Shown here: positions 1 to 55,007 of the stretch, piece after piece
Layout: each line of letters opens with the position of its first letter
How positions within the stretch are numbered: the first letter of the stretch is position 1
NCBI GenBank assembly: GCA_020027215.1
Contig: JAHRAO010000027.1
Span: forward strand, 1 to 55,007
Origin: Gammaproteobacteria bacterium
Lineage (GTDB): Bacteria; Pseudomonadota; Gammaproteobacteria; JABABF01; JAHRAO01
Length of the DNA stretch: 55,007 nucleotides
Direction of reading: 5' to 3'
The notes under the pieces: model-generated
What the model was told of the DNA's origin: nothing
Seen by the model: the letters and a program-made list of their open reading frames with translations, nothing else
Database searches by the model: none
Position numbers and translations under genes: made by a program

Positions 1-184
1 TCCTTTATCTTGGTGTATTATATCTGAAAAGAGCCCGTCCGCTATCTACAATCACGATATGTCACCTTGTCAACCACTCTTCATTATATCTGAAAAGAGC
101 CCGTCCGCTATCTACAATAAGTGAGATTGGATAATTCAGTTAACCATAATTATATCTGAAAAGAGCCCGTCCGCTATCTACAAT
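1..184. CRISPR. CRISPR array edge, type II-C-like repeats
   Basis: Three identical 36-bp repeats lie at 17-52, 83-118 and 149-184, separated by two unrelated 30-bp spacers (53-82 and 119-148). Bases 1-16 would be the end of a further spacer, so the array continues past the left edge. A 36/30 spacing is typical of type II arrays. Read on the minus strand the repeat begins ATTGTAG and ends ATATAAT, like type II-C repeats (GTTGTAG start, promoter-like -10 end, as in Neisseria). Read on the plus strand it also ends in a -10-like TACAAT, so the direction is unresolved. No cas gene is in the window. Other short interspersed repeats are less likely because spacing is exact and the spacers differ. 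Confidence 0.8.
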
Positions 185-208
185 TATCTACAATACAACA
201 TCTACAAT
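185..208. repeat. Degenerate CRISPR repeat tails
   Basis: Directly after the last full repeat, the repeat's final ten bases (TATCTACAAT) recur at 185-194, and nine of them (ATCTACAAT) recur at 200-208. This looks like debris from truncated repeats at the end of the array. The stop codon of the neighbouring lipoprotein gene (202-204, TAG on the minus strand) falls inside this debris. Confidence 0.55.
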
Positions 209-3200
209 GTGCGTTGTAAGGTGGCGTTATTTGTGCAACGAATAATCGGAATATCATTGGTGGTGCCAAAATCCCACACCCGATTAGTGTTAGCAATTTC
301 GTTATTGTCGATGACGTTATTGGCATTCGTATCACAGTATTGGGTATGTTTTTGTATTGTTTCCGACTCAACGCCGGCATCCCAATCAGTATAAGCCAGT
401 ATATCGTCGCCTGCACCGCCTTCTAAAGCAGCCATTTGGGTTAAAGTCCGGCTGGATGCAAGCACTTCTATCCCAGCAGTAATGGAACTATTGATAGCGT
501 TGTAATAATTGCGACCAGCCATCCCGGGTACTGCGTTAGCATCAGTATTCGCGCTAGTACTAACAAGAGGCCACCAATTTATGTAACCGATTAAACCGCC
601 AAATCCAACGTTTGTATTACCTGCTCCTCTTAATTCGCTTGCACTCCAAACGTTTTGTACCACCGGTATATTGGGTTTATTAGGAAAACGAATGTATACA
701 TAACCAATCAACCCGCCATAGCAGTAATTATCCGCATTGAACGGGCTTTCTACTATTCCCCCAGACCAGCTGTTGTATACGATTGGACTGTCAAATAATC
801 CCCATAAAATACCGATGAGACCGCCATAATTCCCACTATGATGCGCTTTGTTGCGCACATTTACCCGTGACCACGTATTAAGTACTACCCCTTTGTATGT
901 GCTTCCTATAAGACCGCCAACACTACTGACGTCAGTGCTATCGCTTAGAACTATGATTTCACCCATTGACCAGCTGTTGGAGATTTGGCTCTTCCACAAA
1001 TTACCAATAAGACCTCCAATATCACTAGGGCCGGGTAGGAGGGTACCGCCGCCGCCAACAATAACTGACGCGCTGACAGATGCATGACTAATAACAGAAT
1101 AAGTTGCGTTGCCGATCAGCCCGCCTACATAGTGATCAGTGCGGTCTGTACCTCCACGAATGGTCAACATGCTGGATGTAAAAGTAATAGTGGAATGATA
1201 GAGTTGGCCCACCAAGCCTCCAACATCACGCCCGTGCCCGTGTACTTCGATAGTTGCCGAAGATCCATCACCGATAAGAGTGATTTGCGTGAGGTGGGAT
1301 CTTGTCGCCCTCCCGGCCAGTGCAGATGTGTAATCCTCTCCACGTACTGTGGGATTTACTAGAGTCAAATTGCTAATGCTCGCTGATGATACGCTAGCAA
1401 ATAAGCCAACAGGTTTATCTGCGAATGGTGAATATTGAATCCGTAAATTGCTGATTTGATTATTTTTTCCATCAAATTTAGCTGAATAGGGAAACGTGTA
1501 TCCTTTCATCCTCCCCCATCCTATGGGTTTCCAGTGAGTAAAATTACTAAGATTCACATTATTAGTCAGTTCATACCCGCACAATTTTTGCTGCTGACAA
1601 TTGGCGGGGATAGTGTTGGATTGTCCAAGCCGATTGCTTGCATAACTATTACCAGATAAATCAAGACGCATGTTATTTATCTGTTGCGCATCGGTCAGTT
1701 CTATCATGCCGTTATTGTCGTCATCCACGTCCTGCGCGTCGGGAATTCCATCGTTATCAGCATCACCTGCTGCTACAACGAGGGCGATATTGATGGTAAA
1801 AGTAAGAGTGTTATTACCGATACTAGCGGTGAGAAACGCCTGTTGCTCGAGCGGGGTATCGCTGTGCGCCGTATAAGTAAATACAACTTGATGACCAAGA
1901 CCAATAGGGGTGCTCAGTGTAGCATTGCCAATTGTCGGTGCATCGATAATTGCCCAATGAACAGGTAGACCAGTTTTTTTGCGATCTATCGCCTGAAGGG
2001 TAATATACAATGTTGAATCTTGTGCCGCCACTACTTGATGGGTAGTGTTAATAGGCACAATCTGATTGAGTATTATGTAGTCATTGATTAAATTAATTGC
2101 GCGCACGGTGACAGTGATGGTTGCTGGTGCTGACTGCACTGCGCCATCGTTGGTGACAAAGACAAAGGTGTCCGCTCCACTATAACTGGCATGTGGGGTG
2201 TAAGTGACATTGGGAGCGGTGCCACTTAAAGAGCCGTTGCGTGGTGAGGTGGTGATGACATAAGAGAGCGCATCTCCATCAACATCATCGCCTGAAAGAG
2301 TAATATTCACCGCAGTATCTTCGTGAGTGCCTATCGCTGCACTATTTGCGGCGGGTGTATCGTTGGTAGCATCCACAGTGATAGTGATGGTTGCGGGCGC
2401 TGACTGCACTGTACCATCGTTGGTGACAAAGGCAAAGGCGTCTGCGCCGTTATAATTGGCATGTGGGGTGTAAGTGACATTGGGAGCGGTGCCACTTAAA
2501 GAACCGTTGCGTGGTGGGGTGGTAATGACATAAGAGAGCGCATCTCCATCAATATCACCGCCTGAAAGAGTAATATTCACCGCAGTATCTTCGTGAGTGC
2601 CTATCGCTACACTATTTGCGGTGGGTGCATTATTCACTGCAACTACTGTGATGGCAATGTGGACATTCAATGAATAACCTTTACCATTAGTTATGGTAAA
2701 GGTAACCGTATCCATACCAAATGCATGAGGATGAGCTACGAACAAAAGAGGAATTTTGCGGTTAACAACCGGACGAACGACGTCTTCCTCCACTACTGTT
2801 ATTCCCTCTCGGATCACGACTTGAGAGGAGCCTTGCGTCATAGTATAGGAGAGCGTGCCCGTAACATTATTTGCGATTGTAATCACATAATTACTGACGT
2901 TACCAGCATTAATAGTCGTCTCGGTGTTGAGGGTCTGCGTGGGGTTATTGTCGTTGCTTCTTAATGTTGCGCAGGAAGCACCCACATCATTAGCACTGCG
3001 CGTTAGTGTGTAGCCTGCATTACACTGACTACAATTTTCCATGTCGTGTCTATCAGACATCCCGCCCATAGGCACGCCGTTAGAGCATACATAAGGGTAT
3101 ACAGTTGTTGTTGGGATAGCGGATTGGGGAGTCGATCCTTGACTTTCTGTTCCACCGCAAGCTGTTATACCAAATACCAGCAATAAAAGTATCCATATAA

Positions 3201-3243
3201 TTCGAAATTGGGACGGAAAATAAATATTCACACGAAGCCTCAC
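202..3243 (-). CDS. Large surface lipoprotein with cadherin-like and GLUG repeats
   Basis: A 1013-residue exported protein. Residues 1-28 form a signal peptide with a long hydrophobic run ending in the lipobox ITAC, so Cys29 is the likely lipidation site. A short cysteine-bearing segment follows (CSQCNAGYTL, about 70). Residues about 205-381 hold two nearly identical 90-residue cadherin-like (tandem-95 type) repeats, each with HEDTAV and GTAPNVTYTPHA. Around 492-516 an Asp/Asn-rich stretch (DADNDGIPDAQD) resembles thrombospondin type 3 calcium-binding repeats. From about 620 to 930 come several GGLIG/GGLVG segments, the GLUG motif found in surface and adhesin-like proteins. Adhesion or surface attachment is an inference; no enzyme motif is visible. 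It is transcribed alone and ends inside CRISPR repeat debris. Confidence 0.85.
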   Translation of the reverse strand: MRLRVNIYFPSQFRIIWILLLLVFGITACGGTESQGSTPQSAIPTTTVYPYVCSNGVPMGGMSDRHDMENCSQCNAGYTLTRSANDVGASCATLRSNDNNPTQTLNTETTINAGNVSNYVITIANNVTGTLSYTMTQGSSQVVIREGITVVEEDVVRPVVNRKIPLLFVAHPHAFGMDTVTFTITNGKGYSLNVHIAITVVAVNNAPTANSVAIGTHEDTAVNITLSGGDIDGDALSYVITTPPRNGSLSGTAPNVTYTPHANYNGADAFAFVTNDGTVQSAPATITITVDATNDTPAANSAAIGTHEDTAVNITLSGDDVDGDALSYVITTSPRNGSLSGTAPNVTYTPHASYSGADTFVFVTNDGAVQSAPATITVTVRAINLINDYIILNQIVPINTTHQVVAAQDSTLYITLQAIDRKKTGLPVHWAIIDAPTIGNATLSTPIGLGHQVVFTYTAHSDTPLEQQAFLTASIGNNTLTFTINIALVVAAGDADNDGIPDAQDVDDDNNGMIELTDAQQINNMRLDLSGNSYASNRLGQSNTIPANCQQQKLCGYELTNNVNLSNFTHWKPIGWGRMKGYTFPYSAKFDGKNNQISNLRIQYSPFADKPVGLFASVSSASISNLTLVNPTVRGEDYTSALAGRATRSHLTQITLIGDGSSATIEVHGHGRDVGGLVGQLYHSTITFTSSMLTIRGGTDRTDHYVGGLIGNATYSVISHASVSASVIVGGGGTLLPGPSDIGGLIGNLWKSQISNSWSMGEIIVLSDSTDVSSVGGLIGSTYKGVVLNTWSRVNVRNKAHHSGNYGGLIGILWGLFDSPIVYNSWSGGIVESPFNADNYCYGGLIGYVYIRFPNKPNIPVVQNVWSASELRGAGNTNVGFGGLIGYINWWPLVSTSANTDANAVPGMAGRNYYNAINSSITAGIEVLASSRTLTQMAALEGGAGDDILAYTDWDAGVESETIQKHTQYCDTNANNVIDNNEIANTNRVWDFGTTNDIPIIRCTNNATLQRTL
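2101..2640 (-). repeat. 270-bp tandem repeat inside the lipoprotein gene
   Basis: Two consecutive copies of a 270-bp unit (about 2101-2370 and 2371-2640) encode the two 90-residue cadherin-like domains. The copies match closely at the DNA level, with scattered single-base differences and no length change, which points to recent duplication or gene conversion. The period was measured from the matched GATGGTTGC blocks at 2116 and 2386. Confidence 0.85.
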
Positions 3244-3444
3244 AAATATTTTAATAATCTTATATACTCACTATAACAAATATAAATATAGTAATAAATT
3301 TTTTTTTGGGTAATATTACCTAAAAATTATTATTGAGGAAAAATCAGTATTTTCGGCATTAAAAGGTGTCGTGCGCGTTGTAATGATGAACCTTTCATAA
3401 CAATGAAAAAATTGATAATATGCTGCATAAAGGTAGATTAATAA

Positions 3445-3885
3445 ATGAAGATTTTTGGATTTGAAAAACCATCACTCATCATACGTATTGTGATTGGGAA
3501 AAATATAGGTTTTTTGTTTGGTATTTTAGGTTTTGTTTTTGTTTGGTATTTTGCAAAAGATACTAATTGGATGTTGTGCTGGGGGGTGCTTCTGTGGTAC
3601 ATCACTTTTGGCGCCATAATCAGCTTATTTGGCGTTTTCACTTATCATCCGTTATTAAAACTGCCTATTCCATGGTGGGTGCGCGGCGCTTTTGTTGGTG
3701 CTTGGTTGAATTTCATTTTAGTTTTATTCACATTTGATGCCATACGCGATGTAATGGTCTCTTTTATGGGCGAGAGTAACGTGCTCACTTCCCCATTCTG
3801 GCTTATTGCCGAAGGCGCATTTATCGGCGGGGTGATAGATTTTTTTGCGACTCGTTATGGTGGCGAAGGAATGGCATTGAAATGA
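3445..3885 (+). CDS. Small unknown inner-membrane protein
   Basis: A 146-residue protein that I do not recognise. It shows about four hydrophobic segments (roughly 18-38, 43-64, 80-98 and 120-137), so it is probably an integral inner-membrane protein. The N-terminus (MKIFGFEKPS) has no cleavable signal peptide. No Shine-Dalgarno is obvious before the ATG. Its last 31 bases overlap the end of the convergent membrane-protein gene at 3855-5426. No partner gene suggests a role. Confidence 0.6.
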   Translation: MKIFGFEKPSLIIRIVIGKNIGFLFGILGFVFVWYFAKDTNWMLCWGVLLWYITFGAIISLFGVFTYHPLLKLPIPWWVRGAFVGAWLNFILVLFTFDAIRDVMVSFMGESNVLTSPFWLIAEGAFIGGVIDFFATRYGGEGMALK

Positions 3886-5426
3886 TCGGATCGCGCCATA
3901 GATCGGTGCATATAAAGCAAAGCATTTTCACCACCATCGTCACATCCCATGGTTTGAATAAAATTATTTTGGATGTAGTGGCTTAGCTTTGGCTGTGCAA
4001 GGATTTTCGCCAGTGTATAGGGCTTGGAATGGAAGACAATGGCAGTGGTTTGGCTTTGTGTTAAATCATGCAACAAGCGCTTTGCCACGTTCTGTGTATC
4101 ATTTACATGAATAACGTAGTGATGAATACTCTTGTTTGTCGGAATTTTTCCCACGATAAATAATGGGATATATCCATTATCGCCAATAAAAGCCACTTTG
4201 TTATGGGGTTGGATTCGTTGTGCCGTTGTATTCCAAAATGCCATACAGGATTGCCAATTAATGGTTAGTGGTGTATAAACCATAGAATGTACTTTTGGCG
4301 ACCCCATTTTATTGGAGGTATAGATAAATACTAACAACACCATGGTGCTTGCGACCAGTACACCACGTGTTATCCATTTATAAATGCGCGTATGGCGCGC
4401 TAAATATAAAGCGAACATTAACAAAACCGCAGTGATAAAGTATTGTCGCATACTGTGTTGCCCCCCACCATAATTGACACAAACGGTCAAATATACCAAG
4501 CTGATGGTGGCCATTTTTTGTGTAGGATTGAAGCTATGCCAGTTACGGTATAAAAGATAATAAGTTAAATAAATACCAGGGATAGTTGTGATATAAAAGA
4601 AAAAAACCCCTCCTTTAACTTGCCCGTCCATCATAAGTCGGATATTGTCCAAAACATATGTCGGATACATACCGTAGGGAAATATTACATCAACCACTAA
4701 TTGCATATATCGCCACCCGCCTAGCTGAATGGTATATTGCAAGGGTATTGTAAAAGTCCTCTCTAAATAAAATTCTTTGCCATACACTGCATAAGCAAAG
4801 AGGAGACTCGTTCCCAGCAACAGAAAATAAGTGGCTACAAAATAGTAATTACGGCGGTTCCAGAAAGCATTGGTTTTTTCGACAATGAATACGGCGAGCC
4901 CTAAAGCGATCATACCGAGCATGGCCATGGGTATTTTTGCATGAAAAGCACAGACAAAAATTAAAGCGCTCCACAGCCACCAATGGCGAAGATTTATCAG
5001 ACGGATATAAATGGCGAAGAGGCACAAGGCAAAGGCAAGATGATTAGAAAAAAGTCCAAAGCTACTAAAGATGAAAGCACCACTCAAAAGTCCAGCCCCA
5101 AACGCGTAACGCGTATCGTGCACGAAAATACTCATGATGTGGTAAGCCAAGATTCCGAACAGAACCGCTCCCAGTGCAGTGGCCACAATAAAACCATAAG
5201 ACGGGCTAAAAAGATAAAAGAAAATAGCCAGTATTTCGCCAGTCAATACGCCAAATGGAAATTGTATTTGTGAGCGATCGGTGAGTGGGTCAATGATAAA
5301 TAAGGCATTGCGAAAGTCCACTATTTCATCGCTATGTAACCCAGAAATAGTGGATACGCCAGCAAACACTGCAGAAACTACAGCAATAATCAATAAAGGG
5401 GTATGTTTGGATAAAGGGGGACTCAT
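3855..5426 (-). CDS. Polytopic membrane protein, possibly a GT-C glycosyltransferase
   Basis: A 523-residue protein with roughly ten to twelve hydrophobic segments and a short soluble C-terminal part. After the first membrane segment comes an acidic loop, GLHSDEIVDFRN. An Asp/Glu pair in the first extracytoplasmic loop is typical of GT-C enzymes that use lipid-linked sugars (PMT/ArnT-like, GT39 and relatives). The topology and length fit that fold, but the match rests on one loop and overall shape, so the enzymatic call is tentative. It stands alone, overlapping the 3' end of the convergent small membrane gene by 31 bases. It could instead be an uncharacterised transporter. Confidence 0.6.
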   Translation of the reverse strand: MSPPLSKHTPLLIIAVVSAVFAGVSTISGLHSDEIVDFRNALFIIDPLTDRSQIQFPFGVLTGEILAIFFYLFSPSYGFIVATALGAVLFGILAYHIMSIFVHDTRYAFGAGLLSGAFIFSSFGLFSNHLAFALCLFAIYIRLINLRHWWLWSALIFVCAFHAKIPMAMLGMIALGLAVFIVEKTNAFWNRRNYYFVATYFLLLGTSLLFAYAVYGKEFYLERTFTIPLQYTIQLGGWRYMQLVVDVIFPYGMYPTYVLDNIRLMMDGQVKGGVFFFYITTIPGIYLTYYLLYRNWHSFNPTQKMATISLVYLTVCVNYGGGQHSMRQYFITAVLLMFALYLARHTRIYKWITRGVLVASTMVLLVFIYTSNKMGSPKVHSMVYTPLTINWQSCMAFWNTTAQRIQPHNKVAFIGDNGYIPLFIVGKIPTNKSIHHYVIHVNDTQNVAKRLLHDLTQSQTTAIVFHSKPYTLAKILAQPKLSHYIQNNFIQTMGCDDGGENALLYMHRSMARSDHFNAIPSPP

Positions 5427-5558
5427 TATTTCAGATCAATACTGGCAACAAATATTTACAGTAGGATATACGATATCATAAAAAAGACCTCGGCGCCAGT
5501 AAGGTTGTTTATTATATAATATATCGCATGGCTTGTGATTGTTTGTAGGGGGGAGCAA

Positions 5559-7121
5559 ATGTCATTACATTTTTTAGATATTGTCGTTTTGTCTATTTAT
5601 GTGATCAGTTTAATTACCGTTGCTTATTTAGTATCGCGTGAACGTCCTGGTCATACTAAAAATACCGAAGATTACTTTTTAGCCAGTAAATCTTTGCCGT
5701 GGTGGGCAGTCGGAGCATCATTGATTGCTTCTAACATTTCTGCCGAACAAATTATTGGTATGGCTGGGTCTGGCTATGTCGTTGGACTTGCCATTGCTTC
5801 ATACGAATGGATGGCTGCATTAGCGCTCTTAATTGTCGGAAAATACTTTCTGCCTATTTTTCTCCGTCACAAAATTTATACGATGCCGCAATTCTTAGAA
5901 CAACGCTACGACTATCGCGTCAAAATGGTTATGGCTATCTTCTGGCTCGGCGTGTATATTTTTGTCAATTTGACTTCCATTCTATGGCTCGGCGCCCTCG
6001 CTATCAGAACGATCACTGGAATAGATTTGGTATACGGCATGCTTTTGCTTGGCGGTTTTTCTCTTGCTTATTCGCTCTATGGTGGGTTAAAGGCGGTGGC
6101 AATGACCGACATTATTCAAGTTGCCGTATTATTCGTTGGCGGGATCATTTTGAGTGTCGTTGTGTTATTTAATCTTGCCGATAATGGAGGCATTCTTGCT
6201 GGAATTTCTACGCTAATGGAACGCGCCCCAGAAAAATTTGACCTCATTCTTTCGCCAAATCATCCAGAGTACATTAACCTACCAGGCATTTCTGTCATTA
6301 TCGGTGGAATATGGATTATGAATTTATCTTACTGGGGTTGTAATCAATATATCATTCAGCGAACTTTAGCGGCGGGAAGCCTGCGTGAAGGGCAAAAAGG
6401 AATTATTTTTGCTGCTTATCTCAAAATAATAATGCCGATTATCGTTGTTCTTCCTGGTATAGCTGCCGCCATAATCTCTCCTGGTTTAGAGCGCTCTGAC
6501 GAAGCTTATCCTACTATGATGCAGCATATGCCGATAGGCATTAAAGGTTTAGTTTTCGCTGCTTTGGTTGCGGCAATTGTGTCGTCTCTCAGTTCGATGA
6601 TGAACAGTATTTCTACTATCTTCACTATGGATTTATATGTGCGTTACCGTCCTAATCAAAAAGAAACACATTATGTAACAGTTGGACGACTGGTGAGCTT
6701 GACGTGCTTAGTTATAGCGATGCTTTGCGCGCGTCCGCTATTGGGTCACTTCGATCAAGCATTCCAATACATTCAGGAATTCACTGGCTTTTTTACCCCC
6801 GGCATTGTCTCGTTATTCCTTTTGGGGTTATTTTGGAAAAAAACAAATGCAAACGGTGCGCTATCAGCAGCAATAGCATCGGCTTTTCTATCGCCTGTCT
6901 TTAAGATTTTATTCCCCGCACTGCCTTTTATTGAACGCGTTGGATGGGTTTTTGTTTTGTGTATGGCCATAGGTATGTTGGTATCGCATTGGACTCATAG
7001 GGAAGAAGGATCTAAAGCTGTTGAGCTAGACGATATTCAATTTACCACCGATAAAACATATAATATTGGAGCGGTCGGTGTGGTGCTTATTTTGTACGCG
7101 ATTTATCTCGCTTGGCAATAA
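5559..7121 (+). CDS. Sodium/solute symporter (SSF family)
   Basis: A 520-residue secondary transporter of the sodium:solute symporter family, close in pattern to the SGLT-type sugar transporters. About 13-14 hydrophobic segments run through it. Family features visible are DYFLASKSLPWWAVG and SNISAEQIIGMAGSGY near the N-terminus, and SSLSSMMNSISTIFTMDLY in the middle, the conserved region around the Na+ site. The substrate cannot be read from sequence. I chose the ATG at 5559 rather than the upstream in-frame GTG at 5535, because a strong GGGGGGAG Shine-Dalgarno ends three bases before it. A TATAAT at 5515-5520 could be its -10 box, but no good -35 precedes it. Confidence 0.88.
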   Translation: MSLHFLDIVVLSIYVISLITVAYLVSRERPGHTKNTEDYFLASKSLPWWAVGASLIASNISAEQIIGMAGSGYVVGLAIASYEWMAALALLIVGKYFLPIFLRHKIYTMPQFLEQRYDYRVKMVMAIFWLGVYIFVNLTSILWLGALAIRTITGIDLVYGMLLLGGFSLAYSLYGGLKAVAMTDIIQVAVLFVGGIILSVVVLFNLADNGGILAGISTLMERAPEKFDLILSPNHPEYINLPGISVIIGGIWIMNLSYWGCNQYIIQRTLAAGSLREGQKGIIFAAYLKIIMPIIVVLPGIAAAIISPGLERSDEAYPTMMQHMPIGIKGLVFAALVAAIVSSLSSMMNSISTIFTMDLYVRYRPNQKETHYVTVGRLVSLTCLVIAMLCARPLLGHFDQAFQYIQEFTGFFTPGIVSLFLLGLFWKKTNANGALSAAIASAFLSPVFKILFPALPFIERVGWVFVLCMAIGMLVSHWTHREEGSKAVELDDIQFTTDKTYNIGAVGVVLILYAIYLAWQ

Positions 7122-7245
7122 TAAATAAGCAATATAATATCGGTGCATATCCCCTCGCAAGCATTGTCTCTTGGAAGATAATAGTTGTGTTACAATGGTG
7201 GGCTTGTATAATTATTAATATTTCCTTTCGATTGAGGAATAGTTT

Positions 7246-8652
7246 ATGTCGCAAAAAACTTTGCAACTAATAAAAGAACACGATGTGAAATGGATTGATT
7301 TACGTTTTACCGATACAGCAGGTAAGGAACAGCATATGACTATTCCAGCACAAGTAGTAGATGAATCATTTTTTGATTCGGGTAAAATGTTTGACGGTTC
7401 ATCTATTCGTGGGTGGAAAGGCATCAATGAATCAGACATGGTATTAATGCCCGATGATTCTTCAAGTGTGCTCAATCCTTTTACCGATGAAACGACTGCC
7501 ATCATTTTCTGTTCAGTACACGAACCCTCTACAGGGCAACCCTATTTGCGCGACCCGCGTTCATGTGCGCAGCGCGCTGAAAATTACCTTAAATCTACTG
7601 GGATTGGTGATACAGCTTACTTTGGACCCGAACCGGAATTCTTTATTTTTGATGGCGTGAAGTGGGATACGCAGATGCATAACTCCTTCTATTCCATACA
7701 ATCTGAAGAAGGTGCGTGGTCATCGTCTTTAGATATGGAAGATGGCAATCTCGGTCATCGCCCGCGTGTGAAAGGCGGTTACTTTCCAGTGCCTCCGGTC
7801 GACTCGGCTCAAGACTTACGCGGTGCGATGTGTGATGCAATGACCGAAATGGGGCTACAAGTAGAGGTACATCACCACGAAGTCGGGACAGCATGCCAAA
7901 ACGAAATAGGCACTCGTTTTCAAACCCTTGTCCGCAAAGCAGATGAATTGCAAATATTGAAATTTTGCGTGCATAATGTTGCCGATATGTATGGCAAAAC
8001 TGCAACTTTTATGCCCAAGCCGTTAGTTGGCGATAATGGCAACGGCATGCATTGTCATCAATCGGTTTCCAAAGACGGTAACAATATCTTCTCCGGCGAT
8101 CTCTATGCCGGTTTGTCGCAAGAAGCCTTGTATTATATAGGTGGTATCATCCGTCATGCGCAAGCAATCAACGCTTTTTCCAACGCAACGACCAATTCAT
8201 ACTGTCGCTTGGTTCCCGGATATGAAGCACCGGTGCTTTTAGCGTATTCAGCACGCAACCGCTCAGCATCTATCCGCGTTCCATTTGAACGGAGCGCAAA
8301 AGGGCGAAGAATTGAAGTGCGATTCCCCGATGCATCGGGGAATTCCTATTTTACTTTTGCCGCCATGTTGATGGCAGGGTTAGACGGGATTCAAAACCAA
8401 ATTGATCCCGGTGAACCTATAGATAAAGATCTGTATGATTTGCCGCCAGAAGAACGCGACAATATTCCCCATGTTGCAGAAGGTTTGGATATGGCGCTCA
8501 AGGAACTGGATACCGATCGGGCATTTCTTTTACAAGGCGGAGTTTTTTCCGATGATTTAATTGATGCCTACATTGAGTTGAAACAACAGGAAGTTGAACG
8601 CTTGAAATTATCGGTTAATCCAGTTGAATTTGATATGTATTACAGCGTCTAA
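7246..8652 (+). CDS. glnA: Glutamine synthetase type I
   Basis: Makes glutamine from glutamate, ammonia and ATP in the cytoplasm, as a dodecamer. The 468-residue length is standard for the type I-beta enzyme. Signatures seen in order: [36 protein letters not shown] (metal ligands), [21 protein letters not shown], and near residue 397 the DLYDLPPEE segment that carries the tyrosine adenylylated by GlnE in proteobacteria. Activity is therefore probably controlled by adenylylation. A GAGGAA ribosome-binding site precedes the ATG. I see no sigma-54 (TGGCAC-N5-TTGC) element in the 124 bases upstream. Its TAA stop overlaps the rpsL start by one base, an unusual link to the str operon. Confidence 0.98.
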
Positions 8653-9023
8653 TGCCACGAGTTAACCAATTAATTCGCAAACCGCGTAAAGTTCGCCCTC
8701 GTAAGACCACTGTTCCGGCATTGCAAGGGAGCCCGCAGCGGCGTGGAGTATGCACGCGCGTTTACACGACTACTCCAAAAAAACCGAACTCGGCAATGCG
8801 CAAAGTTTGTCGGGTGCGTTTAACGAATGGCTATGAAGTTACTTCTTACATAGGGGGTGAAGGTCATAACTTGCAGGAACATAGTATAGTGCTCATCCGC
8901 GGTGGGCGAGTGAAAGACTTACCGGGAGTGCGATACCATACAGTGCGCGGTATACTGGATACAGCTGGGGTGGAAAATCGCTTTCAACGCCGTTCTAAAT
9001 ACGGCGCCAAAAAACCAAAATAA
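8652..9023 (+). CDS. rpsL: Ribosomal protein S12
   Basis: 30S decoding-centre protein, 123 residues, the usual length. It carries the conserved loops [13 protein letters not shown] and [11 protein letters not shown]. The lysines known as K42 and K87 (streptomycin-related) are wild type, and the Asp of the second loop, the site methylthiolated by RimO in other bacteria, is present. The start ATG shares its A with the glnA stop (TAATG), and no Shine-Dalgarno lies just before it beyond the glnA coding sequence. Translation is thus probably coupled to glnA. rpsG follows after 6 bases. Confidence 0.98.
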
Positions 9024-9029
9024 CGTAAT

Positions 9030-9602
9030 ATGGCAAGAAGACGCATACAAACAAGACGTAAAATTGAACCCGATTCCAAATACGGAGACGAAAAGGTAGC
9101 CCAACTCATTAACTATGTGATGCAAAGGGGTAAAAAAGGTTTAGCCGAACGCATTGTTTACGGATCTTTAGATATAACCGAAAAATACTACAAAAAACAT
9201 CCCCGTGCAATCGTCAAAACGGAAAAGAACTTACAAGATGATCATAAGTTCGGTAAAGCACCCAAAAATGAAGAGTACACAACTCCAACCGAAGAGATTA
9301 CTGGCTTAAGCATTTTTCACGCATCACTAGCCAATATATCGCCGGTGATGGAGGTCAAATCACGGCGAGTTGGTGGCGCAACTTATCAAATTCCAATGGA
9401 AGTCCCTGCCCGCCGCCGCACTGCATTAGCAATGCGTTGGCTCGTATCGGCAGCGAATAGCCGTAATGAAAGTTCCATGCTCTACAGATTGGGGAACGAA
9501 ATCATTGATGCCTACGCCGATAAAGGTGGGGCAGTCAAAAAACGCAACGATGTTCATCGGATGGCGGAGACAAACCGAGCGTTTTCCCATTATCGTTTTT
9601 AG
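9030..9602 (+). CDS. rpsG: Ribosomal protein S7 with a 34-residue insertion
   Basis: Primary 16S rRNA-binding protein of the 30S head. The C-terminal two thirds are typical, with [10 protein letters not shown]-type (here [10 protein letters not shown]), [26 protein letters not shown] and a normal C-terminus ending FSHYRF. At 190 residues it is about 34 longer than the usual 156. The extra length lies between about residues 47 and 105, replacing the short link after AERIVYGSL with a charged stretch including [13 protein letters not shown] and [13 protein letters not shown]. The reading frame is continuous and in phase, so this is an insertion, not a frameshift. In E. coli S7 also represses its own operon; the 6-base rpsL-rpsG gap here leaves no room for that site. 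Confidence 0.96.
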
Positions 9603-9624
9603 GTGCTCGCCACTACAGGTATTG

Positions 9625-9688
9625 ATTTTATCCCCAGTTGACTAGGTCGGTCAATTTATCGGATCGCACGGAAATACAGGGATAAAAT
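9625..9688 (+). promoter_or_regulatory. Nested inverted repeat between rpsG and fusA
   Basis: Within the 140-base gap, ATTTTATCCC (9625-9634) is perfectly complementary to GGGATAAAAT (9679-9688). Inside the loop, TTGAC (9638-9642) pairs with GTCAA (9650-9654) around a 7-base loop. No T-run follows, so a rho-independent terminator is unlikely. A translational control or RNA-processing structure ahead of fusA is the likeliest reading, by inference only. Confidence 0.5.
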
Positions 9689-9742
9689 AAATGGAATAAT
9701 ACAAATTTATGATAGACATCTTGGAAATAGAAAGGTAAAAAT

Positions 9743-11842
9743 ATGGGGAGAGCCACATCGATTGAACGCTATCGCAATATAGGCATTTGTGCACACGTTG
9801 ATGCTGGTAAAACGACCGCGACCGAACGAGTATTATTTTATACTGGGCTCTCGCACAAGATAGGAGAAGTGCACGATGGTAATGCGGTGATGGACTGGAT
9901 GGAGCAAGAGCAAGAACGCGGTATTACGATTACTTCTGCGGCGACAACTTGTTTTTGGTCGGGGATGAATAAGCAGTACGATCAACACCGCATTAACATC
10001 ATTGATACGCCGGGACACGTTGATTTTACCATTGAAGTGGAGCGCTCATTGCGGGTGTTAGATGGAGCAGTTATTGTGCTCTGCGGAGTTGCGGGAGTGC
10101 AACCACAGACCGAGACGGTCTGGCGTCAAGCAAAAAAATATAAAGTGCCGCTGATAGTTTTTGTCAATAAAATGGACCGCACAGGCGCCGATTTCCTTCA
10201 TGTGGTAGAGCAGATCCCATCCCGCCTCTACACGCCGAGCGTACCAGTCCAATTGCCAGTGGGGGCGGAAGACAATTTTATAGGGGTCGTCGATCTGCTG
10301 CACATGAAAGCGATTGTGTGGAACGAAAGTGACAAAGGAATGACTTATGAAGAAAAAGAGATTCCTGAAGATATGTTAGAAGAATGCCGCACTTGGCGAC
10401 ATAAAATGGTAGAAGCCGCCGCCGAGGCCAGTGAAGATTTAATGGAAGCGTATTTGGAGCAGGATGATCTCAGCGTAGAGAATATCCGCACTGGATTGCG
10501 CCAACGTTCGTTAGATGGTGAAATTGTGGTGACTTTTTGCGGATCCGCATTTAAGAATAAAGGGGTGCAATCTGTATTGGACGGCGTGATTGATTACTTG
10601 CCCTCTCCGGTAGAAGTCCCCGCAATTAAGGGTAGTATGGAGAATAAAGATGAAATCATTGAGCGCCCAGCTTCTGATAATGCTCCATTTTCTGCGCTGG
10701 CGTTCAAAATCGTCACCGATCCATTTGTCGGTACTTTGGTTTTTTTCCGTGTTTATTCGGGCATTTTACAATCGGGAGACACCGTCTATAATCCTATTAA
10801 AGGTAGTAAAAAACGTATTGGACGCATGGTGCAAATGCATTCCAATGACCGCAAAGAAATTAAAGAGGTACGGGCAGGGGATATTGCTGCGGGCATAGGT
10901 TTGAAAGATGTGACCACTGGCGATACTCTCTGTGATGCGAATAAAACAATTATTTTAGAGCGCATGGATTTTCCCGATCCAGTTATTTCGGTTGCCGTTG
11001 AACCAAAATCACGCCCTGACCAAGAAAAAATGTCCGAAGCGCTAGGCAAATTAGCCAGAGAAGATCCGTCATTCCAAGTCAGAATAGATGAAGAATCTGG
11101 CCAAACCATCATTGCGGGGATGGGAGAGCTCCACCTTGAGATTTTGATTGATCGCATGAAGCGAGAATTCCAAGTGGAAGCCAATATTGGCAAACCCCAA
11201 GTCGCTTATCGTGAAACGATCCGCAAGTCGGTGGAAATTGAAGGGAAGTATATTAGGCAAACAGGAGGGCGCGGGCAATATGGGCATGTGTGGTTGCGTC
11301 TAGAACCTCTACCGCCTGATGCTGAATACGAATTTTCCAACAAAATTGTCGGCGGTTCTATTCCCCGTGAGTATATTCCTGCGGTGAATAAAGGTGTGCA
11401 GGAACAAATGCAAAACGGTGTGCTCGCCGGTTATCCAATGTTGGCGATGCGCGTGACCTTATATGACGGTTCTTTCCACGAGGTTGATTCGAGCGAAATC
11501 GCTTTTAAGATTGCAGGATCACAGGCTTTGCGTGATGGCGCTTTGCAAGCCGATGCCGTGTTGTTAGAGCCGGTTATGAAAGTAGAAGTTGTGACTCCAG
11601 AGGACTATATGGGCGATGTCGTTGCCGACCTCAATCGTCGCCGTGGCATTATGCAATCAATGGACGATACACAGGCGGGCAAAACTATTAACGCAGAAGT
11701 GCCATTAGGCGAAATGTTCGGTTATGCGACCGATTTGCGCTCTGCTACACAAGGACGGGCGGTGTATACGATGGAATTTAGTCGCTATATGGAAGTGCCG
11801 AACAGCATTGCCGAAGGAATTATTTCGCAAAACAAACGATAA
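9743..11842 (+). CDS. fusA: Elongation factor G
   Basis: GTPase that drives translocation of tRNA and mRNA on the ribosome. The 699-residue length matches the canonical EF-G. The G-domain motifs are AHVDAGKTT (P-loop), [12 protein letters not shown] (switch I), DTPGHVDFT (G3) and NKMDRTGAD (G4). Later domains show [23 protein letters not shown] and [28 protein letters not shown] Shine-Dalgarno precedes the ATG. It is third in the str cluster, separated from rpsG by 140 bases containing a nested inverted repeat. tuf, which often follows fusA, is absent; a tRNA-Phe gene comes next instead. Confidence 0.98.
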
Positions 11843-11895
11843 AGCGCGTGGGGCGATCAACCGCCGCGACTATCTGTATTGACACCGCAAGTAAT

Positions 11896-11968
<73 letters not shown>

Positions 11969-12232
11969 CCGCTGCAAACCCCCTTTAAATTTGCAACAAT
12001 GATTGCATCAAACAAAGTTTACCCCAAACCAGATGACATTTTTGAATGGGTGGGGCACTGTAATGAAACGCCCCATGCAATGGTCTTTATGCGGTATTCA
12101 ATAAGTGTCCAAACTTGAATCAAGATAGCGTTTCACTTTCCAACCTTTATAGTATTGCCTCAGGTTGTGGAGACTGTACCCCTCTTTCCTGTCGATGGGT
12201 GGCAATGCGCAATAATTTCCAGTGGCACCAAC
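11969..12232. other. Gene-free interval after tRNA-Phe
   Basis: About 264 bases with no gene that I can support. A 39-codon open frame starts with ATG at 11999 and ends with TGA at 12118, but it has no Shine-Dalgarno or recognisable motif and is short enough to be chance. A 6-bp inverted repeat (TGGGGC ... GCCCCA near 12050-12076) lacks a T-run. Nothing else stands out. Confidence 0.4.
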
Positions 12233-12862
12233 TCATTGGGCGAATTGCGTTCTGACCGATAAGAGGAAGTTATCGTTTAAGTCGCCGCTGAAATAATGTT
12301 GGAATTCTAGCCCGACAGCGACCCGATCACGCTTGTAAAAACTGAAGCGGGATAACAAATAAGCCCCCGCATTGATATTGATATGACTGTAAGGACAGTT
12401 TTGACAATTCGGGATAGAGCGCGAGGAAATAAATATATGTTCTGCGCCGGCTAACAGATCAAAACTGACTCGTTTGCCTAACGGTTGATGATACCCAATA
12501 AAAAAATCTGCCGATATAGCCCGGGCAACGCTGTGTAAAGTGGTTACAGCGCTACTCTCGTCTGCAATATCGTGCGAAAATGGCGCACGATCCGAGTAAA
12601 GATACAAGTTCACGGCGCCACCATACAAGAATCTGCTGATGTGGGTTTCTGTTCCCGTGCGAAAACGCACCATAGTGGGTTTTATATGCTCGCGTGCGGC
12701 TTTGGCATGGTTTATAGAAAGGGAGCCAAATGCCATATAAAGGGAATGTTCTTTTTGCTGTGGCGGGGTATTTGCATTCAATGGATGGGGCCTTGCTGCA
12801 TAGACATTATGCACAGAGCAGGCAAAAAGTATCGCCAGCCAGAAAAAGATATTCATTCGCAT
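12233..12862 (-). CDS. Small outer-membrane-type protein, unknown
   Basis: A 209-residue exported protein when started at the ATG at 12862. That start gives a clean signal peptide (MRMNIFFWLAIL then FACSVHNVYA, cleavage about residue 22), and the same start is conserved in the decayed copy upstream. The mature part alternates short polar and aromatic stretches (SLYMAFGS, RFLYGGAVNLYLYS, VSFDLLAGAEHIFIS, VAVGLEFQHYFSGD) and ends LLSVRTQFAQ. This pattern suggests a small eight-strand outer-membrane beta-barrel. One CQNC pair lies in a predicted loop. I recognise no named family. No operon partner is present. Confidence 0.65.
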   Translation of the reverse strand: MRMNIFFWLAILFACSVHNVYAARPHPLNANTPPQQKEHSLYMAFGSLSINHAKAAREHIKPTMVRFRTGTETHISRFLYGGAVNLYLYSDRAPFSHDIADESSAVTTLHSVARAISADFFIGYHQPLGKRVSFDLLAGAEHIFISSRSIPNCQNCPYSHININAGAYLLSRFSFYKRDRVAVGLEFQHYFSGDLNDNFLLSVRTQFAQ

Positions 12863-13200
12863 GGATCTATGGCTCAAGAGTCTATTACACTGATGGTGTC
12901 GCACATTATTGATACAGCACAATGGCACTCGGCATTGATATGGTGCCGGTGCTTTTGACTTACTATATGCACATTATGGCATTAAAAATGTGCTTTATTC
13001 GTATATTATGGGCAACGACTATCGCCAGCCAAATGATATTCATTTTCATGGGGCACGGATTAAATAATATATTACATTGACTGCGTCACACATTGTCTAT
13101 ACAGCAAAATTTCACTCGGCACTGACATTGCATCTTGTGGCATATGTATTCTTATTATGGCATTAAAACATGTTCTTTCCTACCCCCCCACATCACTTAA
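12831..13200 (-). repeat. Diverged tandem duplication of the outer-membrane gene's 5' end
   Basis: The segment about 12831-13020 recurs, with many substitutions and small gaps, at about 13021-13200. Matched blocks are ATCGCCAGCC (12831 and 13021), TCGCACATTATTGATACAGCA against TCACACATTGTCTATACAGCA, ACTCGGCA and ATTATGGCATTAAAA (12973 and 13154). The unit is about 181-190 bp and covers the signal-peptide codons plus the upstream region. Confidence 0.8.
12963..13049 (-). pseudogene. Relic signal peptide from a duplicated outer-membrane gene
   Basis: In the upstream copy of the duplication, an ATG at 13049 opens a 28-codon frame reading MKMNIIWLAIVVAHN, then it meets a TAG at 12963-12965. The intact gene begins MRMNIFFWLAIL with HNVYA further on, so the relation is clear at both protein and DNA level. 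Small deletions removed the cleavage region and the rest of the gene is gone. It is a remnant of a second gene copy or of an abandoned start region. Confidence 0.6.
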
Positions 13201-13361
13201 TGTAGAAGGATGTAATTATTAGACCACAGCACGGGCATATCCTTGATTGCGGGAAGCAATCATACCGAAGCGGAGCGCGGCGCAATGTAATAAAGTGCAG
13301 GATTGCGCGGACAATTCAAAACACAATGTGCCCGAGATAAGAATGTTATATAATAATACCC
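13201..13361. promoter_or_regulatory. Upstream region of the sulfurtransferase gene with a close -10 box
   Basis: TATAAT at 13349-13354 sits only 7 bases before the ATG at 13362. Transcription starting 6-8 bases after this box would begin at or just beside the start codon, and no Shine-Dalgarno is present, so the mRNA may be leaderless. No convincing -35 is seen at 13326-13331. A 7-bp hairpin (TGATTGC-GGGAA-GCAATCA, 13244-13262) without a T-run lies further upstream, role unknown. Confidence 0.4.
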
Positions 13362-14171
13362 ATGACCCTGCCATTGTTGATTGAAGCGGATGAATTAGCT
13401 ACCCTTATTGGCAATAATCATCCGCATATCAAAATTTTTTCACTCACCTCTTTAGAAAGTTATCGGGCTGGGCATATACCGGGGGCATTGCTGCTCCCAC
13501 CAACTGAATTGCAATGTGGCACGCCTCCAGCGGTGGGCAAATTACCCCCCGCTAAATATTTAAGTGAATTATTTTCGCAATTAGGATTACGCCGTCAAGA
13601 TCACATTGTGGCTTACGATGACGAAGGCGGTGGCTGGGCGGGCAGATTAGTGTGGACAATGGATGTGCTCAATCAGCCATGCTCAATGCTCAATGGAGGT
13701 ATTTATGCTTGGAAAGCGAGTGGGCACGCTACAGAGACGAGAATAAACGAACCGGTGATGTCCTATTATGCGGTGCAAATCAATCGCTCGCCGATAATTG
13801 ATTGTCACGAAGTGATACAGTCGCTCTCCGATAAAAAACAAGTCATTTGGGATGCGCGCTCGCGCGAAGAATATGATGGCAAGCAACTCAATGCCCGTCG
13901 TGCCGGACATATACCAGGGGCAGTACACTGTGATTGGAAATATCTCATGGATAAAAAAAATCACTATCGCTTACGCCATAAAGATACCCTCATAAAACAA
14001 CTCAAAGAGCTTGGTTGTGATAAAGACAAAAATATCATTACTTATTGCCATACCCATCATCGCTCGGGCTTGAGTTACTTTGTGGGAAAATGGCTCGGTT
14101 ATCGTATCCGCGCTTACGATGGCGGGTGGGCTGAATGGGGAAGCCTTGATGATACACCCATAGAAGTGTAG
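13362..14171 (+). CDS. Two-domain rhodanese sulfurtransferase
   Basis: Transfers sulfur from thiosulfate or 3-mercaptopyruvate to thiol or cyanide acceptors. The 269-residue protein has an inactive N-terminal rhodanese domain (YRAGHIPGALLLPP, GWAGRLVWTMDVL) and a C-terminal catalytic domain. The second domain carries WDARSREEYDGK, RAGHIPGAVHCDW and the active-site loop TYCHTHHRSGLSYF, with the catalytic Cys as the first C. The CHTHHRS loop is closer to bacterial thiosulfate sulfurtransferases than to the CG(S/T)GVT loop of SseA, so thiosulfate is the likelier donor. No Shine-Dalgarno precedes the ATG. psd follows almost at once. Confidence 0.92.
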   Translation: MTLPLLIEADELATLIGNNHPHIKIFSLTSLESYRAGHIPGALLLPPTELQCGTPPAVGKLPPAKYLSELFSQLGLRRQDHIVAYDDEGGGWAGRLVWTMDVLNQPCSMLNGGIYAWKASGHATETRINEPVMSYYAVQINRSPIIDCHEVIQSLSDKKQVIWDARSREEYDGKQLNARRAGHIPGAVHCDWKYLMDKKNHYRLRHKDTLIKQLKELGCDKDKNIITYCHTHHRSGLSYFVGKWLGYRIRAYDGGWAEWGSLDDTPIEV

Positions 14172-14176
14172 CTTCT

Positions 14177-14989
14177 ATTTTTTCATATATCCAATCGTGC
14201 ATCCCGCAACACTTTATTACGCGCCTTGCGGCTAAAATTGCCCACTGCCGTTGGCGTCCACTGAAAAACGCACTCATCCGCGCTTATATCTCTTACTACA
14301 AAGTAGATTTAAGCGAAGCGCAAAAAACGGATCCCTCACAATATATTCACTTCAATGATTTTTTTACCCGCGCACTGCGTTACGAGTCCCGCCCGATTGC
14401 ACAGCAGCGCAACGCCATCATTAGTCCAGCGGATGGCATTATCAGCCAATGTGGGCGAGTGCAGTCGGGGAGCATATTACAAGCAAAGGGGCATGACTAT
14501 ACGCTCACCCAATTATTAAGTGAAGCATCGCCACAGCCTTATCGCACTTTTGCCACGCTCTACCTATCCCCGCGTGATTATCATCGCGTGCATTTACCCA
14601 TTGACGCGCAATTGTTACAAACGCGCTATATTCCCGGCCGGCTATTCTCGGTCAATCCGAAGAGTACAGAAAATATCCCCCACATTTTTACGCGCAATGA
14701 ACGGCTTGTCTGTTATTTTCATAGCAATGGATATGACTATATTCTTGTGTTTGTCGCCGCACTCATTGTCGGAGGCATAGAAACAGTATGGGCAAAAGAA
14801 ACACCGAGACAGGCACACATCACCGATTACCGCAAAAAGAATATACGTTTTTGCGCCGGCGATGAAATTGGACGTTTTCATTTTGGCTCCACCATTATTT
14901 TATTGCTACAATATGATACGCAATGGGCTGTCGTGACCGACCGTCCGATTAAAATGGGACAATTACTCGCCACTTACGATAATGACTAA
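14177..14989 (+). CDS. psd: Phosphatidylserine decarboxylase with a non-standard start
   Basis: Converts phosphatidylserine to phosphatidylethanolamine at the inner membrane and self-cleaves to form a pyruvoyl cofactor. Family motifs in one frame: YYKVDLSEAQK, FNDFFTRALR, ISPADGIISQ, LQAKGHDYTL, YLSPRDYHRVH, ARNERL-type (here TRNERLVC), IETVWA and GRFHFGSTIIL, where GST holds the cleavage serine. The frame is open from 14153, but no ATG, GTG or TTG occurs until GTG 14459, well inside the protein. An ATT at 14177, preceded by AGAAG ten bases upstream, would give a protein of 270 residues with an N-terminus aligning to other Psd proteins. AUU initiation is inferred; a degraded 5' end is the alternative. 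The 3' end overlaps the next gene by 8 bases. Confidence 0.88.
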   Translation: MFSYIQSCIPQHFITRLAAKIAHCRWRPLKNALIRAYISYYKVDLSEAQKTDPSQYIHFNDFFTRALRYESRPIAQQRNAIISPADGIISQCGRVQSGSILQAKGHDYTLTQLLSEASPQPYRTFATLYLSPRDYHRVHLPIDAQLLQTRYIPGRLFSVNPKSTENIPHIFTRNERLVCYFHSNGYDYILVFVAALIVGGIETVWAKETPRQAHITDYRKKNIRFCAGDEIGRFHFGSTIILLLQYDTQWAVVTDRPIKMGQLLATYDND

Positions 14990-16028
14990 AACAAGTAACC
15001 CTTTTTTACTTTCTTGCTTCACCATTCTCATCTGTGTGATGAACGGATGTGAACAACGCAAGACTGCTTCCTCTCCAGATCAACAAAAACTATTTGTTTA
15101 TTCTTCACGTAAAGCACATTTAATTCAGCCTTTATTTGAGCTTTTTCAACAGCACACGGGCATTCGCGTTGAATTGATTACCGACAAAGCCGGCCCTTTA
15201 ATTACGCGTTTAGAAAACGAACAACACGCTACTCCTGCAGATATATTCATGACCGTAGATGCCGGTATGCTGTGGTTAGCGACACAAAAACAGCTCTTTT
15301 TACCTTTCAAATCACCCGTATTGGCGCACAATATTCCTGCCCATTTGCGCGATCGGCACGGACAATGGTTTGGATTATCCACTCGCGCCCGTGCCCTTGT
15401 TTATGCCAAAAATCGTGTCAATTTTCCGGCGGATTTTCGCCTTGCCGATTTAGCCGAGAGCGAATGGCGCAACCGCTTGTGCCTGCGCACGAGCAATTCG
15501 GTCTATAACCAATCACTGGTGGCGACAATGATTGCCCGCCACGGAGAAGAACAAGCCGCCAAATTATTATCGGCGTGGGTAGATAATTTAGCCGTAGCAC
15601 CTTTCGCCAATGACACCCAAGCCATTAAAGCGGTGATGGCTGGACGATGTGATGTGGCATTGGTCAATAGTTACTATTACGGACGCATTCAACGCGATTA
15701 CGCGGGCGATAATTTCCCCCTCGCTATTTTCTGGCCCGATCAAGCCCAAGGGCAATCGGGAGTGCACATCAATATTTCTGGTGCAGGGATCACGCGTCAT
15801 GCTAAAAATGTGCACAATGCCCAGAAATTATTGGAGTGGCTTTCTGAACCACCCGCCCAAAAATTATTTGCCGAACTCAATATGGAATTTCCTGTTAATT
15901 CTCAAGCCCCTCAGTCTCTCGTCGTTAATTCGTGGGGTAATTTTCGTGCCGATACCACCCATTTAGAAGTGGCAGGTCAATTGCAACCTGCAGCAATTAA
16001 AACGATGGATCGAGCGGGCTGGAAGTAA
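14982..16028 (+). CDS. Iron(III) ABC transporter substrate-binding lipoprotein
   Basis: A 348-residue periplasmic binding protein of the FbpA/FutA (extracellular solute-binding family 1) type, which captures ferric iron for an ABC importer. Residues 1-23 form a signal peptide ending in the lipobox VMNGC, so it is probably membrane-anchored. The mature start FVYSSRKAHLIQPLF and the motif LVNSYYYGRI, whose adjacent tyrosines bind iron in FbpA, are clear. FSPVN-type C-terminus is replaced by FPVNSQAP. Permease and ATPase genes are not adjacent. It overlaps psd by 8 bases and the convergent thiDE gene by 32 bases. Confidence 0.9.
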   Translation: MTKTSNPFLLSCFTILICVMNGCEQRKTASSPDQQKLFVYSSRKAHLIQPLFELFQQHTGIRVELITDKAGPLITRLENEQHATPADIFMTVDAGMLWLATQKQLFLPFKSPVLAHNIPAHLRDRHGQWFGLSTRARALVYAKNRVNFPADFRLADLAESEWRNRLCLRTSNSVYNQSLVATMIARHGEEQAAKLLSAWVDNLAVAPFANDTQAIKAVMAGRCDVALVNSYYYGRIQRDYAGDNFPLAIFWPDQAQGQSGVHINISGAGITRHAKNVHNAQKLLEWLSEPPAQKLFAELNMEFPVNSQAPQSLVVNSWGNFRADTTHLEVAGQLQPAAIKTMDRAGWK

Positions 16029-17490
16029 CCGCTTCATCAATCAAGCACATTAATTCCTGGGTGGTATTTTCCGGTGCGCGCGCTTGAGTAATGGCACTGA
16101 TCACTGCAACACCCTTGACCCCGCTGTGGAGCACATCGACAATATTCCCGCTATGGATACCACCTATGGCGACTAAAGGATATGTATCGCCCAATAACTG
16201 TACCCAAGTGGTGAGCTGTTTGGTGCCGATGGGATGTGAAGGCATCGTTTTAGAGGTTGTCGGATAGATTGCTCCTAATGCAATGTAACTGGGGTGCACC
16301 GTAAGCGCCCGCGATATTTCGCTCCAGCTATGCGTGCTGATACCGACACGCAACCCCGCGTGAGCGATATCTTCCCAATGTGCAGTCAATAAATCATCTT
16401 GCCCCAAATGCACACCATACGCACCGAAGCGAATAGCCAGCTTCCATTCGTCATTGATGAATAGGCGCGCCCGATAATGTTTCGCCAATGCAACCGCTCG
16501 TTCTATTTGTTTTTCAACCCACGCCCGCGGGCGATCTTTAATGCGTAATTGAATGGTGCGCACGCCTAAAGGTAACAACCTTTCTATCCAATCGGCAGAA
16601 TGAACCACCGGATAGAGCCCCAATGTGGACGTATCGCAACGAGGCAATTGTATAGAAAAAGGTTTTTTCAATGCCGTCATTGTGAGCGGCATATCTTCGT
16701 GTAGCATAGATGTGGCATCATGAACAAAATAGCGGGATGATTGTTTTGCAGCAAGGCGCATCCCTTGCCGCACATACCTTTTTCCGATAACCACTGCATC
16801 CAAAACAGATTGTCCCTGCGCAACTGCAGCGGCAATTGCTGCCGATAATACACATCCTGTGCCATGCACCGACAGGGAATCGACTTCCCCGCTCACCAAC
16901 CATACTGCTGTGTGGTGATCGCAGTAAAAATCACATTTATAGCCCGTTAGAACATCACTATGGCCTCCTTTCAGCAAGATCGCTTTTGCTCCCCATTGTA
17001 AAAATTTATTGGCGGCATTTTCTATTGCATGTGCCGTATTCAGCGGTTGGGCGAGTAGTTTTTCTGCTTCCATGCGGTTGGGTGTGATTAAATCTAAATG
17101 GGGAAATAATTCTTTCAGCCGCACCAGTGCATCGTCAGCAAGCAATGATACTCCTTCTTCTCCGGTTGCCAATACTGGGTCCCAGACGACAAAGCCGCTA
17201 TAGGTACAGAGAAACTGTGCAATAACAGAAACATTTGCTGCCGTTGCCACAACGCCAATTTTGATGGCGTGACAAGGGCGATCGGTCGCTACGACGCGCA
17301 GTTGTTCTGCAACCATTTTCGCCGGCATCGCCTTCAGTGTCGCCAAGTGCTGGGCGCTTTGTGCGGTGACTGCGGTAATGATACTGGCACCGAGTACCCC
17401 GTGATGGTAAAAAGTAGCCAGATCCGCTTGTATGCCCGCACCACCGCTACTGTCAGAGGCGGCAATTGTCCAAACAAGAGGAAAAGACAC
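15997..17490 (-). CDS. thiDE: Fused HMP-P kinase and thiamine-phosphate synthase
   Basis: A 497-residue bifunctional thiamine enzyme. Residues 1 to about 260 are ThiD, which phosphorylates hydroxymethylpyrimidine twice: AASDSSGGAGIQADL, ITPNRMEAEKLL, ILLKGGH and SVHGTGCVLSAAIAA, with the catalytic Cys in GTGC. Residues about 290-490 are ThiE, which joins the pyrimidine and thiazole phosphates: TIQLRIKDRP, LFINDEWKLA, YGVHLGQDDL, LGAIYPTTSK and VAIGGI. The start is GTG, overlapping the thiG stop by one base (TAGTG), so the two are co-translated. No TPP riboswitch motif is visible upstream of this operon. Confidence 0.96.
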   Translation of the reverse strand: MSFPLVWTIAASDSSGGAGIQADLATFYHHGVLGASIITAVTAQSAQHLATLKAMPAKMVAEQLRVVATDRPCHAIKIGVVATAANVSVIAQFLCTYSGFVVWDPVLATGEEGVSLLADDALVRLKELFPHLDLITPNRMEAEKLLAQPLNTAHAIENAANKFLQWGAKAILLKGGHSDVLTGYKCDFYCDHHTAVWLVSGEVDSLSVHGTGCVLSAAIAAAVAQGQSVLDAVVIGKRYVRQGMRLAAKQSSRYFVHDATSMLHEDMPLTMTALKKPFSIQLPRCDTSTLGLYPVVHSADWIERLLPLGVRTIQLRIKDRPRAWVEKQIERAVALAKHYRARLFINDEWKLAIRFGAYGVHLGQDDLLTAHWEDIAHAGLRVGISTHSWSEISRALTVHPSYIALGAIYPTTSKTMPSHPIGTKQLTTWVQLLGDTYPLVAIGGIHSGNIVDVLHSGVKGVAVISAITQARAPENTTQELMCLIDEAVTSSPLDPSF

Positions 17491-18302
17491 TATTTATCTT
17501 GATGCCAAAAAGGCGTATCCAACACAGGCGTGCTGGCGATTGCAGTCTGCCTTGGCGGGACAGCTCCTGCTAAATAAGCATTGCGCCCCGCAATAACGGC
17601 AGAGGCAAATGCATCCGCCATTGTTATTGGATCTACGGCGCCCGCAATAGCGGTATTCAGTAGTACCGCATCGCACCCCAATTCCATTGCGTGAGTGGCA
17701 TGCGAAGGCAACCCTAATCCGGCATCAACAATGAGCGCAATTTGTGGTAAGCGATGGCGGATACTTTTTAAGGCGTAAGGATTCAGCAGCCCGCGTGCTG
17801 TGCCAATGGGGGCGCCCCATGGCATCAACACTTGACAACCTAAATCGACTAAACGCTGACAGAGTACTAAATCATCGGTGCAGTAAGGTAAAACATTAAA
17901 TCCCGCGGTCACTAATTGCTCGGTTGCACGCAGCAACCCAAAAGGGTCAGGTTGCAGATTGTAATCATCGCCGATGACTTCCAATTTAATCCAATTGGTC
18001 TCAAAAAGATCGCGTGCCATTTTTGCCAAAGTGACCGCTTCATCAACGGTATGACAACCAGCGGTGTTGGGAAGTAGGCGACACCCCGTTTTTTGAATGT
18101 AATCCCATATATCCTTCCCGCCACTTTTATGAGGGGATTGACGGCGCAAAGCGATGGTGACCATTTCCACCCGTGCGGTGCGAATTGCGTCACACATGAC
18201 TTCGGGGGAAGGGTATTGTGCCGTGCCCATGATTAAACGGCTTTTGAACTGTGTGCCGTATAGAGTGAGCGGGCTTTTTTCAGTGATAGTCGTCTGGTTC
18301 AT
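17490..18302 (-). CDS. thiG: Thiazole synthase
   Basis: Builds the thiazole phosphate of thiamine from deoxyxylulose phosphate, dehydroglycine or iminoglycine, and ThiS thiocarboxylate. The 270-residue TIM barrel shows [44 protein letters not shown] (containing the Schiff-base lysine), [13 protein letters not shown] and [19 protein letters not shown] start it at 18302, where ATGA overlaps the stop of the upstream transporter; a further 25 codons upstream would lack family similarity. thiS and the glycine-converting enzyme (thiO or thiH) are not in the window. Confidence 0.95.
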
Positions 18303-19168
18303 GGAGGTGATTGTAAATGACTTGGCCCTGGGACATAAATAATGGCAAAAATCATTGCGGTCAAAATGAGTGCACACCCGATAAAGACATTACTGGTTGC
18401 CTGCTCTCCGTAAAATAATATCGCAAAAATTAAGGCAAAGACGGTTTCCATTGCTAAAATCAACCCAGCGCGCATAGCAGTCGTGCGCCGCTGGAAATGA
18501 GTTTGCACCCAAAAAGCAAAAAAGGTGGCGCCAACAGAGAGTAGCAAGATAGCAAAGACCAGTTGCCAATTCCACTGCCAGTTGTTCTCACCTAAACTCA
18601 GCGCCAGTAGAGCGGCGAAGACCGTAACGACAATCATTTGCACCGCAGCGATTTGGCTACTGGATGCTTCCTGTGGCAATTTCGCCAGCATAATTAAATG
18701 CCAAGCAGCAAATATGGAACACCCCACAGTCAGCACATCGCCAATATTAATCGCAAGTTGTCCGGGTTTCACTAATACCCACAGACCGATTAAAGCAATC
18801 GCTACACTCAACCAAGACTGCCACGCCCGCTCACTCCATACTGCTACCCATACTAAATATAAACCGGTGATAAAAGCCGAATGTGCCGATGAAGTATATA
18901 CCAACCCCCATGTTTGCAATGCGTAAACGCCAAATAAGAGTACTCCTATGCCACTGCCTTTGCGCCACGCATATTTATTCGGTATACCGGAAAACGGTAA
19001 TATCAATAGGGTCGATACCGCAAAACGCACTGCGAGCAAAGAGAACACCGGCATGAGGAGCAATGCCTCTTTCATCACTGGAAAAGTCCAGCCCCAAAAT
19101 AAAGCTGTCATCAACAACATGGCTTCGGCACCATGTTGTTTTTTTACCGTTACACTCAACAGCGCCAC
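18299..19168 (-). CDS. DMT-superfamily (EamA) transporter
   Basis: A 289-residue membrane protein with about ten hydrophobic segments arranged as two EamA halves. The N-terminal half has [22 protein letters not shown] and [11 protein letters not shown], and the C-terminal half has [22 protein letters not shown], both typical of drug/metabolite exporters. The start at 19168 is GTG; an ATG at 19120 is an alternative that removes 16 polar residues. It lies directly ahead of thiG with an ATGA overlap, so thiamine precursor transport is possible, but nothing in the protein shows this. Confidence 0.88.
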
Positions 19169-19205
19169 AAAAATGGAATGTTCAGCTTAACGGGAGGCAG
19201 CTTGT

Positions 19206-19748
19206 TTAGGCAGAAAAACTCATTTGGTTTTTGCGTTGATAAAAATAAGCCAAAATGAGACCGGCAATAAGACTAGTCACCAAAACATCCAATATTTCAA
19301 TGATAATAAAGTCAGCGGAAAAACTAAACCAATTCCACCGTGCGATATGAACGCTTAATGCACTGAAACCGCTCACTGCCGTCACTAAACATACCGCCCG
19401 AAAATAGCTTAAATGCGAAGTGCAACAGAGCATCAACCAGAGTACGCCAGCCACTACACAGCGCATAATCAGATCAATAGTTAAATTGAGATTTAGATTA
19501 GAGGTGTGTTGGTGAACCACATTGATAAAAGCGGCAAACCGATGGGAAGTCGATTCGTTATCCATTTCTCGCGGCAAATAATACACACCATCATTAGGTG
19601 CATTTTGTGCCAATATTTGTGCAACTTGATCTTCATCAGTCAATTGATGAATTGTCACATTGTGCCACGGCAGGACAACCCAAGAAATAAACCCCCAAAT
19701 AAAGAGTGCGACTCCACAGACGATTATAGGTATAATGTGCTGTTTCAT
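19206..19748 (-). CDS. Unknown inner-membrane protein
   Basis: A 180-residue protein of uncertain function. An N-terminal hydrophobic anchor (about 7-28) is followed by a polar region of some 65 residues with LTDEDQVAQIL and GVYYLPRE. Three further hydrophobic segments follow (about 92-112, 117-137 and 145-168). The polar part would face the periplasm. It ends 37 bases before the DMT transporter gene and is probably the first gene of the thi operon, which is the only hint of context. Confidence 0.6.
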   Translation of the reverse strand: MKQHIIPIIVCGVALFIWGFISWVVLPWHNVTIHQLTDEDQVAQILAQNAPNDGVYYLPREMDNESTSHRFAAFINVVHQHTSNLNLNLTIDLIMRCVVAGVLWLMLCCTSHLSYFRAVCLVTAVSGFSALSVHIARWNWFSFSADFIIIEILDVLVTSLIAGLILAYFYQRKNQMSFSA

Positions 19749-19891
19749 TTCTTTCTTCCCCCTTCTACTATGCGATTAGATAATATTGTGTGGTAAAATT
19801 GGTTCAATAGACCCATAATTCTCACAGATTATTGTAACAGATACCCAGCCTCATTCACAGACTTATCTATAAACGAGGCAATACAATTAAC

Positions 19892-20473
19892 ATGTTAAGT
19901 GATTATTTTATACTCCTCATTAGCGCTGTGCTCATCAATAATTTTGTTTTGGTGCAATTTTTAGGACTATGCCCTTTTATGGGCGTGTCCACGAAATTGG
20001 AATCAGCAATTGGAATGGCAGCGGCAACTTTTTTTGTGCTCACCCTTGCCTCAATATGCAGTCATTTAGCGTACTACTATTTATTAGTGCCTTTAGGTGT
20101 CCCTTATTTGCGCATTATTATTTTCATTCTGATCATCGCTGGCGTGGTGCAGTTTACCGAAATATATGTGCGTAAAGTCAACCCGTTACTATACAAAGTA
20201 TTGGGGATTTTTTTACCACTGATTACGACCAATTGTGCCGTTTTGGGAGTGGCGCTCATTAGCCTCAATAAGCAACAGACTTTCGTTGAAGCGACCCTCT
20301 ATGGTATGGGTGCGGCATTAGGGTTTGCGGTGGTGCTCATCCTCTTTACTGCCCTGAGAGAGCGCATTATTGCTGCCGATGTGCCGCGGCCATTCAAAGG
20401 TGCGTCAATTAGTATGATCACTGCTGGGTTAGCAGCACTTGCTTTCATGGGTTTTGCTGGGCTCACGCGATGA
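19892..20473 (+). CDS. rsxA: Electron transport complex subunit RsxA
   Basis: Integral membrane subunit of the Rsx/Rnf complex, which couples NADH/ferredoxin electron flow to ion movement and, in E. coli, keeps SoxR reduced. At 193 residues it has six membrane helices. Typical motifs are [18 protein letters not shown] near the N-terminus and [15 protein letters not shown], whose cysteines belong to the membrane 2Fe-2S site. It heads the operon; GAGG lies 12 bases before the ATG. Its end overlaps rsxB by ATGA. Confidence 0.97.
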
Positions 20474-21081
20474 TTGTCATTCAATTTGGTATCAGCCCTA
20501 TCATTATGGTTGTGGTCTCGACGGCAGGATTGGGGATTTTTTTTGGTGCTTTACTTGGCTACGCAGTGGTCGCTTTCAGAGTAAAAAAAAATCCGTTAGT
20601 CGAGCAAATTAACGCTATCTTACCGCAAACACAATGTGGGCAATGTGGTTATCCTGGATGTCGTCCATACGCCGAAGCACTTGCAAACAATGATGAAGCC
20701 ATTAATAAATGTCCACCAGGAGGCGAAGCAGGCATTCGCGCACTTGCTGCTTTGTTGGATAAAGATGTTGAGACGTTAGACGCAGAGCATGGCGAAGAAA
20801 AACCTTTGATGGTGGCATATATTCGTGAAGATGAATGTATTGGTTGTACGAAATGCATTCAAGCCTGTCCAGTAGATGCAATCCTCGGGGCAGCAAAATT
20901 GATGCACACGGTCATTAGCGAAGAATGCACTGGCTGTGATTTGTGCGTTGATCCATGCCCAGTGGATTGTATTGAAATGCGCCCCGCCTACAATGAATTA
21001 ACTGCGTGGCAGTGGAAAACACCGCAATTGCCTGGGCATATTATTGCTACCGATATAGGACAATCGGCGACCACCTCATGA
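20470..21081 (+). CDS. rsxB: Electron transport complex subunit RsxB
   Basis: A 203-residue iron-sulfur subunit anchored by one N-terminal helix (about 8-30). A 4Fe-4S motif [16 protein letters not shown] with a later CPPGG cysteine comes first. Two ferredoxin-type clusters follow: [16 protein letters not shown] and [16 protein letters not shown]. It passes electrons between RsxC and the membrane subunits. Start and stop both overlap neighbours as ATGA, so translation is coupled through the operon. Confidence 0.97.
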
Positions 21082-22637
21082 TTTGGGGAAGCCAACGCCG
21101 CATTAATGGAGTGCCCATCATGGTCACCCCTGGCATTCATCCACCTTTACACAAAGATGAAACTCGTTTGACTCCTATTCGTCCAGCGGGATTGCCGCCA
21201 CGACTGATATTACCGCTCAATCAATACGATATGACATCTACCGCCTCGCAAGTCACAATCGGGCAAAAAGTTTTGAAATGGGAATATTTAGCCACCCCCA
21301 ATACAAAGATAGGGCTACCATTATGTTCGCCGACTTCGGGGACAGTCATTGACATTGTCGAACATGCCATTGCCCACCCTTCGGGTCACAGCACACCCTG
21401 CATTGTTTTGGAATGCGATGGAGAAGATAGTGCAATAGATCCCACTCCATTGACCGACAGCCAGCAAGACGACCCCCAACGGGTCATAGAACATATACGA
21501 CAGGCAGGTATTGTCGGGATGGGCGGGGCTGGTTTTCCGACTCCCTTAAAAATGTTGCCGCGCAGAGAGTTGGATTATTTTATTATCAATGGTGCTGAAT
21601 GCGAACCATACATCACTGCAGATGAAGCATTGATGCGTGAACGTGCACAACAAATCATGGCAGGTATCGCTATCGTTGCGCGTATCTTGCGCCCTCAAAA
21701 AATCATTGTGGGTATAGAGGACAATAAACCGCAAGCCATTTCCGCAATGCATGCGGCGAATGATATCAATGTAGAAATTGTGATCCTCCCGACCCAATAT
21801 CCTGCGGGAAGCGAGCGGCAAATCATATATAGTTTGACCAAGAGGGAAGTTGTTTCTGGAAAATTGCCGATTGATTGTGGCGTACTCTGCCACAGCGTCG
21901 CCACTTTAGCGGCTATTCATCGGGCGGTCCAACTAGGAGAACCGCTCACCGAACGGATTGTTACTATTGCTGGCGGCACTGTCGCGCAAGCAGGGAATTA
22001 CGATGTGCACTACGGCACTCCAGTTGATTATGTGCTGACCGTTGCACAATGTGACCGCAAACGCATCACGCGTTTAATTTCTGGCGGAGCAATGATGGGA
22101 TTTACCTTACATAATGACCGAGTGCCTATTCTCAAAACGACCAATTGTATTATTGCCGCCGATAAAGCTGAAATGCCGGCACCTCCACCACCCCAACCGT
22201 GCATTCGCTGCGGCATATGTGCCGAAGTCTGTCCGGTGCATCTGTCCCCGCAACAGTTATTTTGGTATGCACAAAGTCAAAACGATGAAGAGTTGGAGAG
22301 GCATTCTCTATTTGATTGCATTGAGTGCGGTGCCTGTGCCTATGTCTGCCCGAGCAAAATACCATTGGTGCAGTATTACCGCGCCGCTAAAGCGGGAATA
22401 AAGCGCAAAAAAAACAATGCACGCAAAGCCGAGCAATCCCGCCGCCGATTTGAATTTCACCAACAACGCATTCAACTACTTACCGAACAGCGGGATAAAG
22501 AACGTCAAGAACGCCGACGGAGTCGGATGAAAGAAATCAGTAGCACCGATCAAGATTTATTGACGCAAGCCATACAGCGCACGCAAACAAAAAAAACATC
22601 TGCCGAACGCAACGCGCAAGATGAAGTTTGTGATTAA
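21078..22637 (+). CDS. rsxC: Electron transport complex subunit RsxC
   Basis: Peripheral NADH-oxidising subunit, 519 residues from the ATG at 21078, which overlaps the rsxB stop. An upstream in-frame start at 21006 would read through rsxB codons and is rejected. The FMN/NADH region shows [11 protein letters not shown] and [16 protein letters not shown]. Two 4Fe-4S motifs follow, [17 protein letters not shown] and [19 protein letters not shown]. The C-terminus is Arg/Lys/Glu/Gln-rich and probably helical; this tail is shorter than the long repeat tail of E. coli RsxC. Confidence 0.97.
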
Positions 22638-22644
22638 TCCATAA

Positions 22645-23589
22645 ATGCTCCCCCGCACAAGCTCTCCTTTTCTCGAATCACAACACAATACGGGTTGGAT
22701 TATGCGCCAAGTAGTATTGGCTGCTATTCCTGGCACCGCTATGACCATATATTGGGCGGGGTGGGGCGTTTTTGCGAATATTATCATCGCTTCTCTAACC
22801 GCGCTTACCCTTGAAGCCATAGTATTTCTTTTACGCCGCCGTTCAGTTTTATTTTATTTAAGCGACTACAGTGCTTTGGTGACCGCCTTGTTATTAGGCG
22901 TTGCACTCCCCGGAAGTGCACCCTGGTGGATCGCGGTGAGTGGATCCGCATTTGCCATTATTATTGCTAAACATTTGTATGGCGGATTAGGATACAACCC
23001 TTTTAATCCAGCTATGGCAGGTTATGTTTTTCTGTTGATTTCTTTTCCGCTTCCCATGACCCAATGGCCTGAATTAGGGAACGTTGATGGGGTCACCGCT
23101 GCCACTCCGCTAGAATTCTTACAGCAAAATACCACCTTGTCTATGGCTGAATTATGGAATGGAGAAATACTCCCATTTGGTCCTCACGATGGATTTGCGT
23201 GGATTAACATTGCTTTTTTGCTTGGCGGCATTTATATGCTCGCGCGCAAGATATTTACTTGGCACGCTCCGGTGAGCATGTTGGTCACATTAGGGCTTGC
23301 TAGTGCATTCTTCTACGATAATGGAAGTGCAACGAGCCAGGGTTCGCCTCTTTTTCACTGGTTTAACGGCGCCACTATGTTAGGGGCGTTTTTTATCATT
23401 ACCGAACCGGTGACTTCAGCAACTCATCCGTTAGGACGACTCATTTATGGGACAGCGATCGGACTCGCTGTATTCATTATTCGCGCTTGGGGTACTTACC
23501 CTGAAGCAATTGCATTTGCTGTATTGTTGATGAATTTTGCCGCACCCTTGATCGATCGCTACACCCAGTCGCGAGTCTACGGGCATTAA
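22645..23589 (+). CDS. rsxD: Electron transport complex subunit RsxD
   Basis: A 314-residue membrane subunit with about nine helices. It holds a covalently bound FMN in the family; the acceptor threonine is likely in VTAATPLEF. Other RsxD/NqrB-type signatures are HLYGGLGYNPFNPAMAGYVF and FIITEPVTSATHPLGRLIYG. It follows rsxC after 7 bases and precedes rsxG by 2. The N-terminus (RTSSPFLESQHNTGWIMRQV) matches the family's usual opening. Confidence 0.96.
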   Translation: MLPRTSSPFLESQHNTGWIMRQVVLAAIPGTAMTIYWAGWGVFANIIIASLTALTLEAIVFLLRRRSVLFYLSDYSALVTALLLGVALPGSAPWWIAVSGSAFAIIIAKHLYGGLGYNPFNPAMAGYVFLLISFPLPMTQWPELGNVDGVTAATPLEFLQQNTTLSMAELWNGEILPFGPHDGFAWINIAFLLGGIYMLARKIFTWHAPVSMLVTLGLASAFFYDNGSATSQGSPLFHWFNGATMLGAFFIITEPVTSATHPLGRLIYGTAIGLAVFIIRAWGTYPEAIAFAVLLMNFAAPLIDRYTQSRVYGH

Positions 23590-23591
23590 CG

Positions 23592-24221
23592 ATGCCGTCT
23601 CTACTGCACTCCATTGGAAAAAATAGCGTTCTTTTAGGTTTTGTCGTCGCCTTATCGACTGCCGCAACAGTCATGACTTTTATGTATACGCGCACCACTA
23701 TTATCGAACAGGAAGAGATCGCCCGCAGTAAAGCGTTGCGTGAAATACTTCCTACGGGCTATGACAATAATTTACTCGCCAGCCAACGCCAAATTGCCCC
23801 ACACGGTTTATTGGGCGAGACATCCGCAGCGTCTGTATTTACCGCCCTTGCACAGGGAAAACCTGTGGCAGTCATTCTGTCGCTCGCCGCCCCCGATGGC
23901 TACACGGGACCCATCCAATTGTTAGTGGGGGTGAACAAAATAGGCAATATTGCTGGGGTACGCGTCACCAGCCACAAGGAAACTCCCGGTTTAGGCGATA
24001 AGATAGAATTGACTAAATCGGATTGGATCCTCGTTTTTAACGGACGCTCACTCACGGACCCGCTCCCCCCACAATGGCGGGTGCGCAAGGACGGTGGCGA
24101 ATTTGATGGGCTCACTGGTGCCACTATTACTCCTCGCGCCATCGTTAAGGCGGTGCGGAATACGTTACAATATGTTGCAGAAAATAGAGTACACCTCTTT
24201 GATGAATCCCCCACCGATTAG
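23592..24221 (+). CDS. rsxG: Electron transport complex subunit RsxG
   Basis: A 209-residue subunit with one N-terminal membrane helix (about 9-29) and a periplasmic FMN-binding domain. The covalent FMN motif is seen as GLTGATITPRAIVKAV, with the second threonine as the usual attachment site. HKETPGLGDKIE is also characteristic of the family. It overlaps the start of rsxE by 20 bases. Confidence 0.96.
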   Translation: MPSLLHSIGKNSVLLGFVVALSTAATVMTFMYTRTTIIEQEEIARSKALREILPTGYDNNLLASQRQIAPHGLLGETSAASVFTALAQGKPVAVILSLAAPDGYTGPIQLLVGVNKIGNIAGVRVTSHKETPGLGDKIELTKSDWILVFNGRSLTDPLPPQWRVRKDGGEFDGLTGATITPRAIVKAVRNTLQYVAENRVHLFDESPTD

Positions 24222-24915
24222 TTACCGTGAATTGACACACAATGGATTGTGGAAGAATAATCCAGCGCTGGTGCAGCTACTGGGATTATGCCCGTTATTA
24301 GGGGTGAGTAATTCTGTAGTCAATGCTTTGGGTTTGGGATTGGCAACTATTGTGGTGTTAGTTTGTTCCAATACCATTATTTCGCTCCTGCGCCATCAAA
24401 TCCCCACTACGATTCGCTTGCCGGCATATATTATTGTGATCGCTTCTTTGACGACCTGTGTCGAGCTTTTAATGCGTGCTTACACTTACGAACTCTATCA
24501 AATTTTGGGTATTTTCATCCCGATTATCGTCACCAATTGTGCTATTTTAGGGCGGGCAGATAGCTTTGCTAGCCGTAATAGTGTCATCCCGTCTTTCTGG
24601 GATGGTTTAGTAATGGGGGCTGGTTTTTTGTGGGTGTTAGTTTTGTTGGGAGCGATGCGCGAGATGTTTGGTAGCGGAACCTTGTTTGCCCAAATGTCTC
24701 TTATTTTTGGCGAGGTTGTTAATGACTGGCACCTCCGTATTCTCCCGACCGATATTGTGACGCTTGCCATTATTTTGCCACCCGGCGCTTTTATTTGTGC
24801 GGGGTTACTCATTGCTCTGAAAAACGAAATTGATTACCGCATTGCGTTGCACAAACAAAGCACTGCCCCAATCCATAGCGGACATAAGCGGGTCAGAGTA
24901 ACAGGGCATATTTAA
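24202..24915 (+). CDS. rsxE: Electron transport complex subunit RsxE
   Basis: A 237-residue integral membrane subunit, homologous to RsxA, with six helices. Family motifs are GLWKNNPALVQLLGLCPLLGVSN and IPIIVTNCAILGRAD, plus LPPGAFICAGLLIAL near the C-terminus. I start it at the ATG at 24202, which gives the standard MNPPPISYRE-type opening and a 20-base overlap with rsxG; starts further upstream lie deep in rsxG. nth, which follows rsxE in E. coli, is absent; mreB comes next after 142 AT-rich bases. Confidence 0.96.
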   Translation: MNPPPISYRELTHNGLWKNNPALVQLLGLCPLLGVSNSVVNALGLGLATIVVLVCSNTIISLLRHQIPTTIRLPAYIIVIASLTTCVELLMRAYTYELYQILGIFIPIIVTNCAILGRADSFASRNSVIPSFWDGLVMGAGFLWVLVLLGAMREMFGSGTLFAQMSLIFGEVVNDWHLRILPTDIVTLAIILPPGAFICAGLLIALKNEIDYRIALHKQSTAPIHSGHKRVRVTGHI

Positions 24916-25057
24916 TAAAGGGCTTTCACTGACCCATAATAGCCATCTGCCCAATAAAAGAAAAATTATATGATTTTTTATTATAAAATAATAATTTACA
25001 GCAATAATAAACGCCATCGCCACTAACTGAAAAAATTCATATAACCGGATGCAATAA

Positions 25058-26095
25058 ATGAAATTTATACGCGGCCTATTCTCTATAGATTTATCCATTG
25101 ATTTGGGAACAGCAAACACACTAATTTACATTCGCGATCAGGGGTTAGTTTTAGACGAACCTTCTGTTGTTGCCATTCGCGAGTATCGCGGACAAAAAGT
25201 AATTGAAGCTGTTGGTACGGATGCTAAGCGCATGTTAGGTCGGACTCCGGGAAATGTGACCGCTATACGCCCATTAAAAGACGGAGTGATTGCTGATTTT
25301 CATGTGACCGAAAAAATGTTGCAACACTTTATTTCTAAAGTTCATCCGAACAGCTTTATCCGTCCGAGTCCCCGCGTATTGATCTGTGTCCCTTGCAAAT
25401 CCACGCAGGTGGAACGGCGGGCGATCCGTGAGTCGGCACTGAGTGCTGGAGCGCGTGAAGTCTATTTGATTGAAGAGCCTGTAGCGGCAGCTATCGGTGC
25501 TGGATTAAATATCACCGAAGCTCAGGGATCCATGATAGTGGATATAGGCGGTGGAACGACAGAAATAGCGGTTATTTCGCTCAATGGTATAGTGTATGCC
25601 GATTCAATTCGGGTCGGCGGCGATCGCTTTAATGAAGCGATTACGGCTTATGTGCGGCGTGAATTTGGTAATGTCATAGGTGAAGCAACGGCGGAAAAAA
25701 TTAAACACGCCATAGGTTGCGCGTCACCGAGCAATGAATTGCATGAGATAGATGTGCGCGGGCGCAATGTCGCCGAAGGCGTTCCCCATCATTTCACCGT
25801 GAATACCGATAATGTATTGGCCGCATTGCAAGAACCCTTATCCATGCTGGTGGTGGCGGTCAAAAAAGCAATTGAACAATCACCACCTGAATTGGTGTCG
25901 GATATTGCTGAGAACGGTATTGTGTTGACTGGTGGCGGTGCTTTACTGCGCGATATTGATCGTTTATTTAGCGAAGAAACTATTTTGCCAGCGGTGATTG
26001 CCGAAGACCCCATGACGTGCGTTGCCCGTGGCGGCGGTCTCGCAATGGAAATGATGGACAATCATAAGTTAAATGTGTTGTTGTGGGAAGAGTAA
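25058..26095 (+). CDS. mreB: Rod shape-determining protein MreB
   Basis: Bacterial actin that forms filaments under the inner membrane and directs lateral wall synthesis. The 345-residue length is canonical. Nucleotide-binding motifs are [14 protein letters not shown] (phosphate 1), [16 protein letters not shown] (phosphate 2) and [14 protein letters not shown] (adenosine). The N-terminal amphipathic residues MKFIRGLF fit membrane attachment. It heads mreBCD; the 142-base upstream gap is AT-rich and probably holds the promoter, though no exact -35/-10 pair is convincing. Confidence 0.98.
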
Positions 26096-26118
26096 ATTTT
26101 TAATTTATTACACAGAAC

Positions 26119-26958
26119 TTGTTTCTTCCACGTTCACACTCTAATTCTAAACTTATCATCCTGACCATCTTGTCTGTCCTGCTGATATATAACGATCAGC
26201 GACAGGGATGGTTAGGGGAAGTGCGTACCGCCATGACTTCAGGCATTGAGATCATCCACAAAATGTCCTATGATGCGCAAAACATCTATACCACCAATTA
26301 CGCCAAATTGCAAAACAAAGATCAGCTGATTCACCAAAATCTCCAACTCCAAGAGCAAATGACCCTCTTAAAAGGGCGCATCCGACAATTAGAGGCACTT
26401 GACACTGAGAATAAACAATTGCGCACCATGCTCAACGCAAATGTCCATATAAATAATGATCTGCGATTGGTCTCCATTTTGGGAAAATGCCGCAAGCAAA
26501 TGACGCGGTGTATTACTATTGATAAAGGCAAGACGCATGGAGTGTATCGCGGGCAGGTCATTATTATTGCTGAAGGTGTGATTGGACAAATTGCCGAGAC
26601 CAACAAAACGACAAGTGAAGTCATTTTGATTACCGATCCCCAACACTCTATTCCTGTAATGGTGAAACGCAGCGGCGTGCATCTCACTTTAGATGGTACT
26701 GGCGATGAACGCAAATTGATCGCTCAACATATTAAAGCCACCAGTGATATTCGCACTGGCGATGAATTAGTCACTTCTGGATTAGGGCATCGTTTTCCCG
26801 CTGGGTATCGTGTCGGCGAAGTTAGCGAAATACACCACCACAAAGATAGCGATACTTTTATCTCAATTAGTGCCGATACTAGTGCGCAAATACAAACCCA
26901 CTATGCGTTGTTGATCATCCATCCCGATTACAACCACGAACATAGTGAACAGCCATGA
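26119..26958 (+). CDS. mreC: Rod shape-determining protein MreC
   Basis: A 279-residue bitopic membrane protein that links MreB to the wall-synthesis machinery in the periplasm. The start is TTG, giving LFLPRSHSNSKLII, then one membrane helix (about 11-25), a coiled coil (about 55-98, LQEQMTLLKGRIRQLEALD) and the beta-rich MreC core with DKGKTHGVYRGQ, GVIGQI and TSGLGHRFPAGYRVGEV. It is shorter than the E. coli protein (367), mainly at the C-terminus. It overlaps mreD as ATGA. Confidence 0.95.
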   Translation: MFLPRSHSNSKLIILTILSVLLIYNDQRQGWLGEVRTAMTSGIEIIHKMSYDAQNIYTTNYAKLQNKDQLIHQNLQLQEQMTLLKGRIRQLEALDTENKQLRTMLNANVHINNDLRLVSILGKCRKQMTRCITIDKGKTHGVYRGQVIIIAEGVIGQIAETNKTTSEVILITDPQHSIPVMVKRSGVHLTLDGTGDERKLIAQHIKATSDIRTGDELVTSGLGHRFPAGYRVGEVSEIHHHKDSDTFISISADTSAQIQTHYALLIIHPDYNHEHSEQP

Positions 26959-27461
26959 GGATAGGCAATGCAGCCTCTACGGATGGAAATCCAGCCTTTT
27001 TTATTATCACCGCTTTTGTAGTGGCGATTACCCTGAGTGTGATGATATTGCCAGTATGGCTTATTTTTCGCATTGAATGGGTTTTATTGCTTATCATTTA
27101 TTGTTCTTTTCGTTTTCCGAATCACTTTGACCTCGGCATTGTGTGGCTTGCCGGTCTTTCTTTGGATGTTATTGAAGGAGCACTTTTAGGGCAACATTCA
27201 CTCACATTTGTTTTGATCGCTTATTTTCTCCTCCTGCGCACACGCGCACAACATGTTATGCCTTTTCATCAAATGCGTTTTTGGCAACACAGTATCATTG
27301 TTTTCATTTTCATCTTCCTCAATGAACTGGTCTATCACGGAATCAATGTTTTGAAAAATCAACCATTTGATATGTGGTTTTTCTTACCCGCTTTCACCAG
27401 CGCACTCGCTGCACCGATTATTTTTTATGTGCTCAATTTAATAACTAAAAAGTATATATAA
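26955..27461 (+). CDS. mreD: Rod shape-determining protein MreD
   Basis: A 168-residue membrane protein with five or six helices, completing the MreBCD elongation complex. The visible family segment is FDLGIVWLAGLSLDVIEGALLGQHSL, with the conserved Asp and the GxLLGxH pattern. It starts inside the mreC stop (ATGA), so it is translationally coupled. yhdP begins 3 bases after its stop. Confidence 0.94.
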   Translation: MRIGNAASTDGNPAFFIITAFVVAITLSVMILPVWLIFRIEWVLLLIIYCSFRFPNHFDLGIVWLAGLSLDVIEGALLGQHSLTFVLIAYFLLLRTRAQHVMPFHQMRFWQHSIIVFIFIFLNELVYHGINVLKNQPFDMWFFLPAFTSALAAPIIFYVLNLITKKYI

Positions 27462-27464
27462 CAA

Positions 27465-30356
27465 TTGATCTCACGCATCTTTCGCATATTCGCCATCATA
27501 ACAACCCTCTTTTTATCTATGGTTTTATTGACGCCACTCCTCACCCATGGCGCAATTAAATTTTTTTCATTTTATTCCCCCGACATAATCCAACGCTTGC
27601 AGGACAACATTCCATTTCCATTGAGTGCGGAGTCCATGCACATTGAATGGGGGTTTCCATTTGTTTATCTGAATATGAACGGGGGAAATATAGGCGGAGT
27701 GACGGTCAATAAAGCCCGTATCAGTTGGCGTTATTGGCCAGTACAATTGAATGATAATTCGTTGCGCGTTGAACTATCGGGAGTGCATTTCAATGCAATC
27801 GCTGATGAAAGCGGACAAGTGAAAGTTGCCTCATTCCCCCCCGTGCAGACAGAGACCACAAAAGGCAATCAAAAGCGTTTATGGCGGCTGATTGATTGCA
27901 TCATTCTTCACAATACAACGGGATCATTGCAATTGGCATCGGGGAAATCTGTATTGATACGCTTGCCACATATGCGCGCATGTCTGCGCAATGATGAAAA
28001 CATTCAATTGTTTGCCGAAATAGAAGAGCGCCACAAACGAGGTACCATCATTGCCCACGGACAGCGCACCCCTTATGGCGACTATCATGTACGCGCTCAA
28101 CTTAAGCAACTCTCACTCCCCGTATGGGAAATAGGTAAGACGACGTTGCCGGTAATAGATGATCTTTCCGCCGAATTGTCCATGCAATGGCGCAATGAGC
28201 AGGACTGGGATATGACCATACGGGATGTTGCATTTTCTCACTCCCCGTCGGATCAGTCTGCGCCGCCTCACCCCATACATATCTCGGCAATGCGCTTCAA
28301 TTTTCGCCCGCACCAATTGGGAATTTATGCCTCCCACTTCAATATTACTTCATTAACCAAAGCGGCGCTTGCCTATCCGAAAATTATTCCACAAGATGCA
28401 TTTGCGGCAATAAAAAAACTATCGCCGCAAGGGAATCTCAAGCACATCAATATCACTCTCCCACCAGATAAACCACTGCAATTGGTACTCACAGGACGGT
28501 TGGATGGTGTCGAAGCCCAGCCGTGGCGCGGCGCACCGGGAGTGAAAAACATCTATGGCTATATTCGTGCAACCGCCTACAGCGGTGTAGTGGAATACGA
28601 TACGCCCGATGGTCATTTGGTTTTCCCGCTCATCTACCACCATTCATTGGATTTTTACGATCACATATCCGGACGGGTGCATTGGAAAATTTATCCCAAT
28701 CAACGGGTTATTGTGCGCGGTGAAAGACTGCGTTCCAAGCAAAAAGATGATGCTCACGGTATCGGTAATTTTCGCCTCAATGTGGTGATCGGTAAAAAAC
28801 GACAAGAAAAATCCTCCTTTGAGTTAATGGTGGGGTTTTCAAATATCGATGGTCTCAAAGCGAAAAGTACTTATATGCCGTATGTGCTACCCCCGATTGT
28901 GCAAAAATGGCTCAACGATAATATTCTTGCAGGTCATGTGACGCAAGGCGGTGTTATCTTTCGTGATGAATGGTATCCCGATCACGCGGCACATCTTGCA
29001 ACTCCATTAGACCGCCACGCGCGTTTTAATACCCAACTTTTTATCAAATTAAAGGATGGTCAGATACGCTATTTGCCGAAAGCACCTATTGCTTTCGCCG
29101 ATCAATCACAGGTGATGCTGGATAATTATTATCTCCAATTTACGACGCAACACCTCAAATCGACATCGCCTCTGTGGGAACTATCGGGACCCATTCGTGG
29201 GACTATTCGTTTTGCGCGTAAAGGAGTCACAGCATCCAATCCTCCCCCGACCACTAAGATACACGTGCATCAAATTGACGCATTTCTTCCATCATTAAAG
29301 CAGTCCATCAATAATATGTCCGCCGTCATCACCGGTAAAGGCAATTCGTGGTTGGCATCCGTGTCGCATCCGCGTTTAACAGCATCTCTGCGCATACAGA
29401 AAGATTCCCCCCGCCGATTGCGCATCAAAAAACTATACTTGCCTCTTATGCAAGCGAAACAAAATGCTACCCCGAAAAAAAGCGTTATTTTAGATCCCAA
29501 CAAATGGATGGATATGGATGTTTCCGTTGACCAATTAAAAGTGGGATTAAACGATTATAAAAACCTGTCATTTAGCATACGCACCTATCCCAATGGGATA
29601 GGATTCCATCATCTCCAAGCGGATTATATGCACGCCCATTTAGGCGGTATAGGCAAAGGGACTCATTTATCGTGGTATAACACTTCCAACACTCAGTATA
29701 CGGCAATCAAAAGCGATGTGCTTTTTGGCGATGTGCGGGAATTATTGCAATTAACCGGCTTTAAACCATTTGTTGTCTCAGCCAGTGGGCGCTTATCGTT
29801 TGATTTGAGTTGGCAGGGCAATCCATTACAATTTGAGTTAGCACAATCAACAGGAGAAGCCCACTTGGAGATCAGTGAATTGGAAATTTTGAACCCGCCG
29901 CCCAGTTTACAAAAGATATTCCATTTTTTCCGCTCGATTAATATTAGAGACAACGTGAGCCGAACATTGAAAGGCGATCCCGAGATATTGCGCTTCACAA
30001 CCAATACTATTCAGGTTGCTTCACTGAAAAGCAAGTTAGTATTTAAGAATGGCTATATGTCAATGGTTGACCCCGTCCAGCTGCGGAGTGCTTCTGGTGC
30101 AATGCGCATGTTAGTAAAGCTTAACCTCGCCAACAATCACATTGATGGATGGTTAGTCAAAGAGGTGCCTATATGGAGAAATTTACCATGGTATGCGCTA
30201 TTATTGCAGCAAATCCCTATTGCCGTGCAGTTATACTTCATCGCAAAAATTCCCAAAGTAGGGGATTTCTTAAAGCGATTTTCTACAATCAGGTACAATC
30301 TCGCTGGGACATTAGAGGATCCCGATTTGAACATTGCGGGAATGACTTCAAAATAG
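27465..30356 (+). CDS. yhdP: AsmA-like lipid-transport protein YhdP
   Basis: A 963-residue protein of the YhdP/AsmA-like family, long bridge-like proteins thought to carry phospholipid between inner and outer membranes. It has an N-terminal helix (about 6-28) followed by the AsmA-type opening FPFSAESMHIEW-like segment (here PFPLSAESMHIEWGF), and a C-terminal part with GRLSFDLSWQGNPLQFELAQSTGEAHLEIS and FSTIRYNLAGTLEDPDLNI. Translation starts at TTG. It is shorter than E. coli YhdP (1266). Its place after mreBCD matches gammaproteobacterial order, without maf and rng between. It ends 8 bases before the convergent TauE-like gene. Confidence 0.92.
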   Translation: MISRIFRIFAIITTLFLSMVLLTPLLTHGAIKFFSFYSPDIIQRLQDNIPFPLSAESMHIEWGFPFVYLNMNGGNIGGVTVNKARISWRYWPVQLNDNSLRVELSGVHFNAIADESGQVKVASFPPVQTETTKGNQKRLWRLIDCIILHNTTGSLQLASGKSVLIRLPHMRACLRNDENIQLFAEIEERHKRGTIIAHGQRTPYGDYHVRAQLKQLSLPVWEIGKTTLPVIDDLSAELSMQWRNEQDWDMTIRDVAFSHSPSDQSAPPHPIHISAMRFNFRPHQLGIYASHFNITSLTKAALAYPKIIPQDAFAAIKKLSPQGNLKHINITLPPDKPLQLVLTGRLDGVEAQPWRGAPGVKNIYGYIRATAYSGVVEYDTPDGHLVFPLIYHHSLDFYDHISGRVHWKIYPNQRVIVRGERLRSKQKDDAHGIGNFRLNVVIGKKRQEKSSFELMVGFSNIDGLKAKSTYMPYVLPPIVQKWLNDNILAGHVTQGGVIFRDEWYPDHAAHLATPLDRHARFNTQLFIKLKDGQIRYLPKAPIAFADQSQVMLDNYYLQFTTQHLKSTSPLWELSGPIRGTIRFARKGVTASNPPPTTKIHVHQIDAFLPSLKQSINNMSAVITGKGNSWLASVSHPRLTASLRIQKDSPRRLRIKKLYLPLMQAKQNATPKKSVILDPNKWMDMDVSVDQLKVGLNDYKNLSFSIRTYPNGIGFHHLQADYMHAHLGGIGKGTHLSWYNTSNTQYTAIKSDVLFGDVRELLQLTGFKPFVVSASGRLSFDLSWQGNPLQFELAQSTGEAHLEISELEILNPPPSLQKIFHFFRSINIRDNVSRTLKGDPEILRFTTNTIQVASLKSKLVFKNGYMSMVDPVQLRSASGAMRMLVKLNLANNHIDGWLVKEVPIWRNLPWYALLLQQIPIAVQLYFIAKIPKVGDFLKRFSTIRYNLAGTLEDPDLNIAGMTSK

Positions 30357-30364
30357 TGCGTTTT

Positions 30365-31156
30365 TTATAAAGTAATAATTAAATAACAACCAATAGAAAA
30401 TAAAATAAATATTAATATCCACTGTAATAATTTTTCTGGCAAGGCATGGCTAAAATGGGTGCCTAAAAAAACAGCGGGGATTGATCCCACGAGTAGCGTG
30501 ACGAGCAATAACCAATCTATATTTGCCAATAAAATGCCGTGTCCTAATCCCGCACATAATGTTAGTGGAACCGCATGCGCTAATTCAGTCCCGATGACTT
30601 GAATGGGGAGCAATTTACGACACAATATCATCAAAATAGCGGTGCCAATTACTCCGGCACCGACTGACGATAAAGTCACCATCACGCCTAGCACCATACC
30701 GCTGATTATTAAAACAGGTGCGGCGTTCCGCGTGATCGCAATATAGAACCGATTGTGAAACGCTCGCAATCGTTCACGGATCGCCCCGCGCACTAACAGC
30801 AGTAACGCTGTGCCGATGAGCGCCCCTCCCAAAGAAACCTGCATCACATTTTGATAATGTTGTGCATCGCCAAAGAAAACGCGCAATACAATAATGGTCG
30901 CCAGCGCCATAGGTAAGCTGCCAGCTAATAGGTAGAATACGAAACGCCAGCGAATAGTGCCCAAGCGATAATGCATGATAACGCTCCCCGCTTTTGTGAT
31001 TGCCGCATAAATTAAATCAGTGCCGATGGCGATCGGTAAAGGTATTCCAGAAAATAACAAAAAAGGAGTCATCAGCGATCCACCGCCGACACCAGTCATA
31101 CCAATGGCAAAACCGATTAAGGCACCGCCTAAAATATAAAGCGCAATGAGGTCCAT
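30365..31156 (-). CDS. TauE/SafE-family permease
   Basis: A 263-residue inner-membrane protein with about eight helices, of the TauE/SafE family, which is linked to export or import of sulfonates, sulfite and other anions. Both family repeats are seen: GFAIGMTGVGGGSLMTPFLL at the N-terminus and LSSVGAGVIGTAILMILCRK in the second half. It is on the same strand and 58 bases downstream of cysH, so a role in sulfur-compound movement is plausible by context but unproven. Confidence 0.9.
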   Translation of the reverse strand: MDLIALYILGGALIGFAIGMTGVGGGSLMTPFLLFSGIPLPIAIGTDLIYAAITKAGSVIMHYRLGTIRWRFVFYLLAGSLPMALATIIVLRVFFGDAQHYQNVMQVSLGGALIGTALLLLVRGAIRERLRAFHNRFYIAITRNAAPVLIISGMVLGVMVTLSSVGAGVIGTAILMILCRKLLPIQVIGTELAHAVPLTLCAGLGHGILLANIDWLLLVTLLVGSIPAVFLGTHFSHALPEKLLQWILIFILFSIGCYLIITL

Positions 31157-31214
31157 AGTCGTAGAAAATTGCTTTCTAAGAAGCGATCAACAAGTAGAGT
31201 ATTGTATGAGTGCG

Positions 31215-31940
31215 TTATTTGCTGCTGTCGGCAAGGTGCAATCCACATTCCTTCATAGTTGCTTCTTCCCACCACCAACGTCCTTCACGTTCGTGTTGCC
31301 CCGGATGCACTTGCCGCGTACAGGGCGCACAACCTATGCTGATAAAACCCTGACTGTGTAATTCGTTATAAGGAACATCAAAAGCTCGAATATATTCCCA
31401 CACTTGTTGCGATGTCCAATTAGCTAATGGATTAAACTTGACCAACTGTTCACCGCGACCTTTGAAACGGGGATCCAATTGCACGACTGGGACATCGGTG
31501 CGTGTCGGACTTTGATCGCGGCGCTGCCCCGTGACCCACGCATCCACAGTGCTCAATTTGCGTTCGAGTGGTTGCACTTTGCGCACATGACAACACTCGC
31601 CATGCCCATCGGTATAAAAACTAAATAAACCTTTTTCCGCCACCAGATGTTCAACCATGTCGTGATCGGGATACATAACATCAATGCGCATATTGTAATG
31701 ACTGCGCACCTTGTCAATAAATTGCAAAGTTTGTGCGTGGAGTCGCCCCGTATCCAAAGAAAATACTTTAACTTGCGGGTTAATTTTTATCGCCATATCC
31801 ACCACAACGACATCTTCAGCACCGCTGAATGAGATGGCGATATGCTCCCCGTATTCTTCCATTGCGGCGCGAAGAATATCTTGCGGATGCTTCTCGCCCC
31901 ATTCTAATGCCGATAATTGTTGAAAAGAAAATTTATCCAT
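31215..31940 (-). CDS. cysH: Assimilatory sulfate reductase, 4Fe-4S (APS) type
   Basis: Reduces activated sulfate (APS or PAPS) to sulfite for cysteine synthesis, using thioredoxin. The PP-loop-like [14 protein letters not shown] binds the nucleotide. The cysteine pairs GECCHVRKV and SIGCAPCTR form the 4Fe-4S binding CC...CxxC set that marks bacterial APS reductases, absent in the E. coli PAPS enzyme. KECGLH near the C-terminus carries the catalytic cysteine. The ATG at 31940 is preferred to an upstream TTG (31955). No other cys gene is nearby except the TauE-like permease downstream. Confidence 0.94.
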
Positions 31941-32148
31941 CTGTGTGCTAATCAATGAGGCGTAAGCTCTTTATTACAAATCCAATCTTGTATTATAGCA
32001 AATATAAAACACGCACTGACTATCGCTCCTTAAAAATTGTCGTGCAATTTTTGGCAAGCTTCCATATTGTGCGGTGCAATGCTGCTTTTTCTAGTTCTTT
32101 ACTTATTTTATCCTGCGCTATTCTCGGCAAAATTGACCAATGCCCGCT

Positions 32149-33381
32149 TTATAGTTGTCGTTCTTCTTCGCTGAGTGGTTCTTCACCCGCTATCCGTCTT
32201 AGCGCAAGCGACAATGCTGCTTTGCGCAGCGAGACATTGAAACGTTGGGCATCGGCTAGTAGGCGATCCATATTGTTGTGGATACGTGTGCGCGTCATAT
32301 TTTTGGCACGCAAGATGAGATCGGTTGTGTTTTGGGGAATGTAGTGGGCAATCAATTCCACTGTGGCGGCGATAATGCCGCCGGCATTGGCGATAAAATC
32401 AGGCACAACATTAATTTTTTTATCATGCAAAATGGGTATGCTCTCGGCAGCGCACGGATTATTAGCGCCCTCTACTAAATAGCGCGCGTGCACCTGCGGT
32501 GCATTTTCGGCAGTAATTGCTTTGTGTTGGGCACAAGGAAAAAGCACATCACATGGCTCGGATAATACTTGGTTAGGGTTGCTCCCGACGAATTGACCCT
32601 CCTGACCGAGTAACTCTCTCGCTTCACCGACTTTCTGCATTCCCAAGGCGGTAACCAACTCCTTTGATATTTCTTGGGTAAATCGCCAGCTGCCGCCATA
32701 TTTTGGATCGCCTATGGCACAAAGGTGGGCTTTTTTCGCCGCAAAATAGCGCAATACTGCAGCACCCATTGCCCCTACGCCGTGCACCGCAAAGCGCAAG
32801 GAGGGTACTTTTTCATTGTGCAGCTCAACTAAACGCGCTGCCGCTTCAGCAACTCCTAAACCGGCAATGCCTTCTCGGTCGTAATCCGTGCCGCCCATAG
32901 TTACCGGTTTGCCGGTAAAAGAACGATAAGAACCAAGCGTATCGCATGCCCAAATTGCTTGTTCTGGTGCGCCGCCCATGTCAAAACCAAAACCGCCAAA
33001 AATGCCGTCATTCTCATAAAGAAATGGTTTGCACATTTCAACAAAGCGGCGATATTTTTTTTCAAATAACTCTGCGCGCGGTTCAGCATTCATCCCTGAT
33101 TTAGCGCCACCTATGGGCAGTGCGGCGGCGGCATTTTTTAATGCCATAGTGCAGGCTAACATTTTAACTTCTTGTAAAGATAAACCATCACGCAGGCGGG
33201 TTCCCCCTTTTGCACAATTAGGCAAAGGACCTGAGCGCGAAATAGCCGTATTCCACACCACCACATATCCCTCCACGCCATATGCGGGATCCCGCACGGT
33301 CACCTCTAATTCAGGTGGCGTGGCGTTAAAATGTTCTTGTAATTGATGGAGTCGGCGCTCAAAATCTCTGGCGGATAGCAT
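32149..33381 (-). CDS. Glu/Leu/Phe/Val dehydrogenase family enzyme
   Basis: A 410-residue NAD(P)-dependent amino-acid dehydrogenase, probably acting on glutamate. The dimerisation and catalytic domain contains CAKGGTRLRDGLS and ALPIGGAKSGM with the substrate and catalytic lysines. The Rossmann domain has FAVHGVGAMGAAVLRYF, and later come LVEGANNP and VVPDFIANAGGIIA. The GGAKSG form differs from the GGAKGG of common glutamate dehydrogenases, so the exact amino acid is uncertain. It is the last gene of a minus-strand trio with an ALDH7 enzyme (17 bases away) and a saccharopine-dehydrogenase-like enzyme. Confidence 0.88.
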   Translation of the reverse strand: MLSARDFERRLHQLQEHFNATPPELEVTVRDPAYGVEGYVVVWNTAISRSGPLPNCAKGGTRLRDGLSLQEVKMLACTMALKNAAAALPIGGAKSGMNAEPRAELFEKKYRRFVEMCKPFLYENDGIFGGFGFDMGGAPEQAIWACDTLGSYRSFTGKPVTMGGTDYDREGIAGLGVAEAAARLVELHNEKVPSLRFAVHGVGAMGAAVLRYFAAKKAHLCAIGDPKYGGSWRFTQEISKELVTALGMQKVGEARELLGQEGQFVGSNPNQVLSEPCDVLFPCAQHKAITAENAPQVHARYLVEGANNPCAAESIPILHDKKINVVPDFIANAGGIIAATVELIAHYIPQNTTDLILRAKNMTRTRIHNNMDRLLADAQRFNVSLRKAALSLALRRIAGEEPLSEEERQL

Positions 33382-33398
33382 GGATATTGTTTAATTTT

Positions 33399-34904
33399 CT
33401 ATGATAAATTAAATTGAATACCTTGCGCAAGGGGCAATTCAGAGGAATAATTGATTGTGGCTGTTTGACGGCGCATATACATTTTCCATGAGTCAGAACC
33501 CGATTCCCTGCCCCCACCGGTTGCTTTTTCTCCGCCAAATGCCCCGCCAATTTCGGCACCGCTTGTCCCAATATTTACATTGGCGATTCCGCAATCACTC
33601 CCCACTACGGAAAGAAATGTTTCAGCTTCACGCACATCACCCGTAAAAATGGCTGAAGACAACCCTTGCGGGACACTATTCTGTTGGGCGATAGCCTCAT
33701 CTAAACTGTGGTGGCGGTAAATAAATAAAATGGGCGCAAATATCTCTTCGCACCCCATAGGAGAGCCTTGTGGCATTTCCACTATGGTGGGGGTGACATA
33801 ATAGGCGTTGGGGTATGTGTCTTGTTGGATACGCTCACCGCCGATAAACGGTGCTTTACAATCTTTGAGTGCATTGTGCATGCGCTGATAAGCATCTTCA
33901 TCAATTAAAGGGCCGATATGCGTTTTTTTATCCATCGGGTCACCCACTATAATATTTTGATAGGATTTTTTGAGAGTGCTCACCAGTGAATCGTACACGC
34001 TGTCTTGCACCAACAAGCGGCGAGTGGTCGTGCATCGCTGCCCTGCGGTGCCCACCGCTCCGAATAAAATGGCGCGCACCGCCATCGCTAAATCTGCCGA
34101 TTGGCGGACAATAATTGCGTTATTTCCCCCGAGTTCCAAAATAGACCGTCCAAAGCGGGCGGCAACAGTCGGCGCAATCTTGCGCCCCATTGCCGTGCTC
34201 CCTGTCGCACTGATGAGCGGAATGCGCTGATCGCCTACTAACTGCTCCCCAGCTACCCGATCGCCAATGATCACTTGCGATAAATCATCGGGCGCATTGT
34301 GCATCGTACCCGCTACACGCTTCAATAAATGTTGGCAAAAAAGTGCGCAGAGCGGCGTTTTCTCCGATGGTTTCCACAGCACGCTATCGCCACAGACTAA
34401 AGCAATTGCCGCATTCCACGCCCATACCGCCACCGGAAAATTGAAAGCCGAAATAATGCCGACCGTGCCGAGTGGATGCCATGTTTCTGCCATACGATGA
34501 TGTGCGCGTTCAGAAGCGATGGTGAGCCCATACAATTGCCGCGATAATCCCACTGCAAAATCACAAATATCAATCATTTCTTGCACTTCGCCGAGTCCTT
34601 CTTGATAAATCTTTCCGCATTCCAAGGTGACCAACTGTGCGAGCACTTCTTTATGTGTACGCAATTCTTCACCAAAAAGACGCACCAATTCGCCGCGTTG
34701 AGGAGCGGGAATAACTCGCCATTGATAAAAAGCGTGCTGGGCGCGAGCAAACATTGCATCAATTTCATCGGGTGTATGGGTTTGCACCTGTGCAATGATC
34801 GATCCATCAATCGGAGTGTGCACCGATAAGTTGCCCCCACTCAATACTTCTGCATTGAATTGCAACGCAGTGGTCATTTGTGATATTAATTTTTCATGTG
34901 ACAT
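33399..34904 (-). CDS. ALDH7-type aminoadipate semialdehyde dehydrogenase
   Basis: A 501-residue NAD-dependent aldehyde dehydrogenase of the antiquitin (ALDH7) subfamily, which oxidises 2-aminoadipate 6-semialdehyde in lysine breakdown. The catalytic Cys is in GTAGQRCTTTRR and the general base Glu in ILELGGNNAI. The C-terminal ATGGGRESGSDSWKMYMRR is characteristic of ALDH7, where it contacts the aminoadipate substrate. It lies 6 bases after the saccharopine-dehydrogenase-like gene, which would make its substrate. Betaine aldehyde or other aldehydes remain possible. Confidence 0.9.
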   Translation of the reverse strand: MSHEKLISQMTTALQFNAEVLSGGNLSVHTPIDGSIIAQVQTHTPDEIDAMFARAQHAFYQWRVIPAPQRGELVRLFGEELRTHKEVLAQLVTLECGKIYQEGLGEVQEMIDICDFAVGLSRQLYGLTIASERAHHRMAETWHPLGTVGIISAFNFPVAVWAWNAAIALVCGDSVLWKPSEKTPLCALFCQHLLKRVAGTMHNAPDDLSQVIIGDRVAGEQLVGDQRIPLISATGSTAMGRKIAPTVAARFGRSILELGGNNAIIVRQSADLAMAVRAILFGAVGTAGQRCTTTRRLLVQDSVYDSLVSTLKKSYQNIIVGDPMDKKTHIGPLIDEDAYQRMHNALKDCKAPFIGGERIQQDTYPNAYYVTPTIVEMPQGSPMGCEEIFAPILFIYRHHSLDEAIAQQNSVPQGLSSAIFTGDVREAETFLSVVGSDCGIANVNIGTSGAEIGGAFGGEKATGGGRESGSDSWKMYMRRQTATINYSSELPLAQGIQFNLS

Positions 34905-34910
34905 TGCTCG

Positions 34911-35999
34911 CTACCTGGCTTCGCCTTTTGCATAGTACTGCCCAAAACGATTTCCGATAAAATCATCGTAATTAATGTCCTCTTGAAGCACCAAACCCTG
35001 TTGAGGGATTTTTCCCGCGGCAAGTAAATCCACAACGGCACATAGACTGGATGCGGTGGTGATTTGAATTGCCCCGCGCATAGTGCCATGCACTTCTTCG
35101 CTATAAATTTTATTGACATAGGTTTCTTGAATCAGCTGCCCGCCTTTCATCCCGCTGACATTGATAAAAATGAGCACCACATCTTGATAAGTCAGTGGCA
35201 ATGATGCCTCAAAAATGTTTTTGAGCAACGTGCGGCGTTCAATCAGCCGTAAATCCTGCAACAACATTTTCATTATATCTCTATGTCCGGGATAACGAAT
35301 ACTGCGATAATTTAAGTTCACCACTTTTCCGTCTAAAGTATCGCATAGCGACCCGAGCCCTCCAGAAGTATTGAAGGCTTCGTAGTTAATACCATCTATA
35401 GAAAAAGTTTCTAATTGCTCTAAAGGCGACACCTTGGCCGATTGCCCTTCCACTATAGCCGTGCAAGGATTACAATACTCATTAATCAGCCCGTCTGTAG
35501 ACCAGGTGAGATTGTATTTGAGTGCATTGGCTGGATATTTCGGCAAAGCCCCGCAGCGGATATGTACGTTGCGCAGTTCATCAAATTTTTTTGCCAGCGC
35601 ATGGGCGGCAATAGAGACAAAGCCTGGTGCTAACCCACACTGCGGAATGAGTGCACAATGCGCTTCTTGAGCTAATGAGTGCACAACATTCGTGCATGCA
35701 GTATCTTCAGTCAGATCTAAATAATGAACTTTAGATTGCACTGCGGCAGCGGCAACATGTTGAGTAATATGAAAAGGGCAGGCGCTGATTACCGCGTATT
35801 TCCCCTTAATAAGCGCACCCAATTGATCTTGGTCGGAGACATCCAGTTGGTGAGTGCGAATATGGGGATGGGAGGGGACGTGTGAAAAGCTTTCTGGATT
35901 ATTGTCGGTCATCGTCACCGAATAATCGCCGCTTTGTGCCAGCCATTCGGCAATCACTCTTCCTATTTTTCCCGCACCCAGTACGATAATTTCTCGCAT
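34911..35999 (-). CDS. Saccharopine-dehydrogenase-like / lysine 6-dehydrogenase
   Basis: A 362-residue oxidoreductase of the saccharopine dehydrogenase family. The N-terminal Rossmann motif IIVLGAGKIGRVIAEWLA binds NAD(P). Further family segments are AVISACPFHITQHVAAAA, LIPQCGLAPGFVSI and YRSIRYPGHRDIMKMLL. The length fits lysine 6-dehydrogenase or the SDH-C enzyme rather than the large bifunctional plant enzyme. Either activity yields aminoadipate semialdehyde, the substrate of the next gene product, so the operon points to lysine catabolism. It is the first gene of the trio; the shared gap to nrdB holds the promoters. Confidence 0.85.
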   Translation of the reverse strand: MREIIVLGAGKIGRVIAEWLAQSGDYSVTMTDNNPESFSHVPSHPHIRTHQLDVSDQDQLGALIKGKYAVISACPFHITQHVAAAAVQSKVHYLDLTEDTACTNVVHSLAQEAHCALIPQCGLAPGFVSIAAHALAKKFDELRNVHIRCGALPKYPANALKYNLTWSTDGLINEYCNPCTAIVEGQSAKVSPLEQLETFSIDGINYEAFNTSGGLGSLCDTLDGKVVNLNYRSIRYPGHRDIMKMLLQDLRLIERRTLLKNIFEASLPLTYQDVVLIFINVSGMKGGQLIQETYVNKIYSEEVHGTMRGAIQITTASSLCAVVDLLAAGKIPQQGLVLQEDINYDDFIGNRFGQYYAKGEAR

Positions 36000-36048
36000 G
36001 GCTCTATTGTATCACTATATTATTACCAGCAAAATCCGAAAAAATAAC

Positions 36049-36077
36049 TTGACTATTGGGGGGTATTTCCGTATAAT
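36049..36077 (+). promoter_or_regulatory. Sigma-70 promoter of nrdB
   Basis: TTGACT (36049-36054) and TATAAT (36072-36077) are separated by exactly 17 bases, an almost perfect consensus. A G-rich run (GGGGGG) lies in the spacer. The ATG of nrdB is 54 bases after the -10 box, behind a GAGGGGG ribosome-binding site. I saw no convincing NrdR-box pair. Confidence 0.85.
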
Positions 36078-36131
36078 ATAAACGCTAATTCGCCATGTTG
36101 TAAATGCTAAGAATGAAATGAGGGGGCGGCT

Positions 36132-37253
36132 ATGGTGCAAATCAATTGGGGTGCTACAAAGACAAATACGCCGTTAGAAGAAAACAATTTTCTTCCAACC
36201 GTCGCTCAAACTTCTACCGATCTGGATAGTTCAAGTTCTCGCGTGCAAGTGGACGACAAATCCATGATTAACTGCCGCGCCGACCTCAATCAGTTGGTGC
36301 CCGTGCGTTACGAATGGGCGTGGAAAAAATATCTTGATGCATGCGCCAACCACTGGATGCCGCAAGAAATAAACATGACCGCGGATACGGTCTTGTGGAA
36401 AAGTAAGGATGGTCTATCCGATGAAGAGCGGCGGGTTGTTAAAAGAAGCTTGGGGTTCTTCTCTACCGCCGATTCATTAGTCGCCAATAACTTGGTTTTA
36501 GCGGTGTACCGCCACATTACGAATCCCGAATGCCGGCAATATCTTTTGCGCCAATCATTCGAAGAAGCGATCCATACACACGCTTATCAATACTGCATTG
36601 AGTCGTTGGGAATGGATGAAGGCGAAATGTTTAATATGTATCGTGAAATTCCTACGGTAGCACGCAAAGCCGAGTGGGTTTTGCAGTATACCCGAGAACT
36701 ATGCGATGAGAATTTTCACACTGGCACAGAGGAAAACGATCGCGAATTATTGCGCAACCTCGTCGCATTCTATGTTGTGTTAGAAGGTATCTTTTTTTAT
36801 TGCGGTTTTGCTCAGATTTTGTCTATGGGGCGCCGCAACAAAATGACGGGAGTTGCCGAACAATTTCAATATATATTGCGTGATGAATCGATGCATTTGA
36901 ATTTCGGTATAGATGTTATTAATCAGATTAAACAGGAAAATCCACATTTGTGGGATCACAATACCCAACAGGAATGTATTGACATGATTGTTCAAGGGAC
37001 GGAGTTAGAAATTGAATATGCCAAAGATACTATGCCACATGGCATTAGTGGAATGAATGCCCGTATCATGACCGAATTCCTTCATTTCATCGCCAACCGC
37101 CGGCTTTTGCAACTGAGTTTGCCCGAACAATTTCCCGGCGCACGCAACTCATTCCCGTGGATGAGTGAAATTATGGATTTGCGCAAAGAAAAGAATTTCT
37201 TTGAAACCCGCGTCACCGAATACAAAACCGGCGGCGCTCTCAGCTGGGATTAA
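36132..37253 (+). CDS. nrdB: Ribonucleotide reductase class I, beta subunit
   Basis: Radical-generating subunit of the aerobic reductase that makes deoxyribonucleotides. The 373-residue ferritin-like protein has the diiron and radical set in [12 protein letters not shown]: Glu, His three later and the radical Tyr four after that. Further ligands lie in [12 protein letters not shown] and [12 protein letters not shown]. The radical tyrosine is retained, unlike in the chlamydial type, whose surrounding sequence is otherwise similar. nrdA is not in the window, so the subunits are encoded apart. It has its own strong promoter. Confidence 0.96.
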
Positions 37254-37401
37254 ATTCTTCCTCCCCACAAACGTGCTGTTCCATCTCGCCCGTTAATTCT
37301 GCAACGTCCTCATCCACCTATCCACCCGTCCGCACAAAGTCGCGGCGCAGGGACACGCACAAATCTTGCGGCGTAGGGGAACGTCAAGAAAGCAATAATG
37401 C

Positions 37402-37430
37402 CTTGAATGTGAGCACATTTGCCCCCATAT
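37402..37430 (+). promoter_or_regulatory. Sigma-32 heat-shock promoter of grpE
   Basis: CTTGAA (37402-37407) and CCCCATAT (37423-37430) with a 15-base spacer match the RpoH consensus (CTTGAA, 13-15 bases, CCCCATnT). Transcription would start near 37436, leaving a short leader with GAGAG before the ATG at 37451. This also rules out the in-frame TTG at 37403 as the grpE start, because it lies inside the -35 box. Confidence 0.88.
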
Positions 37431-37450
37431 CTAAATATGGCGAGAGTATT

Positions 37451-38236
37451 ATGCAAAAAAATAAACCAGAACCATCATTGAATAAGGCATCGAATCCGCG
37501 CCCCGCTATGAACAATGGTGCACAGGGTGGCGATGCTTCAGATTCACCAGCACAAACCAATATACAGCAGGATCAGAATGGAGGGGAGACACAAAAATCA
37601 AACACCGATCCCCAGCAAATGGAGGGACTAGCACAAACGACAAATGCATCGCTTGATGATATGGCGGCGCAAGAAAAACAAGACACGCAAAAAACACAAG
37701 ACACACAAAAAACACAAGACACACAAAATGCACAAGACACACAAAATGCACAAGACGCACAAGATGCAGTTGCCTCCGAGATGGAGAAAATGGCACAGGA
37801 CAATGACCGCCTTCTGCGCGCTTTAGCGCAAAAACAAAATGAGATCAATCATATCCGTCAACGCGGCGAGCGTGAAGCCTCGCAAATCAAGAAATTTGCC
37901 TTGCAGGATTTTGTTGCCGAATTATTGCCGGTGATGGATAGTTTAGAGAAAATATTTGAACATTCCGGTGATGAAATAGATGCCCAGCAATTTTCCGCTT
38001 TCATTGCTGGAGCACAGCTGACCCATAAGAATTTATTCGCTGCTCTCCATAAGTTTGGTGTGACGCATGTTAATCCTGTTGACGAACAGTTTGACCCTCA
38101 ATTACACGAGGCGATTTCAACCAACGCCGACAAGAAAGCATCCGCAGGGACTGTATTAAGTGTTGTACAAAAAGGTTACACGCTCAATGGGCGGCTACTC
38201 CGTGCTGCTAAAGTTGTAGTGGCGAGCGAAAAATAA
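37451..38236 (+). CDS. grpE: Nucleotide exchange factor GrpE with repetitive N-terminus
   Basis: Exchange factor that releases ADP from DnaK. The 261-residue protein has a C-terminal GrpE core: a long coiled coil from about 115 (MEKMAQDNDRLLRALAQKQNEINHIRQRGERE), then DFVAELLPVMDSLEKIF, HLQL-type region and the beta domain ending LRAAKVVVASEK. Before this come about 110 residues of low-complexity Gln/Thr/Asp/Lys sequence including four TQxxQD hexapeptides, longer than the usual GrpE leader. I start it at 37451, just after a sigma-32 promoter. dnaK follows 46 bases later. Confidence 0.95.
   Translation: MQKNKPEPSLNKASNPRPAMNNGAQGGDASDSPAQTNIQQDQNGGETQKSNTDPQQMEGLAQTTNASLDDMAAQEKQDTQKTQDTQKTQDTQNAQDTQNAQDAQDAVASEMEKMAQDNDRLLRALAQKQNEINHIRQRGEREASQIKKFALQDFVAELLPVMDSLEKIFEHSGDEIDAQQFSAFIAGAQLTHKNLFAALHKFGVTHVNPVDEQFDPQLHEAISTNADKKASAGTVLSVVQKGYTLNGRLLRAAKVVVASEK
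37685..37756 (+). repeat. 18-bp tandem repeat within grpE
   Basis: Four consecutive 18-bp units (37685, 37703, 37721 and 37739) of the form ACACAAAAAACACAAGAC or ACACAAAATGCACAAGAC encode TQKTQD or TQNAQD. The last two are identical. A partial 12-bp unit follows. The number of units could vary by slippage without changing the reading frame. Confidence 0.9.
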
Positions 38237-38282
38237 TAATTCATTTGATCATTTATATTACTGAATAGAGGGTGACATCGTT

Positions 38283-40208
38283 ATGGGAAACATTATTGGT
38301 ATTGATTTAGGCACCACTAATTCGTGCGTTGCCGTCGTAGAAGGTGGTAAGCCCCGCGTCATAGAGAATTCCGAAGGGGATCGGACGACGCCATCTATAG
38401 TGGCTTTCAATAAAGACGATGATGAGATTTTAGTCGGACAATCGGCTAAACGACAGGCGGTCACCAACCCAGAAAATACTTTGTATGCTATTAAGCGCTT
38501 GATTGGACGGCGTTACAGCGATGATGTCGTGCAACGCGATATAAAAATGGTTCCTTACAAAATCATCAAAGCCGATAATGATGATGCATGGGTAGAGGTC
38601 AAAGGCGATAAAAAAGCGCCACCGCAAATATCCGCACGCATTTTGCAAAAAATGAAGACCACTGCTGAGGAATACTTAGGAAGCCCAGTCAGCGAAGCGG
38701 TGATTACCGTTCCTGCTTATTTTAATGACTCCCAGCGCCAAGCGACTAAAGATGCGGGTAAAATTGCCGGCTTAGAAGTGAAACGCATTATCAATGAACC
38801 GACCGCTGCCGCCCTTGCTTTTGGTATGGATAAAGAGAGTGACGATCGCATCATTGCCGTATATGATTTAGGCGGAGGCACCTTTGATATTTCTATTATT
38901 GAAATTGCCAATGTCGATAACGATTATCAGTTTGAAGTGTTAGCGACGAATGGCGATACTTTTCTCGGCGGCGAAGATTTTGATTCAACACTCATCTCTT
39001 ATTTAGCGGATGAGTTCAAAAAAAGTGAAGGAACCGATCTCGCCGGAAATCCCTTAGCGATGCAACGATTAAAAGAGGCGGCAGAAAAAGCAAAAATTGA
39101 ATTGTCATCATCCCAACAAACCGAAATCAATCTGCCCTATATCACTGCGGACGCCAGTGGGCCTAAGCATTTGGTGACTAAATTGACCCGCGCCAAGCTC
39201 GAATCGCTGGTTGAGAAATTGATTGATAAAACATTAGATCCCGTCAAAACTGCTTTAGCCGACGCTAAAATGAAGCCTTCTGATATTAAGGATGTCATTT
39301 TAGTCGGCGGGCAAACACGCATGCCTTTGGTGCAAGCAAAAGTAGAAAAATTCTTTGGCACTGCGCCGCGCCGCGATATTAACCCCGACGAGGCGGTCGC
39401 AGTTGGCGCTGCCGTGCAGGGTGCTGTGCTTTCGGGCGATGTGAAAGACATTTTATTGCTGGATGTGACCCCGCTGACTTTGGGTATTGAAACATTGGGT
39501 GGCGTGATGACTTCGTTGGTGGAAAAAAATACAACTATCCCAGTGCAAAAATCGCAAGTATTTTCTACCGCCGATGATAATCAGACAGCGGTCACCATTC
39601 AGGTGTATCAGGGTGAGCGGAAAAAAGCAGCGGATAATAAATTGCTCGGACGGTTTGATCTCACCGATATTCCGCCGGCGCCGCGCGGTATGCCACAGGT
39701 TGAGGTGAGTTTTGACATTGATGCCAATGGTATCCTGAATGTGTCCGCAAAAGATAAAGCAACGAATAAAGAACAATCGATTCGAATTACCGCTTCCAGC
39801 GGCTTATCTGAATCGGAAATTGATAAAATGGTAAAAGATGCCGATGCGCATGCCGATAGTGACCGCAAGTTTGCTGAGCTCGTCACTGTGCGCAATAATG
39901 CAGAAGCGCTTGCCCATGCCACTCGGCGGAGTCTGACCGAAGCGGGCGATAAGTTGGATAGTACCACCAAAAGTAAAGTGGAAGAAGCAATTGCCGAAGT
40001 TGAAAAATCTGTCGGCAGTGATGATAAAGATGCTATAGAAGCATCGGTAAAAAAATTAACCGATGCGTCAACCAGTATGATGCAAAAAATGCAAGAAGCC
40101 AATAAAGGACAAGGTCAACCCGAGCAAAAACCACAAAACGCGGGAGATGAAGGCAAGACGGTGGATGCTGAATTTGAAGAAGTTAAAAATAGCAAAGAGC
40201 AAAAATAA
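38283..40208 (+). CDS. dnaK: Chaperone protein DnaK (Hsp70)
   Basis: ATP-driven chaperone, 641 residues, the standard length. N-terminal ATPase motifs are [29 protein letters not shown] and [10 protein letters not shown]. The substrate-binding domain begins after the linker [22 protein letters not shown], and the C-terminus is [13 protein letters not shown], the usual acidic ending. An AGAGGGTGA ribosome-binding site precedes the ATG. It is driven by the sigma-32 promoter ahead of grpE; no second heat-shock promoter is visible in the 46-base gap. Confidence 0.99.
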
Positions 40209-40240
40209 CTTGCAAGTTGTGCTCTATCATTTAACTGTCC

Positions 40241-41335
40241 TTGGCAACTAAACGCGATTATTACGAAGTCCTTGGCGTTGATCGCGGGGCATCTAATAAA
40301 GAAATCAAGCAATCTTATCGCAAAATTGCGATGAAGAATCACCCCGACCGTTGCCCCAATGATCAAGTCGCTGCTACTCGTTTCAAGGAAGCGAGTGAGG
40401 CTTACACCGTGCTGTCAGACGCCGAAAAAAAGCAGGCGTATGATCAGTTTGGCCACGCAGGTATTGATCCCAATATGTATGCCCAAGCTGATTTTACCAA
40501 AGGGTTCAGCGATATATTTGGCAATGTATTTGGTGGCGGTGTTTTTGGCGGCGGGTTCGGCGATCTTTTTGGTCAATCACAGCGGGGCAACGATGGAGCC
40601 GATCTACAATATGAATTAACGATTACTTTAGAGCAAGCGGCAAATGGTGGCAATGTGGAAATTACGGTACCAATGACGGTGGACTGTGATAGTTGTAAGG
40701 GAAGTGGTCTTGACAGTCGCTACGAAGCGGAAACCTGTCCCCAATGCAATGGCGTTGGCGTTATTCGTATGCAGCAAAATTTTTTCTCTATACAACAGAC
40801 CTGTTCCCATTGCGGCGGCAATGGGAAAATTATTACTCATCCCTGTTCTAGTTGTAATGGTGCGGGTCAGCGCCGGCAAAACCGCACCTTGTCATTAAAG
40901 ATACAACAAGGGGTCGATGACGGGATGCGCATTCGTTTAGCCAATCAGGGTGAAGCGGGGCATCGTGGTGGGCGGCGTGGCGATTTATACATTTTGATTT
41001 CAGTCAAAAAACACCCTATTTTTGTCCGTAAAAATAATGATATCTACTGCACAGTTCAAGTGGATTTAGTAACCGCTATTTTAGGTGATAAAAAAGAAAT
41101 TCCCACCCTCACTGGGAGCGCGATTGCCAAAATTCCACCCGGCTCTCAATCGGGCGATATTTTGCGCCTGCGTAAAAAAGGGATAAAATCGGTGCAAGGT
41201 CATGAAATTGGCGATATGTTATGCCGTATTGAGATTGAAGCACCGATTAATTTATCGTCCAAGCAAAAAAAATTGTTGCGGCAATTTTATGATTCATTGG
41301 ATAAATCCAATTTGCGCCCTTCACCTCATAAATGA
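40241..41335 (+). CDS. dnaJ: Chaperone protein DnaJ (Hsp40)
   Basis: Co-chaperone that stimulates DnaK ATPase and delivers substrates. The 364-residue type I DnaJ has a J domain (DYYEVLGVDRGAS, with HPD in KNHPDRCPND), a Gly/Phe-rich linker (GGGVFGGGFGDLFG) and four zinc-binding CxxCxGxG motifs: CDSCKGSG, CPQCNGVG, CSHCGGNG and CSSCNGAG. The start is TTG, fixed by the conserved ATKRDYYEVL opening. It ends in an ATGA overlap with dapB. Confidence 0.97.
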   Translation: MATKRDYYEVLGVDRGASNKEIKQSYRKIAMKNHPDRCPNDQVAATRFKEASEAYTVLSDAEKKQAYDQFGHAGIDPNMYAQADFTKGFSDIFGNVFGGGVFGGGFGDLFGQSQRGNDGADLQYELTITLEQAANGGNVEITVPMTVDCDSCKGSGLDSRYEAETCPQCNGVGVIRMQQNFFSIQQTCSHCGGNGKIITHPCSSCNGAGQRRQNRTLSLKIQQGVDDGMRIRLANQGEAGHRGGRRGDLYILISVKKHPIFVRKNNDIYCTVQVDLVTAILGDKKEIPTLTGSAIAKIPPGSQSGDILRLRKKGIKSVQGHEIGDMLCRIEIEAPINLSSKQKKLLRQFYDSLDKSNLRPSPHK

Positions 41336-42147
41336 CCATTCGCGTTGCGGTCAGCGGCGCAACTGGACGCATGGGACGTTCCCTCATCAATGCACTCGCC
41401 AACGAGTACGATATGTCGCTGACCGCTGCCTTAGAGAATCCAAACAGTGAGCATGTCGGCACAGATAGCGGGACAGTCGCGTCAAGTAAACCCAACGGCG
41501 TCACTATAGTCAAATCTACCGATATATTACAGTGCCCGTTTGATGTGTTAATTGATTTTAGTGTGCCGACAGCGGCTGCGCACTATGTTGCCGCTTGCCG
41601 CACACAAAGCAAAAAACTCGTCAGTGGCACCACCGGATTGGATGAACAACAGCAACAAGAAATAGTTAATGCGACCGCACATATCGCTATCTGTCAATCG
41701 TCTAATTTTAGTGTGGGGATCAATTTATGTTTGCAATTGCTCACTCATATTGCGACCACGCTTAAAGACGAGCGCTTGGATACGGAAATAATCGAAACAC
41801 ACCACCGCAACAAAATAGATGCGCCCTCCGGCACCGCACTCACTATGGGAAAAACCATTGCCGATGCTTTAGGTGTATCATTTGAAAGTGCGGTAACATT
41901 GACTCGCCACGACAAACGCGCCCGGCGGGCAGAGCATTCTATCGGCATATCAGCGGTGCGTTGTGGAGATGTAGTTGGCAACCATACAGTGCTCTTTGCC
42001 ATTGAAGGCGAACAAATTGAAGTGACTCACCGCGCGCACAGCCGAATGTCTTTTGTCCGCGGCGCTTTACTTGCGACACGGTTACTCATGCAAAAAGAGA
42101 AAGGGCTATTTAGTTTGGAGGGTTTATTGCGCCATAACCGCACATAA
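41332..42147 (+). CDS. dapB: 4-hydroxy-tetrahydrodipicolinate reductase
   Basis: NAD(P)H-dependent step of the diaminopimelate/lysine pathway, supplying wall precursor. The 271-residue protein has the Rossmann start VAVSGATGRMGRSL, the loop LVSGTTGLDEQQ and the catalytic segment ETHHRNKIDAPSGTAL with the paired histidines and substrate-binding lysine. Its start overlaps the dnaJ stop (ATGA), so it is probably carried on the heat-shock transcript as well. The dnaJ-dapB order is common in gammaproteobacteria. Confidence 0.97.
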   Translation: MTIRVAVSGATGRMGRSLINALANEYDMSLTAALENPNSEHVGTDSGTVASSKPNGVTIVKSTDILQCPFDVLIDFSVPTAAAHYVAACRTQSKKLVSGTTGLDEQQQQEIVNATAHIAICQSSNFSVGINLCLQLLTHIATTLKDERLDTEIIETHHRNKIDAPSGTALTMGKTIADALGVSFESAVTLTRHDKRARRAEHSIGISAVRCGDVVGNHTVLFAIEGEQIEVTHRAHSRMSFVRGALLATRLLMQKEKGLFSLEGLLRHNRT

Positions 42148-42163
42148 CCATTACCATATCACC

Positions 42164-44365
42164 GTGCCACAATTACCCCACCCACAGCGGCGCCTTTCAC
42201 CGTGGTATTGGATAAGACGGGGGATTATTCTTTTTTTATTGTTCGCGACTTATTCGGTGAGTAGCAACTTGCGTAGTGAGGCTCTTTGCCCACAATCATT
42301 GTATCCACCCCTCGCTAGTGGAGGGAGGACGACATGGGAACTCTCTGCAGATGAAATGGAGATGCACGCCAATCAATTCATCCACTTCAATGGAAATGTT
42401 TTACTCACAAAAGACGACATGCAATGGCGTGCGGATACGGTGCATTTTGATGTGCCCACCAAACAATTGGACTTGCGCGGAGAAATTACTTACCACTCAA
42501 CAGCGATTATTGTTATCGCCGATACGGCAACGCATAATATAAAAGAAAAAAAGAGCGTCCTGCACAACGCCAGCTTTACTATGCCACAACACAATGTTCG
42601 CGGCAGTATGGCAAAAGTTGCTATTGACTCTGCACAAAAAATCAAAATGGAACAGGTCAAGTATACGACGTGCCCAGTTGACAATGAAACTTGGTCGGTG
42701 TCCAGCAAAAAACTCATCATTGAGAGTGGACAGGGTAAATTTTACGGCAATCGTTTTACCGTCGGAGGTATTCCAATCCTCTACCTGCCTTATATTTCCC
42801 TTCCTGTGGATGGCAAGCGCCATAGTGGACTTCTCCCGCCCACTTATCGGCACTCTTCACTCAGTGGAAACATATTGCGCCTCCCCGTTTATGTGAATAT
42901 CGCCCCTCAATTTGACCTCACCCTCATCCCCGCTTATTTTGAAAAACGCGGAGTGGGATTAGCAAGTGAAATCAGGTGGTTAATGCGACAAGGGGAGGGG
43001 TCGGTCAATTTTTTTCAGTTGCCTGATGACCGTATTGCCCAACGCGATCGGTGGCATATGCAATGGCGAGGGCGATGGGCACATAATCACTGGCTCGCCG
43101 CTGTTCATTACGATAAAATCAGCGACCCCGCTTATATCAATGATTTAGACAGCGATGCTTTTGATCGTTACGCACCTTTCCTACGACAAAATATGGATAT
43201 TCAATGGGGAAAAGGAGGGGCAAAAGTGCATGTTCTTGTGCATAGCGATCAAGCACTCGTTTCATCGGCAACGCGTGGATATCGCACAGTGCCGCAAATG
43301 AACGCAGAGTATTCCACCCGTCGTCAACCTTTTCACTTGGCAGCGGACATCCTAACCCAATACACCGCATTCAGCCATCCCACCACCGAAATTGACGGAG
43401 ATCGCTTCTATACACAGATGGGAGTTCATTATCCAATGCGTTGGCGAGGTGGATTTCTCACCCCATCTTTACGCTGGAAACACATTACCCACCGTTTAGA
43501 TCACTCGGCAACCATAAGCACTGATGCACCTTCTCTCATTATTGATGGTGGGTTTTTTATGCATGCCCGCCATCGTTCCTCGCGCGGCGTATGGCACCAC
43601 GCCATTGAACCGCGCGTGTTTTATATTCGCACCCCGCATCGAACACAGGATAATGCGGTGCCATTGATTGATACAGATCTTTTGCGCGTGGATCCCTTTG
43701 CTTTATTTCGTGCGAATGTTTTTGCCGGTTACGATCGCATCAGCGATGATCACCGTCTCTCGCTGGGTATTGTCGGTCGCTTATGGCGAAACCACCATTA
43801 CGGTAAGCAAATTGTTTGGCGGTTAGGGCAGATATTTTACTTAGACGAGAGGCGGGTATTATTGCCCAATGAACAACCGAACCGCAATGATCGTTCGCCT
43901 TTATTAGCCCAAGTAGATTATTCTTTCTCACCCATATGGCGCGCCCGTGCACAGTATCATTCGTCACAAAATAATCAGGAATTCATAGGGATGGAGATAC
44001 ACTACTGGGCGAGTGCGACACGGCGGGTGAATATTGCTTATCGCAGTATCCATAATTCAATAGTTGCTGCCGATCCGAGCGACCAAATCCTGTGGGCAGG
44101 AATTTGGCGTATCAATCCGCGTTGGCAGATTGCCGTCCGTGGGCAATATGACTGGGATCACGACAGAACATTGGCTCAACAAATCGGTTTAGCATATAAT
44201 AGTTGTTGTTGGAAAATACAATTTGCTTATGAAAGAAAATTATTATCGGGCAATCGCGCCGATCAATCGTTCGGAGTGCGTTTTCAACTATGGGGTGCAG
44301 CAACGCGCACCGATGTTGTAGATGACCGAGATGATTTTTCCCTCAACAGTTATGCGAACCATTGA
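42164..44365 (+). CDS. lptD: LPS-assembly outer-membrane protein LptD
   Basis: Outer-membrane barrel that inserts lipopolysaccharide, working with LptE. From the GTG at 42164 the protein has 733 residues, with a signal peptide (hydrophobic core GIILFLLFATYSV). The LptA-like jellyroll domain has WELSADEMEMHANQ. All four disulfide cysteines of E. coli LptD have counterparts: LCPQSL just after the signal, YTTCPVDNETW, and the CC pair in YNSCCWKIQF near the C-terminus. The long reading frame extends upstream into dapB, but that part is not family-like. No clear ribosome-binding site is seen. It overlaps surA by 14 bases. Confidence 0.93.
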   Translation: MPQLPHPQRRLSPWYWIRRGIILFLLFATYSVSSNLRSEALCPQSLYPPLASGGRTTWELSADEMEMHANQFIHFNGNVLLTKDDMQWRADTVHFDVPTKQLDLRGEITYHSTAIIVIADTATHNIKEKKSVLHNASFTMPQHNVRGSMAKVAIDSAQKIKMEQVKYTTCPVDNETWSVSSKKLIIESGQGKFYGNRFTVGGIPILYLPYISLPVDGKRHSGLLPPTYRHSSLSGNILRLPVYVNIAPQFDLTLIPAYFEKRGVGLASEIRWLMRQGEGSVNFFQLPDDRIAQRDRWHMQWRGRWAHNHWLAAVHYDKISDPAYINDLDSDAFDRYAPFLRQNMDIQWGKGGAKVHVLVHSDQALVSSATRGYRTVPQMNAEYSTRRQPFHLAADILTQYTAFSHPTTEIDGDRFYTQMGVHYPMRWRGGFLTPSLRWKHITHRLDHSATISTDAPSLIIDGGFFMHARHRSSRGVWHHAIEPRVFYIRTPHRTQDNAVPLIDTDLLRVDPFALFRANVFAGYDRISDDHRLSLGIVGRLWRNHHYGKQIVWRLGQIFYLDERRVLLPNEQPNRNDRSPLLAQVDYSFSPIWRARAQYHSSQNNQEFIGMEIHYWASATRRVNIAYRSIHNSIVAADPSDQILWAGIWRINPRWQIAVRGQYDWDHDRTLAQQIGLAYNSCCWKIQFAYERKLLSGNRADQSFGVRFQLWGAATRTDVVDDRDDFSLNSYANH

Positions 44366-45692
44366 CTATTTACTCGCCCGCAAGATAAAAAGTATAGCGC
44401 TTTGTGTCGTCTGTGCTGTGGCGAGCAGTGGATATGCTGAATTACAAACATTAGATCGCATTGTGTTAATTGTCAATGATAGTGCTATCTTGCAAAATAA
44501 ATTTAACCATAATGTCCAATCCTTCATACAACGGATCGAAAACAATAATGAGCAACCCCCTCCGCGGCAAATTATTGAAAAAAATGTGCTCAACACCATG
44601 ATTATTGATAGCATATTACTGCAAATTGCCAAAAAATCTAGCGTCCGCGTGGACGACAAAATGATCAACCGCTCTATGGAAAAAATTGCTGCCGAACGCA
44701 ATATGACCTTATCCGAATTTCAAGAAGAATTAAATGCCCAAACGAGTAATGGTTATCGCAAAGCGCGCGAAGAACTCACCCAAAGGATGACCATTGAGCA
44801 AGTGAAAAGAAGAGCGATTAATAGCCGCATCAATATCACTAAACGGGATATTGATAATTTACTTGACAGTCCTGAGGGAGAAAAATTGCGGCAACGAAGC
44901 TATTATTTACTCCATTTAATGATCCCTTTTGCTGACCGCTTATCGACGCGCGCACAAAATGAGCGTATCCGCTATTTAACCGATGTGCGCAAAAAAATCA
45001 CCAGTGCTCCTCAATTTAGCCAATGGATGGAGCGCTCATTGAAATATCCCACCAAAACGCGTGATATGCAATGGCGCACCAAACAGGATACGCCGCAAAT
45101 ATTTTGGGATGCTTTAACGGGCGCCCAAAAAGATCAGGTGGTTGGTCCCCTTAAAAGTTCTGCTGGCATCCATTTACTTTATATTGTGGATAAGCAGGGC
45201 GGAAAAATATATGCCAATCAAACGAAAGTGCAACACATTCTCATGCGTCCGTCACAAGTGCGCACCAATGAGGAAAATATAGACCAACTCACCACTTTGC
45301 GCAAAGATATCTTAAATGGAAAAGAGTTTGGCGCGCTGGCGAGAACATACTCCGATGATCATCGCTCGGCGTTAGAAGGCGGTAATCTCGGTTGGGTTAT
45401 CCCAGAAGAGCTGGACCCTATTTTTGTAGAAGCGATGAACAAAACAGAAATTGGCTCGATCAGCCTCCCATTTGAAAGTCAGTTTGGCGCGCATATCCTT
45501 AAAGTGCAAGACCGCCGCCATTGGGATATCACCGACCAAACGCTCCGCAGTAGAGCGCGGGAAGTTCTTTATTTACGACGCTACGATGAAGAATTAGAGA
45601 CATGGTTTACCGAATTGCGCGTTGATGCATTCATTGACCCCAAAACACCAAAAATTGCCTCCTATCTGGCAGAAAAGCACCCGAGCGAGTAA
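44352..45692 (+). CDS. surA: Periplasmic chaperone / peptidyl-prolyl isomerase SurA
   Basis: Chaperone that escorts outer-membrane proteins, LptD included. From the ATG at 44352 the protein is 446 residues with a signal peptide ending SSGYA. The mature part starts LQTLDRIVLIVNDSAIL, a typical SurA opening. Two parvulin domains follow, about 165-270 (RSYYLLHLMIPF) and about 280-380 (VQHILMRPSQ, EGGNLGWVIPEELDPIF, LPFESQFGAHILKVQDRR). An alternative start at 44322 would add ten residues ahead of the signal peptide. Adjacent placement after lptD is common in gammaproteobacteria. leuS follows after 3 bases. Confidence 0.95.
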   Translation: MRTIDYLLARKIKSIALCVVCAVASSGYAELQTLDRIVLIVNDSAILQNKFNHNVQSFIQRIENNNEQPPPRQIIEKNVLNTMIIDSILLQIAKKSSVRVDDKMINRSMEKIAAERNMTLSEFQEELNAQTSNGYRKAREELTQRMTIEQVKRRAINSRINITKRDIDNLLDSPEGEKLRQRSYYLLHLMIPFADRLSTRAQNERIRYLTDVRKKITSAPQFSQWMERSLKYPTKTRDMQWRTKQDTPQIFWDALTGAQKDQVVGPLKSSAGIHLLYIVDKQGGKIYANQTKVQHILMRPSQVRTNEENIDQLTTLRKDILNGKEFGALARTYSDDHRSALEGGNLGWVIPEELDPIFVEAMNKTEIGSISLPFESQFGAHILKVQDRRHWDITDQTLRSRAREVLYLRRYDEELETWFTELRVDAFIDPKTPKIASYLAEKHPSE

Positions 45693-45695
45693 AAG

Positions 45696-48194
45696 ATGCC
45701 ACCGAATGACAAGGACGTGCTGCCGATAGGCGAGCACTACGATCACATCGCCATAGAAAATTGGGCGCAACGTGAGTGGGAGCGCACAGGAATCTTCGCC
45801 TCTAACGCCGCCCGCGATGGCGAAAAATTCTATTGTTTAGCCATGTTCCCTTATCCGAGCGGACACATTCATATGGGACATGTGCGTAATTACACTATTT
45901 CCGATGCTATTGCTCGCCATCAAAGACAGCTGGGTAAATCAGTTTTTCATCCTATGGGATGGGATGCTTTCGGATTACCTGCAGAAAACTCGGCGATTAA
46001 AAATAACATTTTGCCGATGAAATGGACAAAAGACAATATCAATACCATGCGACAGCAATTGAAACAACTAGGATTTTCCTACAATTGGGGAAACGAATTG
46101 GCGACATGTGATGCACAATACTACCGCTGGGAGCAATGGTTCTTTACCCGCTTGTTTGCCAAAAATTTAGTGTATAAAAAAGAAGCGGAAGTCAATTGGG
46201 ACCCTGTTGATCAAACGGTTTTAGCTAATGAACAAGTGATTAATGGGTTGGGCTGGCGTTCGGGTGCGCTCGTTGAAAAACGCAAAATTCCACAATGGTT
46301 TATCCGCATCACCGCTTATGCGGAAGAGTTATTAGAGGGACTCGAGCAATTGAGTGGGTGGCCTGAAGCGGTCATCACCATGCAGCGCAATTGGATTGGG
46401 CGCTCTGTAGGAGTAGAGTTTTCATTTGACTTGCTGAACGGCGAACAACTGGAGGTATTTACTACTCGCCCAGATACCTTGATGGGCTGCACCTATATTG
46501 CCATTGCCCCCGATCATCCATTCGCGATAGCGTGGGCGAAAAAAAATAGCCAGCTCGCTAAGTTTTTGACGCTCTGTCAAGCGAAAACCGCTAAACAAAA
46601 TGTGGCTGATCCGACCGCACTGAAAGAAAAGATTGGTTTCAATACCCAACAAATGGCGCTACATCCATTAACTGGAGCGCACCTGCCCATATGGATTGCC
46701 AATTATGTTTTTATGGGTTACGGTTCCGGTGCAATTATGTGCGTGCCCGCCCACGATCAGCGCGATTGGGAATTTGCGACCCAATACGACCTCCCCATAG
46801 TGCAAGTTATTGCGTCCAACACAGCGGGCGAAGATGATTCTGTTGCACAAAACGCATTTGTGGGGTATGGTCAATTGATCAATTCGGGAGAATATGATGG
46901 GCTCTCTTCCCAAGACGCTTTTACCGCCATTAGCGCTAAATTAAGGGCTTTGCGGTGCGGGAAAGAAACCGTGCAGTATCGCCTGCGCGATTGGTGTGTT
47001 TCGCGACAACGCTATTGGGGAACTCCCATTCCCATCATTGAGTGCGCGCAGTGTGGACATGTCGCCGTGCCAGATGAAGATCTGCCTGTGATGCTCCCAG
47101 AGGAGGTGACATTTAACGGCACCCATTCACCGCTCAAAGAGATGCAGGATTTTTTTCAAGTCCCTTGCCCGCAGTGCGGTGAGCAAGCACAGCGTGAAAC
47201 AGATACCTTTGATACTTTTGTCGAATCGTCTTGGTACTACGCCCGCTTTCTTTGCACACACAATAATGCCCGTATGTTAGACGATGGAGTGAACGATTGG
47301 CTTCCAGTCCATCAGTATATTGGAGGCGTGGAGCATGCGGTGCTCCACTTACTTTATGCGCGCTTCTTTCATAAGTTGATGCGCGATGAAGGCTTAGTCA
47401 ATAGCGATGAACCATTCGCCCGCCTACTCACCCAAGGCATGGTTTTGAAGGACGGGCAAAAAATGTCTAAATCAGTCGGCAACACGGTGGATCCGCAAGA
47501 GAGCGTTGCCACTTATGGTGCCGATACGATACGCCTTTATATTATGTTTACCGCCCCACCGACCCAATCGTTGGAATGGTCGGAAGATGCGATTGAAGGC
47601 GCGCATCGCTTTTTGCATCGCTTGTGGCGATTGGCTATCCACTACGGTCAGAAAGATGTCGGTATATTGGATACGGCGCAATTGAATGCCGCCGAACGAG
47701 ATTTATGGCGCAAACTGCACGCGACTATCATTAAAGTGGGCGATGATTATCAACGGCGACACGCTTTTAATACCGCCATTGCCGCCATAATGGAGCTATT
47801 GAAGCAATTAAGTCAATTCCAACAAAGCGACACGCAGAGTGTACAAAAAGCGGCATTGATCCGCCATGTTTTAGCCATAATTATCGCTCTCATTTCCCCC
47901 ATCACGCCCCATTTTTGTGAAGTGTTATGGCGATATTTTGGCAACGAAGAATCAGTATGCACCGCACCATGGCCAAAAGCCGATAAAAAGGCATTGATCG
48001 CCGAACAAATGAATATTATTGTGCAAGTTAATGGAAAACTGCGCGGCAAAATCACTTTACCCCTCAATGCCTCACAAGAAGAAATAGCCCGCACCGCATT
48101 AGCCGATCAAAAAATCACCCCCTTCATTACGGGCAAGGAGGTACACCGCTCAATTATCGTGCCCAACAAATTGATTAACTTTGTGGTTCGCTAG
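45696..48194 (+). CDS. leuS: Leucyl-tRNA synthetase
   Basis: Charges tRNA-Leu. The 832-residue class I enzyme has the HIGH-type motif [13 protein letters not shown], the CP1 editing domain ([34 protein letters not shown]), cysteine pairs CAQCGH and CPQCGE of the zinc/insert region, and KMSKSVGNT for ATP. The C-terminal domain ends [13 protein letters not shown]. Size and order are normal. It ends 6 bases before the convergent astB gene, so both probably share a short terminator-free junction. Confidence 0.98.
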
Positions 48195-48200
48195 GTTCCT

Positions 48201-49541
48201 TTAGGCATCTGCTTGAAAGGGATAATATGCTCCTATGCCTAACAATTGGGTGAGATCATCCAATGCCGTGCGGCATTCATCGCAAAAATCAGGGTCGCGC
48301 AAGTCGTTTAAGGTGAGCGTATCGCGATAATGCCGCTTCACCCAATTGCGTAAAACATCAAGCGTGTCGTTGTGCACAATAAATGCCGAATTGACCCGTT
48401 GCAATTCTGCGCTACTGAGCACCACCCGCAATCGGAGACAAGCGGGACCACCACCATTGTGCATACTTTGCCGCACATTGACAAATTGTATCTGCCGAAT
48501 AGGTTGGGACGCATCACTCACCAACTCATCTAAATATTGGCGGACATCTGGATCTTCGTCACATTCGCTCGGTGCCACAAGTCGCATTTCTGTCATGTCC
48601 CCTTGGGGCGAAGACAATAACTGGCTATTAAATAAATAACTATTCACCGCTTTGGTGACACTTATCCGTTGGGATGGGACACAAATGGGCATAAACGCTA
48701 AGCGTTCATGTAATTGCTCAAATACCCGCTGTTGCGATTCGTTAGTAAAAGCCATTTCATGAAAAAATAATACTGGCCCATTACCGCATGCCACCACATC
48801 ATTATGAAAGGCACCGCTATGAATGACTTCGGGTGATTGGCATAAAAATAAAGCGTGCTCAATACTATGACGGCGAGACACCGCTTGGCTGGCATATAGA
48901 TCTTGACGGGCGGGAAAGAGCCAATTGCTTGTGTCTGTTTGACGGCTCTGCCCATAAACAAATACATTGACCCCGCGTACACCGTGATGGGTGGCGAGAC
49001 GAAGATGATTAGCCGCGCCTTCATCGGCAAAAAGCAATTGTGCGGGAAGAGGTGGGTGGATATGAAAAGAGCGCACATCGGAAAATATGGTGCACAGACA
49101 GTGGGCTGTTGCCTCACTTTCTATAGTGCGATGATGAGTTTTGATCATATTCGCTGGGGTAAAATGCACCCGACCATCACCGCTATCTGTCGAAGGAGTG
49201 ACGGTTGCCGCATTGGCTGTCCACATATTCGACGCCGAATACACCAAAGAGAGCAGGTCGCTATGGTGTGCGGCGACCTTGCATAAAATGGTGCGATCGG
49301 TGCCCGTGAACCCTAACTGGCGCAGTTGGGCAATGTCTGGACGTTGCTGCGGAGGAAAAAAACCTTGTGTATAACCCCAATCGACTAACATTTGCATTTT
49401 ATCTAATCCCTGTAATGCTGCTTGTTTGGGATGAGAAGTCTGGTGCATGTGGCGGTGCGATGCTAAATTTCCCGTTCCCAATCCACTGTAATTATGGCTT
49501 GGACCTATAAGGCCATCAAAATTGACCTCATAGTGACTCAT
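48201..49541 (-). CDS. astB: N-succinylarginine dihydrolase
   Basis: Second step of the arginine succinyltransferase pathway: removes two ammonia and CO2 from succinylarginine to give succinylornithine. The protein is 446 residues from the ATG at 49541, where ATGA overlaps the astD stop and the family opening HYEVNFDGLIGPSHNYSGL begins. Guanidine-modifying superfamily residues are in FADEGAANHLRL, SGAFHNDVVACGNG (catalytic His) and NGGGPACLRLRVVL (catalytic Cys). Upstream in-frame codons belong to astD. Confidence 0.97.
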   Translation of the reverse strand: MSHYEVNFDGLIGPSHNYSGLGTGNLASHRHMHQTSHPKQAALQGLDKMQMLVDWGYTQGFFPPQQRPDIAQLRQLGFTGTDRTILCKVAAHHSDLLSLVYSASNMWTANAATVTPSTDSGDGRVHFTPANMIKTHHRTIESEATAHCLCTIFSDVRSFHIHPPLPAQLLFADEGAANHLRLATHHGVRGVNVFVYGQSRQTDTSNWLFPARQDLYASQAVSRRHSIEHALFLCQSPEVIHSGAFHNDVVACGNGPVLFFHEMAFTNESQQRVFEQLHERLAFMPICVPSQRISVTKAVNSYLFNSQLLSSPQGDMTEMRLVAPSECDEDPDVRQYLDELVSDASQPIRQIQFVNVRQSMHNGGGPACLRLRVVLSSAELQRVNSAFIVHNDTLDVLRNWVKRHYRDTLTLNDLRDPDFCDECRTALDDLTQLLGIGAYYPFQADA

Positions 49542-50989
49542 GGGATGAGACCCGGTATGGGTAGCGGTGTATCCATTTGATCTGTGTAGCTTTGCGCTTG
49601 TGGCCATGCGCAATAATCGGCTGCATAATAAGCACTTGGGCGATAATTTCCACTATGTCCTATGCCTCCGAAAGGGAGCGTGCTCGGTGCGCCAGTCGTT
49701 GGGCGGTTAATGGCGATAACACCGGCGCGAATGTTGGCCGTGAATTGTTCGTGGTGCTGGACATTATTGCTAATCAAACCCGCGGCTAAACCAAAGCGAG
49801 TGTTATTGGCAATGCGCAGAGCGGCGTCAAAATCGCCAGCCGTATTCACTTGCAGCAAAGGTCCAAACCACTCTTCATCGGGCACCGCACAGCCGTCTAC
49901 TTGGACAATACCCGGACGCAATAAATTGCTCGTATTGTCGGTGCGGCCTTCAGCCATAGATCGCAGAATTGTGCCCCCTAAATTGCGGAGTTTTTTCTCA
50001 GCGCGCAATAGTGCCTGTACCGCTTGGTGATGAATTAGAGGTCCCATAAACGGTTCTGGCTGACTATCATATCTGCCGACAATAAGCCGATCCACCGCCG
50101 CCGCCAGCGTCTGAAGCAGTTGATCGCTACGGGAAGATCGCACAATAATTAAGCGTCGTGCACAAGTGCAGCGTTGTCCTGCACTCGCATAAGCGCTGAG
50201 AATAATCAGGCGCACGACAGCGTCAAGATTAGAAATGTCATCATCCACAATCAGTGCGTTATTGCCGCCCATTTCCAATGCCAGCAGGATTTCTGGTTTT
50301 CCAGCAAATTGTCGGTGTAATGTGCGCCCCGTCACCGCTGAACCCGTGAATAATAAGCCATTGATAGGAGTGCGGCTCAACGCAGCACCCACCAAACCTC
50401 CGCCTTGTACTAAATTGAGCACACCGGGTGGGAGATCGGCGTTATGCCATAAAGCAACTATTTTTTCGGCAGTATGGGGAACCCATTCGCTCGGTTTGAA
50501 AACCACCGTATTGCCCGCCAATAAAGCGGGCATGATATGCCCATTGGGTAAATGTCCGGGAAAATTATATGGGCCATAAACTGCCATTACCCCATGCGGT
50601 CTATGGCGCAACCGCACTGCATCCTTATCCCACTGTCCCGCTCGTTCTTTGTGCGCCTCTATGGTGATGTCTGCCTTTCTTATCATGGCATCAATTTCGG
50701 CATTGGCTTCCCATATAGGTTTCCCCGTTTCAGAACTTATGGTGGCGACCAACTCGTCGCGGTGGTCATTCAGCAATACTGTGAATTTTTTGATGAGCGC
50801 ACTGCGCTGAGCACATGTTGTATTGTGCCATGACAATTGCGCTTTGCCTGCGGCACGCACTGCCATTTCAACTTGTGCGGCGCTTGCCGTTTTTTTTTGC
50901 CATAGAATTTGGTGATTAAAAGGATCCACCGAACGGAGCATAGCTCCTTTTCCCAGTTTCCACGCCCCGTCAATATACAATCCTTTCAT
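49538..50989 (-). CDS. astD: N-succinylglutamate 5-semialdehyde dehydrogenase
   Basis: Fourth step of the pathway: oxidises succinylglutamate semialdehyde to succinylglutamate with NAD. The 483-residue aldehyde dehydrogenase starts at the ATG at 50989, which overlaps the astA stop as ATGA and gives the AstD-type opening LYIDGAWKLGKG. The catalytic Cys is in SAGQRCTCARR and the base Glu in LALEMGGNNALIV. GVMAVYGPYNFPGHLPNGHI is characteristic of AstD. An ATG five codons upstream is less likely. Confidence 0.96.
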   Translation of the reverse strand: MKGLYIDGAWKLGKGAMLRSVDPFNHQILWQKKTASAAQVEMAVRAAGKAQLSWHNTTCAQRSALIKKFTVLLNDHRDELVATISSETGKPIWEANAEIDAMIRKADITIEAHKERAGQWDKDAVRLRHRPHGVMAVYGPYNFPGHLPNGHIMPALLAGNTVVFKPSEWVPHTAEKIVALWHNADLPPGVLNLVQGGGLVGAALSRTPINGLLFTGSAVTGRTLHRQFAGKPEILLALEMGGNNALIVDDDISNLDAVVRLIILSAYASAGQRCTCARRLIIVRSSRSDQLLQTLAAAVDRLIVGRYDSQPEPFMGPLIHHQAVQALLRAEKKLRNLGGTILRSMAEGRTDNTSNLLRPGIVQVDGCAVPDEEWFGPLLQVNTAGDFDAALRIANNTRFGLAAGLISNNVQHHEQFTANIRAGVIAINRPTTGAPSTLPFGGIGHSGNYRPSAYYAADYCAWPQAQSYTDQMDTPLPIPGLIP

Positions 50990-51999
50990 AGAATGGATAA
51001 GCATAATACCGAATCGTTCTTTTTCACTTCCAACAATTCAGCACGCGTGCGGTCAATAACAATAGCATCTGCTTTATGCGCAGCGGGGGTATAGATTGCA
51101 CAAAACCGACTTAAGCGAGCGGAAGCCACTAAAGTGGGAGGTGCGTCAACTTCGGTGCCGATTTGTACTCGCTTTTTTTGGAGATGGCGCACAGTTTTCA
51201 AATGACCAGTAGGTGCTCTCAAAATAGGACCTGCATCAAAAATATCCACCATTTGCTCATAAATAAATCCCTCTTTTTGCAATAGTTTTAGGGCACGGTG
51301 CGAATAAAAATTGGGTTTTCCGATCACCTGTCGCACACTTTTGGGGATCAAACAACAATAAATGGGGTATTTGGGCATCAATTCGGTAATGAATTGGTTG
51401 GTTTCAATGCCACATAAATAGTCGGCTTCTGCAAAATCCATATCAAAAAATTTTTCTCCAATCGCGCGCCAAAAAGGACTGCGGCCTTTTTGGTCGGTGT
51501 AGCCTCTAATTTGAGCGATGACAAACGGGGCGAAACGCTTAGCAAATTCACCCATCAACATATAGCGTGACTTGCTGAGCCAGCCGCCATTGCCACGATA
51601 ATCGGGGTGAATAAATAAAGCACTCACTTCGGAGCAATCGGTATAATCATTGGTTAATTGCAGCAGATCGCTACGGATTTCTTTATTGAGTGAATGCGAG
51701 TAGTGTGTAATCGGCACTAAGCGATAGGCATAAAAAGCTTGCGCGGCGCCTGTTTTGGTGTAAATTGCCGCCGTACCGACTATTTTTTGCTTTGCCGTAT
51801 CTTCCATCACCAATAAAAAGTAATCCGAGGGGTGGGATTTTCGCCGCGCAAATGTCTTTATTGAACAATTGATTTTTTTCAGCAGGGCGGGCTCGTTCGG
51901 CGGTAAAGAAGTCAGTCCCTGCCCTGCAATGTGTGCCAATTCTAATATGTCCGCTAAATCGGTGCGTTGAACCGCACGCACACGTAATTGTGGCATCAT
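50986..51999 (-). CDS. astA: Arginine N-succinyltransferase
   Basis: First step of the pathway: transfers succinyl from succinyl-CoA to the alpha-amino group of arginine. The 337-residue GNAT-like protein shows RAVQRTDLADILELA, GQGLTSLPPNEPAL, SALFIHPDYRGNGGWLSKSRYML (acyl-CoA-binding region) and the C-terminal FCAIYTPAAH segment. Its start overlaps the stop of the upstream M20 gene as ATGA, and its stop overlaps astD, so all four genes appear translationally coupled. Confidence 0.96.
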   Translation of the reverse strand: MMPQLRVRAVQRTDLADILELAHIAGQGLTSLPPNEPALLKKINCSIKTFARRKSHPSDYFLLVMEDTAKQKIVGTAAIYTKTGAAQAFYAYRLVPITHYSHSLNKEIRSDLLQLTNDYTDCSEVSALFIHPDYRGNGGWLSKSRYMLMGEFAKRFAPFVIAQIRGYTDQKGRSPFWRAIGEKFFDMDFAEADYLCGIETNQFITELMPKYPIYCCLIPKSVRQVIGKPNFYSHRALKLLQKEGFIYEQMVDIFDAGPILRAPTGHLKTVRHLQKKRVQIGTEVDAPPTLVASARLSRFCAIYTPAAHKADAIVIDRTRAELLEVKKNDSVLCLSIL

Positions 52000-53210
52000 A
52001 CGCTTGCCTCGCTGAGTTGCACCATGAACAAAGCCGATAATTGTGCGCGCTCAACAAAGCTCTCCACGCAGGCATATTCTTTGTCGCTATGAATATAGGC
52101 GCCGCGTACTCCCAAAGTATCAATATTGGGAACGCCCGCTGCTGCTAAATTATTCCCCTCACAGCATCCGCCGACATCGCGCCAAGTGATTGGGAGATCG
52201 AGCCGGGCACCGCACTGCTTGAGGATGGCAAATAATTGGTCTTGCTGTGGCGTCATGGGTTTGGGTGGGCGATGAAAACCGCCGTGAATGTCAATTGTGC
52301 ATTGATGTTTTTTACTCATTGCGGCGATAATCTCGCGCATTTGGTGATACACACTATCGCCCTGTTCTCGGTGATGGATGCGGATATTGGTATGACATAT
52401 ACACCGATCGGGCACCGTGTTGGACGCACTTCCTCCGTGTATCACCCCGACATTGACCGTTAAGCCATTGGATTGATCGCTGAGCGCTGATAATTGCACT
52501 GCCGCATCGGACAGAGCAACAATTGCGTTGCGCCCCGCAAAAAACTCTCTGCCCGCATGGGCGCTCTTCCCTTCCGCCACTAAAGTAAAATTGCCACTCC
52601 CCTTGCGTGCGGCAGCAAATGCCCCGTCCGGTAGCGATGGTTCGTATGTTAAACCATAATGTGCATTGGCGGCAAGATCGGTCAATACGGAGACCGAAGC
52701 GGGCGACCCCACCTCTTCTTCTGGGGAAATGGCAACCGTAATGCCAATATTCTCACCCATCGCCGATTGCGTCACTGCATATAATGCCTCAAACAAAACA
52801 ACCAACCCGCCTTTCATGTCTGCTGTCCCGGGACCATGTAAGCGGTTATCTGCTAAGCGGCACTGATTAAAAACACTTTCCACTGGGAAGACGGTATCGC
52901 TATGTCCAGTGCACAAGAACTGGATCGGCGCATGCGGATTGAGGCGAAAAATCTGTAGTGGCGGAAAGGTGTGTGGAGCTGATTCACCGCGCTGATCAAT
53001 CATTTGTATTGGGGGAAGATCTCTTTCCTCATAAGTTGCGTTGAGAGGCGCAAAAAGATCTTTGAGTTCCATCTGCACCGCTCGTATACCTTCGCTGTGA
53101 TAGCTACCCGAATTGATATTGCATAGATCCATGGTGCGCTTCACCATAATATGCTGTTGCCCTTCGATTTGCCTTAGCATATGGTCAATCTGCTTATTTT
53201 TCATCTGCAT
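51996..53210 (-). CDS. M20-family metallohydrolase heading the ast operon
   Basis: A 404-residue zinc hydrolase of the M20 family (carboxypeptidase G2, ArgE and DapE relatives). Metal ligands are in CTGHSDTVFP, DMKGGLVVLFEA, SPEEEVGSPAS, TYEPSLPDG and AYIHSDKEYACV. The family cleaves N-acyl amino acids. I start it at the ATG at 53210, with AAGGA eight bases upstream. It is the first gene of the ast operon, coupled to astA by ATGA. Because astE, the usual M14-type succinylglutamate desuccinylase, is absent here, this enzyme may do that job. That is inference; ArgE-like deacetylation is an alternative. Confidence 0.88.
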   Translation of the reverse strand: MQMKNKQIDHMLRQIEGQQHIMVKRTMDLCNINSGSYHSEGIRAVQMELKDLFAPLNATYEERDLPPIQMIDQRGESAPHTFPPLQIFRLNPHAPIQFLCTGHSDTVFPVESVFNQCRLADNRLHGPGTADMKGGLVVLFEALYAVTQSAMGENIGITVAISPEEEVGSPASVSVLTDLAANAHYGLTYEPSLPDGAFAAARKGSGNFTLVAEGKSAHAGREFFAGRNAIVALSDAAVQLSALSDQSNGLTVNVGVIHGGSASNTVPDRCICHTNIRIHHREQGDSVYHQMREIIAAMSKKHQCTIDIHGGFHRPPKPMTPQQDQLFAILKQCGARLDLPITWRDVGGCCEGNNLAAAGVPNIDTLGVRGAYIHSDKEYACVESFVERAQLSALFMVQLSEASV

Positions 53211-53283
53211 GCCCCGCTTCCTTATTGTATCAATTTCCGCACCTGTTACGCAATGGCGCACCAGCACGTGTAGTATCCATAGC

Positions 53284-53423
53284 GTTATAGCCACTATAAT
53301 TTATACTACCCTGAACCTTATCACAGAAGGACACTTGAAGGCATTTTTGATGTGCCCAAGAGTGAATGGTCGGAAGAGATTATTGCAATTTTTTTAGGAG
53401 GTAAAGGCGCTTACGAAGATTGA
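53284..53423 (+). pseudogene. Possible 3' remnant of an unknown gene
   Basis: One plus-strand frame is open from 53284 to the TGA at 53421-53423 and reads a protein-like sequence: YYPEPYHRRTLEGIFDVPK, then SEWSEEIIAIFLGGKGAYED. It has no ATG; a GTG at 53352 would leave only 23 codons. I do not recognise it. It could be the tail of a lost gene or chance. The rest of the gap up to 53616 holds no gene that I can support. Confidence 0.2.
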
Positions 53424-53616
53424 CGCGGATATTTGAACGGGTAAGAAGAGCTATGCCGCAAGAAATAGACATTTGTTTTAATCGGTGTGAACGCCGTATT
53501 TTTATTGCCGGCATACCGAACCCGTTGCAACCCACCTGCATCTGCTATCCACTTGATCTCGGAAAAATGACTTGCGCAGAGATCATTTTCCATACGTGCC
53601 TATACGGGACGCTGTA

Positions 53617-54606
53617 TTATCTTTTTGTGGGTCTATCGGTGATGCCGATCGCCTCCGGAACCATATCTTGTGGATCGACATAAGGTTGGATGGAGGAAGG
53701 CAAACCAAACAATGCATGTATATATGCAATGGGCTTTAAGAACGAACTTGCCGATTTCCATCGTAGCCGACGATGAAAAATGGTGAGCGGTAAAAAAATG
53801 ATTATGAAGGGCAGGGTCAGTAACATTTTAAAAACTTTCAGATAGAGCGATAATGGAGTGAGTATCTTTAATTGCAAATCAATGTAGGCGTTGCAGACAT
53901 TATGGATGTATTTTCTACGCGTATATTGCTTAAAAGAATAGCGTTCGGCAGGATATGTATGAAATACTTGCGCTGTCTCTACCCGAATCATCTTCATGTG
54001 CATTAATGCGGCGCGCTTAAAAAAATCGGCATCTTCTGAACCGCTGAAATTGTATTGTGTATCAAATCGCATTTTTTTCTCGTCATAAACCCGCCGTCTC
54101 ATAATATAGTTTGAAGAACTTGCTCCACTAACAGGACGTACCGCTCTCCAGTTTAGTTTTCCCCTTAGTGTGCGCGTAGAAAAGCGGCTCCGTCCAGCAA
54201 CCACATTGATCTCTAAACCAAAGCATAAATCTGCGGGATAAGTGATTAAATGATGATAAATTTGGCGCAGCCATTCACTGGATGCCACATTGTCGTCATC
54301 AATAGAGGCAATATAATCCGCCGATTGCTCTAATCCATAATCAATGATGCGATTGCGCACATTGCTTAATCCCCGCCGTGGTTCATTTGTGTACTGGATA
54401 CTTGTTTCGTGTTGTTTGTTAAAGTCTGCAACGACCGATCTCGCACTGCATTGAGCATCATTGTCTACCACCGCAAAAGTAATGCGCGCATTCTCTACTG
54501 GTTGCATACTGATCAGTGCCGACATTGCACGTTGTAGAAACTTCGGTCGTTGGCAAGTCGGAATGGCGACCAGAATATGTGGGATAGATTGTTGAGCAAG
54601 TGTCAT
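53617..54606 (-). CDS. Family 2 glycosyltransferase
   Basis: A 329-residue inverting glycosyltransferase of the GT-A/GT2 type, acting at the cytoplasmic face of the inner membrane, probably in surface polysaccharide or LPS synthesis. The nucleotide-sugar fold begins ILVAIPTCQRPKFLQRAM. The metal-binding DxD is in YIASIDDDNVASSEWL, and the acceptor/base region is NFSGSEDADFFKRA. A hydrophobic segment near the C-terminus (about 262-282, LLTLPFIIIFLPLTIF) suggests membrane association. It stands alone; sugar and acceptor cannot be read from sequence. Confidence 0.88.
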   Translation of the reverse strand: MTLAQQSIPHILVAIPTCQRPKFLQRAMSALISMQPVENARITFAVVDNDAQCSARSVVADFNKQHETSIQYTNEPRRGLSNVRNRIIDYGLEQSADYIASIDDDNVASSEWLRQIYHHLITYPADLCFGLEINVVAGRSRFSTRTLRGKLNWRAVRPVSGASSSNYIMRRRVYDEKKMRFDTQYNFSGSEDADFFKRAALMHMKMIRVETAQVFHTYPAERYSFKQYTRRKYIHNVCNAYIDLQLKILTPLSLYLKVFKMLLTLPFIIIFLPLTIFHRRLRWKSASSFLKPIAYIHALFGLPSSIQPYVDPQDMVPEAIGITDRPTKR

Positions 54607-54797
54607 GGAACTTTGTGTGCCTATATATCTTTATCAGTGATTATGAACTATGCACCCACTATACGCAATTAAATGTTTGTTGTGCCCGAATGGCAAATCT
54701 TCACCCCGACATGCACCGAGCCCAATATCGCACATGACTCATTGATTAAAGGGTGTATTATGACAACGCTACACTTTCTTTTGCCATACAATAAAGG

Positions 54798-55007
54798 TCA
54801 GATTAGGGCGATCATGCCCCCAGTTGCAGCGATAATGGTGCCGGCTAAAGCGATGTTGGTGAGGATAACGCGGTTCATGCAATGGGCAAGTTTTGTTTCC
54901 ATGCGACTTTCCAACGCGTCCATACGCGTTTCCATATGTGCTTCCAACGCGCTCATACGTGCTTCTATGCGTGCCTCCAACGCACTCATACGAACTTCCA
55001 TACGTGC
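54798..55007 (-). CDS. Coiled-coil protein with C-terminal membrane anchor (partial)
   Basis: The frame is open to the right edge, so only the C-terminal 69 codons are seen and the true start is outside the window. Three 11-residue repeats of the form RM(S/D)ALE(A/S)(R/H)(M/I)E(A/T) form a charged amphipathic helix or coiled coil. A membrane segment (about 48-67 from the first internal ATG, LTNIALAGTIIAATGGMIALI) closes the protein. This layout is common in small membrane-tethered coiled-coil proteins of phage and chromosomal origin. No function is assigned. Confidence 0.6.
   Translation of the reverse strand, partial: ARMEVRMSALEARIEARMSALEAHMETRMDALESRMETKLAHCMNRVILTNIALAGTIIAATGGMIALI
54894..54992 (-). 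repeat. 33-bp tandem repeat in the edge coiled-coil gene
   Basis: Three in-phase 33-bp copies at 54894-54926, 54927-54959 and 54960-54992 encode 11-residue units. A partial fourth copy begins at 54993 and runs into the edge. Copies share the core CCAACGC and CATACG at fixed places and differ at a few bases. Confidence 0.88.

What the first reader, a model, noticed from the sequence alone, without database searches (positions are those of the whole stretch)
1..184. Edge of a type II-C-like CRISPR array with an uncommon repeat
Three identical 36-bp repeats with two exact 30-bp spacers are seen directly. The minus-strand repeat starts ATTGTAG and ends ATATAAT, which would place a consensus -10 box at the end of each repeat. 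In Neisseria type II-C, every repeat carries its own promoter this way. If true here, each spacer would be separately transcribed. The opposite strand also ends in a -10-like TACAAT.
Basis: partly seen in the sequence, partly recalled or inferred. Interest (0 to 1): 0.6.

Follow-up and report, generated by a model that had tools for sequence, protein, structure and literature searches.

The report
Type II-C (Cas9) CRISPR array end
The window's edge holds the far end of an ordinary Cas9-type (II-C) bacterial immune array, whose guide RNAs are probably each started by a small promoter inside the repeat, as in Neisseria and Campylobacter; its Cas9 gene and helper RNA lie on another piece of the same fragmented genome.

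Summary
Confirmed: three identical 36-bp repeats (17-52, 83-118, 149-184) with two 30-bp spacers and 16 bases of a third sit at the very start of contig C6. A fourth copy ends contig C46, so the array probably spans that assembly gap; no other copy was found in the genome. On C46 the array follows the C-terminal part of a type II cas2. Contig C35 ends inside cas9 (first 300 residues), preceded by a divergent tracrRNA candidate with anti-repeat and strong terminator. A -10-like TAnnnT ends that strand's repeat in 31 of 45 surveyed systems, against 3 of 45 on the other strand. A promoter in every repeat is therefore plausible, but no -35 or extended -10 is present, and the flanking gene could read straight into the array. 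The rest of cas9, cas1 and the start of cas2 were not found in the 97%-complete assembly: a broken locus, a strain mixture or a gap. No spacer target was found. Ordinary: a new member of a known kind.

The parts
1..16 (-). PAM-distal part of a spacer, cut by the contig start
   Evidence: Contig C6 begins at window base 1; same register as the other spacers
17..52 (-). CRISPR repeat, crRNA sense on minus strand (ATTGTAGATAGCGGACGGGCTCTTTTCAGATATAAT); -10-like TATAAT at 22-17
   Evidence: strand from repeat:anti-repeat pairing
53..82 (-). 30-bp spacer (crRNA strand GAAGAGTGGTTGACAAGGTGACATATCGTG)
   Evidence: no match in phage, plasmid or IMG/VR collections
83..118 (-). CRISPR repeat, identical; -10-like TATAAT at 88-83
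119..148 (-). 30-bp spacer (crRNA strand TATGGTTAACTGAATTATCCAATCTCACTT)
   Evidence: no match
149..184 (-). CRISPR repeat, identical, outermost on this side; -10-like TATAAT at 154-149
185..208 (-). Two further partial copies of the repeat's first 9 bases (ATTGTAGAT, plus-strand 186-194 and 200-208): decayed end of the array
   Evidence: Read directly from the sequence
202..3243 (-). Flanking gene (1013 aa, lipoprotein-like signal, Ig/cadherin-like and GLUG domains); its stop codon lies 17 bp from the array on the crRNA strand, so read-through could also transcribe the array
   Evidence: (no terminator-like site in 1-300)

Best explanation
This is the cas-distal end of a type II-C CRISPR array of a gammaproteobacterium with a 1.53-Mb draft genome. 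The array is read from the window's minus strand towards cas2. Each crRNA would start a few bases into its spacer from the -10-like TATAAT that closes the repeat before it, and would carry the spacer plus the next repeat. That repeat pairs with a tracrRNA made divergently from cas9, and the pair guides Cas9 to matching DNA. Shown by sequence: array, cas9 N-terminus, tracrRNA candidate, anti-repeat pairing and strand, and intact operons in relatives. Inferred: transcription from each repeat, and interference. Not shown: that this genome still has a whole cas9 and cas1; its cas2 on C46 is 5'-truncated, so spacer acquisition may be lost.
For: Identical repeats in regular spacing. Fourth copy plus a 30-bp spacer at the end of C46, 21 bp after a cas2 C-terminal remnant (TIGR01573 48.6 bits, cut-off 24.5; best PADLOC model Cas2_II). 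Cas9 N-terminus on C35 (TIGR01865 145 bits, cut-off 100) with D18 and the arginine-rich helix. Anti-repeat 13701-13734 of L007 and terminator GGCACCTCCTGCGGGGGGTGCC-TTTTTTT on the minus strand; the candidate folds with z -5.5. Relatives: cas9 (1227-1284 aa), cas1, cas2 and arrays with 36-bp repeats, mostly at 66-bp spacing; Cas1 fits the type II model cas1_NMENI at 285.7 bits. Repeat:anti-repeat duplexes favour the same strand in all four cases, -42.7 to -50.3 against -35.6 to -41.0 kcal/mol. TAnnnT at the crRNA-strand 3' end in 31 of 45 repeats against 3 of 45 on the other strand; shuffles gave mean 0.9, maximum 5. Published precedent: C. jejuni crRNAs start in each spacer from a -10 box in the repeat (PMC3656092).
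Against: No Cas1 and no Cas9 remainder in the assembly; the query had no positive control, and the RuvC_III family search was silent in its controls too. cas2 lacks about its first 37 residues. No -35 or TGn on the crRNA strand. No protospacer. The 45 repeats are related, so the counts are not independent.
Confidence: 0.85

Rival explanations
1. The array is transcribed as one long pre-crRNA by read-through from the flanking minus-strand gene at 202-3243 and is then processed by tracrRNA and RNase III; the TATAAT is incidental.
For: The gene ends 17 bp before the array in the crRNA direction, and no terminator-like site was found in 1-300. The 3' half of the repeat is almost fully complementary to the tracrRNA candidate, which processing would use.
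Against: The TAnnnT end recurs across many II-C repeats. In the three relatives examined no gene ends directly at the array edge in the same way. Precedent favours repeat promoters (PMC3656092).
Confidence: 0.25
2. The locus is a relic: a rearrangement removed most of cas9, cas1 and the start of cas2, and the array is an orphan without interference.
For: Cas9 remainder and Cas1 not found. cas2 is cut inside contig C46 exactly where a 138-bp stretch shared with contig C7 (98.6%) ends, with a short shared TTAA at the joint.
Against: The repeats are identical and the spacers regular, with no decay inside the array. The Cas9 reading frame is open up to the contig end. Assembly gaps, strain mixture or a chimeric join on C46 would look the same.
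Confidence: 0.45
3. The plus strand is the crRNA strand or is also transcribed: each repeat carries CTGAAA-17-TACAAT on the plus strand.
For: The consensus scan finds this pair in all three repeats, 9 of 12 matches. The two close relatives share TACAAT on this strand.
Against: Anti-repeat differences are mostly G>A or T>C, which keep pairing only if the minus strand is the crRNA. Deeper relatives have CACAAC there. The terminator lies on the strand that makes minus-strand crRNA pair.
Confidence: 0.08

Closest known systems
Type II-C CRISPR-Cas of Neisseria meningitidis / Campylobacter jejuni (individual promoters in repeats)
   Same: 36-bp repeat ending in a -10-like hexamer, 30-bp spacers, cas9-cas1-cas2 without csn2 or cas4 in relatives, tracrRNA with anti-repeat
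   Different: -10 only, without the extended -10 reported for C. jejuni (GGTAAAAT, PMC3656092); relatives' Cas9 is 1227-1284 aa against about 1083 aa for the nearest solved Cas9 chains; own cas locus incomplete in the assembly
Bordetella pseudohinzii type II-C locus (PMC4624362)
   Same: tracrRNA divergent from and upstream of cas9; array after cas2; mostly 30-nt spacers
   Different: Different organism; own locus split over three contigs
Loci of MAGs JAPYNQ010000004 (G042), JAJDYQ010000063 (G182) and JAJFKY010000022 (OFTM396)
   Same: Cas9 N-terminus 46-55% identical; repeats of the same build and orientation
   Different: Their cas genes are intact; in G182 the best tracrRNA candidate lies between cas2 and the array

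Membership tests
Type II CRISPR-Cas | cas9 in the genome | tested here: met
   TIGR01865 at 145 bits (cut-off 100), first 300 residues only, cut by the contig end
Type II CRISPR-Cas | Array of identical repeats with unique spacers of similar length | tested here: met
Type II CRISPR-Cas | tracrRNA with anti-repeat and terminator | tested here: met
   Prediction only: anti-repeat, terminator, seven aligned candidates; expression not testable
Type II CRISPR-Cas | cas1 and cas2 (adaptation genes) | tested here: inconclusive
   cas2 C-terminal fragment; Cas1 not found although the family search rang in 9 of 14 controls; assembly incomplete
Subtype II-C | Operon of cas9, cas1, cas2 only (no csn2, no cas4) | tested here: inconclusive
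   Met by reading ORFs in three relatives; not decidable in this genome because the locus is broken over contigs
Subtype II-C with repeat promoters (Neisseria/Campylobacter kind) | -10 box at the 3' end of the repeat on the crRNA strand | tested here: met
   TATAAT, strand set by anti-repeat pairing
Subtype II-C with repeat promoters (Neisseria/Campylobacter kind) | Transcription start inside each spacer | not testable with these tools
   No RNA data

The most novel reading that the evidence does not exclude
In this small clade (this genome, G042, G182) the repeat has gained a second -10-like end on the opposite strand, so each repeat could fire outward in both directions, making antisense RNA over the spacers as well as crRNAs.
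Probability: 0.07. Interest if true: 0.5.

Novelty: new member of a known kind. Interest (0 to 1): 0.22.

Why it matters
It documents a type II-C system in an unnamed gammaproteobacterial lineage with a small draft genome. It also adds comparative support, over 45 related repeats, that the -10-like end of II-C repeats lies on the crRNA strand well beyond Neisseria and Campylobacter. The clade's Cas9 is large for II-C and distant from the solved structures. None of this changes the known picture.

Tried and rejected
Spacer targets: blastn against phages and plasmids gave only weak chance-level matches; exact 20-mers and the repeat core gave nothing in IMG/VR. Cas9 remainder, Cas1 and cas2 N-terminus in the own genome: nothing beyond the known cas2 fragment; the RuvC_III family search was uninformative, its controls being silent. 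Contig-end overlaps: none for C35, C46 or C6 (the far ends of C43 and C45 were not fetched). Synteny of the C7 gene in other genomes gave no useful neighbour. Rfam found no family above its gathering score at the tracrRNA candidate. The paper by Zhang et al. 2013 on Neisseria is not held; its content is taken from citing papers. The hypothesis of scattered non-CRISPR repeats was rejected.

Full report
OBSERVATION. The window is contig C6 of a 46-contig, 1.53-Mb draft genome estimated 97% complete. Its first 184 bases hold three identical 36-bp repeats at exact 66-bp spacing, hence 30-bp spacers, and 16 bases of a further spacer. None is expected by chance. A fourth identical copy lies at C46:19825-19860, followed by a 30-bp spacer and the first 6 bases of another repeat, where that contig ends. 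Orientation and content agree with one array that runs from C46 into C6. That the two are joined is inferred; no overlap was seen.

CAS GENES. On C46 the repeat is 21 bp from the stop codon of a cas2 fragment (77 codons read; TIGR01573 48.6 bits against a cut-off of 24.5; best PADLOC model Cas2_II). C35 ends inside cas9 after 300 residues (TIGR01865 145 bits against 100). Cas1 was not found although that search rang in nine control genomes. The Cas9 remainder was not found with a query from the relative whose N-terminus is 55% identical, but that search had no positive control. The cas2 N-terminus is missing.

THE cas2 JOINT. The cas2 fragment starts where a 138-bp stretch shared with the end of contig C7 stops (98.6% identical; two copies in the genome). 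In C46 that stretch lies upstream of htpG, in C7 upstream of a fadJ-like gene. It reads naturally as the shared upstream region of two divergent genes, with cas2 joined in one version. A real rearrangement, a strain mixture or a chimeric join would all give this picture; I cannot separate them.

tracrRNA AND STRAND. Between pckA and cas9, L007:13701-13734 resembles the repeat. On the minus strand it is followed by a hairpin and a strong terminator, and the region folds better than all 200 shuffles (z -5.5). G042 has the same arrangement upstream of cas9; in G182 the best candidate lies between cas2 and the array, preceded by TTGACA-17-TATAAT read by eye. In the own genome I read TTGCAT-17-TATAAT upstream of the candidate by eye; the consensus scan does not list it. 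Differences between repeat and anti-repeat are mostly G>A or T>C, which keep pairing through G-U only if the crRNA is the strand beginning ATTGTAG. Duplex energies agree in all four cases. Seven aligned candidates share a GCAGG-like stretch that can pair with the anti-repeat's CCUGC, a short hairpin with some compensatory changes, and the terminator.

RELATIVES. Class-wide and GTDB searches found whole loci in other Gammaproteobacteria MAGs: cas9 (1227-1284 aa), cas1 (type II model), cas2 and array, with no csn2 or cas4 seen among the ORFs. Hence subtype II-C. The genome itself is unnamed; only its class follows, from its stated kinship with G042 and G182.

PROMOTER IN THE REPEAT. In 45 systems with 36-nt repeats, written antisense to cas9, the last six bases fit TAnnnT in 31 and match TATAAT at 5 or more positions in 18. 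On the other strand 3 and 3 do, and these are this genome and its two closest relatives. Letter shuffles gave a mean of 0.9 (maximum 5) and 0.2. The systems are related and their strand was assigned by the cas9 direction, which duplex energies support in most but not all loci, so this is support, not proof. C. jejuni (PMC3656092) and Flavobacterium (PMC10309648) use or are thought to use such promoters. Against it here: no -35 and no extended -10 on the crRNA strand, whereas the plus strand scores 9 of 12. Moreover a gene ends 17 bp upstream of the array in the crRNA direction without a terminator-like site, so read-through is a real alternative.

TARGETS. No spacer matched phages, plasmids or IMG/VR.

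VERDICT. Whether the system is whole in this organism is open.

Noticed in passing
L005 (C46) 19442-19579 and L196 (C7) 5873-6010: 138-bp stretch in two copies, 98.6% identical, ending exactly where cas2 is cut; possible rearrangement point or strain variant.
   Followed up: partly
L194 (C44) 1-200 and the ends of many contigs (e.g. L142, L134, L164, L183, L193): A repeated sequence with internal tandem-like copies recurs near many contig ends of this genome and probably causes several assembly breaks.
   Followed up: no
L007 13620-13738 (minus) and alignment A2: The tracrRNA tail carries a GCAGG-like stretch (GCAG in the own genome), which mimics the crRNA repeat and can pair with the anti-repeat's CCUGC in the seven candidates: a possible self-paired form.
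   Followed up: partly
L029 9346-9379: Second anti-repeat-like copy at the annotated start of cas9 in G182, besides the tracrRNA candidate between cas2 and the array.
   Followed up: no
L030 2721-3106: G042 has a second array with a different repeat (GTTGTCTTAGCACCGCTTATTCCCATGTGTTAAACT) on a contig that also has a 220-residue open frame matching the Cas9 N-terminus.
   Followed up: no
window 202-3243: Large surface-type protein with Ig/cadherin-like and GLUG domains; its C-terminal coding end is about 74% alike to the end of contig C32 (L182).
   Followed up: partly
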